64,000 nucleotides of DNA from Bifidobacterium sp. WK012_4_13 (GTDB taxonomy: Bacteria > Actinomycetota > Actinomycetes > Actinomycetales > Bifidobacteriaceae), in contig NZ_CP129683.1 of NCBI RefSeq assembly GCF_041080835.1, forward strand, positions 868,001-932,000, read 5' to 3'. The first letter of the stretch is position 1; each line of letters starts with the position of its first letter. Position numbers and translations under genes: made by a program. Positions 1 to 64,000 of the stretch are shown in pieces. The notes beneath the pieces are model-generated. The model did no database searches. It had not been told where the DNA came from and saw nothing but the letters and a program-made list of their open reading frames with translations.

Positions 1-255
1 GAAAATTTTGTTTCAGTATATCGTTAATATCCATGAAACGCTATTTCATATAACACTCGACGGAATTTACAGAATGCTTACACAAGATGCACTCAGCCGC
101 GACGCGGACCTCTGCGCTTTCGTCACGAGTGCCTGCCACCGACCATCGGTGAATTCCCACTCCCTTTGCCACTTCAGCCGTGCGGCGTTCGAATTCCCTG
201 CCGATGAAGTCACCACGTCCGCTATGACTTCGGTGAAAGTATCGGCACTTGGCAC

Positions 256-465
256 ATGAACAACTCTATTCACCACAGATGCTCGAAGTGCGTGACGCCT
301 GAGCGGCGGGCATCGAGATCACCCGATGTGCTGAGCGGAATGAGCGTGCTCAAGTTCGCAGAAGTCGTTCTTACCGCGCGTGCATTACATGTGACTATGG
401 AAGATCTGCTGGATGAAACATATCTCAAGCAGGACGAAGAGTTGATTGGCGAGATGCAGAGTTGA
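256..465 (+). pseudogene. possible remnant of an XRE-type regulator
   Basis: The frame encodes about 69 residues. Its second half (VLKFAEVVLTARALHV followed by TMEDLLDE) resembles the last helices of XRE/HipB-type helix-turn-helix proteins, where a helix is followed by a phrase like GVSLDELL. The first helices are not visible in any frame upstream, and the frame stops inside the 20-bp duplication at 441-480. Without the second copy the frame would run on. This is a weak, motif-level resemblance only. Confidence 0.22.
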
Positions 466-480
466 TTGGCAAGATGCAGA
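441..480. repeat. 20-bp direct tandem duplication
   Basis: Positions 441-460 and 461-480 are identical except for one base (position 451 g, 471 a). The duplication brings a TGA into the frame of the preceding HTH-like remnant and changes its reading frame, because 20 is not a multiple of three. Confidence 0.9.
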
Positions 481-555
481 CAAAGCAGTCCGCACAGCAC
501 GCCAACCGCCGACACCCGGCCACGCTACCTGGTGATGCCATCGAACAACGAACTG

Positions 556-628
556 TGCCCCGGATGCGATTCGAACGCACGACACCTTCTTTAGGAGAGA
601 AGTGCTCTATCCCCTGAGCTACCGGGGC
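556..628 (-). tRNA. tRNA-Arg (anticodon CCT)
   Basis: Read on the minus strand, this 73-nt segment folds as a complete cloverleaf. It has a 7-bp acceptor stem (GCCCCGG with CCGGGGC), a 4-bp D stem (GCTC/GAGC), an anticodon stem CTTCT/AGAAG around the loop CTCCTAA, and a T arm with TTCGAAT. The anticodon CCT reads AGG arginine codons. The discriminator base is A. A 3' CCA is not encoded, so it would be added after transcription. Confidence 0.96.
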
Positions 629-993
629 AACGATGTTCTATCCTACACGCTTTAGCGCGCGAAACGACACGTCGGCGAGAATATGTATGACAAAAGGTTG
701 CAGTCTTGACTCAAATCAGGAGACACATGCATACTTTGCCCCAGAAAAGGGAGAACCCGGCGATGGGAATCGCCGGGTGAAGAAGAAAGAGAGAAGAAAT
801 TCAATTATAGGATTTTGGGGAAATCCATCGCCTTGCGACGACAACTCCTATATAACCAGCCATTGCTTTGAGGAACGATACGTTTCTCTGAAAGTTTTCT
901 GGGAATTATTCCCTCTCGGTTTCTGTCACCCTGTTGGATGCATCATTCGCTCATCCGTGGCAGGGTGGCAGTGCGGTAGGGCAGCGGTGTGGC
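629..993. other. intergenic stretch between tRNA-Arg and the GH3 gene
   Basis: No supported gene. The stretch holds the probable terminator hairpin of the glucan operon (755-778). It should also contain the promoter of the tRNA-Arg gene just upstream of 628 on the minus strand, although I see no clear pair of hexamers. Open frames here overlap the end of the GH3 gene and look like shadows. Confidence 0.5.
755..778 (-). terminator. probable terminator of the glucan-utilisation operon
   Basis: A 10-bp perfect stem (ACCCGGCGAT with ATCGCCGGGT, loop of 4) lies about 215 nt beyond the GH3 stop codon. On the minus strand it is followed by a pyrimidine-rich run (TTCTCCCTTTTC), as expected of an intrinsic terminator for the leftward operon. 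Confidence 0.6.
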
Positions 994-3180
994 TCAGTCA
1001 AGATGCAGGTGCAGCGGATCCAAGAGATCGCGGCTGTTGCCACCGACGCTGACCAGGAAGTCACCTGGATCGCTTCGCATCGTGCAATCCAGATGAACGT
1101 AGCGCACGTCTTCCTCAGTGAGGCTGAACTCAATCCTGCGAGACTCACCGGCAGCGAGCGCCACTCGCTTGAATCCCTTGAGCTGCTTGACCGGTCGCAC
1201 GACTTCACCGACGAGATCACGGATGTACAGCTGCACGATTTCGGTTCCGTCCACATTGGAATCGTTGGTGACGTTCACGCTGACGGTGACGGGTTCGGTC
1301 GCGCTGAATGAGTTACTGGAAGACACGAGAGAATCATAGGTGAAATGGCTGAAGCTCAGGCCGAAACCAAATGGGAATGCCGCATAGTTCGAGACATCGA
1401 GATATTTGGAGACGTACTTTTCGTTTGGCGCCACTTCGTATGGCCTGCCCGTATTGTCCTCGTCGTAATAGATGGGAATCTGGCCTACCGATTCGGGGAA
1501 GGACATCGTGATCTTCGCCGATGGATTCACCGCTCCAAACAGGACATCGGCAATCGCCGCCCCGCCCTCGGTGCCTGGATACCACGCTTCCAGGATCGCC
1601 TCTGCGCCGTCAATGTCGTGCAAGTCGAGCGGCCGTCCGTTGAACAGGACGACGACAATGTGCGGGTTTACCTCATGAATCGCCTCAAACAGTTCGACCT
1701 GTCCCTTTGGCAGACGAATGTTCGAACGGCTCGATGCCTCGCCACTCATCGTGGAAAGCTCTCCAAGAGCGAGGACGACGACATCGGACTGCTTCGCAAG
1801 CTCGATGGATTCCGAGACCACGGACTTCGTGGGCACGAAGTAGTCGCAACGTTCCTGAGTGGTGACGACCGATGGCCTGCGACCCTCATCCTCGCCATCC
1901 GCAGCCAGCTCCTGCAGTCCCTGCAGCAAGGTCACCGCCGCATCGGTGCGACCGCGCCATGACCATGCTCCGAGCACATCGGGCGACTGTGCGCCCGGAC
2001 CCAGAACTGCGATGCTTCGCTCCGCATCCAGTGGCAGCAACGAATCATCATTGCGCAGCATCACGATTGACTCTGCTGCGGTCCTGCGCGCGATTTCACG
2101 ATGCTCCGCGCTGAACACGACTGTCTTCTCACGATCTTCATCCGCACCGCGGAATGGATGTTCGAACAGACCGAGCTCGTTTTTCAGCTCGAGTATGCGA
2201 AGCACGGATTCATCGACGATGCTTTCGCTGACTGTGCCCGATGAAATCAGCCCTACGAGCGTGTGCATATAGCACAGCGTCATCATCTCGATGTCGACGC
2301 CGGCATGAATGGAAAGATCGGCGGCCTGGGTCTCGTCCTCCGCGACACCATGCGCGATCAGTTCCTTCACTGCGCCAAAATCGGAGATCAGAACGCCATC
2401 GAATCCGAATTCACTTCGTAGGATATCCTGCATCAGATGCAGGTTGCCGGTTGCCGGAACGCCTCCGATGGAATTGAAAGAGGTCATCACCAGTCGAGCG
2501 CCTGCCTCGATTGCAGCCTCATACCCACGCAGATACACGTCGCGCAGTCTCTGCTCGGACATGTCGACCGTATTGTAGTCACGACCGCCCGTCGCAGCAC
2601 CGTATGCCGCGAAATGCTTGACGCACGCGGCGACCTTGTTGAATTGCGTGGACAGGTCGCCTGGCTCACCCTGATAGCCCTTCACCATGGCTGAGGCGAG
2701 CCTGCCATTGAGATATGGGTCTTCGCCGGTTGACTCCATGACGCGACCCCAGCGAGGGTCCCGCACCAGGTCGACCATTGGCGAGAACACCACTGAAAGT
2801 CCAGAGACGGATGCCTCCTCGGCAGATACCTCCGCCATGCGCCTGAATGCCTCGGTATCCCAGGAACTGGCAAGTCCGAGCGGTATGGGAAATATCGTCT
2901 CGTAGCCGTGAATCACATCGCCCATGAACAGGGTGGGAATGTGGAGGCGGTTATGCTCCATGTAATTCTTCTGGATGCGTTTGCACTCGGAAGCGCCCAC
3001 GACGCCGAGAACCGTTCCCACATTCATGATTTGGTCATCGTTGAGTCCCAGCTGACTCATCGGACCGGTGCGTTCCTCTGCCTTGTCGGAATAGAAGTCA
3101 CCGGTTATCTGCGTAAGCTGGCCGATCTTCTCTTCCAGAGTCATCTGTTCCACAAGATTGACGAGTTGTGATTGTTCCAT
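994..3180 (-). CDS. GH3 beta-glucosidase
   Basis: Encodes 728 residues of a glycoside hydrolase family 3 enzyme, which removes glucose from the non-reducing end of beta-gluco-oligosaccharides. The N-terminal TIM-barrel domain carries the family signature around residues 184-190 (ending KHF). The likely nucleophile is Asp267 in VLISDFGAV. An alpha/beta-sandwich and a C-terminal fibronectin-III-like domain follow. There is no signal peptide, so it should act in the cytoplasm. The start at 3180 is chosen because AAGGGGA precedes it at normal distance; an upstream in-frame start lacks this. It is the last gene of the transporter/phosphorylase operon, 126 bp after the GH94 gene. In Listeria innocua a GH3 enzyme that cleaves sophorose sits beside a 1,2-beta-oligoglucan phosphorylase, so a preference for beta-1,2 disaccharides is inferred. 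Other beta linkages are possible. Confidence 0.9.
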   Translation of the reverse strand: MEQSQLVNLVEQMTLEEKIGQLTQITGDFYSDKAEERTGPMSQLGLNDDQIMNVGTVLGVVGASECKRIQKNYMEHNRLHIPTLFMGDVIHGYETIFPIPLGLASSWDTEAFRRMAEVSAEEASVSGLSVVFSPMVDLVRDPRWGRVMESTGEDPYLNGRLASAMVKGYQGEPGDLSTQFNKVAACVKHFAAYGAATGGRDYNTVDMSEQRLRDVYLRGYEAAIEAGARLVMTSFNSIGGVPATGNLHLMQDILRSEFGFDGVLISDFGAVKELIAHGVAEDETQAADLSIHAGVDIEMMTLCYMHTLVGLISSGTVSESIVDESVLRILELKNELGLFEHPFRGADEDREKTVVFSAEHREIARRTAAESIVMLRNDDSLLPLDAERSIAVLGPGAQSPDVLGAWSWRGRTDAAVTLLQGLQELAADGEDEGRRPSVVTTQERCDYFVPTKSVVSESIELAKQSDVVVLALGELSTMSGEASSRSNIRLPKGQVELFEAIHEVNPHIVVVLFNGRPLDLHDIDGAEAILEAWYPGTEGGAAIADVLFGAVNPSAKITMSFPESVGQIPIYYDEDNTGRPYEVAPNEKYVSKYLDVSNYAAFPFGFGLSFSHFTYDSLVSSSNSFSATEPVTVSVNVTNDSNVDGTEIVQLYIRDLVGEVVRPVKQLKGFKRVALAAGESRRIEFSLTEEDVRYVHLDCTMRSDPGDFLVSVGGNSRDLLDPLHLHLD

Positions 3181-3306
3181 AAGTTCCCCTTGAATCCACG
3201 CGGCGCCAAGCCGCGTCATCGCCTGATTGTCGCATTCCATCCGCACCATGCAGGGATGCCCTGCCGTGGGCGGATGGAAGTTCGGCTGCCGCCGGTCGAA
3301 CCGTGG

Positions 3307-6300
3307 TCAGCGTCCGATCGTGCTGCGCTTCGCGCCAACGGTGACGTCTATTTCCTTGGCATCACCGAGTTGTGCCGCGTCAAGCACCAATCCGCCCTGA
3401 CGGTATGGAAGCTGCTGATAGTTGCCGGACAACGCCTTGCCATCGGCGAGAACGATCACGGGAGTGTCATCGTTGCGCACGTGATAGCGGATGCTGCGCT
3501 CAGCGCCAAACAGCCTGACGCCAATGGATGTCCCGTCATCCTCGACCGCGAGCACCGGGTCGATGACGATTCGCGCGGCCTCGATCTGCAGGCCGAAAAC
3601 ATGCTGGACCAGCTGACGAAGGTATATGCCAGGCCCTGATGAATAGACACGCCATCCGCCTCGGACCCCGACTGGACGTTCGGTGTCACCACGCAACCGA
3701 TCCCAATCCCTTGCAGCTTCATAGCGATCAGGGAAATCAGCGTCCGATGATGCGAAGTAGCAGTTACGCTGACGAATCTCGCTCGTTCCCAGCCGCGAGA
3801 ACTGACCGACCGGACTGATTCTCAGCAGCTCGTCGACAAGCGAATCCTTGCCGAGCGTGGCGAGAGCCTCTGAATAGCGGATATGCGCATGGGTATACAT
3901 CAATCCAATCTCACGCCCAACATTCGCCGCCTGCTCGGCTCGCTTGAAGTAGAGTGGCACGCCATCCGCGAAGCGAGCCGGCTTATTCATCAGCCGCACG
4001 CCATCGGGATAATGCAGATTATCCTGAATCAGACGCAGGTGGCCCTCTACCTGAGCAGGTGTGAGAAGTCCTGAAATGATTGAACGCGTCATTGGAATCA
4101 ACCGATATTGCAAGCCTGTGCGCTTGTCCGTCGGATGGATGATCGGCTGAGGTCCCTGCTCGGTGAAGTTCACATAGCCGGCTATGACATCGTCGAGTAT
4201 GAAGTCCTTCGGGAAGGCTGCCTCGATGGTTTCCGCCTCTGCGACGAATCTCGCGGCCAACTCCGCAAGACCGGCGCTCTTCAGCTGGGAGGCGAGCATC
4301 AACGAGGCCTGGTGCAGCAACGCAATGGTCCAGCTGGAAGCCATGTTCTTCTTCATGGATTCCTGAGCAGGCTGAAGCGTGTCATCCCAATCCCCATTGC
4401 CATAGGAGAACAGCTTGGTTCCGGGGACTCTGTGATTCTCAATATATGAGAGAATGCGTTCCAGATGCTGGATGACGGTGGCCTTCCCAGCATCATCGAG
4501 GAATGGCTGCTCCTGCGAAAGGATGTCATAGTCTCCACTCGCACTCAGATACTCTCCCATTGCCATGAGCGGCCATACGGGAATGTCTCCGTGAGCGTCC
4601 TTCTGATACATGGATGAATATGCGTCGAACATGAACCACTGCGGCAGCGAGCCATCGCTGTTCTGATGGGCGAAGACCTTGAGGAGTATTTCGCGCGCAC
4701 CCGAGAAATGTCCGAAGGCCAATTCCATTTCCAGCGGCCCCTGAAGCACGTCACGAGTGCCCCACGCAGCACCTGAATACTGTTCAAGTCCATGTGGCGA
4801 AAGGAAATGCACCAAGGCATTCTGAACGAACCAAGGAATCAGAATGTTGAATTCGCTCAGTCTGCCAGTCCCATCGACATGAAGTTCATCGTCGAAGCCT
4901 GCAATCCGCCTGTTGTGCTCCTGCAGCACCCGTGCGATGTCGATTGGCTGCTGAATCATCCTGTCAGCGAGATCCTGAGCTTCCTGGGCTCCGCTAACGC
5001 TCGCCGTGACTGCGAGATGCAGCTCGCGGCGATCGATCATCGTGAATGTGAACACTCCCCCGTGCTGGGGCAAGCCGGAAGAAGCCTTCCTGACGTCGGC
5101 ATGCGCATCCGCGAACAGCGCATCATCGGAACCGCACTGCGCATGCTCGGCCTCGAATGCATAGCTCAGGCCCGGGTACTGCTTGAACGCTGCCGAATCC
5201 CAAGCCGGAGCGAATATGACGCCATGCTCGGTGCTGCGTGCATACCACTGCGTCGGTTCCTCGATGTCTACGGTAAGCATGGCCTCGACAGGCTGGCTCG
5301 CCGTGAAGCGGATATCCAGACCGTTGTCTCCGACGTTCGCCGTGGTCATTACGTCCAGAACCAACTCACCTATGCGATACACCCATCGGGAACCTCCCAG
5401 ATGCATGATGAACGCTGAAGGTACCTGAAGAACGCGCCATTCGCCATCCAGCCTGACCAGGATTCGGATGCCCTGCGATCGCAGAAGGTTCAGCGCATTG
5501 CGCTGCACCGAAACGAGCCTGTTCATGTTGGTGTTGCCCAGAACTATGTGCGAGGCGAACACGCCGGGTGCATAGGTCGTCGCCGCCAGGACAGGGAGTT
5601 CAGGATCGAATTCCCCACCGGAGAGGAGAACCTGACCGTGGGAGCGTGCCACGGCAAGTTCCTTGGCTCCCGATACGACATGGGTCGCATCCTCGGCAAA
5701 GTATGACAGCAGCCGGGAATGGTCTCCGTATTCCGGCGAGATGATGGAGCCGCCTACGAGCGAACGAAGCTGTTCATCGCTGAGCACATCGGCGTTTATG
5801 CCGCGAGCGGTGGCAAGCAGCGAGGCAGGATGACCGGCATCCGGATGAGTCTCATGCGAGGAATGCGCGACGTGCGATGCGTGGGTCGGCGACGCAGTGC
5901 CTGCGCTTCGGGCGATTTCCTCAGTGTCTGGCTCAGGCTCGGAGACGCAGGATCGCAAGACGTCCTCAAGCGTATCGACCTCGGCGAATGCATTGCTGGC
6001 ATCTGCCATCTCGCCACGGTAATCAGGGTTGAACACGAATATCTGGTTCCATTCAGCACCCGCTTTGTCTATCCGCTTCGCCTGGGAGAGCAGAGCGATC
6101 ATCGCGAATTCATATTGGTTGATATGGCCGCCACTCCAATCGGCATCGCGAAGAGCCTGGGGCTCGCTGCCAAGGCGTGCCTGGTTGCCATAGAAATCAA
6201 AGCCATCGGTGAGATAGGCCGCAGTCCCCTCTGCGATCGTGGATACCAGCAGGGGCAGCTGAGGTGCGCAGCTCATGGTCTGGCGGGCCGACACCACGCT

Positions 6301-6945
6301 GCCTGAAGTGTCGTTGCGCTCCTCGTGGAAGGCAACGTACTGCGAAATGTATGGTTCGCTGGTGAGAGCCTGCTCGACTGGGGCAAGCGCGACATCCTGG
6401 GCACTGACCAGATCCCAGTCGTCGTCGGGATCGACGGATGAGCCGTCAATGGGCTTGATGCGCGCATTCCATACCCATGAACATCCCTTTCCAGAGAGGT
6501 CGGCAATGCCCTGAGGAACATTCATGATCGGCCTGAGGGTGACTTCCCACCTCACGCCGAGGCCTTGGCCGCTCCATCGCGCACAATGCTCCGAACAGAC
6601 GAACTGCGCCGCGGATTCCCCGGACTGACCCGCATGAGTTCCTGTCAGCGGTATGACGGCAAGATCCGAGCCATGCCGGCGACGAAGCCACATTCCTGAG
6701 ATCGCAGAATCATGGACGCTCGGCTGATATTGCGAAATCTGGATGTCACCTACCCTGATGGATCGGATGTCACCGAAGGGGTTGAAGGCAAGATGCAGCT
6801 CACCCTCATCGATGTGAAAATCGTGTTCGACTGTTTTTCCCCATGAGGTCCAGGGTGTCTGGCTGTCCATAGCGTTGTCCGTATCCGTGTGTTCTGAGTT
6901 GGTGTTCACTGCGTCGTTCATGTTCATTGCGTCGTTCATGCTCAC
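3307..6945 (-). CDS. GH94 phosphorylase, probably 1,2-beta-oligoglucan phosphorylase
   Basis: Encodes 1212 residues. The middle and C-terminal part is a GH94 (alpha/alpha)6-barrel phosphorylase, with AAWGTRDVLQGPLE and the general-acid region GNGDWDDTLQP (Asp852-Asp855). GH94 enzymes split beta-glucosides with inorganic phosphate to give alpha-glucose 1-phosphate. The length (far above the roughly 800-900 residues of cellobiose and laminaribiose phosphorylases) and the DWDDTLQP phrase match the 1,2-beta-oligoglucan phosphorylase type better. The GTG start at 6945 overlaps the upstream stop codon (GTGA), and AAAGGA precedes it, suggesting translational coupling. The first 30 residues are a low-complexity Met/Asn/Asp repeat generated by an 18-bp duplication and may be dispensable. 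No signal peptide, so cytoplasmic. GH94 assignment is firm; the beta-1,2 specificity is inferred from length, motif and neighbours. Confidence 0.82.
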   Translation of the reverse strand: MSMNDAMNMNDAVNTNSEHTDTDNAMDSQTPWTSWGKTVEHDFHIDEGELHLAFNPFGDIRSIRVGDIQISQYQPSVHDSAISGMWLRRRHGSDLAVIPLTGTHAGQSGESAAQFVCSEHCARWSGQGLGVRWEVTLRPIMNVPQGIADLSGKGCSWVWNARIKPIDGSSVDPDDDWDLVSAQDVALAPVEQALTSEPYISQYVAFHEERNDTSGSVVSARQTMSCAPQLPLLVSTIAEGTAAYLTDGFDFYGNQARLGSEPQALRDADWSGGHINQYEFAMIALLSQAKRIDKAGAEWNQIFVFNPDYRGEMADASNAFAEVDTLEDVLRSCVSEPEPDTEEIARSAGTASPTHASHVAHSSHETHPDAGHPASLLATARGINADVLSDEQLRSLVGGSIISPEYGDHSRLLSYFAEDATHVVSGAKELAVARSHGQVLLSGGEFDPELPVLAATTYAPGVFASHIVLGNTNMNRLVSVQRNALNLLRSQGIRILVRLDGEWRVLQVPSAFIMHLGGSRWVYRIGELVLDVMTTANVGDNGLDIRFTASQPVEAMLTVDIEEPTQWYARSTEHGVIFAPAWDSAAFKQYPGLSYAFEAEHAQCGSDDALFADAHADVRKASSGLPQHGGVFTFTMIDRRELHLAVTASVSGAQEAQDLADRMIQQPIDIARVLQEHNRRIAGFDDELHVDGTGRLSEFNILIPWFVQNALVHFLSPHGLEQYSGAAWGTRDVLQGPLEMELAFGHFSGAREILLKVFAHQNSDGSLPQWFMFDAYSSMYQKDAHGDIPVWPLMAMGEYLSASGDYDILSQEQPFLDDAGKATVIQHLERILSYIENHRVPGTKLFSYGNGDWDDTLQPAQESMKKNMASSWTIALLHQASLMLASQLKSAGLAELAARFVAEAETIEAAFPKDFILDDVIAGYVNFTEQGPQPIIHPTDKRTGLQYRLIPMTRSIISGLLTPAQVEGHLRLIQDNLHYPDGVRLMNKPARFADGVPLYFKRAEQAANVGREIGLMYTHAHIRYSEALATLGKDSLVDELLRISPVGQFSRLGTSEIRQRNCYFASSDADFPDRYEAARDWDRLRGDTERPVGVRGGWRVYSSGPGIYLRQLVQHVFGLQIEAARIVIDPVLAVEDDGTSIGVRLFGAERSIRYHVRNDDTPVIVLADGKALSGNYQQLPYRQGGLVLDAAQLGDAKEIDVTVGAKRSTIGR

Positions 6946-6946
6946 T
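6911..6946. repeat. 18-bp tandem duplication at the 5' end of the GH94 gene
   Basis: Positions 6911-6928 and 6929-6946 are near-identical 18-mers. In protein they give the repeated phrase MNDAMNMNDAVN at the N terminus of the phosphorylase. The duplicated segment contains its GTG start codon and several alternative ATG codons. Confidence 0.8.
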
Positions 6947-7862
6947 GCACCGTCCTTTCGCCGTCGGCCTTCGACCAGAAGTCGTTCAGCAGCGTTGCCG
7001 TCAATCTCGGGTTCTCACTCTGTGGGCCGTGAGCCGCATCCGGGATTATCTCGTAGCGCGCGCCCACGATCGCAGCCATTCGGCGCTGCCATTCCTGTGG
7101 CCAGGCCCAGTTGTCGTTCTCGCCGTGGAATACGAGGACCGGCAGGCCCGTGTCACGCACCTCGAAGCTGGTGTCATGCACATCCGCCAGCTCGTCTATG
7201 GTCTGCAGAAGCTGATCTCGACTTGTCAGGCGAGAACGTTCGCGAAGGAAGGATTGCAGGGTGTCAAGCTCATCATCGGGAACATCCACAAGGTCGGGGT
7301 TGTTCAAGGCCCAAAGATCGCTCTCGGGATTGTCGAGCAGGATCCTCTTGTCGATGTCGTGTCTTCCAGCCCAGCCATGCGGACCGGAGGACATCAGTGT
7401 GAGGCTGAGGAATCGTTCCGGATGGGCTATGGCCGCAGCCTGGGCGACAAGGCCTCCGAAGCTGTGTCCAAGCAGATGGATGCGGTTCGTTCCGACTGCC
7501 GTTGAGATTATCTTGGCAAGCGCGACCGCATCCGCCGCATCGCACTTCCGGGTGTAGTTCTCCTGACCTTGCGGCGCGAATGAATCCGCCTGGCCACGCT
7601 GCGAATACACCCACACATCCCATCCCAGCTTGGCCAGACGCGGAAGGATCGGATAGAAATCCTCCTTGGAACCGGTGAAACCTGGCACGCAGAGAACGCT
7701 TCCCTTGACCGATGAACCGATTTCCGGCGATGCATGGGCGACGGTGAGCGTCCCATCCACTGTCTTGATGGCAAGAATGTCAACGGATTGTGGAACAGGA
7801 AGCGCTCCGAAGGCTTGCGCTGGTGCAATCCTCGAATCGTGAATAGTCTGTGCAGTGAACAT
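6942..7862 (-). CDS. alpha/beta-hydrolase in the glucan operon
   Basis: Encodes 306 residues of the alpha/beta-hydrolase fold. The nucleophile elbow GHSFGG, a candidate acid in HGENDNW and the catalytic His in DAAHGPQ complete the triad. No signal peptide is visible, so it is cytoplasmic. The family includes esterases, lipases and prolyl aminopeptidase-like enzymes, and sequence alone does not give the substrate. It lies between the transporter genes and the phosphorylase, and its stop overlaps the phosphorylase start by 4 bp. It is therefore likely made together with the glycan enzymes. One reading is that it removes an ester substituent from imported oligosaccharides; this is inference. The start at 7862 is preceded by AAGGGAAG. 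Confidence 0.85.
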   Translation of the reverse strand: MFTAQTIHDSRIAPAQAFGALPVPQSVDILAIKTVDGTLTVAHASPEIGSSVKGSVLCVPGFTGSKEDFYPILPRLAKLGWDVWVYSQRGQADSFAPQGQENYTRKCDAADAVALAKIISTAVGTNRIHLLGHSFGGLVAQAAAIAHPERFLSLTLMSSGPHGWAGRHDIDKRILLDNPESDLWALNNPDLVDVPDDELDTLQSFLRERSRLTSRDQLLQTIDELADVHDTSFEVRDTGLPVLVFHGENDNWAWPQEWQRRMAAIVGARYEIIPDAAHGPQSENPRLTATLLNDFWSKADGERTVQ

Positions 7863-8058
7863 CTGACTTCCCTTGTCTGTGTCATATTCTGATGGCGTAC
7901 TGTGATCGGATTCCAGCTACGAAGCATGCTCGGCTGGGCACTGGAACGGAAGGCCCTCCCCGCCATGGAGCTGAGGGAGGGATGCTCGACCCTTCCGACA
8001 GCCCATGGCGGAGCTTGACGCGTCTACCTTAGATGAATTCCGAGCGAGCATTCGAGAC

Positions 8059-8094
8059 CGCGGTAACGATCCGGCCCGCGGTAACGATCAGGCC
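8059..8094. repeat. 18-bp tandem duplication across the ATPase stop codon
   Basis: Positions 8059-8076 and 8077-8094 are 18-mers differing at one base. The second copy contains the stop codon of the ABC ATPase gene (8088-8090), so the duplication lies exactly at the gene end and gives a GC-rich CGCGG repeat in the 225-bp spacer before the hydrolase gene. Confidence 0.85.
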
Positions 8095-9749
8095 TGCGGC
8101 CCTACCTGCAGTTTCGGTATCGCGTTCAGGAGCGAAATCGTGTATGCGTCCTGTGGATGCTGCAGAACTTTCGACGTCTCTCCCCGCTCGACGACGGTGC
8201 CATGGTTGAGGACCATGATGTTGTCGGTGATCAGACGGGCGCTGAGCAGATCGTGGGTGATGTAGAGCATGCTGACGTTGAGTCGCACGCGCAGGTCATC
8301 AAGCAGAGCCAGAATTCCGGCTCGCAGGGTCATGTCGAGCATGGAGACCGGTTCGTCCGCGATGAGCATCTTCGGGTTGCTGGCCAGGGCTCGCGCAATG
8401 ACGACGCGCTGCCTCTGACCGCCGGAGAGCTGGTGAGGCAGTTTGGCGGCGAATTGCTCGACAGGCGTCAAACCGACGAATTCAAGCAATTCCAGCATGC
8501 GATGACGGGCCTGGCTGCCTCGCAGCTTCGTGTAGTTCAGGATTGGACGAGTCAGAATATATTCCACGTTGTGCAATGGATTCAGCGCGGCATATGGATC
8601 CTGGAAGACCATCTGGATGTCGGAGCGCAAGGCTCGCAGATCGCGGCCACGACGCATTTTTTCGATATGCTTCGAACCTAGCGTGATGACGCCTGAAGTC
8701 GGATTCTCCACGGCGGTGATCATCTTCGCAATCGTCGACTTCCCCGAACCAGAAGCTCCCACCAAAGCCAGGGATTGCCCAGGATCGAGAGTGAACGAGA
8801 CATCGTTGACGGCTAGGACCTCAGCCTCACCACGCTTTCTTGCCGGATACGTCTTCGTGATGTGCGAAACCGTCAGCGATGTGCTTTCATCCTCCGTATG
8901 GGCGTTTTCCTTGTATGCCTCATTGGCATGCTCGCGGGTACGCAGCCCCGGAACGGAAACATGCTCCGCCCGTGGGTCGCCATAATGGCTGAGCAGCATC
9001 TTGGTGTATTCGTCGTGAGGATGTTCGAGGATCTCTCGATTCGGTGCGTCCTCCACGATGCGGCCATTGTGCATCACCAGCACGCGTTGGGTGGATTCCA
9101 GAACGATGCCCAGATCGTGGCTGATGAGGATCGCGGTGAATCCCTCGGACTTCTGCAGCTCCCGGATCGTGTTCATCACTTCATGCTGGACCAGCACGTC
9201 AAGGGCGGTCGTCGGTTCGTCGAAGACCATGAGCTTGGGATCGAGGCTGAGTGCGAGTGCGATGGAGACGCGCTGCCTCATGCCTCCCGAGAGCTCGCCT
9301 GGGTATCGGCTCAGCGTGTTCTTTGGCAATCCCACCTTCGAGATGAGTTCCGCGGCGCGGGCCTCGCGCATCTCCTTCGCAACGTGCTCGTGCGCCTTGA
9401 AGATGTCCATGAAATGATTGCGTATGGTACGCACAGGGTTCAATGCATTCATGCCCGACTGAAGAACCATGGCGAAGCCACCGCGGCGCTGCTTGCGCAG
9501 TTCCTCGGCAGAGAGCGTCGAGACATCGACGCCGTTGAAGATGACCTTGCCTTCGCTCACCCTTGCAGGCGGTCGGGAAAGCGCGGTGATCGCAAAGCCA
9601 AGGGTTGACTTGCCGGAGCCGGATTCGCCTACCAGACCTACGAATTCGCCCTGTTCCAAGTTGACGTTCACGTCGTGAACGGCCTTCACGGGTTCGGTTC
9701 CAGGCGTGTCGTATTCAATGGACAGATGCTCTATTTGCAGCAGACTCAT
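8088..9749 (-). CDS. Opp/Dpp-type ABC transporter, fused double ATPase
   Basis: Encodes 553 residues comprising two complete ABC ATPase domains in one chain. This matches OppD and OppF joined, an arrangement common in actinobacteria. Domain 1 has Walker A GESGSGKST (residues 41-49), signature LSGGM and Walker B MVFDEPTTALD. Domain 2 has Walker A GASGSGKST, signature LSGGQRQR and ADEPVSMLD. In the second Walker B region the usual DEPTSALD is changed but the catalytic Glu is kept. The protein powers the two permeases encoded directly upstream. Its ATG overlaps the stop of the second permease (ATGA), so the genes are translationally coupled. The family is annotated for peptides and nickel, but several characterised members carry oligosaccharides, which fits the enzymes downstream. 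Confidence 0.93.
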   Translation of the reverse strand: MSLLQIEHLSIEYDTPGTEPVKAVHDVNVNLEQGEFVGLVGESGSGKSTLGFAITALSRPPARVSEGKVIFNGVDVSTLSAEELRKQRRGGFAMVLQSGMNALNPVRTIRNHFMDIFKAHEHVAKEMREARAAELISKVGLPKNTLSRYPGELSGGMRQRVSIALALSLDPKLMVFDEPTTALDVLVQHEVMNTIRELQKSEGFTAILISHDLGIVLESTQRVLVMHNGRIVEDAPNREILEHPHDEYTKMLLSHYGDPRAEHVSVPGLRTREHANEAYKENAHTEDESTSLTVSHITKTYPARKRGEAEVLAVNDVSFTLDPGQSLALVGASGSGKSTIAKMITAVENPTSGVITLGSKHIEKMRRGRDLRALRSDIQMVFQDPYAALNPLHNVEYILTRPILNYTKLRGSQARHRMLELLEFVGLTPVEQFAAKLPHQLSGGQRQRVVIARALASNPKMLIADEPVSMLDMTLRAGILALLDDLRVRLNVSMLYITHDLLSARLITDNIMVLNHGTVVERGETSKVLQHPQDAYTISLLNAIPKLQVGPQA

Positions 9750-10756
9750 CGTGAGCTCCCTTCACGCAAACGCGGATTGCTGAGTCGGTCGACACCGAAA
9801 TTGATGAATGTCATTGAGACGGCAAGCAGGGCGATCATCAGACCCGGAGCGAGCAGAAGCGCCCACTGACCGGTGAGGATCACGCCGTTGTTCTGTGCCC
9901 AATAGATCATCGTGCCCCAGCTGATCGTCGTGGAATCTCCCAGACCGAGGAATTCCAGACCGGCTTCCGCAAGGGCCGCGGCAGTCGCAGCGCCGAAGAA
10001 GTTGTTGATGATGAGCGACAGCATGTTAGGAAAGATCTCATGGAAGATGATTCTCGCGGCACTGTCGCCACTGAACGCGGCAGCGGTGACGAAGTCACGT
10101 GAACGCAGTGACTGCGTCTGGCTTCGAAGCACTCGTGAGCCCCACGCCCATCCGGTGAACACGATGACCAGGATGATGACCTTCATGCCGCCATTCTGCA
10201 GATACGATGCGATGACGATCATCAATGGAAGCTGTGGAATCACAAGGAAGAGGTTGACGATGAATCCGACGAACTCACCTGCGAAGGACTTGACGTATCC
10301 CCAGCTCAAGCCGATGACCACCGCGAGCGCGGTAGAAAGAATGCCTGCCACCATCGCGACCATGACGGAGATTCGTCCGCCCCATATCAGCTGAGAGAAC
10401 ACGTCCTGGCCACTTGAGGTCGTGCCAAGGATATGGCTCAGCGATGGCTGCGCATTGGTTTCGAAGCCTGTCTGCTTGGGATCGTATGGACTGATGACCG
10501 GAGCGAATATCGCAACGAGAATTATCAGGCTGAACAGGATGATGCCGAATCGAGCCTTGGGAACTGACCAGACGGTCGCGAAGCTGCGGCCCGCGACTCT
10601 CATGCCCCGAACGAAGGCGTTGTCGTCAGACGCATCGTGCTGACGCGGGCTAGGCGAATGATCTCCCCTGCCTGCATGTGATGAAGCGATCTGAGTGTCA
10701 TCCTTAGGATTGTTGGGAACGGTTCCCGTGACGTTTGCATTCTGTGCTTCTGTCAT
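9746..10756 (-). CDS. Opp/Dpp-type ABC transporter permease (OppC-like)
   Basis: Encodes 336 residues. An N-terminal hydrophilic stretch of about 70 residues (Asn/Asp/His-rich) is followed by a first membrane helix (ARFGIILFSLIILVAIFAPV) and a block of further helices. The EAA loop that contacts the ATPase is visible as AAAFSGDSAARIIFHEIFPN. The start at 10756 is chosen because GGAGGTGAG lies directly upstream; an open frame continues further but overlaps the other permease gene and is not coding. It follows the first permease gene by 5 bp and overlaps the ATPase gene by 4 bp. It forms a heterodimeric pore with the neighbouring permease. Confidence 0.92.
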   Translation of the reverse strand: MTEAQNANVTGTVPNNPKDDTQIASSHAGRGDHSPSPRQHDASDDNAFVRGMRVAGRSFATVWSVPKARFGIILFSLIILVAIFAPVISPYDPKQTGFETNAQPSLSHILGTTSSGQDVFSQLIWGGRISVMVAMVAGILSTALAVVIGLSWGYVKSFAGEFVGFIVNLFLVIPQLPLMIVIASYLQNGGMKVIILVIVFTGWAWGSRVLRSQTQSLRSRDFVTAAAFSGDSAARIIFHEIFPNMLSLIINNFFGAATAAALAEAGLEFLGLGDSTTISWGTMIYWAQNNGVILTGQWALLLAPGLMIALLAVSMTFINFGVDRLSNPRLREGSSR

Positions 10757-10761
10757 TCCAC

Positions 10762-11742
10762 TCACCTCCGAGTCCTTGGATCGAGAATGCCATAAAGAAT
10801 ATCGACGATGAAGTTCGCTACCAGCACGCTGACCGTGATCATCAGGAACAATGCCTGCATCAGTGGATAGTCCTGGTTCGTGACTGCCTGGAACAGCAGC
10901 ATGCCTATTCCTGGATAGCTGAAGACCTGCTCGACCAGCAGCGAGCCGCCGACCACGCCGCCAAGCACCAGACCGAACGAGGTCAGGTTGGGAAGCAGAG
11001 CGTTTCGCGCGGCGTACCTCAGCATGACGGTGCGCTGATGCAGACCGTTCGCCTCGGCGAAGGTCACATAGTCGTCGCCAAGCGTGTTGATCATGTTGTT
11101 TCTCATGCCCATGACCCATCCGCCAAGTGAGGTGATCAGAATGGTGAGGGCCGGAAGTATCGAATGATAGAGGGCGTCGAGGATGAATGCGCCTGAGAAT
11201 GTGGGGACAGCCGTCGCCGAATACGCGCCCGACGTCGGGAAGGCCTTGGCCACGTAACCAAGGAAGAACAGCAGCAGCAAGGCAAGCCAGAACGGTGGGA
11301 ATGCGGAGAAGAACGAGCTCCCGACGCTGCCGGTCGCATCGACGAGCGAACCGCGCTTCCATGCCATTGCGGCACCGAGCATGGTTCCGATGATGAAGGA
11401 GAGGATGGTGACGGTGCCGACCAGAACGAGTGTCCATGGCAAGGCGGTCGAGACAAGCGACGAAACCGATTGTGGGAAGTTGCTGTAGGAGATTCCGAAA
11501 TTCAGATGGACGACGTCATTGAGATACTTGACATACTGCTGGAATGGGTTGCCTGTGGGTATTCCAAGCTGCGCTTCTATCGAGGCACGCATTTCCGGCG
11601 TCACAGGACCATTTTGGGAGAGCTTTGCTATGGCTGCGTCGGCAGGAGAACCGGGCATCATACGAGGTAACAGGAAGTTCACGGTTATAGCCGCCCACAG
11701 GGTGAGCAGGAAAAGACCGATTTTCCCGAGATAGTAGCGCAC
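10762..11742 (-). CDS. Opp/Dpp-type ABC transporter permease (OppB-like)
   Basis: Encodes 326 residues starting at a GTG preceded by AAAGGT. The first helix (KIGLFLLTLWAAITVNFLL) is followed by the family phrase PRMMPGSPADA, a periplasmic-type loop, then about five more membrane helices. The EAA loop reads FAEANGLHQRTVMLRYAARN, and the C terminus ends DPRTRR, typical of this permease family. It is separated from the solute-binding protein gene by about 300 bp that include a small hairpin, an arrangement often used to keep the binding protein more abundant than the membrane components. Confidence 0.92.
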   Translation of the reverse strand: MRYYLGKIGLFLLTLWAAITVNFLLPRMMPGSPADAAIAKLSQNGPVTPEMRASIEAQLGIPTGNPFQQYVKYLNDVVHLNFGISYSNFPQSVSSLVSTALPWTLVLVGTVTILSFIIGTMLGAAMAWKRGSLVDATGSVGSSFFSAFPPFWLALLLLFFLGYVAKAFPTSGAYSATAVPTFSGAFILDALYHSILPALTILITSLGGWVMGMRNNMINTLGDDYVTFAEANGLHQRTVMLRYAARNALLPNLTSFGLVLGGVVGGSLLVEQVFSYPGIGMLLFQAVTNQDYPLMQALFLMITVSVLVANFIVDILYGILDPRTRR

Positions 11743-12006
11743 GAGATGACCTTTCACTGGTGATTGATTATTGGTTATGAAAAGTTTGAGATGCCGAGGC
11801 CTTTGCAGTGTCTGAGAGACTCGCAGGTCTTCGGCTGTTCGAAAGATGCGGACCGGACGCACGGGGCTTGCGTGGGTTCATGACTGTGGACTGTATGAAC
11901 CGCAGCAAGCCCGACATGCGCATCCGTTGCGAAGCTGTCTCAGTTGCAGACACTGCAATGAATCTCGGCAACTCCGCGAACGGCATGATGCTCTGGTCCT
12001 CCATGG

Positions 12007-12030
12007 CCTGACGGCGCAAAGGCAGTCAGG
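12007..12030 (-). promoter_or_regulatory. hairpin after the binding-protein gene
   Basis: A short inverted repeat (CCTGAC with GTCAGG) lies 12 nt beyond the stop codon of the solute-binding protein gene, with no T-run on the minus strand. In binding-protein-first operons such hairpins can stabilise the upstream mRNA segment or cause partial termination. The stem is only 6 bp, so support is modest. Confidence 0.35.
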
Positions 12031-12041
12031 CCGGGAATGGC

Positions 12042-13688
12042 TCAGGCCTTCTTGAGGTGAGTCACCACCATCAGCACCTGCGACGTCCAGGTGGTCGGCG
12101 AAGCGTATGGATTCTCCTCCGTTGGCCAACCGGTGAAGTTCTTGGTGCTGTAGAGGCTCCACAGACCGCCATAGAACATTCCGACGACGGGGACCTGCTC
12201 ATATACCACTTCCTGCAGCTGGTCCACGATCTTCTTCTGATCCGTGGTCGACGACGTTGACTTGAGCTGTGCAAGCAGCGAATCGGTCGTGCTGTTCTTG
12301 TAACGCTCGAAGTTGGCCGATGCCGCGGTTCCTACCGGCTGATAGAAGTCACCATTGAGCAGGTTGTTGTAATCCGTATAGACATCACCGGTTCCACCGA
12401 AGGAGGAAACGATGAGATCATAGTCGCCGTTGTTCAGCGCCTGTGTGTAGGCGGCTGGCTGAGGCTGGTTGAGCTTGACCGTGATGCCGATTGCGCTGAG
12501 CTGGCTTTGCAGTGTTTCCACGCCTCGCAGCCAGTCACTGTAACCACTGGGAACGGTGACGGTCAGGGTGAGCTGGGTGCCTGAGCTGTCGACGAGCTTG
12601 CCGTTCTTCTCGGTGTATCCCGCCTTCGCGAAGTACTTCAGCGCAGTGGCCTTGCTCTGCTTGACGACGCCACTGTTCGGAATGCTGGAGTTGACCCAGG
12701 ACTTCTGGTTGGGAAGCAGCAGACCCGTCTGCGTCGAGGCATCGACGTATCCCTCTTCGGCGTTCTTGGCGATCGCCGTGCGATCGATGGCGCTGCTCAG
12801 GCCAAGACGGAAGTTGACGTTGTTATATGGAGCCTTGGTGAGATTCGGGAAGAGAGAGACCGTGCCACCCGGAGGGAACCAATAATGATTGTGCTGCTTG
12901 TCGGCGCCAACCCATGTCTTCTGGACATCGTTCATGTACATATAGCCCCAGTCATAGCCCTTGTTGACCATGTCGAGCGCCTTGTTCGATGCAGGAACCA
13001 CAATGGAAGCCGCGGCGACCTTGCTCGCTTGCCAATAGCTCGCGTTCTTCGTCAGGGTGTATTGGTTCGGCGTGTAGCTGCCGAGCTTGTATGGTCCGGT
13101 TCCCACTGGGGTCGCGTTGGTGTCCTTGACGGGATCCTTGATGCTCTTCCAGATGTGCTGGGGAACGATGAGCTGCTGATCGATGATCTTCACTGCAGGG
13201 ATGTCCGCATCCTTGAGATTGAAGGTGACCGTATCTCCGCTGGTGCTGATCGAAGCGATGTGCTGCCAGACGCCCAAGGTGTCAAGCGCGCTGTTTTGCT
13301 TCAGCAGGTTGAAGGTGTATGCGACGTCGCTTGCCGAGAATGCCTTGCCATCTGACCATTTAACGCCCGAGCGGATGGTGTATTCGATCGTCTTTGTATC
13401 GACGATCTTGTGCGAAGTGGCCAGGAACGGCGTCTCCTTGCCGTTGATGCTGTTCACGACCATCAATGGTTCGTATATGAAGTTGATTCCGGTTCGCTTG
13501 CTGCTTGAGAATGGGTTGAAATTCTTGGTGAATGTAGGGCTGCCGTTATCTCCTCCGAAGAGAATCTGGGTCGATGAGCTCCCCCCTGACGACTGAGCGT
13601 CGGAATTGCCGCATGCAGCAAGACCAATGGTCATGGTCGCGGCAGCTAGGGCAGCGACTGCGCGTACCACTAGGTGTTTAGTATTCAT
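12042..13688 (-). CDS. solute-binding lipoprotein (family 5) for oligosaccharides
   Basis: Encodes 548 residues. The signal peptide has a basic start, a hydrophobic core and a lipobox LAAC with the lipidated Cys at residue 26, so the protein should be anchored outside the membrane. The mature part is a family 5 extracellular solute-binding protein, with the phrase GVKWSDGKAFSASDVAYTFN and the long two-lobe architecture of Opp/Dpp proteins. The start at 13688 is chosen over an upstream in-frame ATG because it gives the signal peptide directly. It is the first gene of the operon and is preceded by a promoter overlapped by a LacI-type operator. The ligand is inferred to be a beta-gluco-oligosaccharide from the two intracellular beta-glucan enzymes; the fold itself would also suit peptides. 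Confidence 0.93.
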   Translation of the reverse strand: MNTKHLVVRAVAALAAATMTIGLAACGNSDAQSSGGSSSTQILFGGDNGSPTFTKNFNPFSSSKRTGINFIYEPLMVVNSINGKETPFLATSHKIVDTKTIEYTIRSGVKWSDGKAFSASDVAYTFNLLKQNSALDTLGVWQHIASISTSGDTVTFNLKDADIPAVKIIDQQLIVPQHIWKSIKDPVKDTNATPVGTGPYKLGSYTPNQYTLTKNASYWQASKVAAASIVVPASNKALDMVNKGYDWGYMYMNDVQKTWVGADKQHNHYWFPPGGTVSLFPNLTKAPYNNVNFRLGLSSAIDRTAIAKNAEEGYVDASTQTGLLLPNQKSWVNSSIPNSGVVKQSKATALKYFAKAGYTEKNGKLVDSSGTQLTLTVTVPSGYSDWLRGVETLQSQLSAIGITVKLNQPQPAAYTQALNNGDYDLIVSSFGGTGDVYTDYNNLLNGDFYQPVGTAASANFERYKNSTTDSLLAQLKSTSSTTDQKKIVDQLQEVVYEQVPVVGMFYGGLWSLYSTKNFTGWPTEENPYASPTTWTSQVLMVVTHLKKA

Positions 13689-13855
13689 TTCCGCTTCTTC
13701 CTGTCCACGTTGACAAATGACGTGCTCAACATCTTGACGCGCACGCCACCGCTGTAATCTGAACGAATCCATGTGCTGGACGATCGTGAAGCGTCATTGA
13801 GAAACATCACGGTCTCAGGGCACGGAGGAATCGCTTGATTCAACTGGCAGAAACA

Positions 13856-13884
13856 ATTGTATGCGCTTACAACATCTTTTGCAA
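13856..13884 (-). promoter_or_regulatory. promoter of the glucan-utilisation operon
   Basis: On the minus strand, TTGCAA (13879-13884) and TACAAT (13856-13861) are separated by exactly 17 nt, a good match to the principal sigma-factor consensus. The LacI-type palindrome 13857-13872 covers most of the -10 element and half of the spacer, so bound repressor would block polymerase. Confidence 0.72.
13857..13872. promoter_or_regulatory. LacI-type operator, copy 1
   Basis: The 16-mer TTGTATGCGCTTACAA is a near-perfect palindrome about a central GC|GC, as expected for LacI-family operators. It differs at few positions from copy 2 at 13967-13982 and overlaps the operon -10 element. Confidence 0.72.
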
Positions 13885-13966
13885 AATACTGGGCAATTTT
13901 TTTCTTTCATAGTTACAAACGGCTTAGTTCCAATGTTCTTAAGTTTGAAATTCTCGACACGCCGGA

Positions 13967-13982
13967 TTGTTAGCGCTATCAA
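13967..13982. promoter_or_regulatory. LacI-type operator, copy 2
   Basis: The 16-mer TTGTTAGCGCTATCAA is palindromic but for one pair. Its centre is 110 bp from that of copy 1, close to a whole number of helical turns, which would allow one repressor tetramer or two dimers to form a loop. Its position near the start of the regulator gene suggests autoregulation. Confidence 0.7.
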
Positions 13983-14100
13983 GAAAGTGTTTTTTGTGTG
14001 TACACTGTGATTCAGATGTAAGAAATGTATGTAAATGGATTTCGTTCATTCACCGATGCGTTTCTTCATGATTCAATTCATTTCGAGTCTCCTGGGGGCA

Positions 14101-15234
14101 ATGGTGTCATCCAAAAAACCGACCGTATACGATGTCGCAAGGGAGGCGGGCGTTTCGATTGCAAGCGTCTCGCGCTCACTGCGAAAGCCAGACAGCGTCA
14201 GGCCCGCCACGCGCGAACTCATCGACCAGGCAATCGAACGTCTGGGATACGTACCCAGTGGGAGCGCACAAAGCCTTGCGGCACGAAGGACGGGCGTCAT
14301 CGGCCTGTTCATGTCAAACCTTGATGAACTTGACGACCTGAGCGACTTCACCCTCAGCAGCGTCGACGAGGCGAATGTCGAATTCGATCCGCCGCGACGA
14401 GACAACCATCATAATGACTCCCTGTATTTCGATCAGGTGCTTCGAGGCTGCGAGCTTGAGACCTGGCGGCGCGGACTGTCACTGATGGTCAATCTGGGAT
14501 TGAACCGCAATGAGAAGGGACTGACCCAACTGGCGAGCGACATGGCTGGCAAGGTGGATGGCCTGATAGTGATGGCACGCAGCGTTCCCGATTCGACTCT
14601 GGAATTTCTCAGACGCCGGGTGCCCGTCGTGATGGTCGCAGACGCCCCCTCTGACAACGAGAGCGGATATGACCTTGTGAGAGTCAGCAATCGCAAGGGC
14701 ATGAGAACGCTGGTTCAGCATCTCATCGACAGACACCATATCGATGATTTTGCCTATATCGCAGGCCCAGACGACTCCCCCGACAACCACAAGCGCTATG
14801 TCGGATTCTGCGAGGGGCTTCGAAGCCGGAACATGAATCCCGAGACCGTGCCGATCTATAGGGCGGAATTTTCATGGACGATTGCCCGCACGATCACCCA
14901 GGACATGATTTCACGACATAAGATTCCACGCGCATTGGTCTGCGCGAACGACCAGATGGCTCTTGGCGTGTGCAGGGCGCTGATGGATAACGACATTCGC
15001 ATCCCGCAGGATGTGATCGTCACCGGATTCGATGGCATCAAGGAATCCGAGACCAACGAGCCCAGAATCACGACGGTTCGCCAGCCCATGCGCAATCTTG
15101 GACGCGCGGCCGTGAGCACAATGGTCCAGAGACTCGAGAACCCGGACGCGGAACCCTTCTCGACAGAACTTCCGGTCACCCTGCTGCTGCGGGAGAGCTC
15201 GGAAGGCAGGATACCAGCTCGAGGTGGTGACTGA
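14101..15234 (+). CDS. LacI-family regulator of the glucan locus
   Basis: Encodes 377 residues. The helix-turn-helix (TVYDVAREAGVSIASVSRSL, residues 8-27) and hinge helix (SAQSLAARRTGVIG) are typical of LacI/GalR repressors, followed by a periplasmic-binding-protein-like sensor domain with ALVCANDQMALGV and VTGFDGIKES. The start at 14101 gives the usual short lead before the HTH; GGGGG lies just upstream. Residues about 73-106 form an acidic, His/Asn-rich insertion (DELDDLSDF through DNHHND) directly after the first sensor strand, where family members normally move straight on to the first helix. It is divergent from the operon it very probably represses through the paired palindromes in the intervening region. 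The inducer is unknown; an imported or partly degraded beta-glucoside is likely. Confidence 0.92.
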   Translation: MVSSKKPTVYDVAREAGVSIASVSRSLRKPDSVRPATRELIDQAIERLGYVPSGSAQSLAARRTGVIGLFMSNLDELDDLSDFTLSSVDEANVEFDPPRRDNHHNDSLYFDQVLRGCELETWRRGLSLMVNLGLNRNEKGLTQLASDMAGKVDGLIVMARSVPDSTLEFLRRRVPVVMVADAPSDNESGYDLVRVSNRKGMRTLVQHLIDRHHIDDFAYIAGPDDSPDNHKRYVGFCEGLRSRNMNPETVPIYRAEFSWTIARTITQDMISRHKIPRALVCANDQMALGVCRALMDNDIRIPQDVIVTGFDGIKESETNEPRITTVRQPMRNLGRAAVSTMVQRLENPDAEPFSTELPVTLLLRESSEGRIPARGGD

Positions 15235-15352
15235 CCTCGCTCAGTCACCACTCCATCATCACGCTCAGTCACCACTCAACCATCACTCATTACTCGCCTA
15301 TTGCGATTCATACGCGCCCTTCACAGACGTCCAGGCGTGAGCGGCAATGGCA

Positions 15353-15393
15353 AAGCGGCATCTCAGCCCTATTCACAGGCCGAGATGCCGCTT
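15353..15393. terminator. bidirectional terminator-like hairpin
   Basis: A 12-bp perfect inverted repeat (AAGCGGCATCTC with GAGATGCCGCTT), with a further GCC/GGC inside, lies between the convergent lacI-type gene and the MFS gene. T-runs are short on both sides. Confidence 0.65.
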
Positions 15394-15431
15394 ATGGTTC
15401 AAAAGGTTCGCAGCGCGCGATTGTCTTGAGA

Positions 15432-16877
15432 CTACAGGCTCGTCACTTCAGAACCGGCAACGTCATTCTCATAATCCATGTCCTTCGTTTCCCTGGTGAA
15501 TATGAGGGAGATCAAGGTCAGGACGGCAGCTGCCGAGAGATACGCACCGACAAGCCAGGTACTTCCGTGCGCGGCGCTCCACAATGCCGTCGCAATCAGT
15601 GGGGCGAGCGCGGCGCCAAGGATGGAACTGACGTTGTACGCGATCGCCGACCCCGTGTATCTCACATTCGTCGGGAAGAGTTCAGGAAGAAGGGCTCCCA
15701 TGGGTCCAAAGGTAAAGCCCATCAGAGTGAAGCCCACGATCAGGAAGGATTCCGCGAACCATGTGGTCGAGGATTGCCCGCCACGGCCATCGAGGAAGAA
15801 CGGGAACAGCAGACCGAATGCAATGATCACGCCCGTAACGATCAGCAGCAGCTTGCGGCGCCCCATCCTGTCAGCCAATGGTCCTGACACAAGCGTGAAG
15901 ATCCCGAAGAACACGACGCCGACGATCTGCATCAGCACGAAGTCGGTATAGGTGATTCCCAGTCCTGCGGGGCTGCCGTCGCTCGCGGCGGTTCCATAGG
16001 TGAGGCTGAATGTCGTCATGAAATAGAACAGCACGTATGTTGCGAGCATCGCAAACGTTCCGAGAACGACGGCCTTGAAATGATGCCGAAGTGTGTCCGC
16101 AAGTGGCATCTTCACGATGGCGCCCTGCTTCTGCGCCTTCTTGAAGGCCTCCGATTCGACGAGCTTCAATCGAACCCACAGACCGATGGCGACCATGACC
16201 GCCGAGAACACGAACGGGATTCTCCAACCCCAGCTCAGGAACGCCTCGGACTGCAGAAGCGAGCTCTGCGGATGAGGAAGCGCATAGTTGATGATGAGGA
16301 ACAGACCGTTCGCCACAATGAAGCCAAGCGGTGCGCCCAGTTGCGGGAAGGTTCCGTACCATGCACGCTTGTTCGCAGGAGCGTTCTCAGTAGCCACAAG
16401 AGCGGCCCCGGACCATTCGCCTCCAAGCGCAAATCCTTGGGTCAGACGGAGCAGCAGCAGGAAGATCGGCGCAATCACGCCAATATGGTTATAGGTGGGC
16501 AGGAACCCGATAATGAATGTGGCAATGCCCATGGTGAGCAGCGAAGTCACCAGAGTCGTCTTGCGGCCATATTTATCCCCCATATGGCCGAAGAAAACAG
16601 CTCCGATCGGGCGCGCGACCATGGCTGCGCCGAATACGGCGAACGAGGCCATCAGCGATGCCGTGTTGTTGGTGACCGGGAAGAACAGCTTGGGAAAGAC
16701 CAGAACGGCGGCAGTTGCATAGACATAGAAGTCATAGAACTCAATGGTCGTTCCAACCAGGCTTGCCGCAATGACTCTTGCCGGAGAGTTCAGTGGCTTG
16801 GCAGATTCCTGGATCGTTGCCGTGGACTGTGATGTTGCTGTTGTCGATTCTTGGATCGACGAGGACAAAGATGACAC
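15432..16877 (-). CDS. MFS transporter, metabolite:H+ symporter type
   Basis: Encodes 481 residues from a GTG preceded by AGAAGGG; upstream open sequence is non-coding. The protein shows about 12 membrane helices and the hallmarks of the metabolite:proton symporter group. These are the N-terminal phrase GTTIEFYDFYVYATAA, the loop 2-3 motif GHMGDKYGRKTTL, LTQGFALGGEWSGA in helix 4-5, and the repeated loop motif GPLADRMGRRKLLL in the second half. Members carry small organic acids or osmolytes such as shikimate, citrate, alpha-ketoglutarate or proline. The substrate cannot be read from sequence. It is transcribed alone after a long spacer and is convergent with the lacI-type gene. Confidence 0.9.
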   Translation of the reverse strand: MSSLSSSIQESTTATSQSTATIQESAKPLNSPARVIAASLVGTTIEFYDFYVYATAAVLVFPKLFFPVTNNTASLMASFAVFGAAMVARPIGAVFFGHMGDKYGRKTTLVTSLLTMGIATFIIGFLPTYNHIGVIAPIFLLLLRLTQGFALGGEWSGAALVATENAPANKRAWYGTFPQLGAPLGFIVANGLFLIINYALPHPQSSLLQSEAFLSWGWRIPFVFSAVMVAIGLWVRLKLVESEAFKKAQKQGAIVKMPLADTLRHHFKAVVLGTFAMLATYVLFYFMTTFSLTYGTAASDGSPAGLGITYTDFVLMQIVGVVFFGIFTLVSGPLADRMGRRKLLLIVTGVIIAFGLLFPFFLDGRGGQSSTTWFAESFLIVGFTLMGFTFGPMGALLPELFPTNVRYTGSAIAYNVSSILGAALAPLIATALWSAAHGSTWLVGAYLSAAAVLTLISLIFTRETKDMDYENDVAGSEVTSL

Positions 16878-17241
16878 GATTACCCTTCTCGTTTTCGTGC
16901 AAAAAAGTCTTCTCGATGGCGAATTCGCTACTTGTAGTGGTCGAAGCCGTGACAAAGTGTAGATGACTGGATGACTGTGGTCCTTGTGGGAGCCGTGAGA
17001 CAGAATCGTAACATGCATGGCGCTCAGAACAAGGAAAATATCACTACTTGAACCCCGGTTGTGGCTATAAGCTGAGTTTGCACGCGGTACGTGCCATATT
17101 TCAGGTCGAGGGACGGCAATGTCTCTATGGGGCGAAGCCGGAGAATATATGAGATTTTCATAGCTGCCGCATGAGCCGCATCGGGGCGGCCTGTCAACGA
17201 CGAGCCGCCCCGCATGGGAGTGCCGAAATCGGACGCTGGCC
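16878..17241. other. intergenic stretch upstream of the MFS gene
   Basis: No gene is supported. The stretch holds the hairpin after the dehydrogenase gene (17182-17212) and the leader of the MFS gene. A minus-strand frame at 17024-17338 overlaps the dehydrogenase and lacks any family signature. Confidence 0.5.
17182..17212 (-). terminator. probable terminator of the dehydrogenase gene
   Basis: A 9-bp perfect stem (CGGGGCGGC with GCCGCCCCG, loop of 13) lies 30 nt after the stop of the short-chain dehydrogenase gene. No T-run follows, so termination may be weak or factor-assisted. Confidence 0.5.
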
Positions 17242-18063
17242 TCAGCCCTCTCGATGCAGCTTGGTGTAGGAGCCCTCGGCGCGAGGTCGAATGACGATCG
17301 AATCGACGTCGACCGTGTCTGGAAGGTCCAGAGCCCAACGAATCGATTCGGCAATGTCATCGGCATGAAGCGGATCTGGAACACCCTCATAGACGCTGTC
17401 GGCCTTGGAATGGTCTCCACCGAAACGCTTGAGCGAGAATTCCTCGGTCTGCACCAGGCCCGGCGAGACGTCGATGATGCGAATCGGTTCACCAACCTGC
17501 TCCAACCGCAGCACACGCGCCATGACTCGCTCCGCGAACTTTGACGCGCAATATCCCGATCCACCTTCATAGGGCTCTATCCCGGCGGTGGAGGAGACGA
17601 TGAGCACCGTCCCTTCCGACTGCTTGAGCGTCGGCAGCAGCTTTTGAATGATTCTCAGCGTTCCCAGAACGTTGAGCTCATACATTCCACGCCAATCCTC
17701 CAACCGCGCCGTTGCTACCGGGTCCTTGCCGAATGCGGCTCCGGCACAGTTCACGAGCGCCTTCACCGGCCCTTCTGCCACTATCTCACTGACCACCCTG
17801 TCAGTCGATTCCTCGTCGGTGACATCGCAGACCTTGTATTCGCACGCGCCACCATCGGCCTTGATGGCATCGGCCACCGCCTTCAACCTATCCTCTCGCC
17901 TTGCAAGCGCCACGACGCTCCAGCCATCGGCTGCAAGCCTTGTGGCCGTCTGAGCACCGATGCCGCTTGAAGCTCCGGTCACGACGACGCGCCTGACGGA
18001 ATTTGTCGGCGAAGACTCCGCGCCTATTCTGAAGCTTTGCTCTTGATTCACTGAATCAGCCAT
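17242..18063 (-). CDS. short-chain dehydrogenase/reductase
   Basis: Encodes 273 residues of a classical SDR. The nucleotide-binding motif TGASSGIG is at residues 29-36 and NCAG at 105-108. The catalytic set is Asn131, Ser158, Tyr171 and Lys175 (YCASK). ARRE after the second strand suggests NADP(H). Closest in character to the YdfG/serine-3-dehydrogenase group that reduces 3-hydroxy acids or related carbonyls, but the substrate is not determinable. The start at 18063 has AGGGA at proper distance; a GTG six bases upstream is in frame but too near the ribosome-binding site. Confidence 0.88.
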   Translation of the reverse strand: MADSVNQEQSFRIGAESSPTNSVRRVVVTGASSGIGAQTATRLAADGWSVVALARREDRLKAVADAIKADGGACEYKVCDVTDEESTDRVVSEIVAEGPVKALVNCAGAAFGKDPVATARLEDWRGMYELNVLGTLRIIQKLLPTLKQSEGTVLIVSSTAGIEPYEGGSGYCASKFAERVMARVLRLEQVGEPIRIIDVSPGLVQTEEFSLKRFGGDHSKADSVYEGVPDPLHADDIAESIRWALDLPDTVDVDSIVIRPRAEGSYTKLHREG

Positions 18064-18248
18064 ATGCACTCCCTATCGTCTGTCATATCTGCCATATCTG
18101 TCACGCTTTGAAACACCATGCATGCGTCCGCGCATCCTGCGAATCCCACATGTCCGGCGAACGCATCGCCAGCCACCGGCGACGAGCGTCCGTGGCAACG
18201 ACTGCGTTCAAGGACACTACTGTGCCTGCCCTCAGACACCAGTGTGAC

Positions 18249-19667
18249 CTATCCATGAACCTTTGCGATAACGTTCTTTGCTTTGGGCGAATCAAGGCGG
18301 TAGGTGAGCAAGGTGAGAACGACACCGATGAACGCCAGGACGGTGAGCATGAGGAAGTCAAGCTGAGATCCCGACGCAACCGCCTCGCCCGCATTCGCAG
18401 CGCCCATCCGACCTTGATATCCGGTGATCGCAGCGGCCAGGACGGAAGTTCCAAGAGAGCCGGCATATTGCTGGAAAGTGTTGAACATCGTGTTCACATC
18501 GCCCTTTTCAGCGGGATCGACACGTTTGGTTGCATCTGACATGGTGCTTCCAAAGCCAAGATTGAAGCCGACGCGAATGAAGACATAGATCAAGGTCAGA
18601 GTGAGCACTGTCACTGACCGGGTGAACACCCAGAGCAGGGCCGCGCCGAGCATCATGGAGACATTGCCCAGGGTGATCGTTATGCGCGGGCCATGCTTGT
18701 CATAGGTCTTGCCGGCAAAGGGAGATATGAAAGCCCCTGCGATCGAACCGGGGAGCATGATCAGCCCTGCGATGAGCGCACTCGTGCCCATATATTTCTG
18801 CGCAAGCATCGGCAGGACGAATGCGATGCCGATGTTGGTGAACTGAAATATGAAGTAGTTGCTCGCACGGAGCCTCACGACGGTGTTCGTGAGAAGTTTG
18901 AAGTTGATGATCTGCCGCTTGCCATTCATGGCGTGGAGCACGAGCAGCACCAAGGCCACCACAGTGATTGCGGCGCGGATGGCGAAGCCCCAGTTCGCAA
19001 CCCCCTCACGGCCAATCTGATTGACCACCTCGATCATTCCCAGCATGCTGACCGCAAGAAGAGCCAGACCAATGGCGTCGAAGCGGCGCGGCTTCTCGGA
19101 TGCCGGCAGAGCGACGGCCTTGAACCCGACAACCGCCAGAACCGCGATGAGCGGCACAAGAATCCAGAAAATCATTCGCCACGACAGGAAGTTGGTAAGC
19201 ACGCCGCCATAGACCGGACCAAGAGCGGGTGCGAGAGAAACGACCATCGCTGCCAGACCGACATAGAAGCCAAGACGGTGCAATGGGATCAGTTCAAAGA
19301 TAAGGTGATACATCAACGGCGTTGCGATGCCCGTCGCCATGGCCTGCAGCAGACGGCCAGTCATCAGTAGGGCGAGATTAGGAGCCACCGCGCAGAGCAG
19401 GGAGCCAAGAAAGCACGACACGACCGCGAACCGGAACATGGCCTGTGCGGGAAACCGCTCGTTGAGATAGGCGGTGGAACACATGACAACGGTGACCATG
19501 AGCAGATATCCCGAAGTCAGCCACTGCACGCTGTCCAGACTGGCGTTGAATTCCTTCATCAATATCGGGAATGCCACGGTCAGGGAGGTCTCGGTCAGGA
19601 TTCCCAAAAACGTGAGCAATCCTACGGAGAAGATTGCTGTTTTGGACCGTAGGCTAACCTCACGCAT
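18249..19667 (-). CDS. MFS drug-efflux-type transporter (DHA2 family)
   Basis: Encodes 472 residues with about 14 hydrophobic segments, as in the DHA2 group of drug:proton antiporters. Family marks include QWLTSGYLLMVTVVM in helix 2, GRLLQAMATGIATPLM (motif B region) and GPVYGGVL (motif C, the antiporter motif GPxxGG). The start at 19667 follows AAGGGGGAA. It lies between the peptide deformylase gene and the dehydrogenase gene on the same strand, with promoter-sized spacers on both sides. The exported compound is unknown; homologues in bifidobacteria are sometimes linked to bile-salt or drug tolerance. Confidence 0.88.
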   Translation of the reverse strand: MREVSLRSKTAIFSVGLLTFLGILTETSLTVAFPILMKEFNASLDSVQWLTSGYLLMVTVVMCSTAYLNERFPAQAMFRFAVVSCFLGSLLCAVAPNLALLMTGRLLQAMATGIATPLMYHLIFELIPLHRLGFYVGLAAMVVSLAPALGPVYGGVLTNFLSWRMIFWILVPLIAVLAVVGFKAVALPASEKPRRFDAIGLALLAVSMLGMIEVVNQIGREGVANWGFAIRAAITVVALVLLVLHAMNGKRQIINFKLLTNTVVRLRASNYFIFQFTNIGIAFVLPMLAQKYMGTSALIAGLIMLPGSIAGAFISPFAGKTYDKHGPRITITLGNVSMMLGAALLWVFTRSVTVLTLTLIYVFIRVGFNLGFGSTMSDATKRVDPAEKGDVNTMFNTFQQYAGSLGTSVLAAAITGYQGRMGAANAGEAVASGSQLDFLMLTVLAFIGVVLTLLTYRLDSPKAKNVIAKVHG

Positions 19668-19814
19668 AGATGTTTCCCCCTTGACCCGCCGGTTCTCGCG
19701 GCAGACCACACAAATCAGACAGCTGCATACTACAGTTCATGGCAGATAAGGCATGCCCGCAGCATAACCGCTGCACACATATCGCATCAGTGTGCTCCTA
19801 TCGGCCGGACAAAG

Positions 19815-20468
19815 TCAGAGTTCGAAGCCGAGCTCTTTCGCGGCGGTGTTCGGTGTGGCCTCGAAAGCCCAGTATTCGTCAAGGTTCTCTCCCGTGCTCA
19901 AGCTACGGATCTCGGCCTTGTCAATGTAGAGTTCGCCATGAAGATGGTCGGTCTCATGCTGGAAGATGCGGGCCGGCCACCCATGAAGCTTTTCATGGTG
20001 CTCGTTGCCTGATTCGTCAAGCCACGTCGCGTCGATGTCAAGCCAGCGCCTGCGGACAGCCTGGAAGCCGTCAACCGAAAGGCAGCCCTCATAGAAGCTG
20101 CGCGTCTGCGTCCCAATTGGCTCATAGCGTGGGTTGATGATGGCATGGAACGGGAATTCTGCTATTTCCCGAGGATCGGTCTCATCATCGCGAACATGGT
20201 CCTCGACCACGGCGAGGGTCAGCGGGATGCCGACCTGCGGTGCCGCAAGTCCCACGCCGGGAGCGTCAAGCATGGTGACGCGCATGGCTTCGACAAGCCG
20301 GTGAAAGGTTCTTCTGCCGAGCTGACCCGTGTATGCCATGCTTCGCTGACGCAGGACGGGATCCCCGGCCTCGACGATGCCGAGCAGCTGTTCCTTGCCC
20401 GCCTCCTTCAGCATCGCATCGATTGCAGTGTTCAGATTGGCGTCTATCTTGCTATGACCGGGGAACAC
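19815..20468 (-). CDS. def: peptide deformylase
   Basis: Encodes 217 residues. The three deformylase motifs are present: GVGLAAPQVG (about 71-80), EGCLS (127-131) with the metal-ligand Cys129, and HETDH (171-175) with the two His ligands and catalytic Glu. The enzyme removes the formyl group from the initiator Met of new proteins. The GTG start at 20468 is chosen because GGAGG stands just upstream and it gives the usual length of bifidobacterial homologues. The gene follows glmM by 84 bp and may be co-transcribed with it. Confidence 0.95.
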   Translation of the reverse strand: MFPGHSKIDANLNTAIDAMLKEAGKEQLLGIVEAGDPVLRQRSMAYTGQLGRRTFHRLVEAMRVTMLDAPGVGLAAPQVGIPLTLAVVEDHVRDDETDPREIAEFPFHAIINPRYEPIGTQTRSFYEGCLSVDGFQAVRRRWLDIDATWLDESGNEHHEKLHGWPARIFQHETDHLHGELYIDKAEIRSLSTGENLDEYWAFEATPNTAAKELGFEL

Positions 20469-20552
20469 CTTGCCTCCATGATATAAGTGATTGTATGGGC
20501 AGCAGCGGAGTCTGCCCGCATGCAGCAATATGACTGCATGCGTTCGTACGGA

Positions 20553-21926
20553 TTAGAGGGACAGCTCGTCCTTGACGACCTGGGCCAATCGTTCGCAGGT
20601 CGCATCGGCCTGCTCCTGAGTCTCGGCCTCGGCCATGACCCTGACAAGCGGCTCAGTTCCACTTGGACGAAGCAGCACACGGCCGGTCTCTCCGAGCAGA
20701 CTCTCCTCATGCTCGACCGCATCCTGCACCTTGGCATTCGTCGTGGCGGCGAGCTTGTCGACATTGCGAACGTTGATCAGCTGCTGTGGAAGCTGCGGGA
20801 AATCTGCGGCGAGCTGCTTGAGCGACTTGCCGCTACGGACGACTTCATTCGCCAAGGTCAGGGCCGTGAGCGTGCCATCGCCGGTCGTCGCAAATTCACG
20901 GTTGATGACATGGCCGGACTGTTCGCCGCCAAGCGTGAACCCGCCGCGCAGCATCTCCTCGAGAACGTAGCGATCGCCGACTGCCGTCTGAACCGTGGCG
21001 ATGCCCATGTCCCTGAGGGCAAGCTTCAAGCCCAGGTTGCTCATGACTGTGACGACGAGAGTGTTGTTGGCAAGCTTGCCGTCTCGCTGCTTGGCTCGTG
21101 CCAGAATGCCCATGATCTGGTCGCCGTTGACCATGTTCCCGTCTTCGTCCACGGCGAGGCACCGGTCGGCATCACCATCGAAGGCCACTCCCATAACGGC
21201 CTTCGATGCCGTCACCATCGCCTGCAGCTGCTCGGGATGGGTCGATCCCGCATGCTTGTTGATGTTGTATCCATCCGGCGACGCGTTGATGACGACCACA
21301 TCCGCACCAGCCTGGCGCAGATCTTCAGGAGCCACCACGGAGGTTGCGCCGTTTGCGCAATCGGCTACGATGCGCAGACCAGCAAGCGGCTTCGGACGGG
21401 TCTTATCGGCTCCCATCGGAGCGACCGCATCCACAAGATGCTCGATGTAGCTGTTCGTGGCAGTGACGGTGTCATGCGACACTCTGCCCACGTCCTTGCC
21501 TGTGGGTCTGTCCCAGTCCTGCCCGAGAACCTTCTCTATATCGTCCTCCTTCGAGTCGGGCAACTTGAAGCCGCCACGCGCGAAGAACTTGATGCCATTG
21601 TCTGGCATCGGATTATGGGATGCCGATATCACAGCGCCCATCTCAACGTTGAGCACGGAGGTGAGATATGCGATGCCAGGAGTCGGGATGATGCCGACAT
21701 CGATCACATCGAAGCCGCCGGCACTCATGCCGGCTGCCAGCGCCGAAGCGAGAAAGTCTCCAGAGACGCGCGTATCACGCCCGATCAGTGCACGGCGCCT
21801 TCCGCCCGTCTGATCGCGGCTGCCCAGGACCCGAACTGCCGCATCTCCCAAGTCGAGTGCAAGCCTTGCTGTCAAATCTCGATTGGCCAGTCCCCGCACG
21901 CCATCAGTTCCGAAAAGTCTTGGCAT
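20553..21926 (-). CDS. glmM: phosphoglucosamine mutase
   Basis: Encodes 457 residues of the alpha-D-phosphohexomutase family, full length. It interconverts glucosamine 6-phosphate and glucosamine 1-phosphate for UDP-GlcNAc and hence peptidoglycan. Diagnostic sites are the N-terminal FGTDGVRG, the phosphoserine loop ISASHNP (Ser103), the metal site DGDADR and the C-terminal phosphate-binding RPSGTEPLVRV. The start is preceded by AAGAAGGG. The next gene on the same strand is def. Confidence 0.97.
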   Translation of the reverse strand: MPRLFGTDGVRGLANRDLTARLALDLGDAAVRVLGSRDQTGGRRRALIGRDTRVSGDFLASALAAGMSAGGFDVIDVGIIPTPGIAYLTSVLNVEMGAVISASHNPMPDNGIKFFARGGFKLPDSKEDDIEKVLGQDWDRPTGKDVGRVSHDTVTATNSYIEHLVDAVAPMGADKTRPKPLAGLRIVADCANGATSVVAPEDLRQAGADVVVINASPDGYNINKHAGSTHPEQLQAMVTASKAVMGVAFDGDADRCLAVDEDGNMVNGDQIMGILARAKQRDGKLANNTLVVTVMSNLGLKLALRDMGIATVQTAVGDRYVLEEMLRGGFTLGGEQSGHVINREFATTGDGTLTALTLANEVVRSGKSLKQLAADFPQLPQQLINVRNVDKLAATTNAKVQDAVEHEESLLGETGRVLLRPSGTEPLVRVMAEAETQEQADATCERLAQVVKDELSL

Positions 21927-21999
21927 CTTGCCCTTCTTTATGCTCGCGATTCATTGAATCCAAAGTAACAACCATAACAATTGTTGTCCATCTTCGGAC

Positions 22000-22037
22000 A
22001 AAAAAGCGGATGGCGCGCCTTTTCGCACACCACCCGC
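22000..22037 (-). terminator. intrinsic terminator of pepN
   Basis: On the minus strand an 8-bp stem (GCGGGTGG with CCATCCGC, one G-U pair) is followed at once by TTTTTTG. It lies about 70 nt beyond the pepN stop codon. This is the most canonical intrinsic terminator in the window. Confidence 0.72.
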
Positions 22038-22104
22038 ACAGCACAGCATCGGAAAACCCAGGAATCAGGCATCGGCAATAGCCGAGGCAGCCGATTTCCC
22101 GGTT

Positions 22105-24717
22105 CTAAAGCTTCGAATTGTAGGTCTGAACCTTCAGGACTCGACGTGAATCGTCAAGGTTCTTCATGATCATGCCCCGAAGTGCACGGTCCGCGTCACT
22201 GTTCTCTGCCAGCCAGCGTTCCCCGGATTCGACAAGCCTGTTCGCATCTGCAAAGCGAGGATACAATCCCCGGCTGCTCAGCGGGCATATCAACGTTTCC
22301 GCGATGTGGAACGATTTGTCTCGCCAAATGGAATTAACGGCTTCAAAAAAGTCATCGACATATTTCGAGTAGAGCTCCTGATCGGTGTTCTGCGAGAAGC
22401 CCATGGCCACTGCCTCGATCTGCGAGTTGGTCAGATTCTCATCGTTCAGGGCCTCGTTCCATGCCCATTCCTTGGTCTGGGCATTGGGCCGCGCAGCCTT
22501 CGCAGCATATGCCTTCTCCCTGTTTTCAGTCGTCTCCCGTCTGCTGAGTTCGGCATCTATCGCCGCGTCATCTATCAGATCGTTGGACGAGAGTGCGTAG
22601 ATTATCGACCAGCGCAGACTGTTGTCCACGGTCAGACCATCGAGCTTGAGATCGCCGCTCAGCAGGCCATGTGCATTGTCCTCGAAGTCGTCGTCGACGC
22701 CATAGCCCAAATAGGCCTGGAGCAGTTGGAACTGCTCATCGGAGCCAGCCTCTGCGTCGAGCACCAATTTCCATAGGCTCTGCGCGACAAGGTTCATCAT
22801 CGATGCCCTGCGGTTCGGCGCCACGAAGTAATGCACGGCACTCGAGATCTGCGACAGGGCATATCGGAATGTCGTCGACTGACGCTCCGTGGAAATGGCC
22901 TTCAACGAAAGCGCGACAAAGCGTTCCGCCGGGAATTCGGCATCGCGTGTCATGTCCCACAGGCATTGCCAGACCAGGGCTCGTGACAGGGAGTCATCGA
23001 AGGCATAGAGGTTGGCCTCCGCGAAGTCCAGAGATTCCCGATCGAAGCGCAGCTTGGTATAGGTAAGGTCGTCGTCGTTCACCAGAATGAATTTCGGACG
23101 CGGCAAACCGATGATCTCGCTGACCTCTGTGCTTTCACCGTCTATGTCAAGTTCGAATCGGTCGGTTCGGACGATCTTGCCGCTGTCATCGGGATTGTAG
23201 AACCCCACGCCGATGCGATGAGGCCTCAGTACCGGGAATTCCTCAGGAGCGGTCTGCAGCAGGTTCGCAGTGACGATCCTGCCTTCGCGATCGCTTTCGA
23301 TATCAGCGGTGATCGTGTTGATGCCTGACTGCTCGAGCCACAGCTTCGACCAGGAATCAAGATCCCTGCCGGAAGCGTCTGAAAGCTCCGCAAGCAGGTC
23401 ACCAAGAGTGGCGTTCCCATATGCATGCTTCTTCAGATAGCTATGGATGCCTTCGAAGAACTTCTTTCGTCCGACATATGCCACAAGCTGCTTCAGGACC
23501 GAGGCTCCCTTGGCATAGGTGATGCCGTCGAAATTGACATAGGTGTCGTTCAGGTCGCGAATCGGAGCGACGATGGGATGCGTGGTCGGCATCTGGTCCT
23601 CCGCCAAGGCCCAGCTCTTCTCGCCCGAGCAGAAGGTCGCCCAGTCGTCGGTGTGCTCGGTCGCCTCCGAGGTGGCGAGCGTCGACATGAATTCGGCGAA
23701 GGACTCGTTGAGCCAAAGATCGTTCCACCACTTCATGGTCACGTAGTCGCCGAACCACATGTGCGCGAGTTCATGCAGGACGGTTTCGACACGGCGGTTG
23801 ACGATGGCGCCACTGACCTTGGATTCGAAGATGTATGAATCGCGAAGGGTGACCAGAGCGATGTTCTCCATCGCACCTGCGTTGTATTCAGGAACGAATA
23901 CCTGGTCATACTTGGCATACGGATAGGGGACGCCCCATGTCTTCGCATAGAAGGCAAAGCCCTTCTTGGTCACATCGAACAGCGATTCGGTGTCAGCTTC
24001 GAATGCGTCCTTCAACGACTGGCGGCAATACAGCCCCATCGGAACGGTGCGGCCATCCTCATTGGCATATTCCGAAGTCCACTTGGCATATGGCCCAGCC
24101 ACGAAGGCGGTGAGGTAGGAGCTCATCGTCGGGGTCTGTTCGAAGATCCAGCGCCTGATGCCCTCGGATGGATCCTCTCCAAGCGTCCCATCGGCGGTCT
24201 TTCCTGCCAAAGGCTCGACGGATGCGGCAGGGGAATTCGACAGCACCGTCCATGATTGCGGAGCCACCACGGTGAAGTCGAAGGTCGCCTTCAGATCCGG
24301 CTGGTCGAAGACCGCGTACACGCGGCGTGCGTCAGGAACCTCGAACTGGCTATAGAGATAGATCTTTCCATCGGAAGGATCCACGCTGCGGTGCAGCCCC
24401 TCGCCGGTGTGCGAATACGCGCACGTTGCCGTCACATCCACCTGATTGCGTTCCTTCAGGTCTTCGAGGACGATTCTGTCATCCTTGAACGCGACGCTCG
24501 GATCCAGTCTCTTCCCGTTGAGCACGATGCCGTCGACCGCAGGCGCGATCAAGTCAAGAAAGGTGCTTTCCCCCGGCTTCGCATCAAATGTGAGCGTCGT
24601 GGACGATGTGAAGGTCTCTGCCCCCTGCGTCAAATCAAGCGAAACCACATATGCGGGATTCGCGACGATGCCCTTGCGTTCCTCTGCCTCGATCTGCGTG
24701 AGATTCGATCCTGGCAT
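22105..24717 (-). CDS. pepN: aminopeptidase N (M1 family)
   Basis: Encodes 870 residues of a gluzincin aminopeptidase, the usual length for actinobacterial PepN. The exopeptidase motif GAMEN (281-285) and the zinc site HELAH (315-319) with the third ligand Glu338 in NESFAE are intact. The N-terminal beta domain and the C-terminal helical ERAP1-like domain are recognisable. It removes N-terminal residues from peptides in the cytoplasm; no signal peptide is present. The start at 24717 follows AAGGAGTGGGGA; upstream in-frame Met codons lie in a region without this signal. Confidence 0.96.
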   Translation of the reverse strand: MPGSNLTQIEAEERKGIVANPAYVVSLDLTQGAETFTSSTTLTFDAKPGESTFLDLIAPAVDGIVLNGKRLDPSVAFKDDRIVLEDLKERNQVDVTATCAYSHTGEGLHRSVDPSDGKIYLYSQFEVPDARRVYAVFDQPDLKATFDFTVVAPQSWTVLSNSPAASVEPLAGKTADGTLGEDPSEGIRRWIFEQTPTMSSYLTAFVAGPYAKWTSEYANEDGRTVPMGLYCRQSLKDAFEADTESLFDVTKKGFAFYAKTWGVPYPYAKYDQVFVPEYNAGAMENIALVTLRDSYIFESKVSGAIVNRRVETVLHELAHMWFGDYVTMKWWNDLWLNESFAEFMSTLATSEATEHTDDWATFCSGEKSWALAEDQMPTTHPIVAPIRDLNDTYVNFDGITYAKGASVLKQLVAYVGRKKFFEGIHSYLKKHAYGNATLGDLLAELSDASGRDLDSWSKLWLEQSGINTITADIESDREGRIVTANLLQTAPEEFPVLRPHRIGVGFYNPDDSGKIVRTDRFELDIDGESTEVSEIIGLPRPKFILVNDDDLTYTKLRFDRESLDFAEANLYAFDDSLSRALVWQCLWDMTRDAEFPAERFVALSLKAISTERQSTTFRYALSQISSAVHYFVAPNRRASMMNLVAQSLWKLVLDAEAGSDEQFQLLQAYLGYGVDDDFEDNAHGLLSGDLKLDGLTVDNSLRWSIIYALSSNDLIDDAAIDAELSRRETTENREKAYAAKAARPNAQTKEWAWNEALNDENLTNSQIEAVAMGFSQNTDQELYSKYVDDFFEAVNSIWRDKSFHIAETLICPLSSRGLYPRFADANRLVESGERWLAENSDADRALRGMIMKNLDDSRRVLKVQTYNSKL

Positions 24718-24847
24718 TCCCCACTCCTTAACTACCATCAAACGATGATTTCCATGCTGCTGTTGCAATGAATGCTGCTCAGGTTTCGATGCCTCTCGCA
24801 CCGAACTAACTTCCAAGCTGCATCTCAGCTTACCCCCACGCATGATT

Positions 24848-24891
24848 GTGGCTCTGAAGCGCGGCACGATCATGCCGCGCTTCAGAGCCAC
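24848..24891 (-). terminator. long perfect inverted repeat after the RNase J gene
   Basis: Two 19-base arms (24848-24866 and 24873-24891) are exactly complementary around a 6-base loop. The structure lies 63 nt beyond the RNase J stop codon and before pepN. No T-run follows on either strand, so it may act as a rho-independent terminator of unusual form or as an mRNA 3'-end stabiliser. Confidence 0.7.
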
Positions 24892-24954
24892 GGTTTCTGT
24901 GCGTGACGCACAGATGTGCACCCTTGTGCGGAGTGTGAGAGATATGCTCCTGGG

Positions 24955-26793
24955 TTACTTCTCCACATCCTGCGCTATGTCTGCCACGACAGGCACGATC
25001 ATAGGGCTGCGATGAAGCTTGCGTGCAATCCAGCCACCGAGCGTTCGACGCATGATCTGCTGAAGCTGATGCGTGTTGTGCGTGCCCTGCATCATCGCAT
25101 CCTGCAGCTGCTCGACTATCTGCGCCCGGACGCGTTCGAATTCGCTGGCATCCTCGGCAACCGCGTTGAGGAATATCTTCGGACCGTTCACGACATCGTT
25201 CGTTTCCGTATCGACCACGACGAATGCGGACACGAAGCCTTCGGATCCCAGAATCCTGCGCTTCTCAAGCTCCTCGTCGGTAAGCTCTCCGACCGAGTCT
25301 CCGTCGACGTACACGTAGCCGCATGGGACGCTGCCGACGACAGCTGCCTGACCGTGATAGAGATCGACGACATCGCCGTCCTCGGCAAGCACGACGTTCT
25401 TCGGATCCACTCCCGTCTTGACGGCAATCAGTCCGTTGGCGACCAGATGACGGTTCTCGCCGTGGATTGGCATGGCGCAGCGAGGCTGAACGATGTTGTA
25501 GAAGTAGAGCAGCTCACCTTCGTCAGCATGGCCTGAAACGTGGATCGCCGCATTGTCCTTGTTGATTACCCTTGCGCCCAGCCTGGTGAGCTTGTTGATG
25601 ACCTTGTAGACTCCGTGCTCGTTGCCTGGGATCAGGGAGCTGGCCAGAATCACCGTGTCGAACTCGTTGATCGTGATGTCGCGATGGGTTCCATCGGCGA
25701 TGCGGCCAAGGGCCGCCATCGGCTCACCCTGTGAACCGGTGACCATGTATACGATCTTGTTGTCCTGTATGTCATGCGCCTGCTTCAGATCCACGACCGT
25801 GTCTTCGGGCAGATGCAGGTATCCCAGGTCGGAGGCGATGGCCATGTTGCGGACCATTGAACGGCCGGCGAAGACGACCTTGCGGCCTACCTTGTGAGCC
25901 GCATCCACAACCTGCTGCACACGGTGCACATGGCTGGAGAAGCTCGCGACGATGATCTTTCTCGTGGCATCGGCGAAGGCCTTGTCCAAAGCAGGTCCGA
26001 TCGAGGTTTCCGGCTTGACGAAGCCAGGAACCTCGGCGTTGGTGGAATCGACCATCAGCATGTCGACTCCCTGCTCGCCCAATCTGCCGAACTCGCGCAA
26101 ATCAGTGATCTTGTGGTCCAGAGGCAGCTGGTCAAGCTTCATGTCACCGGTGTCGATGATATGGCCCGCTGGCGTCTTGACAGAGACGCCGAGTGCGTCT
26201 GGAATCGAATGGGTGACGGTTATGAATTCAAGGTTGAATGGACCGACCTTGAGCTTGTCGCGACCCTCGACCTCCACCTTGGTCGGTTCGAGATGGTGTT
26301 CCTTGCACTTCGCATCGACGAAGGCAAGCGTCAGCTTCGAGCCGATGAGCGGAATGTCAGGACGCAGCTTCAGGAGATACGGCACCGCCCCGATATGGTC
26401 CTCATGACCGTGGGTGAGCACGAGTGCCTCGATGTCGTCGAGACGATTGCGGATGTAGTTGAAGTCAGGAAGAATCAGATCGACGCCAGGCTGTTCCTCT
26501 TCTGGGAAGAGAACGCCGCAATCGATAAGGAGCAGGTGTCCGTTATATTCGATGACGTTCATGTTGCGGCCGATTTCACCCAGACCGCCCAGGGCTACGA
26601 TTCGCATTGAGCCCTTGTGATATTCCGGAGGTGCGATAAGGACCTTCTCTGGCTGTGTTCCCGTGGTCGAAGCCTTGCGGGAGTTGTTTCCCCTAGAGCC
26701 AGAATAGTTTCCGCGACGCTTGCCATTTCGGCTCTGCGAACGGCTGCCCGTGCTTCTGCTGCGTGAGGTGTTCCTATGTTGTTCTTGTGTCAT
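24955..26793 (-). CDS. rnj: ribonuclease J
   Basis: Encodes 612 residues of the metallo-beta-lactamase/beta-CASP family. After a disordered 50-residue Arg/Ser/Asn-rich N terminus come the metal site HGHEDH (128-133) and further beta-CASP motifs such as ASFSSHVHRV and HVSGHADEGE. RNase J has 5'-3' exonuclease and endonuclease activity in mRNA turnover and rRNA maturation. The basic N-terminal extension (SRSRSTGSRSQSRNGKRRG) could bind RNA. The ATG at 26793 is chosen; a GTG two codons upstream is an alternative and the ribosome-binding site does not separate them. It lies 74 bp after dapA on the same strand. Confidence 0.95.
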   Translation of the reverse strand: MTQEQHRNTSRSRSTGSRSQSRNGKRRGNYSGSRGNNSRKASTTGTQPEKVLIAPPEYHKGSMRIVALGGLGEIGRNMNVIEYNGHLLLIDCGVLFPEEEQPGVDLILPDFNYIRNRLDDIEALVLTHGHEDHIGAVPYLLKLRPDIPLIGSKLTLAFVDAKCKEHHLEPTKVEVEGRDKLKVGPFNLEFITVTHSIPDALGVSVKTPAGHIIDTGDMKLDQLPLDHKITDLREFGRLGEQGVDMLMVDSTNAEVPGFVKPETSIGPALDKAFADATRKIIVASFSSHVHRVQQVVDAAHKVGRKVVFAGRSMVRNMAIASDLGYLHLPEDTVVDLKQAHDIQDNKIVYMVTGSQGEPMAALGRIADGTHRDITINEFDTVILASSLIPGNEHGVYKVINKLTRLGARVINKDNAAIHVSGHADEGELLYFYNIVQPRCAMPIHGENRHLVANGLIAVKTGVDPKNVVLAEDGDVVDLYHGQAAVVGSVPCGYVYVDGDSVGELTDEELEKRRILGSEGFVSAFVVVDTETNDVVNGPKIFLNAVAEDASEFERVRAQIVEQLQDAMMQGTHNTHQLQQIMRRTLGGWIARKLHRSPMIVPVVADIAQDVEK

Positions 26794-26867
26794 TTCCACT
26801 TGGTTTTCTTTATTCAGTGCCTTCGCCTGATACGAAGGCGACGCTCATCTTATGCTGCGCGCGTAGC

Positions 26868-27773
26868 TCACAGCAGGCCTGCAAGGCGCATGCCTTCCTC
26901 GGCCCTGTCAAGTTCGCGCGCGCTCGGACCCACATTGGGTTCGCGCATCGTCGTTCCTGGGATATATCCCTTTATCTTCAACGCTGCCTTGGCCATGACA
27001 GCCTGATAGCCATCTGAGTTGAGGGCACTCACGACCGGCTCGATCTGTGCCGCCAGATCCTGAGCCTTGCGAATGTCCCCCGAGTCGAACGCATCCGCCA
27101 ACTGTCGCATTGGCCGGGCGGCGACGTGTGCGGCGACGGAAATCACTCCTACCGCTCCCATTGCAAGGAATGGCAGGTAGAGAGAATCGTCTCCCGAGTA
27201 CCAGACCAGATTGGTCAGTCTGCGCTTGACAAGGGCTTCGGCGATGTTGCCCGTCGCATCCTTCACGGCTGCCACATGCTCGAACTCGGCAAGCCTCTGA
27301 TATGTGCTTGTCTTCACATGAAGCCCGGTCCTTCCAGGGACATCATAGACGATGATGGGCTTCTCGGCCACTGCGTTCACCGCCTTGTAATGCGCTACGA
27401 TGCCGTTCTGCGAAGGACGGGAATAATAAGGCATCACGATAAGCAGCGCATCCGCTCCGGCATCCTGCGTCATTTCGGCCATGCGCACCGTGTGAGCAGT
27501 GTCGTTCGAACCCGCGCCCGATATGACCGGAACGTCCACTGCCTGCTTGACGATCTCGACAAGCCTGACCTTTTCCTCAAGATGGGTCACCGGGGATTCA
27601 CCGGTGGTGCCGTTGACCAGCAGCCCATCCGCTCCATCGGAAACGAGACGCTGGGCCAAGGCGGCCGCAGCATCGTAATCAACCGCTCCGTCTGACTTCA
27701 TGGGAGTGACCATCGCAGGTATGACACGGCCAAATGGGGCCGGATCAAGAAGATTGGCGTTCGAAGTGCTCAT
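26868..27773 (-). CDS. dapA: 4-hydroxy-tetrahydrodipicolinate synthase
   Basis: Encodes 301 residues of the DapA/NAL aldolase family. The Schiff-base Lys171 lies in VKDATG and the catalytic Tyr143 in VYDVPGRT; GTTGE (55-59) binds pyruvate carboxylate. It condenses pyruvate with aspartate semialdehyde in lysine and diaminopimelate synthesis. It is on the same strand as dapB, whose product catalyses the next step, but a 218-bp spacer carrying a structured repeat element separates the two. Confidence 0.96.
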   Translation of the reverse strand: MSTSNANLLDPAPFGRVIPAMVTPMKSDGAVDYDAAAALAQRLVSDGADGLLVNGTTGESPVTHLEEKVRLVEIVKQAVDVPVISGAGSNDTAHTVRMAEMTQDAGADALLIVMPYYSRPSQNGIVAHYKAVNAVAEKPIIVYDVPGRTGLHVKTSTYQRLAEFEHVAAVKDATGNIAEALVKRRLTNLVWYSGDDSLYLPFLAMGAVGVISVAAHVAARPMRQLADAFDSGDIRKAQDLAAQIEPVVSALNSDGYQAVMAKAALKIKGYIPGTTMREPNVGPSARELDRAEEGMRLAGLL

Positions 27774-27817
27774 AAGCCCAAGGTACTGCGCGGCTGAGAC
27801 CTAGTTTTTATCGAAAT

Positions 27818-27927
27818 TTCAAGTTTTTGGGACTTAGCCAAGTGCAGACGTCGTCTGTGGGTTCGAATTCCTTCGTCGTTTCAACGATTTGAGGCATGCA
27901 TACTTCCGCAAGTCCCAAAAACTTGAA
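27818..27927 (-). repeat. interspersed structured element, copy A
   Basis: Outer arms 27818-27835 and 27910-27927 are perfect 18-base inverted repeats. Read on the minus strand, the first 52 bases align without gaps to copies B (48581-48690) and C (50170-50297). The alignment includes GAAGTA and AATCGTTG followed by a GACG. Inside the outer stem further pairing is possible (AAGT with ACTT, GCA with TGC). It sits between dapB and dapA in the same orientation as dapA, ending 45 bp before its start. Not a tRNA, riboswitch or insertion sequence that I recognise. Confidence 0.8.
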
Positions 27928-27991
27928 GGCCCTCCCCTGGCGAAGCCTTCGCCGCAAGGGATTCCCAGGATTCAACGACCTGGAGGCGGGA

Positions 27992-28738
27992 TCAGAGATC
28001 CAGGAACGAATCGAGGCCAACGATGAGTCCTGAGTGGGCTCCTGTCGCCATGTTTCTGATGGCGAGAAGGACTCCGGGCATGAACGAGCCCCGATCGAAG
28101 CTGTCTGCCCGAATGGTAAGCTGTTCGCCTGCATTTCCAAGAAGCACCTCTTCATGGGCGTTGAGCCCACGAAGTCGCACCGCGTGGACATGGATGCCGT
28201 CCACGACTTCGCCACGTGAATCCATTCCGCCTTGAGTCCCATCGGGGACGCTTCCCAGACCTGCCTCGCGTCGAGCGTCCGCAATGGTGTGTGCGGTATG
28301 GATCGCAGTTCCCGAGGGAGCATCGACCTTGTCAGGGTGATGCAGCTCGATGACTTCCGCCGACTCAAAGTAACGTGCAGCGACTCCTGCGAAGTGGTCG
28401 GCAAGAACTGCGGAAATGGCGAAGTTCGGAGCTATGAATACACCGACTCCGGGATTCTCGGCAAGCGCCTTGCGGACTTCCTCGAATCTCTCATCCGTCC
28501 AGCCGGTCGTCCCGACGACGACGCTGATGCCCCGCCTTACCAGTTCGAGAACGTTGTTGAGCGTCACCGATGGGACGGTGAAATCAACCGCTATGTCCGT
28601 GTTGCCAGAGTTGACAAGGTCGAAGGAATCGCTTGCATCGAGTTGTTGGGAAAGCTCCATGTCATCGGCGGAATCGACTGCACCGACAACGGTTCGGCCC
28701 ATGCGTCCATGCGCCCCAATAACAGAAACCTTGATCAT
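27992..28738 (-). CDS. dapB: 4-hydroxy-tetrahydrodipicolinate reductase
   Basis: Encodes 248 residues, the usual length. The N-terminal dinucleotide site GAHGRMG and the substrate and catalytic region ELHHPDKVDAPSGTA, with its paired His and the Lys, identify DapB. It reduces the DapA product with NAD(P)H in lysine/diaminopimelate synthesis. The start at 28738 is preceded by AAGGCAAGG. It is followed on the same strand by repeat element A and then dapA, so the two pathway genes are probably co-transcribed through the element. Confidence 0.96.
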   Translation of the reverse strand: MIKVSVIGAHGRMGRTVVGAVDSADDMELSQQLDASDSFDLVNSGNTDIAVDFTVPSVTLNNVLELVRRGISVVVGTTGWTDERFEEVRKALAENPGVGVFIAPNFAISAVLADHFAGVAARYFESAEVIELHHPDKVDAPSGTAIHTAHTIADARREAGLGSVPDGTQGGMDSRGEVVDGIHVHAVRLRGLNAHEEVLLGNAGEQLTIRADSFDRGSFMPGVLLAIRNMATGAHSGLIVGLDSFLDL

Positions 28739-28851
28739 AAGCCTTGCCTTTCATCTCGCTTAGGTCATGATAACCGTCGTCGTGTACCTCGAACGCCCGG
28801 CAGGGAGAAGGTGAATTCCAGGCCACAGCGATCGAAATCGTGCAGACGCCT

Positions 28852-31800
28852 TCAGTCCTCGTCCGAAAGTGGAGGCAGTCCTGCATCCAAGTCGCGCAGT
28901 ATCTCATCATGGCTGCGAGCCTCGGCAGGTATCTCACGGTCCTCTGGCTTGGGCTCGCTGACATAGTACAGACATGCGTCGATGCCGCTGATATCGACGG
29001 ATTCCATCATCGACAGCAGCACCCTGTACATATCCAGTTGCAGAAGCCTGACACGGATCTCTTCCGCCGACCGGGGGCGTCGACCTGTCTTCCAATCCAC
29101 GATCGTGTATCTGCGAGCACGATCCGAAGCGTCGCGGCCATCGACGGGCCGGATGCCTAAGTCATCCTCGAGAAGGCCGCCATCAAAGACTGCATCGAGC
29201 TTGCCTTTCAGGATGCGGCCCTCTATTGCAGCCACGATCGGCCGCTCGACCCACGCGACGCTTCTGCGAGCCCAACGCGAATCAGCCAGATGCCGCTTCC
29301 AACCCATCAGACGACGCTGATCTTCGCCTTGCGGCAGCTCACTTTGCTCATCCAACTGAAGCAACATCGCACGACGCGTCGCCTCACCTGCGATGCTGGC
29401 GAATCCATCGAAGCCGTCAAGCTGCTGGGCGGTGGAATCATCCTGTGCGCTGAGAAACGCACTCGCCCATTCATGGAATTGAGTCCCTGCCTGTGCGGCG
29501 GCAGAAGGCATGCGCGGAATGGGACGAACGATTCCACGCCAATACCTGCGTTCCCCCTCGTCGTTGCGATCGCCTGCAAGCGCCTGAAGCGCGGTCACAT
29601 TCTGGCCTCCTGCGGAAAGCACCTGCAGACCACTCCTACGCAGTGCCCCAAGATCTTCGGCATTGCCATGGAGCTTCCCCAAACGGCCCGAGCGCTCTGC
29701 CATCACCTGCATGGCCTGTGCGGCAAGCGTGCCTTCAAGCGGTTGATCAAGCTCTGCACCCTCGAACTCCGCATCACCGGACTCGGCCGAGCTCGCATGC
29801 GTCTGGTTGCGAGCGCCCGGATTCGCAAGCACCAGTCGTGCAGAGCCGAGAAGCGCAGACTTCACCGCCGGGTCCAAGTCCATAGGCCAAAGCAAGGCAT
29901 CGGAAGCGGATCTGCCCGAGGACTGCGAAGATTCGGAATTTGTGGCGGACGGTTCATCTGGCTGCTGGTCCCCTTGCATGGCCTGTCCCCGATCGAAGTG
30001 CTGGCTCGAGAATCCGGTCAACAGAGCGGCGCGGTAATCCTCGGCATGATCTCCGATGAAATACCCGGTGAATTCAGGACATTCGAAACCGTTGGTCTGG
30101 GCAGTCCCCCCGGTTTCAGCCCCTGTAATATCGACCTCTGTGACATCTACCCCTGTGACGGCACTCGCCCCATCAGAGCCGCCTTCAGCCGATGCGGGAC
30201 TTGCGGCCACGTGCTGTCCTTCGGAAAGATCCGCATCGTTGAAATGACATGCAGCGACATCTCCTGCGAAGCCCTGATAGCTTTCAATCCAGAAATTCGA
30301 AGCCCCGGAGCCTGCAGACAAATCGACCTTGGAGCCATTCGCCTTGGCGTTTTTCGACGCGCTGTAGCTGAGCAAAGCGTCATGCCGCGCACGCGTGAGA
30401 GCGACATACGCCAGCCGTCTTTCATCGGCATGAAACCGCGAACCATATTCCTGCTGCTGGGAAAGCCAAGTGACGGTGTCGTCATCGCGGCATTGCCCAT
30501 ACACTTCGTCCTCCAGACCTGCCAGTGTGATACCGGCGAGGTTGTCGAGCGGGTTCGAATATGGCTCCGCATCGTGAGGAAAGCGCGGCAGGATGTCTGC
30601 ATCCGCTCGAATGGGCGCCGGAACGGCCGTGGCATCATCCATCCAGCTCCTCGCCGTGGAGACATACTCCGCTGGCCGCGCGATGTCACCGAACTTATCG
30701 ATGACGGCAGGCCTGGTCTCTGTTATCTTCAGTCCATCTCCCTGATTGCTTGGGAATGTGCCGGATTTCATGCCGACGATTGCGACGGCATCCCATTCCA
30801 AGCCTTTTGCCTGATGCACCGTCATGAGCGCGACATCTGGATGACCGGTGACATTGCTGCCCGGCTCCTCGGGACTCTTTCCCATCGAATCGATCCATGC
30901 CACGAACCCGCGGAGCGTGGAAGGCGTGCCATCCTGCAATTCCGCCTCGAAGGTATCGACCAGGCCTTCGAAGGCATCGATGCTTGCCTGGGCGGAGCTG
31001 CGGTCGGGCTTGCCGCCCGCTCCATGCAGCGATTGCGAAAGAATGACATCAATATCAAGCTGGAGTGCATGGATGGCGGAACGGATGACCGCCCGAAGCC
31101 CCATCCCTGCCTGGGACTGAAGCTTTCTGAGAACCTCAGCGAACTGCAGCAGCAGATAGCGGCCGCGCTCGCCTATGCGAGAACCCTTGCGGCGCAGCAT
31201 TGACTCCAGCTGATCGTCCATCAGCACGTCGATGGCAAAGACGCTGTTGGGCAGACTGTCACGATGCTCGCTCACATAGTCCCCAATCATGTCGCGCCTC
31301 GCATTGGCAGGAGCCTTTCCCGCTTCAACGAGCCCGCGATATTGGCTCTCGAGGTTGATTCCCTTGACCATCTGCGCAAAGGCGTTCAAATCTGCGGGAT
31401 TCACATTGAAGCGTGGCGTCGCGAGCAGACGCATCAATGACTCGATATCGGTATGGTCGCACAGCACATCGAGCAATGCACGCAGATCGCGGATTTCCGG
31501 ACGCTCCAGCAACGCGGAGTAACCGACCACCTCATAGCTCAGACCTGCATCATAAAGCGCATCGCAGTACTGTGGCATATTCGTCTTAGACCTGAACAGA
31601 ATCGCAGCATGCGGCGCATGCATGTCAATGTCACTGCCACTGCCAACACGACCTGAGCTGTCGGTGCCCACGGAGTCGGATCCATAGCGACGCCTGGCTT
31701 CCTTCACGAAATCGATGACTCCACGTATCTCCTCGTCCAAAGTCTGCGTTGCCAGAAGACCCAGGGTGCCCCTATCCGCTCCATCCCTCGCTCGAAGGTG

Positions 31801-33234
31801 CTTCACATCGACCTCGTGCAGCATTGCGCTTGACGCGATGCCGCCTTCCCTGCGTAATGGCAGGGTGAGGTTGTTCGCGGCTTCCAGAATCAATGCCCCA
31901 TTGCGAAATGTCTGCGACAGCGAATATTCATGCATCGCTGTGCCCTGGTCAGACCCGTGTGCGGCGGCACTCGAGTCATGCCGGTCGAACTCCCTGAGGA
32001 ATGTTCTGAATGCCCCTGGGCTGGCTCCGCGCCAGGCATAGATCGACTGGAAGGGATCGCCGACAGCGCTCACCGCCGAACTATCGATGACATGGCTTGC
32101 GGCAATGGCATCATCTGATGGATTGCGTGGCGCATCGTCGTCAGGATGGAACAGCGCTGCGATGAGCAGCGCCTGAGTCGTTGACGTGTCCTGATATTCG
32201 TCAAGGAAGACATGCGAGAATCTTCTGCGATATTGTGCCCCGATCGAGGGGAATCTCGTGACCAGCTGATATGCCGCCAGTGTGAAATCGCTGAATTCCG
32301 CCATGTTCGCGTGCCGTTTCGCCTGCTGATACTGCTCGGCGAGTGCGAGCAGTATCTCACGGTTCCTGGCAATCGTACGCAGCCGGTCCGCCTGGAATGC
32401 ACATCGCAGTTCACGGTTGTGCCGTATCTGCTCGAGTTTCTTCAGCCGAGTCTTCTCGCTCATCTTCTTCTCGGCATCGAGCGGCGACACCTTGGCATCG
32501 CTGATCTGGGAATCAGGGATTTCGACGCCTTCAAGCTGCGAATCCAGCTGTTCGATGAATGCGGAATCCCACTCGTGGATTTTCCGCGCAGCCTGCTCAA
32601 AGGTGGTGCATGCCCCGCCGATCATCGAATTGGAACAGGCATGGGCGATGGCAAGCACATTGTCTACGGTCTCTTTGAAACCCTTCGATGCGACATCGCC
32701 GTCGGAGGGAGTGGCCGCGGCAAGTCTGCGTATCAGCCTCTCATCCGAAAATCCTTCAGCAGCCCAGTCCTCGTCATGCTCCCGTGCTTCATCATGCGCG
32801 AAGAGCCCATGGATGTTCGCGCCGACGACCTCTGCCGCAAGCTGGTATGCACCGGCATCGCTCAATGGCTGCGTTGATTGGTTGAATCCTACAAGCAGCC
32901 CATACTGCCTTACGATGCCTTGGAAAAACGCATCATAGGTAAGCACCTCGGGCTTGAGGAACGCGTCCGCACCGCTGCTGGAATGCCCCACGACCGCTGC
33001 AGACACACGCGTGAGCAGCTCCGAAGCTGCCTTGCGCGTAAATGTCAGGCCAAGTACCCGTTCCGGTGAGACGCCGGACTCGATGAGCCTGACTATGCGC
33101 ATGGTCATCGTCATCGTCTTTCCCGAACCCGCGCCCGCGACGATGAGCTGACTTGCATCGATGTTGGCCTCGATGATGGCCTGCTGCTCAGCTGTGCTGC
33201 GGAATTCGCGCTCCTCGGACTTTTTCTGCGTCAT
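28852..33234 (-). CDS. adnB: AdnB-like ATP-dependent helicase-nuclease
   Basis: Encodes 1460 residues. A UvrD/Rep-type superfamily 1 motor is complete, with Walker A AGAGSGKT (33-40), Walker B FLDEYQDTS, motif III VGDPFQSIYAWRGA and motif VI YVALTRARHDALL. The C-terminal nuclease domain shows GKLDAVFDGG and IVDWKTGRRP, then QLDMYR, the PD-(D/E)XK pattern of RecB-family nucleases. Paired with AdnA, it resects double-strand breaks for recombination. The ATG overlaps the adnA stop by 4 bp and has GGAGG upstream. It is longer than mycobacterial AdnB; long variable insertions rich in Gly/Ser/Ala lie between motor and nuclease (around VAASPASAEGG and SSQSSGRSASDA). Confidence 0.9.
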   Translation of the reverse strand: MTQKKSEEREFRSTAEQQAIIEANIDASQLIVAGAGSGKTMTMTMRIVRLIESGVSPERVLGLTFTRKAASELLTRVSAAVVGHSSSGADAFLKPEVLTYDAFFQGIVRQYGLLVGFNQSTQPLSDAGAYQLAAEVVGANIHGLFAHDEAREHDEDWAAEGFSDERLIRRLAAATPSDGDVASKGFKETVDNVLAIAHACSNSMIGGACTTFEQAARKIHEWDSAFIEQLDSQLEGVEIPDSQISDAKVSPLDAEKKMSEKTRLKKLEQIRHNRELRCAFQADRLRTIARNREILLALAEQYQQAKRHANMAEFSDFTLAAYQLVTRFPSIGAQYRRRFSHVFLDEYQDTSTTQALLIAALFHPDDDAPRNPSDDAIAASHVIDSSAVSAVGDPFQSIYAWRGASPGAFRTFLREFDRHDSSAAAHGSDQGTAMHEYSLSQTFRNGALILEAANNLTLPLRREGGIASSAMLHEVDVKHLRARDGADRGTLGLLATQTLDEEIRGVIDFVKEARRRYGSDSVGTDSSGRVGSGSDIDMHAPHAAILFRSKTNMPQYCDALYDAGLSYEVVGYSALLERPEIRDLRALLDVLCDHTDIESLMRLLATPRFNVNPADLNAFAQMVKGINLESQYRGLVEAGKAPANARRDMIGDYVSEHRDSLPNSVFAIDVLMDDQLESMLRRKGSRIGERGRYLLLQFAEVLRKLQSQAGMGLRAVIRSAIHALQLDIDVILSQSLHGAGGKPDRSSAQASIDAFEGLVDTFEAELQDGTPSTLRGFVAWIDSMGKSPEEPGSNVTGHPDVALMTVHQAKGLEWDAVAIVGMKSGTFPSNQGDGLKITETRPAVIDKFGDIARPAEYVSTARSWMDDATAVPAPIRADADILPRFPHDAEPYSNPLDNLAGITLAGLEDEVYGQCRDDDTVTWLSQQQEYGSRFHADERRLAYVALTRARHDALLSYSASKNAKANGSKVDLSAGSGASNFWIESYQGFAGDVAACHFNDADLSEGQHVAASPASAEGGSDGASAVTGVDVTEVDITGAETGGTAQTNGFECPEFTGYFIGDHAEDYRAALLTGFSSQHFDRGQAMQGDQQPDEPSATNSESSQSSGRSASDALLWPMDLDPAVKSALLGSARLVLANPGARNQTHASSAESGDAEFEGAELDQPLEGTLAAQAMQVMAERSGRLGKLHGNAEDLGALRRSGLQVLSAGGQNVTALQALAGDRNDEGERRYWRGIVRPIPRMPSAAAQAGTQFHEWASAFLSAQDDSTAQQLDGFDGFASIAGEATRRAMLLQLDEQSELPQGEDQRRLMGWKRHLADSRWARRSVAWVERPIVAAIEGRILKGKLDAVFDGGLLEDDLGIRPVDGRDASDRARRYTIVDWKTGRRPRSAEEIRVRLLQLDMYRVLLSMMESVDISGIDACLYYVSEPKPEDREIPAEARSHDEILRDLDAGLPPLSDED

Positions 33235-36200
33235 CGCCGTTCCTCCATCACATTCGCATGCAGAAGCTCCCATGCCCTGCACATGCCCGAACCACTCGTA
33301 GAGCCATTGGTCTTGTGACATCTTCCGGCATCGAGCCGAAGCCTTTCGTCCGAACTGGACATCCTCACGCTTGCCGCGAAGAAGACCCTTGAGATCATGC
33401 TGAGAGCCCATATGCCCTGGCTGCGTTGATTCTGCACGACGAATTCCCACAGTCCGGGATCCATGGATTCCCGGCCGTCATCGAGGTTGTACTGATAATC
33501 GATGAACTTGTCGATGGACGGAAAGGACTTTCGCGCTTCGAAAACCGAATCAAACTTGCCATTCACAATCAAGCCGGGCTGGTATGAGGCCTCGGGGGCA
33601 CCGCTGAAACAGGCAGGAGCGTCATGAAGCGCCACTTCGAACAGGTCAGCCTGCGACACCCGTCCGAGCTTGGCCCGGTGACCGAGAAGGGAATGGTCAA
33701 AGGACATGGCAAGCTGATAGCAGACCAACTGCAGATCGTTGAACATTGCCTTGGCTGAATGCCTTCTGCCGGTCTTGTAGTCCACGATGCGCACGACCTC
33801 GGCACCGTCTCGTTCCCTGCCTTCGATTCTGTCGATGCGGCCGGTAATCCGGACCGTCGCCGATTCCGGCATGCTCGGCATGAAACCGCCGCTGAGCGAA
33901 CTCATCAAAGCGAAGAGTCCGTGCGCGTCCAGCGCATGGTCAGGGTAGGTGGCGTTCCATATCGGAACGATGTCATCGATGCCGATGCGCATATCGAATG
34001 GCTGCTCGGCCATGGAATCCTTGAATTCACCCACCTGCACGGGAGACTTGCCCTCAGACGCATAATCGGAACGAGTGCCATCGACGAAATACGAAGCGAG
34101 GTTATGCAGAATCGTCGGCACCAGCCTCCGCTTCGAAGCACTCTCGAACATGTCTTCGGGGCTGGATTGCTCAACGTCACCCTTCACCAGGTCGGCATAT
34201 ATCTCTTCCAGACGCTCTGTCAGTGTGGCCTTCAATGCCTCATGACCCTCAGCCGGAGCATGCGATGCCAGGCGGTCCAATCCCTCTTCCGTCGCAATCT
34301 GAGCGACCTTGTGAATGAGCGTTCCAAACTGCATATTCACATTGCTGGGCATCGGGCCCGTGAGCTGCGAGCTCAGCACCCACTCAAGCGGACACTGCCA
34401 AATCGCATCCACGGCTGAGGGAGTCAGCACCACCGTGGAATCTCCATGCGGCTCGCGATCGTCAGGCGCTGCATGATCATCGGTACCAACGGTAGCAACT
34501 GTGTTAACGGTAGCAACTGTGCCAACAGTGGCAACAGCGCTAACAGTACGAGGAACATCACCTCTCTGCGCCGTATCAGGCTGCGTCTTATGAGACCCTG
34601 CCATATCAGGCTGTGTCGTATCGGGATCTGCCTTATCGGGATCTGCCGAAACCCGCCCAGCCTCGAGTACCATATCCGTCTCTCGCATATAGACGAAGGG
34701 CCAGGACCGAGGATCGGCCTCCGCATATCCCCTCCGGGATAGCATCCGCAGGGTGGCGATCGAATCAAGAGTCCTCTCACCGCCAGGGATGCCCGATTCC
34801 GGAGATTCACGCATGACTGCGCCTGCCAGCTGTGACCTCGCCAGGGTGACGATGCCTCGCACGCTGGTTTCCAATCCCGCCCATTGCCCGCGTGATTCCG
34901 TGCCATCCAGGATCTGGCTCGATTCGAACTGGTCGCCCACTTCGCTGTATGGGACTTCAGCAAGATCGCTCAGACGTTGAAAATACTCGGGAAGCATGCC
35001 AAAGAGCAGGTCAGAGGGCACGGTATCGGCGTTCCAGACCGCGCTGATCCTGAGCTGCTCCTTCGCACGGGTCAGCGAAACCAGGAAGCTTCTCTTCTCT
35101 GCATTGAGGGTCGTGATGAGCCTTGCGGTCGAGGAGGCCGCCCGCGCGACACCGATGTCGCCAGCCTCACCGGAAGTCCAGACGCCATAGACGCTTCCAT
35201 GCAGAACGACGTTCGCCAACTCCTCAGTGCCAAAAAGTGTGTCACGCTCCGCAAGATTCGGCCATATGCCTTGCTGCAGAACAGGCATCCATACGATCTT
35301 CCAGCGCTTTGCCTGAGCAAGCGCGCCAGCGGGCGTGGTAAGCGTGACGGCATGCTCGATCGGACCTATGTGTGCCAGCGAATCGGCCTCGATCTGCATG
35401 CCACGAACCTGTCTCATGAAATCGTCGACGTTGGCATAGCTCTGCGACCCTCCAGCCAATTGGAACAGTCTCATCAGCGCATCGAGCCGGTCGTTCGCAC
35501 TCTCGCCCACGCTTCCGGGCTGAAGCGACTCTTCCTGCCATGACTGTGCGAGCTTGCATGCGTCCCAAGCCAGCCATAGCATCACATCTGCCGGCATCTG
35601 ATCCACCGATGCGATTGAATGGCTCCGCATGTAGTTATCGACGCCGTCTGTGCATGAGCTCAGCACCGCCATGGCACGAGCGAACGCAATCATGTCGGGA
35701 TCCTTGCCATGCCCGGCCGCAATCGCATTCAGCACCGACACGATCTCTTCCCGTGAGGATTCATCGCCGACGACAAGTCTGGTGAGCAGCAGCTGCCGCG
35801 TCATGCGTGGAGCTTGCGAGATATCATGCGCGGCGTCATCAATCGTGATGCCGCTTGATTGCTGTTCAATCTCGACACGACGATTCACATCCTCGGCCCA
35901 GGCAAGGGTCTGCCTGCGAATCGCATCGATCAGCGATTCATTGATGTCGGCCTTTGATTGGGCTGCGTCGCGAGCGTCGACAGGAGGCTCCTCGCCGTGA
36001 TCGTCATCGGCGTCTATCGTGCAGAGCGCGCAGCAGGTATCCAGAAGGGATTCGAGACGCTGGATGCGAATCGGTCTGCTTTCCTTCGTCGCCGCATTGC
36101 GTGCTGGCATCAGCGGACTTGACAGCAGCGTTCGCATCCGATTGGCGAACCACATGGACTGGGTTCGTGCGTTGCCCGACGGCTTGGGATTGATGCGACG

Positions 36201-38009
36201 CTCGACAAGCTCGATGAACGCAAACAGTCCACCGACGACTGACTCATCCTTCAAGGGTCGGGTGATGGCGGAATATCTGACTGCGATGCCCTGTTCCCTG
36301 AGGCGCTCGCCAAACGCCCGCACCGTGGAATTGTCATGGGCTATTACTGCCATGTCGTTCCAGTCGCGCCCTGCCGCAAGGGTCTCATGCTTGATCTGCC
36401 AGAGAATGTCGTCCATCTCCGCTTCGGCAGTACGCATCATCCGAACGTGGACCGTGCCATCATGGACGATCGAGCGCGACCGCTCTGAGCGTCCCGACTC
36501 TGCCCCATATGATCGAGCGGAGCGTCCGGAAGCCCCCGACCCGTCCGAAGCCGAGTCCATGGCGGGGCCCTGCGCGGCAGAATCCGGCAAAGCCGTTATC
36601 GGCAGACTTCCTTCCCATTGAGGCAGCTTGCCTGGGCGCTGCGCCAATGGGATGTCACCCTCCACCTCGCCGGCAATGCTCAGCGACACCCGCGACCCAA
36701 GCACATCCAGATAAGTGTGCGGACTCTCCTTCCCTTCCGGCGAATCTCCTGTCCGATGCAGTTCGACGATTGGCAGCCATGTGAGATCTCTGCGCGCAGC
36801 ACCAAGTCGCCCAAGGTTTTGAGATACCAACGCCCGATTTTCTTCCCTGTCGTCTTGAAGAGTCTCGCACGCCACTCTCGACGCGAGAAACTCGGGGTAT
36901 GCGCCACGGAAAGTCTGCACGGACTCATCTCCGTTGCCAATCAGCACCAGACGGCTCCCACGAGATTCCAGTGCCTGGATGAACGACATTCCAGCAAGCG
37001 TCAGATCCTGCCAATCGTCGATGACGATGAATCTGGGTATGTGCCTATCCGCGCTGCCATCGACCATGCGCGTGGCCTCGACCAACAGTCGCGATGCATC
37101 AAGCCTGAATTCTGCGCCATACTGTCTTTCGATCTCTTCGGCATACTCATGCCATAGGTGAAAAGCCAAGCTCCACTGGGTATTCAAACGATCCTGCTGT
37201 GGAAAGTCGAGACCTTGGGAGGACAGCGATTGCAATACCCGCCCCTCGTCGTTGAGTGAAAGTCCGAGCTCATTCATCCTTGCGAGCATGTCACGAAGCT
37301 GCGAAGCGAAGTCATCGTTGATCAATGCCATGATGTCAGTGATTTCAGGAATCTTCGAATCTGCGAGACTGAGCTTTCCGACCCCGGGAGCCAGCACTTC
37401 CCACCAAGGCATGTCAGTCGTCTGGGATGTGATGCCATTGTGCGTCATTGCTGACGGTGAACCGCCACGGGTCGCATCGATTGGATCCTCCGCATGCGAG
37501 AGCCGAGAGGAAGTCTCGTCTGCGTTGCCAAAATAACCTGCCAGCAGCATACAGCTTTCACAGCTGTCGCCACGAAGCATTTCCTGGACATGCCCTGCAA
37601 GAACCCTTCGCAGCAAGGAATCCTGCTCCGCTCCATTCAGCAGCTTCGGCATGGGCTGCGACTGCGATGCCCTGGCCTGTGCCAGTATTCTAAAAGCCAG
37701 CGCCGCAAGCGTGCCAACCGGCCGGGTCTGGTCACTGACACCCGTCCTCCGAATTATCGCATTGCTGAGTTCCGCTGCGGCCTTGCGCTGCGAAACCACC
37801 ATGACCGTGGCTTCGTTGCCGAACGCTCGAAGACCTTCCAGCATGCTTTCCAAGGCGAACTCTGTCTTGCCGCTGCATGGCGGCCCTGAGACCACAAGCG
37901 CGTGCGTCGGATTCCCCTGTCGATTCCTCAATTCATCACGAATGAGCAGATCGACCGCTTCAGTTGCATCGGACTTCCGTCTTGCGCCCCGACTCCCTAA
38001 ATCCTGCAT
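33231..38009 (-). CDS. adnA: AdnA-like helicase-nuclease partner subunit
   Basis: Encodes 1592 residues, well above mycobacterial AdnA. The N-terminal motor has Walker A GPPCSGKT (42-49), but the Walker B region reads VIDDWQDL (Asp331-Asp332), with Asp in place of the catalytic Glu of DEYQD. Motifs III (GNGDESVQTFRGA) and VI (VSLTRAKEQL) are kept. The C-terminal nuclease has GRIDRIEG and VRIVDYKTGRRH, then LVCYQLA, the PD-(D/E)XK pattern. The linker before the nuclease carries tandem peptide repeats. With AdnB it forms a two-motor, two-nuclease machine for break resection. The start at 38009 has no strong ribosome-binding site; no better in-frame start precedes the Walker A motif. Confidence 0.88.
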   Translation of the reverse strand: MQDLGSRGARRKSDATEAVDLLIRDELRNRQGNPTHALVVSGPPCSGKTEFALESMLEGLRAFGNEATVMVVSQRKAAAELSNAIIRRTGVSDQTRPVGTLAALAFRILAQARASQSQPMPKLLNGAEQDSLLRRVLAGHVQEMLRGDSCESCMLLAGYFGNADETSSRLSHAEDPIDATRGGSPSAMTHNGITSQTTDMPWWEVLAPGVGKLSLADSKIPEITDIMALINDDFASQLRDMLARMNELGLSLNDEGRVLQSLSSQGLDFPQQDRLNTQWSLAFHLWHEYAEEIERQYGAEFRLDASRLLVEATRMVDGSADRHIPRFIVIDDWQDLTLAGMSFIQALESRGSRLVLIGNGDESVQTFRGAYPEFLASRVACETLQDDREENRALVSQNLGRLGAARRDLTWLPIVELHRTGDSPEGKESPHTYLDVLGSRVSLSIAGEVEGDIPLAQRPGKLPQWEGSLPITALPDSAAQGPAMDSASDGSGASGRSARSYGAESGRSERSRSIVHDGTVHVRMMRTAEAEMDDILWQIKHETLAAGRDWNDMAVIAHDNSTVRAFGERLREQGIAVRYSAITRPLKDESVVGGLFAFIELVERRINPKPSGNARTQSMWFANRMRTLLSSPLMPARNAATKESRPIRIQRLESLLDTCCALCTIDADDDHGEEPPVDARDAAQSKADINESLIDAIRRQTLAWAEDVNRRVEIEQQSSGITIDDAAHDISQAPRMTRQLLLTRLVVGDESSREEIVSVLNAIAAGHGKDPDMIAFARAMAVLSSCTDGVDNYMRSHSIASVDQMPADVMLWLAWDACKLAQSWQEESLQPGSVGESANDRLDALMRLFQLAGGSQSYANVDDFMRQVRGMQIEADSLAHIGPIEHAVTLTTPAGALAQAKRWKIVWMPVLQQGIWPNLAERDTLFGTEELANVVLHGSVYGVWTSGEAGDIGVARAASSTARLITTLNAEKRSFLVSLTRAKEQLRISAVWNADTVPSDLLFGMLPEYFQRLSDLAEVPYSEVGDQFESSQILDGTESRGQWAGLETSVRGIVTLARSQLAGAVMRESPESGIPGGERTLDSIATLRMLSRRGYAEADPRSWPFVYMRETDMVLEAGRVSADPDKADPDTTQPDMAGSHKTQPDTAQRGDVPRTVSAVATVGTVATVNTVATVGTDDHAAPDDREPHGDSTVVLTPSAVDAIWQCPLEWVLSSQLTGPMPSNVNMQFGTLIHKVAQIATEEGLDRLASHAPAEGHEALKATLTERLEEIYADLVKGDVEQSSPEDMFESASKRRLVPTILHNLASYFVDGTRSDYASEGKSPVQVGEFKDSMAEQPFDMRIGIDDIVPIWNATYPDHALDAHGLFALMSSLSGGFMPSMPESATVRITGRIDRIEGRERDGAEVVRIVDYKTGRRHSAKAMFNDLQLVCYQLAMSFDHSLLGHRAKLGRVSQADLFEVALHDAPACFSGAPEASYQPGLIVNGKFDSVFEARKSFPSIDKFIDYQYNLDDGRESMDPGLWEFVVQNQRSQGIWALSMISRVFFAASVRMSSSDERLRLDAGRCHKTNGSTSGSGMCRAWELLHANVMEERR
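34480..34648. repeat. tandem repeats inside the adnA linker
   Basis: Two adjacent repeat clusters. Around 34480-34545 an 18-bp period encodes VATVGT, VATVNT and VATVGT; the 16-mer AACGGTAGCAACTGTG recurs at 34488 and 34506. Around 34575-34648 runs such as TATCGGGATCTGCC recur and encode DPDKADPDTTQPD-type repeats. Both are in frame and lie between motor and nuclease domains. Confidence 0.85.
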
Positions 38010-38039
38010 ACATACAAGCTATTGCAAGCCCTCCACAAA

Positions 38040-38080
38040 TGAAGACGCCCGCCATTTTCAAAGAATGGCGGGCGTCTTCA
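38040..38080 (-). terminator. terminator of the rpoBC operon
   Basis: A 17-bp perfect stem (38040-38056 with 38064-38080) around a 7-base loop stands 21 nt past the rpoC stop codon, before adnA. On the minus strand it is followed by a short TTTG. Confidence 0.75.
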
Positions 38081-38101
38081 CGACTGGGCTTGGGCTATCG
38101 C

Positions 38102-41100
38102 TCAGGCCTGATCGCTCGAGGATGAGGCTGACGGAGCCGTGCCTGCCGTCTTGCCGTCATCCGGATTGGCTGTGTCGCTGTCACCGTCCTGCGAGTTCAC
38201 GCCGGTCTGACCTCCCTGATCGTTGAGGAAGTCATCGGGGTTGAAGTCATCACCGAGCTTGAGATCGCCGAAGTCGATGTTCGAGAAATCGACATCATTC
38301 AGATCGGCATCGCTCAGGTCCATGTTGCCGCCGTCGCCACCGAGACCGAAGTTCGGATAGATGGTGTCGCGAATGGCCTTGTCCGGTTCGACGACCGCGT
38401 TGTGGTAACGCGCCAGACCAGTGCCGGCTGGGATGAGCTTGCCGATGATGACGTTCTCCTTGAGTCCCTTGAGATCGTCGACCTTCTGGCTCAGCGAAGC
38501 CTCGGTAAGCACACGAGTCGTCTCCTGGAACGAAGCCGCAGACAGCCAGGAATCGGTCGCCAGAGAGGCCTTCGTGATGCCCATGAGCTCGGGTCGTCCA
38601 GCGGCGGGCTTGCCACCCTTCTTTACTGCGGCGATGTTAGCAGTCTTGAACTTGGCCTGGTCGGCAAGTTCGCCCGGCAGCAGATCCGTGTCACCGGAGT
38701 CGATGACCGTCACGCGGCGAAGCATCTGATGCACGATGACCTCAATATGCTTGTCATGGATATCCACACCCTGTGAGCGATACACGTCGTGCACCTCGTT
38801 CACGATGTTGACCTGCGCTGCGCGTGGACCGAGGATTCGGAGAATCTTCTTCGGATCGACGGATCCTTCGATGAGCTGTGTGCCGACATCGACGTGATCG
38901 CCATCCTTGACCAACAGCGGAGCCCTTCGCGTCACTGGGTACGAGATGGCTTCGATGCTCGAATCGTCTGGGGTCAGTGTGACCTGACGACCACGATCGG
39001 TGTCTTCGACCTTGATGTTGCCCGGGAACTCGACGATCGGAGCCTCGCCCTTTGGCGTGCGGGCCTCAAAAAGCTCGGTCACACGAGGAAGACCCTGGGT
39101 GATGTCGGATGCCGAAGCGACACCGCCGGAGTGGAAGGAACGCAGCGTCAGCTGAGTTCCAGGCTCACCGATGGACTGCGCCGCGACGATGCCGACAGCC
39201 TCGCCGACGTCGACCAGGGTATTGGTGGCCAATGACCAGCCGTAGCACTTCGAGCACACACCGCGCTTCGATTCGCAGGTGAGCACCGAACGGGCCTTGA
39301 CCTCTTCGATGCCATGCGCGACCATATCGCGCAGAACATCCATGGACATGGCCTGATCGCGCTTGTACAGCACGGTCTTGCCATCCTTGGGATCCACGAC
39401 GTCGGCGGCGAGCAGACGTGAATACGGTCCGCCATCGGCATTCTTGACGAGCACGAGCTTGCCGTTCTCATCGCGTTCCGCAACCTTCATGGTCAGGCCA
39501 CGGACCGTGCCGCAATCCTGTTCACGAACGATGACGTCCTGCGAGACATCGACCAGACGACGGGTGAGGTAGCCGGATTCTGCGGTTCGCAGTGCCGTAT
39601 CCGCCAGACCCTTGCGGGCACCGTGCTGTGAGATGAAGTACTCCAGGACGGACAGACCATCGCGGTAGTTCGACTTGACAGGACGAGGAATGATCTCGCC
39701 CTTCGGGTTTGCCACCAGACCACGCATACCGGCGATCTGACGAATCTGCATCCAGTTTCCACGGGCTCCGGACTGCACCATGATGTTCACGTTGTTGTCT
39801 GCGGTGAAGTGCTCGCGCATGGCAGCCGCGACCTTGTCGGTGCATTCGGTCCACAGGTTGATGAGCTCCTGACGACGCTCCTCATCGGTCAGCAGACCCA
39901 TGTCGTATTGGGAGTTGACCTTGTCTGCCTGCTTCTCATATCCCTGAACCATCTCGTTGCGCTCTGGCGGGGCAACGATGTCGGAGAACGCCATCGTCAC
40001 GCCGGACCAAGGCGCACGGGTGAATCCAAGATCCTTCAAGGCATCCAGTGTGGCCGCAACCTGAGCCGTTGAATAGCGGGTTGCAATGTCATCGACGATG
40101 CCCGCAAGCTTGCCCTTGGGAACCTGCTCGTTGATGTATGGATAATCGATTGGCAGAGTCTCGTTGACGAGCATGCGGCCATATGAGGTCGCGAACAGGA
40201 ACGAACCGTCCTTGAAGCGCTCCTCCTTGGCCACATCCGGCTCGCCTGGCTCTGGATCGACCACCTTGATGTCCTGTGGCTCCCAGTTCTTCGGAAGCAC
40301 AAAGTCAGAAGGCACGCGGAGCAGAATCTTCGACTGCATGTCGATCTCGCCACGGTCCAAGGCCATGCGAGCCTCGGCAAGCGAAGAAAGAATGTGTCCC
40401 TGACCCTTGGCACCCTCACGCACGGTTGACAGATAGTACAGACCCAGGATCATGTCCTGGGAAGGCATGGTCACGGTATGTCCGTCGGCTGGCTTCAGGA
40501 TATTATCCGAAGCGAGCATCAGCGAACGTGCCTCCGCCTGTGCCTCCGCGCTCAATGGAAGGTGGACAGCCATCTGATCGCCGTCGAAGTCTGCGTTGAA
40601 CGCGGCGCAGGCCAGCGGTGGAAGATGGATTGCCTTGCCCTCGACCAGGATTGGCTCGAAGGCCTGAATTCCCAGACGATGCAGCGTAGGTGCACGGTTC
40701 AGCAGCACTGGATGCTCGGAGATGACCTCTTCGAGAACGCCCCAGACCTCGGCATCGCCGCGGTCGACAAGACGCTTCGCAGACTTCATGTTCTGCGCAT
40801 AGTTCAAGTCAACCAAACGCTTGATGACGAAGGGCTTGAAGAGTTCCAAGGCCATCGGCTTCGGCAGACCGCACTGGTGCATGCGCAGGCTTGGTCCGAC
40901 GACGATCACGGAACGACCGGAATAATCCACGCGCTTTCCGAGAAGGTTCTGACGGAAACGACCCTGCTTGCCCTTGAGCATGTCGGACAGGGACTTGAGC
41001 GGACGGTTCGAGGCACCGGTGACCGGACGGCCACGGCGACCGTTGTCGAAGAGCGAATCCACAGCCTCCTGTAGCATGCGCTTTTCATTGTTCAGCATGA

Positions 41101-42196
41101 TCTCTGGCGCGCCGAGCTCGATGAGTCGCTTCAGGCGGTTGTTGCGGTTGATCACGCGACGATACAGATCATTCAGATCCGACGTGGCAAAACGGCCACC
41201 GTCGAGCTGAACCATGGGGCGAAGATCGGGGGGAATGACTGGGACTACGTCCAGAACCATGGCCTCTGGCTTGTTGCCGGTGGTCAGGAACGCGTTCACG
41301 ACCTTCAGACGCTTCAGTGCTCGCGCCTTGCGCTGGCCGGAACCGGTTTCGATCTCGTCGCGCAGTTCCTTCTCGCAGGCTTCGAGGTCAAAGTCCTGCA
41401 GACGCTTCTTTATCGCCTCGGCGCCCATGCATCCTTCGAAGTAATCACCGTAGCGATCCTCCATCTCCCGCCAGAGGTCGACATCGCCTTCCATGTCGCC
41501 AGGCTGAAGACCCTTGAAACGGTCGAACACGGCGCTCAGACGCTGGATCTGATCGTCATAGCGCTGACGGATGCCCGCCATGTCGCGCTCGGCGCCATTG
41601 CGAACCTTGGACTTCATGGAGCCCTTCGCCTCTGCCGAGGATTCGAGTTCCGCCAAATCCTCTTCGAGCTTCTTCGCACGCTTCTCAATCTCGTTGTCGC
41701 GAGCCTTTTCAAGACGCGTTATCTCGGTGTCGAATTCATCCTGAAGATCAGGCAAATCCTGATGACGCTGATCCTCGTCCACCTTCGTGACCATGTAGGC
41801 CGCGAAATAGATGACCTTCTCGAGGTCCTTGGGGGCGATGTCAAGCAGATATCCAAGCCTCGAAGGCACACCCTTGAAGAACCAGATATGCGTGACCGGA
41901 GCGGCAAGTTCGATATGTCCCATGCGTTCACGACGCACGCGAGACTTGGTGACCTCGACGCCGCAGCGTTCGCACACGATTCCCTTGAAACGCACGCGCT
42001 TGTATTTGCCGCATGCGCATTCCCAGTCACGAGTGGGGCCGAAGATCTGTTCGCCGAACAGACCGTCCTTCTCGGGCTTCAGGGTTCTATAGTTGATGGT
42101 TTCAGGCTTCTTCACTTCTCCATAGCTCCAACCACGAATATCCTCCGCGGTGGCCAAGCCGATTCTCAGTTTGTCAAATGCGTTGACGTCCAGCAC
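38102..42196 (-). CDS. rpoC: RNA polymerase beta' subunit
   Basis: Encodes 1364 residues. The N-terminal zinc site uses Cys60, Cys62, Cys75 and Cys78. The active-site magnesium motif NADFDGD is at residues 534-540, and a second zinc-binding Cys cluster ([13 protein letters not shown]) lies near residue 970. The C terminus is a long acidic, Asp/Asn/Ser-rich tail of about 75 residues ([19 protein letters not shown] and following). The start codon is GTG with AGGAC upstream. It follows rpoB with a 144-bp spacer that holds a hairpin and is followed by a strong terminator. Confidence 0.98.
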
Positions 42197-42254
42197 TATG
42201 TGTCCTGTCTTTTCTTATTGGCATTTTTGCTCTTGAAAGTTCAAATTATTCAGG

Positions 42255-42290
42255 GACTGCGAAGATCAGTTCATCCCGACCTTCGCAGTC
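42255..42290 (-). promoter_or_regulatory. hairpin in the rpoB-rpoC spacer
   Basis: A 10-bp perfect inverted repeat (GACTGCGAAG with CTTCGCAGTC, loop of 16) lies between the rpoB stop and the rpoC GTG. No T-run follows. It is a candidate processing site or partial terminator between the two subunit genes. Confidence 0.55.
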
Positions 42291-42340
42291 ATGGAGCCGT
42301 TTCGTGCATCTGCATCAGACTGCGCGAGACGACTCAATGC

Positions 42341-45300
42341 TCAGCGGTACTGTGGCTCCGCATCGTCGTGAGAAACAGGCGACGAGGATGCGTCGGGTCT
42401 CGCACCGATATTGAAACCGAGATCATCCGAGGCCGATGAAGGATCGTCGTCTTCATCCTTCATGTCAATGGCCACGCCATCGGCATTCAGTACCTCGACG
42501 TTCAGCGAGAGCGACTGCATTTCCTTGAGCAGCACCTTGAACGATTCAGGGATGCCTGCCGGTGGCAGGTTGTCGCCTTTCACGATCGCACCATAGACGC
42601 GGACACGGCCGTCGACGTCATCGGACTTGGTGGTCATCATCTCGTGCAGCGTGTAAGCAGCACCATAGGCCTCGAGAGCCCAGACTTCCATCTCTCCGAA
42701 ACGCTGCCCGCCGAACTGCGCCTTGCCTCCCAGAGGCTGCTGCGTGATCATCGAGTATGGGCCGGTCGAACGAGCGTGAATCTTGTCGTCGACGAGGTGG
42801 TGGAGCTTGAGCATGTACATGTAGCCAACCGAAATCGGCTTGGTGAAAGGCTCGCCGGTGCGGCCGTCATAGAGCACGGCCTTGCCGTGATCCCCGACCA
42901 GCTTGTTGCCATCGCGGTCAGGAAGGGTCGTCTTGAGCAAGCCGTTCAGGGCGTCCTGCTGCACACCGTCGAACACTGGCGTTGCGACTGGAGTGTCTGG
43001 ATCGGCCTTCTCTGCGCCCGCAGGAATATGCTTCTTCCATTCGGCCTCAAGTTCAGGATCGATGTTGATGTCCCAGCCTGAGTGCGCAATCCATCCAAGA
43101 TGAAGCTCAAGCACCTGTCCGAGGTTCATTCGGCTTGGCACGCCCAAGGGGTTGAGCATGATGTCGATAGGCGTTCCATCTGGCAGGAACGGCATGTCCT
43201 CTTCGGGAAGAATGCGCGAGATGACACCCTTGTTGCCGTGACGGCCCGAGAGCTTATCACCCTGGGTGATCTTGCGATGCTGGGCGATGTAGACGCGAAT
43301 CATCTGGTTCACACCGTTGGGCAGCTCGTCACCGTCCTCCTCGGCGTCTTCGCGAGTGATTTCCTTGACGGAGATGACCGTTCCGGTCTCGCCGTGAGGA
43401 ACCCTGAGCGAGGTGTCGCGAACCTCACGGCTCTTCTCACCGAAGATCGCGCGAAGCAGACGCTCCTCTGGCGTGAGCTCGGTCTCGCCCTTCGGCGTGA
43501 CCTTGCCCACGAGGATGTCACCAGCCTCGACTTCGGCGCCAATGCGGATGATGCCGCGCTCATCGAGGTTGGAGATTGCATCCTCTCCGACATTCGGAAG
43601 GTCACGGGTGATCTCTTCCGAGCCGAGCTTGGTCTCGCGGGCATCGATTTCGTATTCCTCGATATGGATGGAGCTCAGCGTGTCGTCCTGGACGAGGCGC
43701 TGTGAGATGATCACGGCATCTTCGTAGTTGTAGCCGTTCCAAGGCATGAAGGCCACGAGGACGTTCTTGCCCAGTGCCATTTCGCCACCCTGGGTCGCAG
43801 GGCCGTCGGCCAGCACCGAACCCTCCTCGACGCGCTCGCCGTCCTTGATGACGGGAACCTGGTTGTAGCAGGTGGTCTGGTTGGAACGCTGGAACTTCGA
43901 CAGCTTGTAGCTTGACTGCGTGCCATCGTCGTTCATCGTGCGAATGATATCGGCCGAAACGTAGGTGACGACACCCGCCTTCTCGGCAAGAATCACATCA
44001 CCCGAATCGACTGCGGAACGCCATTCCGAACCGGTGCCGACAAGCGGGCGCTCGGACTTGATGAGCGGCACGGCCTGACGCTGCATGTTGGTGCCCATCA
44101 GTGCTCGGTGGCCCTCATCGTGTTCCAGGAATGGAATCAGGGAAGCACCGACGGAAACCATCTGACGTGGGGAGACATCCATGTAGTCGACCTGCTCGAC
44201 AGGGACATCTTCTGCCTCGCCTTCAGCATCTCGCACAAGAGCCGTCTTCTCGACCAAGTGGCCGTCATTGCCGATGACCTGATTGGCCTGGGCGATGACG
44301 TGCTCAGCCTCCTGGTCAGCGGTCATGTAGACGACGTCATCGGTGACGAGACCGTCATTGACCTTGCGGTACGGAGTCTCGATGAATCCGAACGGGTTGA
44401 TGCGTCCGAAGGTCGCCAACGAACCGATAAGACCGATGTTCGGTCCTTCAGGGGATTCGATCGGGCACATGCGGCCAAAGTGGCTGGGATGCACGTCTCG
44501 AACTTCCATCGACGCACGATCGCGGGAAAGGCCGCCAGGTCCCAATGCGGAGAGACGACGCTTGTTCGTGACACCTGCAAGTGGATTGTTCTGATCCATG
44601 AACTGTGAAAGCTGCGACGTTCCGAAGAATTCCTTGATCGTCGCATTCACAGGGCGAATGTTGATCAGGGACTGAGGCGTGATCGCCTCTGCATCCTGGG
44701 TGGTCATGCGCTCACGCACGACACGCTCCATACGGCTCAGGCCCGTGCGCAGCTGGTTCTGAATCAGCTCGCCGACCTGGCGGATGCGGCGGTTGCCGAA
44801 GTGATCGATGTCATCGACGTCGACGCGAAGGTCGACGTCATCGCCGTTGCGCTTGCCCTTGAAAGTCTGCTCGCCAGCGTGAAGGGTGACCAGATACTTG
44901 ATGGTCGAGATGATGTCTTCACGCTGCAGGCTGCGATCGTTGAAATCCGCTTCGAGTCCGAGCTTGCGGTTGATCTTGTAGCGGCCCACGCGTGCGAGGT
45001 CATAACGCTTGTTGTTGAAGTAGAAGGATTCGAGAAGGTTGCGCCCAGCTTCTGGAGTTGCGGTATCAGAGGGGCGAATCTTGCGATACAGGTCGGTCAG
45101 CGCCGTGTTCTGGTCGTTGATCGGCTCCTTCTCAAGAGCGTCGAGCACCAGAGGGTAGCCTTCGAAGGCCTTGCGAATCTCTTCCTTGGTCATGCCAATG
45201 GCCTCAAGGAAGACGATCGCCGATTGCTTGCGCTTGCGGTCAACGCGAACGCCAAGCACGTCGCGCTTGTCGATCTCGAACTCCAGCCATGCACCACGGC

Positions 45301-45910
45301 TAGGAATGATCTTTGCGCCGTATACTTCCTTGTCGGACGTGCGGTCGCGGTTACGATCGAAGTAGACGCCTGGAGAACGCACGAGCTGGGAGACGATGAC
45401 TCGCTCGGTTCCACCGATGATGAAGGTACCGTGAGGGGTCTGCAATGGGAAGTCGCCCATGAAGACGGTCTGTGACTTGATTTCGCCGGTGTCACCGTTC
45501 TCGAACTCTGCATTGACGTAGAGCGGTGCGGAATAGGTGTAGTCCTTTTCCTTGCACTCCTGAACGGTGTGACGCGGCTCCTCGAAGTATGGGTCCGAGA
45601 AGGTCAGGCTCATGGTCTGTGCGAAGTTCTCAATGGGAGAAATCTCCTGGAACACCTCGTCAAGACCGGAGACATGAGCCACGTTGTGCGTTCCGTTGGC
45701 TTCGTCTTCCTCAGCCTTGGCCTGCCAACGCTCATTGCCGACCAGCCAGTCGAAGCTGTCGGTCTGAACGCCGAGAAGGTATGGGACATCGATGGGTTCA
45801 CGGATCGATCCGAAATTCACACGGTTTGGAGCCTTATGCAGTTTGATGTCGGCTTCATCGTTGCGTGCGTATGTTGTAGTGGTACTCGTTGCAGCTTTAT
45901 TGGCAGCCAA
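42341..45910 (-). CDS. rpoB: RNA polymerase beta subunit
   Basis: Encodes 1189 residues, full length for an actinobacterium. The rifampicin-binding region reads [17 protein letters not shown] then [14 protein letters not shown] (about residues 430-460). Asn449 stands where Escherichia coli has His526. The catalytic and sigma-contact regions ([31 protein letters not shown]) are intact. The start is TTG, with AAGGAAAG at a normal distance; the next in-frame Met is far inside. It is the first gene of rpoBC and has a 515-bp upstream spacer holding a candidate promoter. Confidence 0.98.
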
Positions 45911-46074
45911 AATGGACTTTCCTTATCGCTCGCTGTATTCCGATGGTTCATTGTTCATGAGGGACCCGGGGCGCACGAAACAGCACAACAATCGATTGCA
46001 TTCTTGTGTCTCTGTACGCGGGCGCTTCCCCAATGAGGCATGCCCGCTATATGACACACTTCACACTGGTGTCT

Positions 46075-46103
46075 AAGATATCACTCTTCACCACCTCTGG
46101 CAA
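46075..46103 (-). promoter_or_regulatory. candidate rpoBC promoter
   Basis: On the minus strand TTGCCA (46098-46103) and TATCTT (46075-46080) are 17 nt apart. The -35 matches the consensus in five of six positions, the -10 in four of six. A second weaker pair (TTAGAC and CATATA) lies just downstream. Confidence 0.4.
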
Positions 46104-46251
46104 GGGGTTACGCATGTTTCTCCGCTGTTCAGCCATCAGGGAAGAAGCAGCCTCCGCCACCCATGCTCTTCATAACATACACAATACCTACACAAAAGAT
46201 GCCGTGCCATGCCCCACCCCAGCGAGTCGCCTTGATGCTCTTACCCGGGGA

Positions 46252-46317
46252 GACACTGACACTGACACTGACACTGACTCAGACACCGACACTTACTCAG
46301 ACACAGCCTTTGACACA
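46252..46317. repeat. degenerate GACACT hexanucleotide array
   Basis: Eleven consecutive hexamers, starting with four exact GACACT units and continuing with variants (GACTCA, GACACC, TACTCA, GACACA). They lie in the non-coding space between rpoB and the P-type ATPase gene. Confidence 0.9.
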
Positions 46318-46425
46318 GCCTCCGTTCAATTCCCCGCTTCGAATCCAGAGCACGGTGGCGCCCTAAGACGGGCTTGGCCCCTGCCGCAAGGACCCGGCCA
46401 ATGAAGGTCATCAGACGAAATGCAG

Positions 46426-48387
46426 TCAGTCGAAGCGCTGCTCATGTCGGCGAGCGCGCAGAAGGCGTGCCGAGTTGAGTATGAACGCCGATTCGCTCCC
46501 CACATGCACGAGGGCTGCAAGCAAAGGCGTGAGAAAGCCGAATCCAGCCAGAACCATGCCTGCCACATCGATGACGATCGTTCCGATGAAATTGAATGCG
46601 ATGACACGTCTTCCTTGCTGGGCGACAGAGAACAGGCGAGCCAGATCGTTCATGTCAGATGAAATCAGCACCGCATCAGACGATTCCTGCGCAATGTCAG
46701 TTCCGGAACCCATTGCAATGCCGACATCCGCCTTGGTCAAGGCGGGGGCATCATTGACTCCGTCGCCTATCATCGCGACCTGACGACCCTGAGACTGCAT
46801 CTCCTCGATCCGGTCGAGCTTCTGTTCGGGCTTGAGATTGCAATGATATTCGTCAATTCCAGTGAGCTGGGCGATATGCCGGGCCACTTCCTCCCTGTCG
46901 CCGGAGAGCATGACGGTTCGCTTGCCCATGGATTTGAGCCGCGCAATCGCAGACTCGGCTGAGGAACGCACTGCATCCTCGATTTCAATCGAGCCGACAT
47001 AGCTTCCCTTGACCGTCACATAGACCATGGTGGTCGCCTGGCCATTGAAAGCAGCGGCCACGGAATGTCGATCAGTCGCATCCAACGTATCGATGCTCCC
47101 GACCGATACGGGTTCTTTCATTACGACTGCCTCGATGCCGTATCCGGGTCTGTAGCTGAACGATTCGACAGGGGCGATGTCAAGACTGCGCTGCCGGGCG
47201 GCATCGACTATCGCCCTGCCAAGAATGTGCTCGGAGTTGACCTCGGCACTTGCAGCCACTGCGAGCAGGTCATGCTCACTCATGCCCGCCGTCGCATGAA
47301 CCGCGACGACGCTTGGCATGCCTTTCGTTATCGTGCCCGTCTTGTCAAATATCACCGTATCGATCGTGGACAGCCTCTGCATATGCATGCCATCCTTGAC
47401 ATATGCACCCGAACGCGCCGATCTGGCTATGCATGCCAGCATCGCCAGCGGAGTTCCGGCAGCGATGCCGCACGCACCGGCCACGATGATGACATCGATG
47501 GCACTCGTCAGGTCTCTTGTAAGCAGCCATGTGACGAATGCGCCTACCACGGCAAGGCTGACCAGGGCGGTGGCCATACGATCGGCCAGCTTCTGCACGG
47601 GCGCCTGAGAATTCTGCGCCTCCCTGACCGTTTCGATGATTCTGCCGTATGAGGAATCTTCGCCGACGCCCGTCACCCTGACTTCCAGTGCGCCCTGCTG
47701 ATTCACCGAACCGGCGTATACCTCGCTCCCCTTGCGAGCGGCAACGAGTGCGGACTCCCCGGTGATTCGAGACTGATCGAGCTCGGAAACCCCAGAAATG
47801 ACGAGACCGTCGACAGGAATCCTGTCTCCCGGGGTGATGCGCACCACCATGCCCTTCAGAACATCGTCAAGGGCAAGCGCCTTCGTCGTGCCGTCATGCG
47901 ACACCACCGTAACCGTGTTGGGCAGGAACGCCATCAAGGACGAGAGCGCATCCCGTCCTGAATCCATGCAGAGGTCCTCAAGTATTTCAGCTGCAAGTAC
48001 GAACACGGCTATCAGGAGCGAGGTCGTCCACTGTCCGATCGCGGCAGCAGCGGCAATGGCTATCAGCATCGACAGGTCCATGCTCATGTGGCGATTGCGG
48101 ATGTCATGCCACGCCTCGATGATAATGGGCCAGCATCCATATACGAGACCTGCAGCAGTCACAGCCGCAATCATCCAGATGGCCGTGGGTACGAGGACTT
48201 CCATCAGTAGCACGATGATTGCGATTCCCGCAGTTCCAACGGCGCGAAGCAGCATCGGCTTGTCCGTCCTGTCCCACAGCTTCAGCGCAATTGCAGGCGA
48301 CTGCGCGGATCCATGCTGAGCGTTATCAAGCCGATTGTTCCCAGACTGAGCGTTAACAGACCGATCGTTACCAGACCGAGCATTCAA
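46426..48387 (-). CDS. P1B-like cation-transporting P-type ATPase
   Basis: Encodes about 653 residues. It has the actuator motif TGES (about 209-212), the phosphorylation motif DKTGT (Asp348) and the hinge GDGVND, with six to eight membrane helices, so it pumps cations across the membrane. The membrane metal motif normally CPC, SPC or CPH reads GACGIAAGTP here: the Cys is kept, but its flanking Pro is missing. The usual SEHPLA of the nucleotide domain reads SEHILG. There is no N-terminal CXXC domain. Metal specificity is therefore open. The TTG start at 48387 has GGAG upstream; a TTG four codons earlier is possible. The first 25 residues are a five-fold pentapeptide repeat. Transcribed toward rpoB. 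Confidence 0.85.
   Translation of the reverse strand: MNARSGNDRSVNAQSGNNRLDNAQHGSAQSPAIALKLWDRTDKPMLLRAVGTAGIAIIVLLMEVLVPTAIWMIAAVTAAGLVYGCWPIIIEAWHDIRNRHMSMDLSMLIAIAAAAAIGQWTTSLLIAVFVLAAEILEDLCMDSGRDALSSLMAFLPNTVTVVSHDGTTKALALDDVLKGMVVRITPGDRIPVDGLVISGVSELDQSRITGESALVAARKGSEVYAGSVNQQGALEVRVTGVGEDSSYGRIIETVREAQNSQAPVQKLADRMATALVSLAVVGAFVTWLLTRDLTSAIDVIIVAGACGIAAGTPLAMLACIARSARSGAYVKDGMHMQRLSTIDTVIFDKTGTITKGMPSVVAVHATAGMSEHDLLAVAASAEVNSEHILGRAIVDAARQRSLDIAPVESFSYRPGYGIEAVVMKEPVSVGSIDTLDATDRHSVAAAFNGQATTMVYVTVKGSYVGSIEIEDAVRSSAESAIARLKSMGKRTVMLSGDREEVARHIAQLTGIDEYHCNLKPEQKLDRIEEMQSQGRQVAMIGDGVNDAPALTKADVGIAMGSGTDIAQESSDAVLISSDMNDLARLFSVAQQGRRVIAFNFIGTIVIDVAGMVLAGFGFLTPLLAALVHVGSESAFILNSARLLRARRHEQRFD
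48310..48384. repeat. five 15-bp tandem repeats at the 5' end of the ATPase gene
   Basis: Read on the minus strand the units encode NARSG, NDRSV, NAQSG, NNRLD and NAQHG. Each begins with AAC or AAT and keeps a CGG or CAG third codon. They immediately follow the start codon and precede the first hydrophobic segment. Confidence 0.85.
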
Positions 48388-48842
48388 TGTGCACTCCAAG
48401 ATTGTTGTCCGAATCCTTGATTCATCTCGACCATAGCAATTCAGGGAGTAAAACGGAATGGCGTGGCATCACTGTCACGGACAATGCACCCTTGCCAGTG
48501 CCGACATGCAGGCATTTTCGCGATCGTTGCGCCAGTCGCCACGTTTTCATCTACGAAACCGCCAGTTTCGCGCCCGGGTTGCAAGTTTTGGGGACTTGGC
48601 GAAGTACAAACCGGTGAAATCGTTGCAGTGACGGTGAATATCATGCAGCTTTCGGACCGTTCCAGCGAATGAAGTGCCAAAAACTTGCCATTCAGAGCCG
48701 AAGCGGAGATTGACACGGAGCGGAGATGACCACCACAGGTGAGATGCCGAACGTGAAATGCCAAACTTGAGATGCCGAACGGCTCGAAGATTTGAGCAAC
48801 TCCTGCTGATTCATCTATTCCACAGTCACGGTTATTCCACGG
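48388..48842. other. intergenic stretch upstream of the P-type ATPase
   Basis: No gene is supported. It holds the promoter region of the ATPase gene, where no convincing hexamers are seen, and repeat element B. Open frames across it run over the element and lack family signatures. Confidence 0.5.
48581..48690 (+). repeat. interspersed structured element, copy B
   Basis: Outer arms GCAAGTTTT.GG.ACTT (from 48581) and its complement ending near 48688 pair at 15 of 17 positions. The first 52 bases align without gaps to copies A and C. They share GGCGAAGTA and GAAATCGTTGCAGTGACG. TCGTTG could also pair with CAGCGA near 48664, giving an inner stem. It lies between two leftward genes and is itself oriented rightward. 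Confidence 0.75.
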
Positions 48843-49493
48843 TTACTCCACGGTCACGGTCACGGCATCGGATTTGATGTCGGCATTCCCCTTCATAGAG
48901 AGCTGAGCCCGATACGTGCCTGCATTGACATTGAGCAGGCTTGAATCGGATTGGCATGAAGCTCCGGTCGCATTGGTGTTCCACGTTATGTTCTGCACGT
49001 CCGAATCCGATCCTGACAGTAGGAGCATACGCGACGATGCCGTGCAGACGTTCGATTTCCATATGGTCTGGCTGCCCGAGGTTATCGTGAGAATCCTTGA
49101 ATCATTCGATGCATCGACGAGACAGTTGTCGGAGCCACTGTGAGCTATCGTCGCGGTGAACTGCACCGAACCGCCAACGCTCACCGTGCTGGGGGAAGCC
49201 TTCAACTGCAAGGAAATGTCATCTGCAGTGCAATCGGACACACCGCTCACCTCACGGGGCGACGGCGCTGCCTGACGGCTGATCGCATTGATGTCATCCC
49301 GATGCAGCCATCGATTGATGCCCTCGACGCCTTGGGCAATCCCCCACAGCAGCCCTACGACAGTCCCCAGAAAGGCGGCGAGCGCAACAAGCGCAACGAT
49401 GCGGCGGACCAGAAACACCCGTCGCTGCCGCTTGCTGATTGCACGCCTCTTTCTCAATCCCTGTCGCCACCTTTGAAGCCGAGTTGCCGCCAT
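48843..49493 (-). CDS. membrane-anchored protein of unknown function
   Basis: Encodes 216 residues. The strongly basic N terminus (RLQRWRQGLRKRRAISKRQRR) is followed by one membrane helix (about 31-53) and an extracytoplasmic part with a beta-rich, Ser/Thr-rich domain (about 80-216) ending VTVTVE, resembling an Ig-like or cell-surface module. Four Cys residues in this domain could form two disulfides. The family is not one I can name. The start at 49493 (GAGG upstream) makes a 40-bp overlap with the methyltransferase gene; a TTG at 49457 would give a TTGA overlap but lacks ribosome-binding-site spacing. Confidence 0.7.
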   Translation of the reverse strand: MAATRLQRWRQGLRKRRAISKRQRRVFLVRRIVALVALAAFLGTVVGLLWGIAQGVEGINRWLHRDDINAISRQAAPSPREVSGVSDCTADDISLQLKASPSTVSVGGSVQFTATIAHSGSDNCLVDASNDSRILTITSGSQTIWKSNVCTASSRMLLLSGSDSDVQNITWNTNATGASCQSDSSLLNVNAGTYRAQLSMKGNADIKSDAVTVTVE

Positions 49494-50122
49494 GCCTCAT
49501 AGACCGCTATCGAAGCACAGTTTGTCAGGTTAAGACTACGCAAGGATGGACGCATCGGCAATCTTACCTGTTCGGCGACATCCGGGCCGCCCATGATGTC
49601 CATCGGGTCTGGAATGTTCCCGGGTTCGGGACCGAACATCAGAATGTCAGTGGGACGGTACTGCACGTCGGTATAGAGTTTGGTCGCGTTGGCGGTGAAG
49701 GCGATGATGCGCGAATTCGGCATTGCCTTGACGAGGCTTTCGAAATTCGGGTGCAGGACGACATGCGCCATGTCGTGGTAGTCGAGTCCTGCCCTGCGCA
49801 GTTTCGTATCCTGAAGGTTGAATCCCAGAGGTTCGACGAGATGCAGTATCGTTCCCGTCACGGCGCAGAGTCGAATGGCAGATCCGGTGTTTCCTGGAAT
49901 CCTCGGCGAGTAGAAGCATAGATGCGGCGTCACCGTTTCCTGCTTGCTGGCATCCTCAGCCTTCATCATTGCATCCACGACGCTTATGGGATTGCCATGC
50001 GCGTCGGTCACCAGCTCGTCAGGACCATAGTTCGACTTGCGATAACCGTATTCGTACATGGTTTCCACTGCTAAGTCTGGTTGTCCTGCCTGTGCGTTCA
50101 AAGTTTGCCCTTCCACTGTCAT
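49454..50122 (-). CDS. trmL: tRNA 2'-O-methyltransferase, TrmL type (SPOUT)
   Basis: Encodes about 222 residues. The SPOUT methyltransferase core carries all three TrmL motifs: IPGNTGSAIRLCAVTG with LHLVEPLGF (motif 1), MFGPEPGNIP (motif 2) and LPMRPSLRSLNLTNCASIAVYE (motif 3, the knot). TrmL methylates the ribose of the wobble nucleotide of leucine tRNAs. A 60-residue N-terminal extension (YGYRKSNYGPDELV) is characteristic of actinobacterial members. The start is uncertain; ATG codons at 50134 and 50122 are both possible. It overlaps the membrane-protein gene downstream, and its upstream region contains element C, divergent from mutY. Confidence 0.82.
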   Translation of the reverse strand: MTVEGQTLNAQAGQPDLAVETMYEYGYRKSNYGPDELVTDAHGNPISVVDAMMKAEDASKQETVTPHLCFYSPRIPGNTGSAIRLCAVTGTILHLVEPLGFNLQDTKLRRAGLDYHDMAHVVLHPNFESLVKAMPNSRIIAFTANATKLYTDVQYRPTDILMFGPEPGNIPDPMDIMGGPDVAEQVRLPMRPSLRSLNLTNCASIAVYEAWRQLGFKGGDRD

Positions 50123-50469
50123 AGACGCCACCATAACACCGCCGTTTGGCATCAGCGCGTGCCCATCCTCACCGAGATTGCGAGTTTTGCGGCAATTGCG
50201 AAGTATAAGCACTCAGAATCGTTGAAGTGACGTATGCAAACAAGGGGATTTCAATGATTACTGCTTCGCAGTTGCCGCAAAACTCGCAATCTCGGTGCGA
50301 TTTGATTGTAAAGATCGTTTCCTGTCAGAACTGTTGAATGAAATTGTTTGCTTTTGTTCGATTTATTGATAAGAATGAAGCCGATAGATACAAAGGTCGG
50401 CACAATGCGTTGAGTGACTGGCAATATGGCATGATGGCATATGCTGACGCGTGAAAAGGGGAAGTGTGC
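50123..50469. other. divergent spacer between trmL and mutY
   Basis: The central part is repeat element C (50170-50297). The remaining 170 bp before mutY are AT-rich and should contain its promoter. No additional gene is supported. Confidence 0.6.
50170..50297 (+). repeat. interspersed structured element, copy C (best-preserved stem)
   Basis: Arms 50170-50203 and 50264-50297 are 34 bases each and complementary throughout except for one T-G pair, which is still a wobble in RNA. The 60-base interior contains AATCGTTGA and TCAATGATT, which can form a second 9-bp stem. The interior GAAGTAtaa and AATCGTTGAAGTGACG match copies A and B at the same distance from the left arm. The arm sequence differs from A and B, yet pairing is complete. 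Confidence 0.85.
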
Positions 50470-51378
50470 ATGGCTGATTTGCCTTTGGATTCGCCACGGG
50501 TAGTTGCATTGAAGAGCAGACTCTTCCCCTGGTGGGATGACAATGCTCGAGATTTGCCCTGGCGCTTCGGCAGAGCAACGCCTTGGGGCATTCTCGTGTC
50601 TGAAGTGATGAGTCAGCAAACCCAGATGAGCAGAGTCGCTCCGTATTGGATCACTTGGATGAATGCATGGCCGGATGCGCGGGCACTCGCAAAGGCATCG
50701 ACCGCCGAGGTTATCACCGCATGGGGTCACCTTGGGTATCCCCGTCGAGCCCTGCGGCTGCAGGAATGCGCTCGCGTCGTGGCTGAACAATACGACAACC
50801 GGCTGCCACAACGCTATGAGGAACTGATTGCCCTTCCCGGAGTTGGCGATTATACGGCGAGTGCAGTGCTCTCCTTCGCATTCGGCACTCGAATTGCCGT
50901 GATTGACACGAACATTCGTCGAGTACTCTCCCGTGCCGCACTGGGGGTCGAATCCTTGGGCGGTGCCGCAACCGTTGCCGATCGAAAGCTTGCCAATGAC
51001 TTGCTCCCACGTGATTCCAAGGAAAGCAATGTGTGGAATCAAGCCACCATGGAACTCGGCGCAACGGTGTGCACAGCAAAGAACCCACAATGTGAGATCT
51101 GCCCGCTCTACGAAAAATGCAATTTCGTTGCCGCCGGAAAACCTGGACTCGCAGAAGGGCGGACTCGTCCCCGGCAGCATTTCAAGGGAACGAACCGTCA
51201 GGTCAGGGGTCTCATACTTCACGCGTTACGCAGCAAGACCGATATGGAACCTGTGCGCTATCAGGAACTCGTCAAGCTGTGGCCGAAAAGCGCGCAACTC
51301 GATGAATGTCTGATGTCGCTTGACGCTGACGGTCTGATCGAACTCTTGCCTGACAAGGCGATTCGATTCCCAAAATAA
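50470..51378 (+). CDS. mutY: A/G-specific adenine glycosylase
   Basis: Encodes 302 residues. Catalytic Glu45 lies in SEVMSQQTQ, the helix-hairpin-helix reads LPGVGDYTASAV, and Asp146 is in AVIDTN. The iron-sulfur cluster cysteines 201, 208, 211 and 217 follow the family spacing C-x6-C-x2-C-x5-C. The enzyme removes adenine mispaired with 8-oxoguanine. It is short: the C-terminal NUDIX-like domain that recognises oxoG in many MutY proteins is largely absent, as in other compact actinobacterial forms. The ATG at 50470 is chosen because AAGGGGA is spaced correctly from it; an in-frame GTG at 50464 is too close. The only rightward gene between about 15.2 and 57.8 kb. Confidence 0.95.
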   Translation: MADLPLDSPRVVALKSRLFPWWDDNARDLPWRFGRATPWGILVSEVMSQQTQMSRVAPYWITWMNAWPDARALAKASTAEVITAWGHLGYPRRALRLQECARVVAEQYDNRLPQRYEELIALPGVGDYTASAVLSFAFGTRIAVIDTNIRRVLSRAALGVESLGGAATVADRKLANDLLPRDSKESNVWNQATMELGATVCTAKNPQCEICPLYEKCNFVAAGKPGLAEGRTRPRQHFKGTNRQVRGLILHALRSKTDMEPVRYQELVKLWPKSAQLDECLMSLDADGLIELLPDKAIRFPK

Positions 51379-51425
51379 CATGGCATCCCATGATAATTGG
51401 AAAACAGCACAGCACCCGAAGGCAA

Positions 51426-52790
51426 TCAGTTCTTGAAGCTGTGTATCGGGGCGGGAATCCTGCCCCCGCGGGCCACGAATTCCTCGCAGCTATGCTGGTT
51501 GACCGGCATGATCGGCGCGCGGCCAAGCAGCCCCCCGAATTCAGCCATCTCTCCAACACCCTTGCCGATCACCGGGATGACGCGAACTGCCGTGGTCTTC
51601 TGGTTGATCATGCCGATGGCAGCCTCGTCGGCGATGATGCCAGCTATCGTCGCCGGTGTCGTCTCGCCAGGAATCGCGATCATATCAAGTCCGACACTGC
51701 ATACGCAGGTCATCGCCTCAAGCTTTTCGATCGTAAGACAGCCCGACTGCGCGGCATCTATCATGTTCTTGTCTTCGGAGACTGGGATGAATGCGCCGGA
51801 AAGGCCGCCGACATAGCTTGAAGCCATGATGCCGCCCTTCTTCACCTGATCGTTCAGCATCGCGAGAGCCGCCGTCGTCCCTGGAGCGCCGACCTGCTCA
51901 AGTCCTATCTTTTCGAGGATCTCTCCGACGGAATCCCCCACTGCCGGCGTCGGCGCAAGGGAGAGATCGATTATGCCAAAGGGCACATCGAGTCTACGGC
52001 TGGCCTCCTGCGCGACCAGTTGCCCTACGCGTGTGATCTTGAATGCCGTGCGCTTGATCGTCTCGCACAGGAATTCGAAATCCTTCCCACGTGCCTCGTC
52101 AAGAGCCTTGCTCACCACACCGGGTCCTGAAACGCCGACGTTGATGACCGCATCACCTTCGGTCACGCCATGGAAGGCTCCGGCCATGAATGGGTTATCG
52201 TCAGGCGCGTTGCAGAAGATGACAAGCTTGCTGTTGCCTGAGCTGTCGCTGTCAGCGGTGGCTTCGGAGACCTGCCTGACGATGCGGCCCATCAGAGCCA
52301 CCGCATTCATGTCGATGCCCGTTTTGGTGGAACCAACATTCACGCTGGCGCAGACTCTATCGGTTTCCGCCAACGCCTGTGGCAGAGATTCGATCAGCAT
52401 GCGTTCCGCCGGAGTCATCGCCTTGCTTACCAGCGCCGAGAAACCTCCGAGGAAGTTCACGCCGACCTTGTGGGCGACATCGTCAAGGGTATGCGCGATC
52501 TGAACAAAGTCCTCGGGCGTCTTGCAGGCGCTTGCTGCAACCAGTGATATCGGAGTGATGGAGATTCTCTTGTTGACGATGGGTATGCCGAATTCGCGTT
52601 CAATCTGCTTGCCGGTCGCGACCAGATCCTTGGCACGCCCATAGATCTTGTCGTAGATGCGTCTGCACAGGGCATCGAGGTCATCGGTTGCGCAATCAAG
52701 CAGGCTTATCCCCATCGTGATCGTTCGGACATCGAGCTTCTCCTGCTCGATCATCTGGTTCGTTTCATGAACTTCCATGATGTTCAACAT
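51426..52790 (-). CDS. UPF0210 (PFL-like) protein
   Basis: Encodes 454 residues of the UPF0210 family, sometimes called PFL-like because of distant likeness to pyruvate formate-lyase glycyl-radical proteins. Family phrases include [36 protein letters not shown] and [13 protein letters not shown] at the C terminus. The biochemical role is not established to my knowledge. The start is preceded by GAGGAG. It follows the small ACT-domain gene by 118 bp on the same strand, a pairing that recurs widely and suggests that the ACT protein senses an amino acid or related ligand for it. Confidence 0.9.
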
Positions 52791-52908
52791 GTGCCGCTCC
52801 TCATCGCTGCAACGTGCATCTCTGTGCTATGTGAATGCTTTGGGGCTGTCGTGAAAGGCCTGAGCCGTGGATCGTCAAGAACCAGGCACAAGGTCACCGT
52901 CGCCTGTC

Positions 52909-53199
52909 TCAGATTCTGTGCATCTTCGTAAAGATTTCCTCGCGCTGGCAACGTATGCGCACGCCTATTCCCTGGCCAAGGGAGTCAAGGGCGTTGGTGA
53001 TCTCGTCGAATTCCTGGGTGGACCCCTTGATGTCGACGATCATCATCATGTTGAAGAAGCCCTCGATTATGGTCTGCGAGATGTCAAGCACGTTGACATT
53101 GTGTTCAGCGAGGTAGGTGCAGACCTTGGCGATGATGCCGACCGTGTCTTTCCCGACGACTGTGATTACCGCCTTTTGGCTGGGGACTGCCTGATTCAT
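52909..53199 (-). CDS. small ACT-domain protein (UPF0237)
   Basis: Encodes 96 residues comprising one ACT domain: KAVITVVGKDTVGIIAKV, then LAEHNVNVLDISQTI and FFNMMMIVDIKG. ACT domains bind amino acids or similar ligands and form dimers. AGAGGAG lies upstream of the ATG. It is the leading gene of a two-gene unit with the UPF0210 protein, downstream of galK and its terminator. Confidence 0.93.
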   Translation of the reverse strand: MNQAVPSQKAVITVVGKDTVGIIAKVCTYLAEHNVNVLDISQTIIEGFFNMMMIVDIKGSTQEFDEITNALDSLGQGIGVRIRCQREEIFTKMHRI

Positions 53200-53242
53200 G
53201 GAAAAGCTCCTCTGATGACGATGCCGAACGTACCCAAGTATA

Positions 53243-53285
53243 AATCAAGGCGCATACCCCGCGTGTGTGGGTATGCGCCTTGATT
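53243..53285 (-). terminator. intrinsic terminator of the gal operon
   Basis: A 17-bp perfect stem (53243-53259 with 53269-53285), loop of 9, lies 44 nt after the galK stop codon. On the minus strand it is followed by the T/A-rich TTATACTT. Confidence 0.8.
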
Positions 53286-53328
53286 GCCCGTTCAGCCCTG
53301 CAATCCGGAATCCCAGTTCAATCGTCGT

Positions 53329-54579
53329 TCAGGATTCACGATGTGCGCTTGCACTTGCGACTGCGGCGAGCGCACGTGGCTCATGCAGTCCTTCGGCAGC
53401 GAATCTGTCGGCTATCTTCTGCGCGATGGTCCTGCCGGCTCCCTGCTTGACGAGTGCGATTATCGATCCGCCGAAGCCGCCGCCTGTCATTCGAGCGCCA
53501 TACGCTCCGTTCTGACGAGCCACGTCGACGGCGATATCGAGTTCGGGAACGGTTACCTCATAATCGGATTTCAACGAATCATGCGAAGCATTGAACAGAC
53601 GTCCTGCCTCGACGATGTCCTTGTTGTTGAAGGCCTTGACGAATGTCCGGACGCGTGCGATCTCCGTCACGACGTGGCGCACACGCTTCTTCATCGTTTC
53701 ATCGGAAAGCGCGTCAAGCGTCTCCTTGAGCGCCTGGAACGGATCGTCGGACTTCTGGATCTGATCGGCGCATACGCGTAGGTTGGCGACCCCAAGTATG
53801 TTCGCAGCCTTCTCGCATGTGGTGCGTCGCTGTGCATATTGCCCGTCGTTGAGCTGGTGTGGCGCCTGGGTGTCCACAACCAGCAGCTCCAAGCCCTGCG
53901 CGACGAGATTGAATGGGACTTGCCTGACGCTTTCGAGTGCGCTGAGTTCGGGACGGCAGTCAAGCAGCAATGCATGCCCGGGCTTGCATCTCATGGAGGC
54001 ATTCTGATCAAGCCCGCCAGTGCTCGCCTCTGCCATGTCATTCTCTGACTTCATGGCAGCCTGGATCAGGGTGATCCTGCCTTCGTCGGAATCGCCAAAG
54101 CCGAGTCTGAACACATCGTCGATGGCGAGCGCGGTCGAGCATGTCATCGCTGCAGAGGAACTCAGACCAGACCCCAAGGGAACGCATGAGGAGACCGCAG
54201 CGTCAAATCCGGTCACACGATCGAAACCCATCTTGCGCAGCGCCCAGGCGACGCCGATTGGGTATGCGCCCCAACCTTTGACGCCACCGCCTTGAAGCCC
54301 GTCAAGATTTGCCTGCGAAACCTCGTCGGGCTTCAACTCAGAAACCACTCTGACGATGTTGTCGTGCCGTGGCTTGAGAGCGATGTACGTCCGTTGCGGA
54401 AGAGCGATTGGCAGACACAGACCGGCGTTGTAATCGGTATGCTCCCCGATGAGGTTCACTCTGCCGGGAGCGCTCCATACACCCGTTTCATGCCCGTCGA
54501 AAGTCTTGCGGAACAGGGAACGGGAACGAAGCACGCCCTGCTCCGGCGACAGCGGTTCGACGAATTCTATAGCTGACAT
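53329..54579 (-). CDS. galK: galactokinase
   Basis: Encodes 416 residues of the GHMP kinase family. The galactokinase signature GRVNLIGEHTDYN (39-51) binds the sugar, PLGSGLSSSAA is the ATP loop and the third motif reads GARMTGGGFGGSIIAL near the C terminus. It phosphorylates galactose at C1 in the Leloir pathway. The start follows GGAGCTGAATGCA, and the gene begins 5 bp after galT, so the two are co-transcribed. A strong terminator follows. Confidence 0.97.
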   Translation of the reverse strand: MSAIEFVEPLSPEQGVLRSRSLFRKTFDGHETGVWSAPGRVNLIGEHTDYNAGLCLPIALPQRTYIALKPRHDNIVRVVSELKPDEVSQANLDGLQGGGVKGWGAYPIGVAWALRKMGFDRVTGFDAAVSSCVPLGSGLSSSAAMTCSTALAIDDVFRLGFGDSDEGRITLIQAAMKSENDMAEASTGGLDQNASMRCKPGHALLLDCRPELSALESVRQVPFNLVAQGLELLVVDTQAPHQLNDGQYAQRRTTCEKAANILGVANLRVCADQIQKSDDPFQALKETLDALSDETMKKRVRHVVTEIARVRTFVKAFNNKDIVEAGRLFNASHDSLKSDYEVTVPELDIAVDVARQNGAYGARMTGGGFGGSIIALVKQGAGRTIAQKIADRFAAEGLHEPRALAAVASASAHRES

Positions 54580-54584
54580 TGCAT

Positions 54585-55868
54585 TCAGCTCCTCTCGGCT
54601 TCAAGGTCCATTGGTCCAAGTTCATGGAAACGGGCGGCGATCTTCTCCGGTGTCGTGTCGGAGATCCATGCGGCCATTCCCGATTCGGATCCTGCAAGAT
54701 ACTTGATCTTGTTCGCGGCCCTTCTGAATGAGAAGAACTGCAGGTTCAGGCGGTAATGATCACGACGCCCGTCATGGATAGGAGCCTGATGCCACGCGGA
54801 GATGTATGGCAGATCCATGCCCTTGCCATCGCCCTTGTCGAAGAATGCATTTCCACGCCTGAGCAGTGTGGAATACATCTGCGCAAGACCCCAACGCTCA
54901 TCGTCGTTCAGTTGGTCGATGGTGAGGATGCCGTCACGGACAGGTGCGACATGGACTTCCAAAGGCCAGCGAGCGGCAGCGGGAACGTATGCGACCCAGG
55001 TGCGATTGCGGAAGATGATGCGTTCCTTGGCTTCCAGCTCGGCGTCAAGCATGTCCTTGAGCAGGTTGGAGCCATTCTTTTCGAAGTATGCCTCGGTATG
55101 CTTCAGCTCCTGCTCCATCTTTGGAGCGATGAAGGGATAGCAATAGATCTGTCCGTGCGGGTGGGCAAGCGATACGCCTATCTCCTGGCCATGATTCTCG
55201 AACGGGAATATCTGCTGGATGCCATCGATGGCCGAAATCTCGGCTGTCCGGAACGCCCATGCCTCGACTATCGTGCGAATTCTTGAGATCGGCAGGTCAG
55301 CGGGGAGCGCCTGCTCGTTAGGATCGAAGCAGACCACCTCACAGCGGCCGTTCGCGGTGCTTTTCGCCCAAAGCGGGTTGTCGTCGACATACGTCACTCT
55401 GTCAGGCTCACCGGGAACCTGCATCATTGACGGGAAGCGGTTCTCAAATACCACGACGTCGTAATCGGTGTCGGGAATCTCGCCATCCTGGTACGGATCT
55501 CCTGGCTTCCTGGCCGCAAGGGGGTTGCCGGATGCAACCGCACCTGGCCCTGCGGTGATGGGACGGTTCATCCGGGCAGTGGCCATTGGAATCCAGTCAC
55601 CCGTGAGAGGGTCGCGGCGCATCTGCGGGGCCTGAATCGGAACAAGATTGCCGTCCGCATCCTTCTGCGGCTCAAAGCGGTCTGTCAGAGGGCGAGGATC
55701 GTGGAGTTCACGAGTCTTCGCACCGGAAACGTATTCCGGATCGTCGTCCATGTAGAAGAAGTCACGGCCATCGGCAAGAGTCGTCGGTGTTATGCGAATG
55801 TGCTCCGAGGCATATTCGCCCTGCCTGTATACCTTATATCGGTTCAATTCTGACTGAGCGTCACTCAT
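54585..55868 (-). CDS. galT: galactose-1-phosphate uridylyltransferase
   Basis: Encodes 427 residues. The active-site HPHGQ (236-240) with nucleophile His238 and the long N-terminal strand-rich domain identify GalT of the HIT superfamily. It exchanges UMP between UDP-glucose and galactose 1-phosphate. The ATG at 55868 is chosen because AAAGGGA stands 8 bp upstream; an ATG two codons earlier is too close to it. The coding region overlaps the end of the DeoR-type gene by 8 bp, and galK follows after 5 bp, so regulator and enzymes form one transcript. Confidence 0.96.
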   Translation of the reverse strand: MSDAQSELNRYKVYRQGEYASEHIRITPTTLADGRDFFYMDDDPEYVSGAKTRELHDPRPLTDRFEPQKDADGNLVPIQAPQMRRDPLTGDWIPMATARMNRPITAGPGAVASGNPLAARKPGDPYQDGEIPDTDYDVVVFENRFPSMMQVPGEPDRVTYVDDNPLWAKSTANGRCEVVCFDPNEQALPADLPISRIRTIVEAWAFRTAEISAIDGIQQIFPFENHGQEIGVSLAHPHGQIYCYPFIAPKMEQELKHTEAYFEKNGSNLLKDMLDAELEAKERIIFRNRTWVAYVPAAARWPLEVHVAPVRDGILTIDQLNDDERWGLAQMYSTLLRRGNAFFDKGDGKGMDLPYISAWHQAPIHDGRRDHYRLNLQFFSFRRAANKIKYLAGSESGMAAWISDTTPEKIAARFHELGPMDLEAERS

Positions 55869-56685
55869 CGACATTATCCCTTTCCTCGCTGTTGTCTTCA
55901 GCTGAATTCTGATGGGCAAGAACCAGCGTCTTGACCAATTCCTTTGTTCTCTGTGAGTCTTCAGGATCAAGCTCGTCATCGGTGATCACAGCCTCGACAT
56001 CGCTGAATCCCGCAAACAGGGATAGCGAGGTGCTGCTCCATTTGGTGTGGTCGGTCAGGATGATCGTCTTGTCCGCAATCTGCATCATTGCCATGTCCGT
56101 CGCAGCCTCCAGCGAATTGGGCATCAGGAAGCCCCGTGGAATCGACACCGAGTGGGTCCCAAGAAATACCGTGTTGACCCTGAGCGAGGCAACGACCTTG
56201 TCCGCGATCGGACCGACCAAGGAATTTGAGCGGCTGATCACCCCACCCGTGACGATCACTTCGACATCCTTGCTTTCGAGAGCCTGCACGAGCTCCGCAA
56301 CCGGCAACGAGTTGGTAAGAATGGTGATTCCCGACGAACGCCGACTTTCAAGCAGATGCTGGGCAAAGACATAGGCGGTCGTGCCGCCGCCAATAGCGAT
56401 CACGTCTCCGGGAGAGACATAGTTGACAGCCTCGCGGGCTATGGCATCCTTCAGACCGATGTCCATCTGCGACTTGACTGAAAACAGCGGCTCTGCAAGA
56501 AGAGAGCTTGTCGTGACCGCCCCACCATGAACGCGCTTGAGCAATCCCTTGTCCGCCAGGTCAGCGATATCTCTGCGAATCGTCATCGCTGATACACCGA
56601 GCTCCTCCGAGAGGGCGGTGATGCGCACCGCTCCCCTGGTACGCAATCTGCTGAGGATGAGATGTTGACGCTGTGAGGATATCAT
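55861..56685 (-). CDS. DeoR-family regulator of the galactose operon
   Basis: Encodes 274 residues. The N-terminal winged HTH (ITALSEELGVSAMTIRRDIADL, residues 22-43, quoted here in part) is followed by the DeoR phosphosugar-sensor domain with VIAIGGGTTAYVFA and LTNSLPVAELV. Such regulators repress sugar operons and are released by a phosphorylated sugar, here plausibly galactose 1-phosphate or a tagatose-type intermediate. It is the first gene of the operon, before galT and galK, hence autoregulated. No ribosome-binding site precedes the ATG at 56685, and a promoter -10 lies so close that transcription would start at the start codon. Confidence 0.9.
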   Translation of the reverse strand: MISSQRQHLILSRLRTRGAVRITALSEELGVSAMTIRRDIADLADKGLLKRVHGGAVTTSSLLAEPLFSVKSQMDIGLKDAIAREAVNYVSPGDVIAIGGGTTAYVFAQHLLESRRSSGITILTNSLPVAELVQALESKDVEVIVTGGVISRSNSLVGPIADKVVASLRVNTVFLGTHSVSIPRGFLMPNSLEAATDMAMMQIADKTIILTDHTKWSSTSLSLFAGFSDVEAVITDDELDPEDSQRTKELVKTLVLAHQNSAEDNSEERDNVDE

Positions 56686-56691
56686 TCGAAC

Positions 56692-56721
56692 ATTATCGCA
56701 CACATTCGCGCAAAATGACAA
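56692..56721 (-). promoter_or_regulatory. gal operon promoter producing a leaderless mRNA
   Basis: On the minus strand TTGTCA (56716-56721) and GATAAT (56692-56697) are 18 nt apart. The -10 ends 6 nt before the A of the DeoR-type ATG at 56685, so the transcript should start at or next to the start codon. Confidence 0.65.
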
Positions 56722-56832
56722 CTTAACTTGAGCGTTTCATGAGCAATTGGATGTAATCAATCGGCAGCCAAACGCTGACCGAAAGACCTTGACCCATGAT
56801 CGCAACGCAACCCCATGCACAGAAGCGAGGTG

Positions 56833-57639
56833 TCAGCGGCTGCCTTTCCCGAAGCGCTGCAGACCCCAGAGCGTGACCTTCGCCATTGCCTCGATGACGA
56901 TGGAGCGAGTCATCTTCGATTCGCCTCTGGTGCGCTCGACGAATGCGATCGGGACCTCCCGGATCACGCCGCCGGCAGCTGCGACTCGTCGAGTCATGTC
57001 AATCTGGAAGACGTAGCCGTTCGCGTTGATCTCGTCAAGGTCGATGGTGCGCAATATGTCCGCCTTGTACGCACGAAAGCCGGCAGTCATGTCTCGCACC
57101 GGAAGACCGAGCATAAGCCTTGCATAGCATGAGCCGAGACGCGAAATCGCGTTTCGTGTCCCTGACCAGTTGATTGTCTGACCGCCTTCCACGCGGCGAG
57201 AGCCGATGACCAGGTCAACGCCAGGATTTCGATTCAGCACAGCCAGCATGCGCGCCAGATCCTCGGCACGGTGAGACCCATCCATGTCCATCTCGCAGAT
57301 CACGTCGTATCCGTGAGACAATCCCCAATGGAACCCATCGATGTATGCCGGTCCAAGCCCCTGCTTGCTCTGGCGGTGAAGCACATGGATGCGTCCGTCG
57401 CCCTGCGCGAGAAAGTCGGCCACCCGCCCCGTCCCATCCGGAGAATCGTCATCGACGACCAGCACGTCGACGTTTGGATTGAGGGCAAAGACATTTGCCA
57501 GGGTCGGCCCAAGATTTTCCGCCTCGTCGTATGTAGGCATGACCACCAGGACTTCGACCGCATGCACTTCGGACCGAGAGCCCGCTTGCTCACTGCCAGC
57601 ATCATCGGAGGAGGCGCCCTCAATGTTGAAATCCCGCAC
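56833..57639 (-). CDS. polyprenol-phosphate mannose synthase-like glycosyltransferase
   Basis: Encodes 268 residues of a GT2 glycosyltransferase of the dolichyl-phosphate mannose synthase group. VVMPTYDEAENL starts the nucleotide-binding fold, DDDSPDGT (63-70) follows, and the metal motif lies in EMDMDGSH (116-123). GSRRVEGG and RGESKMT complete the family pattern. It probably transfers mannose (or another hexose) from a nucleotide sugar to polyprenol phosphate, supplying glycosyl donors for cell-envelope glycans. There is no acyltransferase fusion as in some mycobacterial proteins. The GTG at 57639 is chosen because AAAGGAG stands upstream. It is divergent from pyrD. Confidence 0.84.
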   Translation of the reverse strand: MRDFNIEGASSDDAGSEQAGSRSEVHAVEVLVVMPTYDEAENLGPTLANVFALNPNVDVLVVDDDSPDGTGRVADFLAQGDGRIHVLHRQSKQGLGPAYIDGFHWGLSHGYDVICEMDMDGSHRAEDLARMLAVLNRNPGVDLVIGSRRVEGGQTINWSGTRNAISRLGSCYARLMLGLPVRDMTAGFRAYKADILRTIDLDEINANGYVFQIDMTRRVAAAGGVIREVPIAFVERTRGESKMTRSIVIEAMAKVTLWGLQRFGKGSR

Positions 57640-57790
57640 AGTCACTCCTTTCATGACTTCTGACAACTCTAACGCCTATCAGGAGCTGAAACGAGAGAAC
57701 CCACCGAATTTCAGCACAATTCCAATGCAACTCACAGAACTGCCGAAACATTCAGCAAAAATTCGCGGCAACCGTGCGACAATAGAGGTC

Positions 57791-58939
57791 ATGGCCTACG
57801 TATCCCAATCTTTTGCACATGACAAACTCAACAAGCTCAGCACTGACATGTTCACCTTTGCATACAAGCATGCCTTCAAACCGTTCATTTTCAACGAGAC
57901 GCCGGATGTCGCGCACGATCAGATGATTTCCTTCTGCCGCGTGGCCGGCAAGGTCCCACCGCTGATGTGGGCGCTCGGCGAGATGATCGACTACACAGAT
58001 CCGATGCTCGAATCGGAGGTCATGGGAATTCACTTCGACAACCCATTCGGACTCTCCGCGGGCCTGGACAAGAACTGCGACCTCTCGACCGTCCTCGATG
58101 CGGCAGGATTCGGCTTTGAAACGGTGGGATCCACGACTTCCCGCCCATGCCCGGGAAACGCGCGCCCATGGTTCCACCGTCTTCCAGAATATGATTCCAT
58201 GCTGGTTCATGTCGGATTGGCCAATGACGGCTCCGAATACGTCATTCCCCGCGTCGAAAGGGCGCACACGCAGGCGAAGAGCATGAAGATGTCGATTTCC
58301 ATCGCTCGCACCAATGACGACCACACAGGTGACATCGACGAGGGAATAGAGGATTACCGCATTTCCCTGGAACGCGCAGCCAACAGATCCTCAATCGTCG
58401 AAATCAATATTTCCTGCCCCAATACCCGCGCAGGCGAACCATTCAACGAAAATCCCGATAACCTCGACCGTCTCTTCTCCGAACTCGACAAGGTTGAGCA
58501 CTCCCAGCCCCTGTTGGTCAAGATGCCTCTGAACAAGACCTGGGAGGAATTCCAAGGGCTGCTCGACGTCCTTGTCAGCCACGACGTTCAAGGCGTGACT
58601 TTGGCTAATCTGCAGAAGGATCGGACTGGGCTCAATGTGCCACAAAGCTGGCTCGGAGGCCTTTCCGGAGGGCCCTGCTACGTTGCCAGCAATGACACCA
58701 TAGGCAAGGTGTATCAGCAGTATGGCGACAAACTTACCATCGCCGGAGTCGGTGGCGTGTTCACGCCGCAGCAGGCATATGCCAAGATCCGCAACGGTTC
58801 AAGCCTTGTCATGTTCGTTTCTTCCTTGATGTACCGGGGACCGCAGCAAATCACGACATTGAAGCGCGGCCTGGTCGACCTGCTGCGCAAGGACGGCTTT
58901 GCGAACGTATCAGAGGCAGTCGGAGCCAACTTTCGCTGA
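57791..58939 (+). CDS. pyrD: dihydroorotate dehydrogenase, class 2
   Basis: Encodes 382 residues. FMN site NPFGLSAGLDKN (84-95), the class 2 phrase GSTTSRPCPGNARPWFHR and the catalytic-base region ISCPNTRAG with Ser208 mark a membrane-associated quinone-reducing PyrD rather than the NAD- or fumarate-linked class 1 forms. The N-terminal stretch (about 1-45) fits the membrane-binding helices. It oxidises dihydroorotate in pyrimidine synthesis. The start at 57791 follows AGAGGTC; an open frame continues upstream through the divergent glycosyltransferase gene and is not coding. It ends before a bidirectional terminator. Confidence 0.93.
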   Translation: MAYVSQSFAHDKLNKLSTDMFTFAYKHAFKPFIFNETPDVAHDQMISFCRVAGKVPPLMWALGEMIDYTDPMLESEVMGIHFDNPFGLSAGLDKNCDLSTVLDAAGFGFETVGSTTSRPCPGNARPWFHRLPEYDSMLVHVGLANDGSEYVIPRVERAHTQAKSMKMSISIARTNDDHTGDIDEGIEDYRISLERAANRSSIVEINISCPNTRAGEPFNENPDNLDRLFSELDKVEHSQPLLVKMPLNKTWEEFQGLLDVLVSHDVQGVTLANLQKDRTGLNVPQSWLGGLSGGPCYVASNDTIGKVYQQYGDKLTIAGVGGVFTPQQAYAKIRNGSSLVMFVSSLMYRGPQQITTLKRGLVDLLRKDGFANVSEAVGANFR

Positions 58940-58983
58940 CCGGCCTCGATTCGCTGACCGACTTCGAAGGCAATGAATTCAAT

Positions 58984-59018
58984 CGTGCGCCCCGCAGGCT
59001 CATCCTGCGGGGCGCACG
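58984..59018. terminator. bidirectional terminator between pyrD and the OYE gene
   Basis: A 15-bp perfect GC-rich stem (58984-58998 with 59004-59018) with a 5-base loop lies 44 nt after the pyrD stop and 42 nt before the convergent OYE-family stop. AT-rich sequence follows on the minus strand. Confidence 0.75.
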
Positions 59019-59060
59019 TCTCAGGCACCAATGCGTTTCATCCTCGGGGAACGCGTCGTA

Positions 59061-60164
59061 TCAGCGACTTGTTCCGAACGCACCTCGAACGTATTGATCG
59101 GGATATGGCGCTTCGCGCTTGGATATTCCAAGCTTGTGCGCCGCTCGCAAAGGCCAGTACGGATCTCTGAGCGCGGCCCTTCCTATCTCGACTGCATCCG
59201 CCTGACCCTTATGGATGATCCTTTCGGCCTGCTTCGGCTTGGTTATGAGACCGACCGCAGTGGTTGGAACCTTGATTTCAGTCCTGATCGCAGCTGAGAA
59301 CGGGACCTGGTAGTTTGGCTTCGCCGGAATGCTGACGCCAGAGACAATCCCACCGGTCGAGACATCGATGAGATCGACGCCATGTGACTTGACTTCCTTC
59401 GCAAACTGCAGCGTCTGACTCAAGTCCCAGCCACCCGCAGCCCAGTCCGTCGCCGAGACACGGATCAGAAGAGGCATGGTCTGCGGTATGGCACTCCGGA
59501 TCGCGTCGATTACCTCAATGGCGAAACGCATCCGATTCTCAAGCGAACCGCCATACTCATCCTGACGAGTGTTCACCAGCGGGTCAAGAAATTGAGTGAT
59601 GAGATATCCGTGGGCTCCGTGGATTTCGATGGCTTCGAATCCCGCCCTCACAGCCCTTTCAGCAGCCGAGCGGAAGTCGTCCACGATTCTGTGGATGTCG
59701 TCGACTCCCAATGCCAACGGAACGTCGCACTTGCCATAGGCCAGGGCGCTCGGGCCCAAGGGCTGCCATCCGCCTTCGTCCTGCGGAACGTTGCGCCCGA
59801 TATGCCCCAGGGAGAACGAACCTGTCGAGGCCTTTCGCCCAGCATGATTGAGCTGAACTGCAACCTTCGCGCCCGTCTTCTTGATATCGTCCACGATCCA
59901 TTGCCACGCGAGTATCTGATCGTCATTCCACAGGCCGACGTCGCATGGCGAAATGCGTCCTTCGGGGCTCACCGCGGTCGCCTCGGTTATGATCAGGCCA
60001 AAGCCCCCAAGAGCGCGTGATACATAGTGCTGGTAGTGGAATGGCGTTGGCTTGCCATCCTGCCGATACACCGAATAGGTATCCATGGGAGGAAGCCATA
60101 TGCGGTTTCGCGTTGTCATGCCGCGCAAGGTCATTGGAGAAAACAATGTTGGAATCTCGGACAT
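59061..60164 (-). CDS. namA: Old Yellow Enzyme homologue (NADPH dehydrogenase, YqjM-like)
   Basis: Encodes 367 residues, TIM barrel with FMN. The HGAHGYLITQFLDP phrase carries the substrate His pair, and YGGSLENRMRF, RVSATDW and the C-terminal GRAALRDPYWPLRAA match the YqjM/NamA branch. It reduces activated alkenes with NADPH. In YqjM the motif near residue 26 is MCMY; here it reads MDTY (Asp28, Tyr30), so the Cys that tunes the flavin is replaced. Two adjacent ATG codons at 60167 and 60164 are possible starts; the second is better spaced from GAGGGG. Confidence 0.9.
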   Translation of the reverse strand: MSEIPTLFSPMTLRGMTTRNRIWLPPMDTYSVYRQDGKPTPFHYQHYVSRALGGFGLIITEATAVSPEGRISPCDVGLWNDDQILAWQWIVDDIKKTGAKVAVQLNHAGRKASTGSFSLGHIGRNVPQDEGGWQPLGPSALAYGKCDVPLALGVDDIHRIVDDFRSAAERAVRAGFEAIEIHGAHGYLITQFLDPLVNTRQDEYGGSLENRMRFAIEVIDAIRSAIPQTMPLLIRVSATDWAAGGWDLSQTLQFAKEVKSHGVDLIDVSTGGIVSGVSIPAKPNYQVPFSAAIRTEIKVPTTAVGLITKPKQAERIIHKGQADAVEIGRAALRDPYWPLRAAHKLGISKREAPYPDQYVRGAFGTSR

Positions 60165-60309
60165 CATGCCCCTCTTCTCGGTCGTCCGACGCGGAACGGC
60201 AACTCCAGGAACCCCATTCCCACGCCGCGTGCGATGCTGCCGACGAGTGGTCGGCAGACCTTTGGTAACCGCTTCCATTGTATGCTCACATGCCAACGGA
60301 GCATAGGCA

Positions 60310-60350
60310 GATGCGCCTTGCATCCGAGCAGTCGGGCCACAGGGCGCATC
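60310..60350 (-). terminator. inverted repeat after the penicillin-binding protein gene
   Basis: GATGCGCC (60310-60317) and GGCGCATC (60343-60350) form an 8-bp stem with a large loop just beyond the stop codon. No T-run follows, so support as a terminator is weak. Confidence 0.35.
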
Positions 60351-60359
60351 GCCACGGCA

Positions 60360-62513
60360 TCACTGCGTCGAACTTGACGTTGCGGTCGCCGTGGTACCTG
60401 TATATGCGGCATCAGGAGTTCCGTAGCTGTTGTTGGCAGGAATCTTCGCAGCCGCCAGATAGGTATTCATGAACGCCTTCCATGCCGGTGTCGCTATGTA
60501 CATGCCATACCAAGTGCTGTGATACACGCCGTTGATGGTCTTGTTATTGAAGGACTGGACGCTTTCGGCATTGCCGACCGCGACATACGCTGCGACCTGC
60601 GGAACGAAGCCGCCGGTCAGCATATAGGTCGACTCGTTGGTTCCCGTCTTGGCGAAGGTCTTGCGATTGTTGTCAAGCTGAGTCGTGGCAGCCTCACCAC
60701 CGGACTGCACGACACCTTGGTTCAAGGCATACGCGACGGTCTGCGCAATCCCCGAAGAGATTGCCTGATGGCAGTTCGCGCTGGGCACCTTAAGGCTGTC
60801 GCCATCCTTGTTGACGACCTTCTTCAATGCGATGGGCGTGCATTCCACACCGTTGGCAGCGATGGTCGCATATACGTTGGCCATCGTCAATGGCGACGCC
60901 TGCACGCTCCCGATAACCATTGGAGGGTTGTAGGAGTTGGATGAATATATGTCCGTCTGCCCGCTTGGCGAGTTGTGATAGCCCATCAGCTTTGCAGTGT
61001 CGGCGATCGAATTAATTCCGATGATCTGCGCCATGGAGGCCTGGGTGGTGTTGTGGGACTTCACCAAGCCTTCCAACGGAGTCTCTGGCGACGTGGTGCC
61101 ACCCCCGGAATTCTGCACCGACCATGTTCCCGTGCCGCTGTACCCAGGGAATGAGCTCAACGAATAGCTGGTGTATGTCTTGAGCGACTGATTGATCGAT
61201 TTACCTGCACGCATCCAGGCTGCAAGGTTTATCGGCTTCCATGTCGAACCGACCTGGAAACCCCATCCTCCGCCATCGACCTGGTCGACGGCATAGTTCA
61301 GCGCGGTCTTGGTTCCTCCCCCTGAACTCTGTGAGGCATCATAGGTTCGGTTGATGCCAAAGCCAAGCACCTCGCCGGTTCCGGGCCTGATCGCCGCTAT
61401 CGCGACCTCGAAGCCCGTCGGATCGTCCACCGGAATGGTTTCGCGTGCAGCCTTCATGGCAGCGCTGTTCGCATTGACATCCATGGTCGTATATATCTTC
61501 AGACCACCCTGCTCGAGCAGCTTCTCGCGCGCGGCCTCGGTCTTGCCGAATTCCTTCGAGTTGAGAATCTGCTTGGTCGCGTATTCGCAGAAGAACGCGG
61601 CATCTCCCGCTGCCTGGCACCCGGCGTTCACATTCTGCACGTGGAGCGTGTCCTTGACGGGCGTCGCCTTGGCCTTGTCGCGCTCGGCCTTCGTGATGTA
61701 TCCCTGCTGATACATCAGATCGAGCACGATGTTGCGCTGGGTCTGGGATTCCTTCAGATTCTCCGTCGGGTCATACTTGGCGGGGTTCTTGGTTATCGCC
61801 GCTATGGTCGCGGCCTCGACGATCGTCAGATCCTTAGCCGATTTATTGAAGAACCGCTGCGCCGCGGTCTCGACTCCATAGATGCCGTTGCCGAACTGGG
61901 CAATGTTCAGATACCCCTGCAGAATCTCGGCCTTGGTATATTTCTTCTCCATCTGCACGGCGATGAGCATCTCTCGAAGCTTTCGGGCGACCGTCTCCTC
62001 TGAAGCGTGGTAGACGGCGATCGGATCGTTGTCTTCCTCAGCCTGACTCATAAGCACGTTCTTGACGTATTGCTGCGTGAGCGATGAGCCGCCCTGCGTA
62101 TCGCCCTTCTTGATGTAGGTCTGGACGAAGGCGCGCATGACTCCCTGCACATCGACGCCGGCATGTTCGAAGAAGCGCTGATCCTCTCGCGCCACCACAG
62201 CCTTCTGCATATAGCTGGAGACCTGGTTCAGTGGAACCACGATTCGGTTCTGCGTATAGTACTGTGCGATGACGGTTTTGCCATCCGAGGCATAGATCGT
62301 CGATTTCTGTGGAAGATCGGTGACATCGAAATTGATGCCTTCAGTCTTCAAACTTGGTATGAGAGCCTTCACGGCTGTGTTGGCACCAAATACGGCAGGC
62401 AGCAGGAACCCTGAGGCCACCACCCCACCTGTTACGCAAAACATCGCGTAGGCCAGTAATAGCGTAAAAAAGCGGCGAACGGTTATAGACTTCTTCTTCG
62501 GCATGCTGCTCAT
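60360..62513 (-). CDS. class A penicillin-binding protein
   Basis: Encodes 717 residues. A short cytoplasmic basic tail and one membrane helix (about 14-40) precede the glycosyltransferase domain. EDQRFFEHAGVD holds catalytic Glu110, followed by GGSSLTQQYVKN and KKYTKAEILQGYLN. The transpeptidase domain has GSTWKPI (active Ser), SHN and KTGT. It polymerises and cross-links peptidoglycan outside the membrane. The C terminus is Ser/Thr/Ala-rich. The start is uncertain: ATG codons at 62513 and 62504 both lack a strong ribosome-binding site, although AGGGGA lies about 10 bp before the first. It follows the Crp-type gene by 59 bp. Confidence 0.95.
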   Translation of the reverse strand: MSSMPKKKSITVRRFFTLLLAYAMFCVTGGVVASGFLLPAVFGANTAVKALIPSLKTEGINFDVTDLPQKSTIYASDGKTVIAQYYTQNRIVVPLNQVSSYMQKAVVAREDQRFFEHAGVDVQGVMRAFVQTYIKKGDTQGGSSLTQQYVKNVLMSQAEEDNDPIAVYHASEETVARKLREMLIAVQMEKKYTKAEILQGYLNIAQFGNGIYGVETAAQRFFNKSAKDLTIVEAATIAAITKNPAKYDPTENLKESQTQRNIVLDLMYQQGYITKAERDKAKATPVKDTLHVQNVNAGCQAAGDAAFFCEYATKQILNSKEFGKTEAAREKLLEQGGLKIYTTMDVNANSAAMKAARETIPVDDPTGFEVAIAAIRPGTGEVLGFGINRTYDASQSSGGGTKTALNYAVDQVDGGGWGFQVGSTWKPINLAAWMRAGKSINQSLKTYTSYSLSSFPGYSGTGTWSVQNSGGGTTSPETPLEGLVKSHNTTQASMAQIIGINSIADTAKLMGYHNSPSGQTDIYSSNSYNPPMVIGSVQASPLTMANVYATIAANGVECTPIALKKVVNKDGDSLKVPSANCHQAISSGIAQTVAYALNQGVVQSGGEAATTQLDNNRKTFAKTGTNESTYMLTGGFVPQVAAYVAVGNAESVQSFNNKTINGVYHSTWYGMYIATPAWKAFMNTYLAAAKIPANNSYGTPDAAYTGTTATATSSSTQ

Positions 62514-62572
62514 TCTAAAGCCATCCCCTGAATATGGGACTCAGGATGCATGGTCTATATGCAATTTCCACA

Positions 62573-63292
62573 TTACCTGCGCGAGCGGCGTATCAGCATT
62601 CCCGGTTCGAAGATGATTATGGAGCGGCCCTTGCGGGCTATCCAGCCCCTGTTCGCGAAGTCCATGAGAGCCTTGTTCACCGTCTCTCTCGATGCTCCCA
62701 CCAGCTGGGCCATCTCCTCCTGAGTCAGGTCGTGAGGAACCATGAGTCCTGCCTCCATCGGCTCGCCGAAACGTTGGCCGAGTGAGATCAGTGTCTTCGC
62801 CAGACGTGCCGGAACATCCATGAACACCAGGTCGGAAATATGCTCATTATTGCGCCTCATGCGGTTTGCAAGAACCTGAAGCATGTCGACCGCGACACGT
62901 GGATGCTCGTCAAGCCAGTCGAAAAGAGCCCTGTGCTCAAGCGACACGACGTGCGTGTGATTCGTCATGACAACGGCGGAAGCGGTTCTTGGTCCGCCCT
63001 TCGGATCGAACACCGGGATCTCGCCAAGCACCTCTCCACGGCCATGGATGCTGAGGAGCTGCACACGGCTGTCAGAGGATCGACGCGTGAGCTTGACCCT
63101 TCCATAGTCCAGCAGATACATGCGCTGATCTTCGTCGCCCTCACGGAACACGAAATCACCCTTGTTGAGTATCCGCGAATCAAGATAAGGAATCAATTGG
63201 TCAGCCTCTTGCGGCGAAACCTGTTTGAAGAGAGCGGTCTGCAGAAGGGTGTTGCCCTGCTTGGGCAGTTCATTTGGCTTGCGAACGCTCAT
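62573..63292 (-). CDS. Crp/Fnr-family transcriptional regulator
   Basis: Encodes 239 residues. An N-terminal cyclic-nucleotide-binding fold (about 20-135) includes GEVLGEIPVFDPKGGPRTASAV, near the phosphate-binding cassette of cAMP receptors. A long dimer helix follows, then the HTH (TQEEMAQLVGASRETVNKAL, about 190-209). It resembles actinobacterial GlxR/Crp proteins. No FNR-type cysteine cluster is present. Ligand occupancy cannot be judged from sequence. The ATG at 63292 has AAAGGAAGG upstream; an earlier in-frame Met lacks this. Confidence 0.92.
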   Translation of the reverse strand: MSVRKPNELPKQGNTLLQTALFKQVSPQEADQLIPYLDSRILNKGDFVFREGDEDQRMYLLDYGRVKLTRRSSDSRVQLLSIHGRGEVLGEIPVFDPKGGPRTASAVVMTNHTHVVSLEHRALFDWLDEHPRVAVDMLQVLANRMRRNNEHISDLVFMDVPARLAKTLISLGQRFGEPMEAGLMVPHDLTQEEMAQLVGASRETVNKALMDFANRGWIARKGRSIIIFEPGMLIRRSRR

Positions 63293-63375
63293 GCCTTCCT
63301 TTCTTGAAGCACTCATGACTCCAGCATCAATCGACGTTGATTGCGTAGCTTGCTGTGTCGATTGTAACCCAGCAT

Positions 63376-64000
63376 TCAGACGATGCATGATAGCCACGCA
63401 TCCTTAGAATAGCGCTGTTTTGCAAGCTCACTGGACTCGTTCAGACACGCAGGGGAAATCGTCGAGACGACTGCCTGACTGACGTTTCTCAGCAAGAAGT
63501 CCTGAAGATGGGAGATGATGTCACTTCGGGCCATTCCAGTTTGCGAACGCATTGGATCCACCCGTTTCACCACTGATCTGACTGCCTTGTCTGACATCTT
63601 TTCCTTGGAGATGCGCAAGACGCGTGCCATTTTTTCCGCATCAATGTCGTAAGCAAGCGTGACATGATGAAGCACAGCTCCAGGACCTCCGTCCCTACGC
63701 GCGAAACGGCGCTGGGCCGCGCCCCCGATCTTCCCCTGTTCGGATGCCAAATCATTCATCGAAGAGAAGCTTACCTTCATTCCCAGTTCTCTCAAGGCAG
63801 CGACAAGCCATTCATCGCAGAGTCGATAGGATTGAGCGACATCCATGCCCTCTACGAAGCTCAGAGGCGCATAGAGCGAATAGGTGATCGTGTTGCTGGG
63901 CTCAACGAACATCGCACCGCCACCCGTCACCCTGCGGACGACCGATATGTTCTCTCTTCTGGCCTGTTCGAGATCGACCTCGTTGCTCAAGGATTGGAAT
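63376..64000 (-). CDS. lipoate-protein ligase A-like protein, 5' end beyond the window
   Basis: The frame is open to the window edge, so the gene continues past 64000. The visible 208 residues begin FQSLSNEVDLEQARRENI and contain RRVTGGGAMF, the lipoyl-binding loop of LplA/BirA-type ligases (RRxSGGGAVY), followed by INDLASEQGKIGG-like substrate-site sequence (read here as MNDLASEQGKIGGAAQRR). LplA attaches lipoate to E2 or GcvH domains. The acceptor is not visible in this window, and the enzyme could also be an octanoyl-transferase-type member. Transcribed upstream of the Crp-type gene with an 83-bp spacer. Confidence 0.8.
   Translation of the reverse strand, partial: FQSLSNEVDLEQARRENISVVRRVTGGGAMFVEPSNTITYSLYAPLSFVEGMDVAQSYRLCDEWLVAALRELGMKVSFSSMNDLASEQGKIGGAAQRRFARRDGGPGAVLHHVTLAYDIDAEKMARVLRISKEKMSDKAVRSVVKRVDPMRSQTGMARSDIISHLQDFLLRNVSQAVVSTISPACLNESSELAKQRYSKDAWLSCIV

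Follow-up and report, generated by a model that had tools for sequence, protein, structure and literature searches.

In the 64,000-nucleotide stretch of Bifidobacterium sp. WK012_4_13 analysed here (the window; contig NZ_CP129683.1, positions 868,001 to 932,000), three intergenic sites carry a short palindromic element, and we asked what kind of element this is. Many bacteria are known to carry palindromic repeats in high copy number. In some bifidobacteria, short palindromic elements are scattered in their hundreds over intergenic DNA, and each kind appears to be tied to its own gene, which lies between two copies and encodes a fast-evolving, homing-endonuclease-like protein; this points to a previously undescribed two-part repeat system.

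A preliminary description, made from the letters of the window, had reported three copies at 27818-27927, 48581-48690 and 50170-50297, with a shared core and with arms paired within each copy. We located all three as claimed, with the blocks GAAGTA, AATCGTTG and GACG invariant among them, and the pairing strings agree with the reported counts of 18/18, 15/17 and 34/34, as strings rather than by a one-by-one recount. The copies are real, but the length of ~110 bp was too short, the element proper being ~122 bp. Copy C, of subfamily 1 with arms GAGTTTTGCGGCAATT, spans 122 bp at 50173-50294 on the plus strand (G000:C1:918173-918294, G000 being the window's own genome); the 50170-50297 reported for it was too wide, since pairing in the family drops to chance beyond position -11, which leaves the outer CAC/GTG pairs outside. 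Its left arm (50173-50207, plus strand) and inverted right arm (50260-50294, minus strand) are defined by pairing and covariation, and the asymmetric core between them (50208-50259, plus strand) by core alignment and by its inversion in an ortholog. Copy A, of the subfamily 2 type with arms TTGGGACTT, lies at 27812-27933 on the minus strand, between dapB and dapA (names from ORF reading). Copy B, also of the subfamily 2 type, with arms GGGGACTT / GCCAAAAACTT, was placed by pattern match and folding at about 48574-48695 on the plus strand; its folding z-score against shuffles was only -1.1 (-13.8 for copy C, -4.6 for copy A), so copy B is regarded as decayed. Copy C had no match in plasmid and phage collections, from which records of its own genome may have been left out, and a plasmid or phage origin was rejected on this ground.

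The copies had been taken for members of an unrecognised interspersed family with covarying arms, a view to be given up if no further copies existed in the genome or its relatives. The family turned out to be far bigger, with at least 107 copies in G000 and relatives in further species. A search of a genus panel of 27 genomes with a covariance model gave matches in 3 of them at 1e-7, with up to 132 candidates scored per genome. Used as a DNA query against its own genome, copy C found 40 places after clustering, nearly all with 100-102 bp between arm starts. The subfamily-1 arm pattern AGTTTTGCGGCAWT had 41+43 matches in the genome and the subfamily-2 pattern AAGTTTTTGGSACTT, with at most one mismatch, 58+58; the reversed-pattern control gave 0 in each case. 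Among the matches listed, nearly all subfamily-1 arms pair at ~100 bp, and the extractor gave decayed partners for others. The subfamily-1 pattern is present in 3 of the 27 genus genomes, and the subfamily-2 pattern, within the same panel, only in the window's own. From fetched stretches of G000 we extracted 107 elements (45 of subfamily 1, 62 of subfamily 2), a count that is a lower bound because model matches exist outside the stretches used (for example at 45481 and 861139), and that does not include copy B, too decayed to reach the finder's stem threshold. The cores of 54 of these elements lie on one strand and of 53 on the other. The subfamily-1 consensus consists of an arm, CGAGATTCCGAGTTTTGCGGCAATTNCNAAGTATAA, a core of ~50 nt around AAAATCGTTGAAAT..CGACGG..AAGCCAAAAATC, and then the inverted arm. 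A literature search covering few subscription journals or preprints found no bifidobacterial MITEs or REPs.

Some copies have unusual settings. Three elements lie within 2.1 kb around oxidoreductase-like and HigA-like antitoxin genes (names from reading; L093, G000:C1:1776114-1779221), and one of the three has close copies at 2394334 and 2396836. In genome G024 the core of one element (left element of L221) is a near-perfect palindrome inside the arms, a nested hairpin also shown by a copy in G016 (L275). An element at G005:C1:50221-50341 (L167) is carried by a contig of 176,599 bases, a length listed among B. aquikefiri plasmids in the accessible part of PMC11500810; the family therefore also reaches plasmids.

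Arm covariation is real and above chance. In 68 elements, 87.3% of cells were paired, against 72.9% after shuffling and 24-43% after sliding, with a covariation score of 0.378 versus 0.155. Pairing ended sharply 11 bases outside the GTTTT box. That the two arms match each other where sequence is not conserved still calls for a cruciform, a template switch or conversion at some step. Covariation does not by itself mean RNA. An RNA stem would treat G-T and A-C mismatches differently, and on the core-oriented strand the two were about equal (20 and 20, 19 and 22 in the variable block). Core orientation relative to tandem genes was random (22 with, 25 against). At the gathering threshold, Rfam gave one tRNA in the window and nothing at the element copies, in agreement with the first impression that they belong to no known family.

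The elements lie preferentially behind genes. With a crude custom gene caller, 82 of the 107 sites could be classed and the other 25, none of them within a gene, received no class; 30 of the classed sites were convergent, 47 tandem and 5 divergent, compared with 3, 22 and 2 for window gaps of at least 60 bp. The median distance of an element was 39 bp from gene 3' ends; for 5' ends it was 164 bp. Intrinsic terminators were rejected by eye, as no T-run follows the arms. Integron attC sites, the recognition site of which is GTTRRRY, were considered for the position behind stop codons and rejected, the copies being scattered, with no cassette array and a sequence that by eye does not fit. When the flanks of the 107 elements were compared at 8 offsets, direct matches of 2-9 bp were overall no more frequent than in shuffled flanks, giving no sign of target duplication; the top cell of 56 (4 bp, offset 12) held 3 matches where 0.6 were expected and was equalled in 4 of 200 shuffles.

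The distance between the arms proved to be quantised. Measured from GTTTT to AAAAC, with a finder able to detect about 91-130, spans in G000 were 98-101 in 100 elements, 110-111 in 6 and 121 in 1. In the main relatives compared, G005 and G006 (inferred to be B. aquikefiri and B. aquikefiricola), pattern pairs, which require both arms to be matched, gave 103-104 (12 pairs) for G005 and 102-104 (30) and 113-114 (3) for G006. The GTTCATTG family had spans of 103 (19) and 113-115 (7) in G005 and of 103-104 (16) and 113-114 (6) in G006. For G016, among the matches listed (51 of 68 and 49 of 66), we found 90 (1), 99-100 (9), 110-112 (23) and 122 (1). When the spans were pooled, leaving out one G005 pair at 235 bp taken as arms of separate elements, 200 of 234 fell at the mode -2 to +1 and 34 at about ±11 or ±21, with none elsewhere; the best of the periods from 8 to 13 was 11.0. 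A second finder, applied to fetched loci with like anchors, gave 98-101 (97) and 110-111 (6) in G000, 98-100 (33) in G005, and 98-100 (49) and 109-110 (3) in G006, plus one element of the GTTCATTG family at its usual 103; 7 elements with GTTTTGTTGCC arms have spans of 99-100 in this set. Since the spans come in helical turns, we read the arms as two inverted sites that need the same face of double-stranded DNA. The helical spacing argues against purely single-stranded recognition; REP/REPIN repeats are recognised as folded single strands with a GTAG or CGTC foot. The earlier suggestion of a mobile element recognised by its hairpin would thus hold in part: mobility is likely, and a hairpin is less likely to be what is recognised than two phased sites on double-stranded DNA.

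Two close element pairs in G000 each enclose one gene, and the two genes are homologous (54% identity). Close pairs are in general nothing special, as 6 adjacent pairs lie within 1.5 kb where 7.4 were expected; 2 of these 6 flank the 2 family genes. At 1e-8 the gene was found in 5 of the 27 genus genomes: two intact copies each in G000, G005 and G006, one intact in G024 and a degenerate one in G023, with a further partial copy in G006. All seven intact genes (four genomes) have an inverted-repeat element on both sides, whereas for the degenerate copy an inverted repeat is present at just one of the two sides. The partial copy (G006:C1:2238565-2238927, L226) has a 177-aa frame and no flanking elements, and is a possible remnant of an older specificity. 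The arms vary from gene to gene, being equal for genes A2 and C2 and partly alike for F1, F2, C1 and A1. The protein, of ~280 aa, putatively combines an AbiEi-like N-terminal part with an EDxHD/Vsr-like nuclease domain at its C terminus; the fold of the catalytic domain was found to be EDxHD/Vsr-like. E171, D204 and E215, invariant in 86 sequences, are by analogy its putative catalytic residues. A literature search covering few subscription journals or preprints found no link between DUF559/MTES_1575-type proteins and REP-like repeats.

Arms beside the gene predict dispersed families, and such prediction has already worked. Two genomes hold many copies of the gene-flank arm TTTSTGTAGGGATT, G024 with 101+99 matches and G016 with 68+66; the 25 other genomes gave 0-2 on each strand and the controls 0-2. 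The arm GTTCATTGTGAACTT had 29+39 in G005 and 30+25 in G006, against one match in the 25 others and 0 for the controls; a few GTTCATTG elements had already been present among the weaker covariance-model matches. Protein and arms also diverge together. One gene each of G000, G005 and G006 shares a single place between rplQ and truA (names from flanking ORFs), where DNA identity is 85-87% on one flank and 68-91% on the other, yet the proteins share only 46-50% identity and the arms are not the same. Similarity of protein and of arm was correlated across the seven genes, with one hand-entered arm for each (Mantel r 0.81, p 0.002); r falls to 0.73 and 0.58 on omitting either of two near-identical genes. 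The existence of families, their phasing, the flanking of the gene, the prediction of dispersed families from its arms and the correlated divergence of protein and arm are all evident from the sequences.

The link between gene and element has limits. G016 holds 134 arm matches of the TGTAGGGATT family, spaced mostly 110-112 bp among the pairs listed, and no gene at 1e-8; a family can therefore exist without its gene. The GCGGCAATT copies in G006 and the GTGGCAATT copies in G005 do not match the arms that currently flank the genes of those genomes. In the order as a whole homologs are frequent, with 234 of 396 sampled genomes positive at 1e-10. At 30 loci of the best homologs there, with a match of at least 16/20 counted as flanking, 4 genes (one of them F2) were flanked on both sides, 13 on one and 13 on none; single shuffled flanks scored 16 or more in 3 of 78, so some one-sided matches may be chance. 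Another genus-level group includes three closely related Bifidobacterium species that have the gene at one shared locus, flanked by ~130-bp elements (L231, L232, L234), with L232 alone passing on both sides in the automatic table and L231 and L234 each having one shortened or decayed side. A 400-kb sample of one of these species, G119, where the gene is flanked by elements, had 1 arm match and so hardly any dispersed copies. High copy number seems to be confined to part of the family.

Comparison of orthologous sites revealed changes in both cores and arms. The site of copy C is flanked by a TrmL-like methyltransferase gene and mutY (names from reading), and at this site G005 has the same element, but the core runs the opposite way with respect to the flanks (alignment score 40 inverted, 10.5 direct). 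In 36 orthologous intergenic comparisons among three species, the cores were in the same orientation in 13, inverted in 9 and given neither call in 10. The remaining 4 had no element called, in one case (L150/L039) through a threshold miss. Sites overlap between comparisons, and only fetched loci entered, favouring sites occupied in both species. Seven of the 9 inverted cores score at a level reached by about 1% or less of random element pairs, and 2 have p 0.08. In the 10 pairs with neither call the cores look unrelated, so independent insertion into the same gap probably also occurs. An apparent in-place arm switch from subfamily 1 to 2, suggested by three site pairs (L139/L077, L145/L090, L135/L097), was dropped, because the core scores of the two scorable pairs were no better than chance and independent insertion is as likely.

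Among seven G005-G000 pairs with related cores, 6 had GTG in both G005 arms and GCG in G000, and 1 had GCG in both. Arms of fetched elements read GTTTTGTGG in 36 of 66 and GTTTTGCGG in 3 of 66 in G005, while GTTTTGCGG was read in 65 of 106 for G006 and, for G000, in 84 of 206, the others there being mostly of subfamily 2. Methyl-CpG decay of GCGG to GTGG was rejected, as strand symmetry predicts both GTGG and GCAG, and GCAG occurred in only 1 of 66 G005 arms. Both arms have changed together at apparently inherited sites, which requires either that copies convert one another or that a single trans-acting factor selects them. These alignments show cores that differ in orientation between species at one and the same site, and both arms coherently altered at orthologous sites. 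No empty-site pair was found at base resolution in the orthologous comparisons. At the copy B site, G005 had no subfamily-2 arm, and the gap between aligned blocks was about 400 bp shorter. At window positions 15207-15462 (compared with L143 and L187) G005 and G006 have an element and G000 instead a terminator-like hairpin, by eye; at 22042-22104 (compared with L192) an element is present in G006 and absent from G000, the sites being too diverged for exact ends.

Among known systems, REPtrons are the closest in logic, with repeats, a dedicated enzyme between copies, and co-evolution. In the accessible parts of PMC3733652, PMC8266576 and PMC3116915, REPtrons are REP/REPIN repeats with a RAYT (TnpA-REP) enzyme, repeat and enzyme co-evolving, and are likewise hundreds of short intergenic palindromes near gene 3' ends, with the enzyme gene flanked by repeat copies; some REP families, the CGTC REPs, have no known transposase according to the accessible part of PMC3733652. 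In our case, 7 of 7 intact genus genes are so flanked, but they encode another protein family, an EDxHD/Vsr-like nuclease in place of a Y1/HuH transposase, and double-helix spacing, long ~35-bp arms and invertible cores set the elements further apart. Y1 transposases (PF01797) were absent from all 27 genus genomes at E <= 1e-3 and present in 5 of 14 control genomes, and a Y1 partner was rejected. The system is not a REPtron by descent, because the defining enzyme class was sought and not found. Bacterial MITEs such as RUP and NEMIS (named in the accessible part of PMC3733652) resemble the elements in size (70-300 bp), terminal inverted repeats, lack of coding capacity and intergenic location, and differ from them in that here target-site duplication is missing and length is helically quantised. 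The homing endonuclease I-Bth0305I (EDxHD) and the mismatch endonuclease Vsr differ in that here the gene lies between two repeat copies, intergenic and, as far as seen, not intronic, has an AbiEi-like N-terminal fusion, and is tied to dispersed repeats.

We consider it rather probable that the elements belong, as non-autonomous members, to a two-part system with a dedicated nuclease-like protein. One part would be the ~120-bp element with two inverted recognition arms in helical register, the other the ~280-aa protein, its gene between two element copies with matching arms. A protein assembly would contact the two arms from the same face of double-stranded DNA, binding both, and nick or cut there; repair of the break would copy the element into new intergenic sites, rewrite old arms to the current specificity in a homing-like conversion, and sometimes, by way of an arm-to-arm intermediate, flip the core. 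Elements inserted directly downstream of genes may persist as the least harmful. It counts against this explanation that insertion is deduced, with neither an empty site at base resolution nor a target duplication. The limits of the gene-element link given above and the ordinary frequency of close element pairs also weigh against it. The main rival gives the same protein a role as an AbiEi-type DNA-binding regulator or chromosome-organising protein, the elements being operators (the gene-side pair autoregulatory, the dispersed copies a regulon or anchors) and the nuclease domain secondary. We regard this as unlikely, given that the elements lie behind genes and not before them (only 5 of 82 sites are divergent), that the putative catalytic residues are invariant, and that each family is limited to a clade or species and present in high copy number, as selfish repeats are.

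It is somewhat less likely still that another transposase moves the elements as MITEs or REPIN-like repeats, and that the nuclease gene simply travels along or is a place where insertion is frequent. Their size, their inverted repeats and their placement between genes would fit, as would the gene-less family of G016, and the family-level search covered Y1 only; against it stand the flanking of every intact gene on both sides in four genomes, the occurrence of two of only six close G000 pairs around the two genes, the lack of Y1 in the genus panel and the lack of target duplication. A structured RNA had been offered as one reading in the preliminary description; as a 3' UTR stability element, a terminator or a small RNA it would explain the closeness to gene 3' ends and the long covarying stems, but the equal mismatch classes, random orientation, lack of an Rfam match at the window copies, cores inverted at orthologous sites and an arm spacing that follows the DNA helix in several genomes make it very improbable. 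Returning to the two-part system with its dedicated nuclease-like protein, we propose tentatively, as a possibility of roughly balanced merit, that it represents a new class of bacterial mobile repeat: an EDxHD/Vsr-like nuclease with an AbiEi-like domain would act on paired inverted 35-bp sites in helical register, copy ~120-bp elements into intergenic DNA by break repair and rewrite old copies as its specificity drifts. About a hundred genomic sites would then change in step with one fast-evolving protein, and cores would flip in place.

The repeat system described here is independent, its candidate enzyme belongs to another superfamily, and its helical-turn spacing gives it a clear physical signature. 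In harmless food bacteria it opens the co-evolution of protein and DNA at a hundred sites to direct tests, and it could bring to light a novel route by which nucleases spread DNA, or a new recognition pair for long sites.
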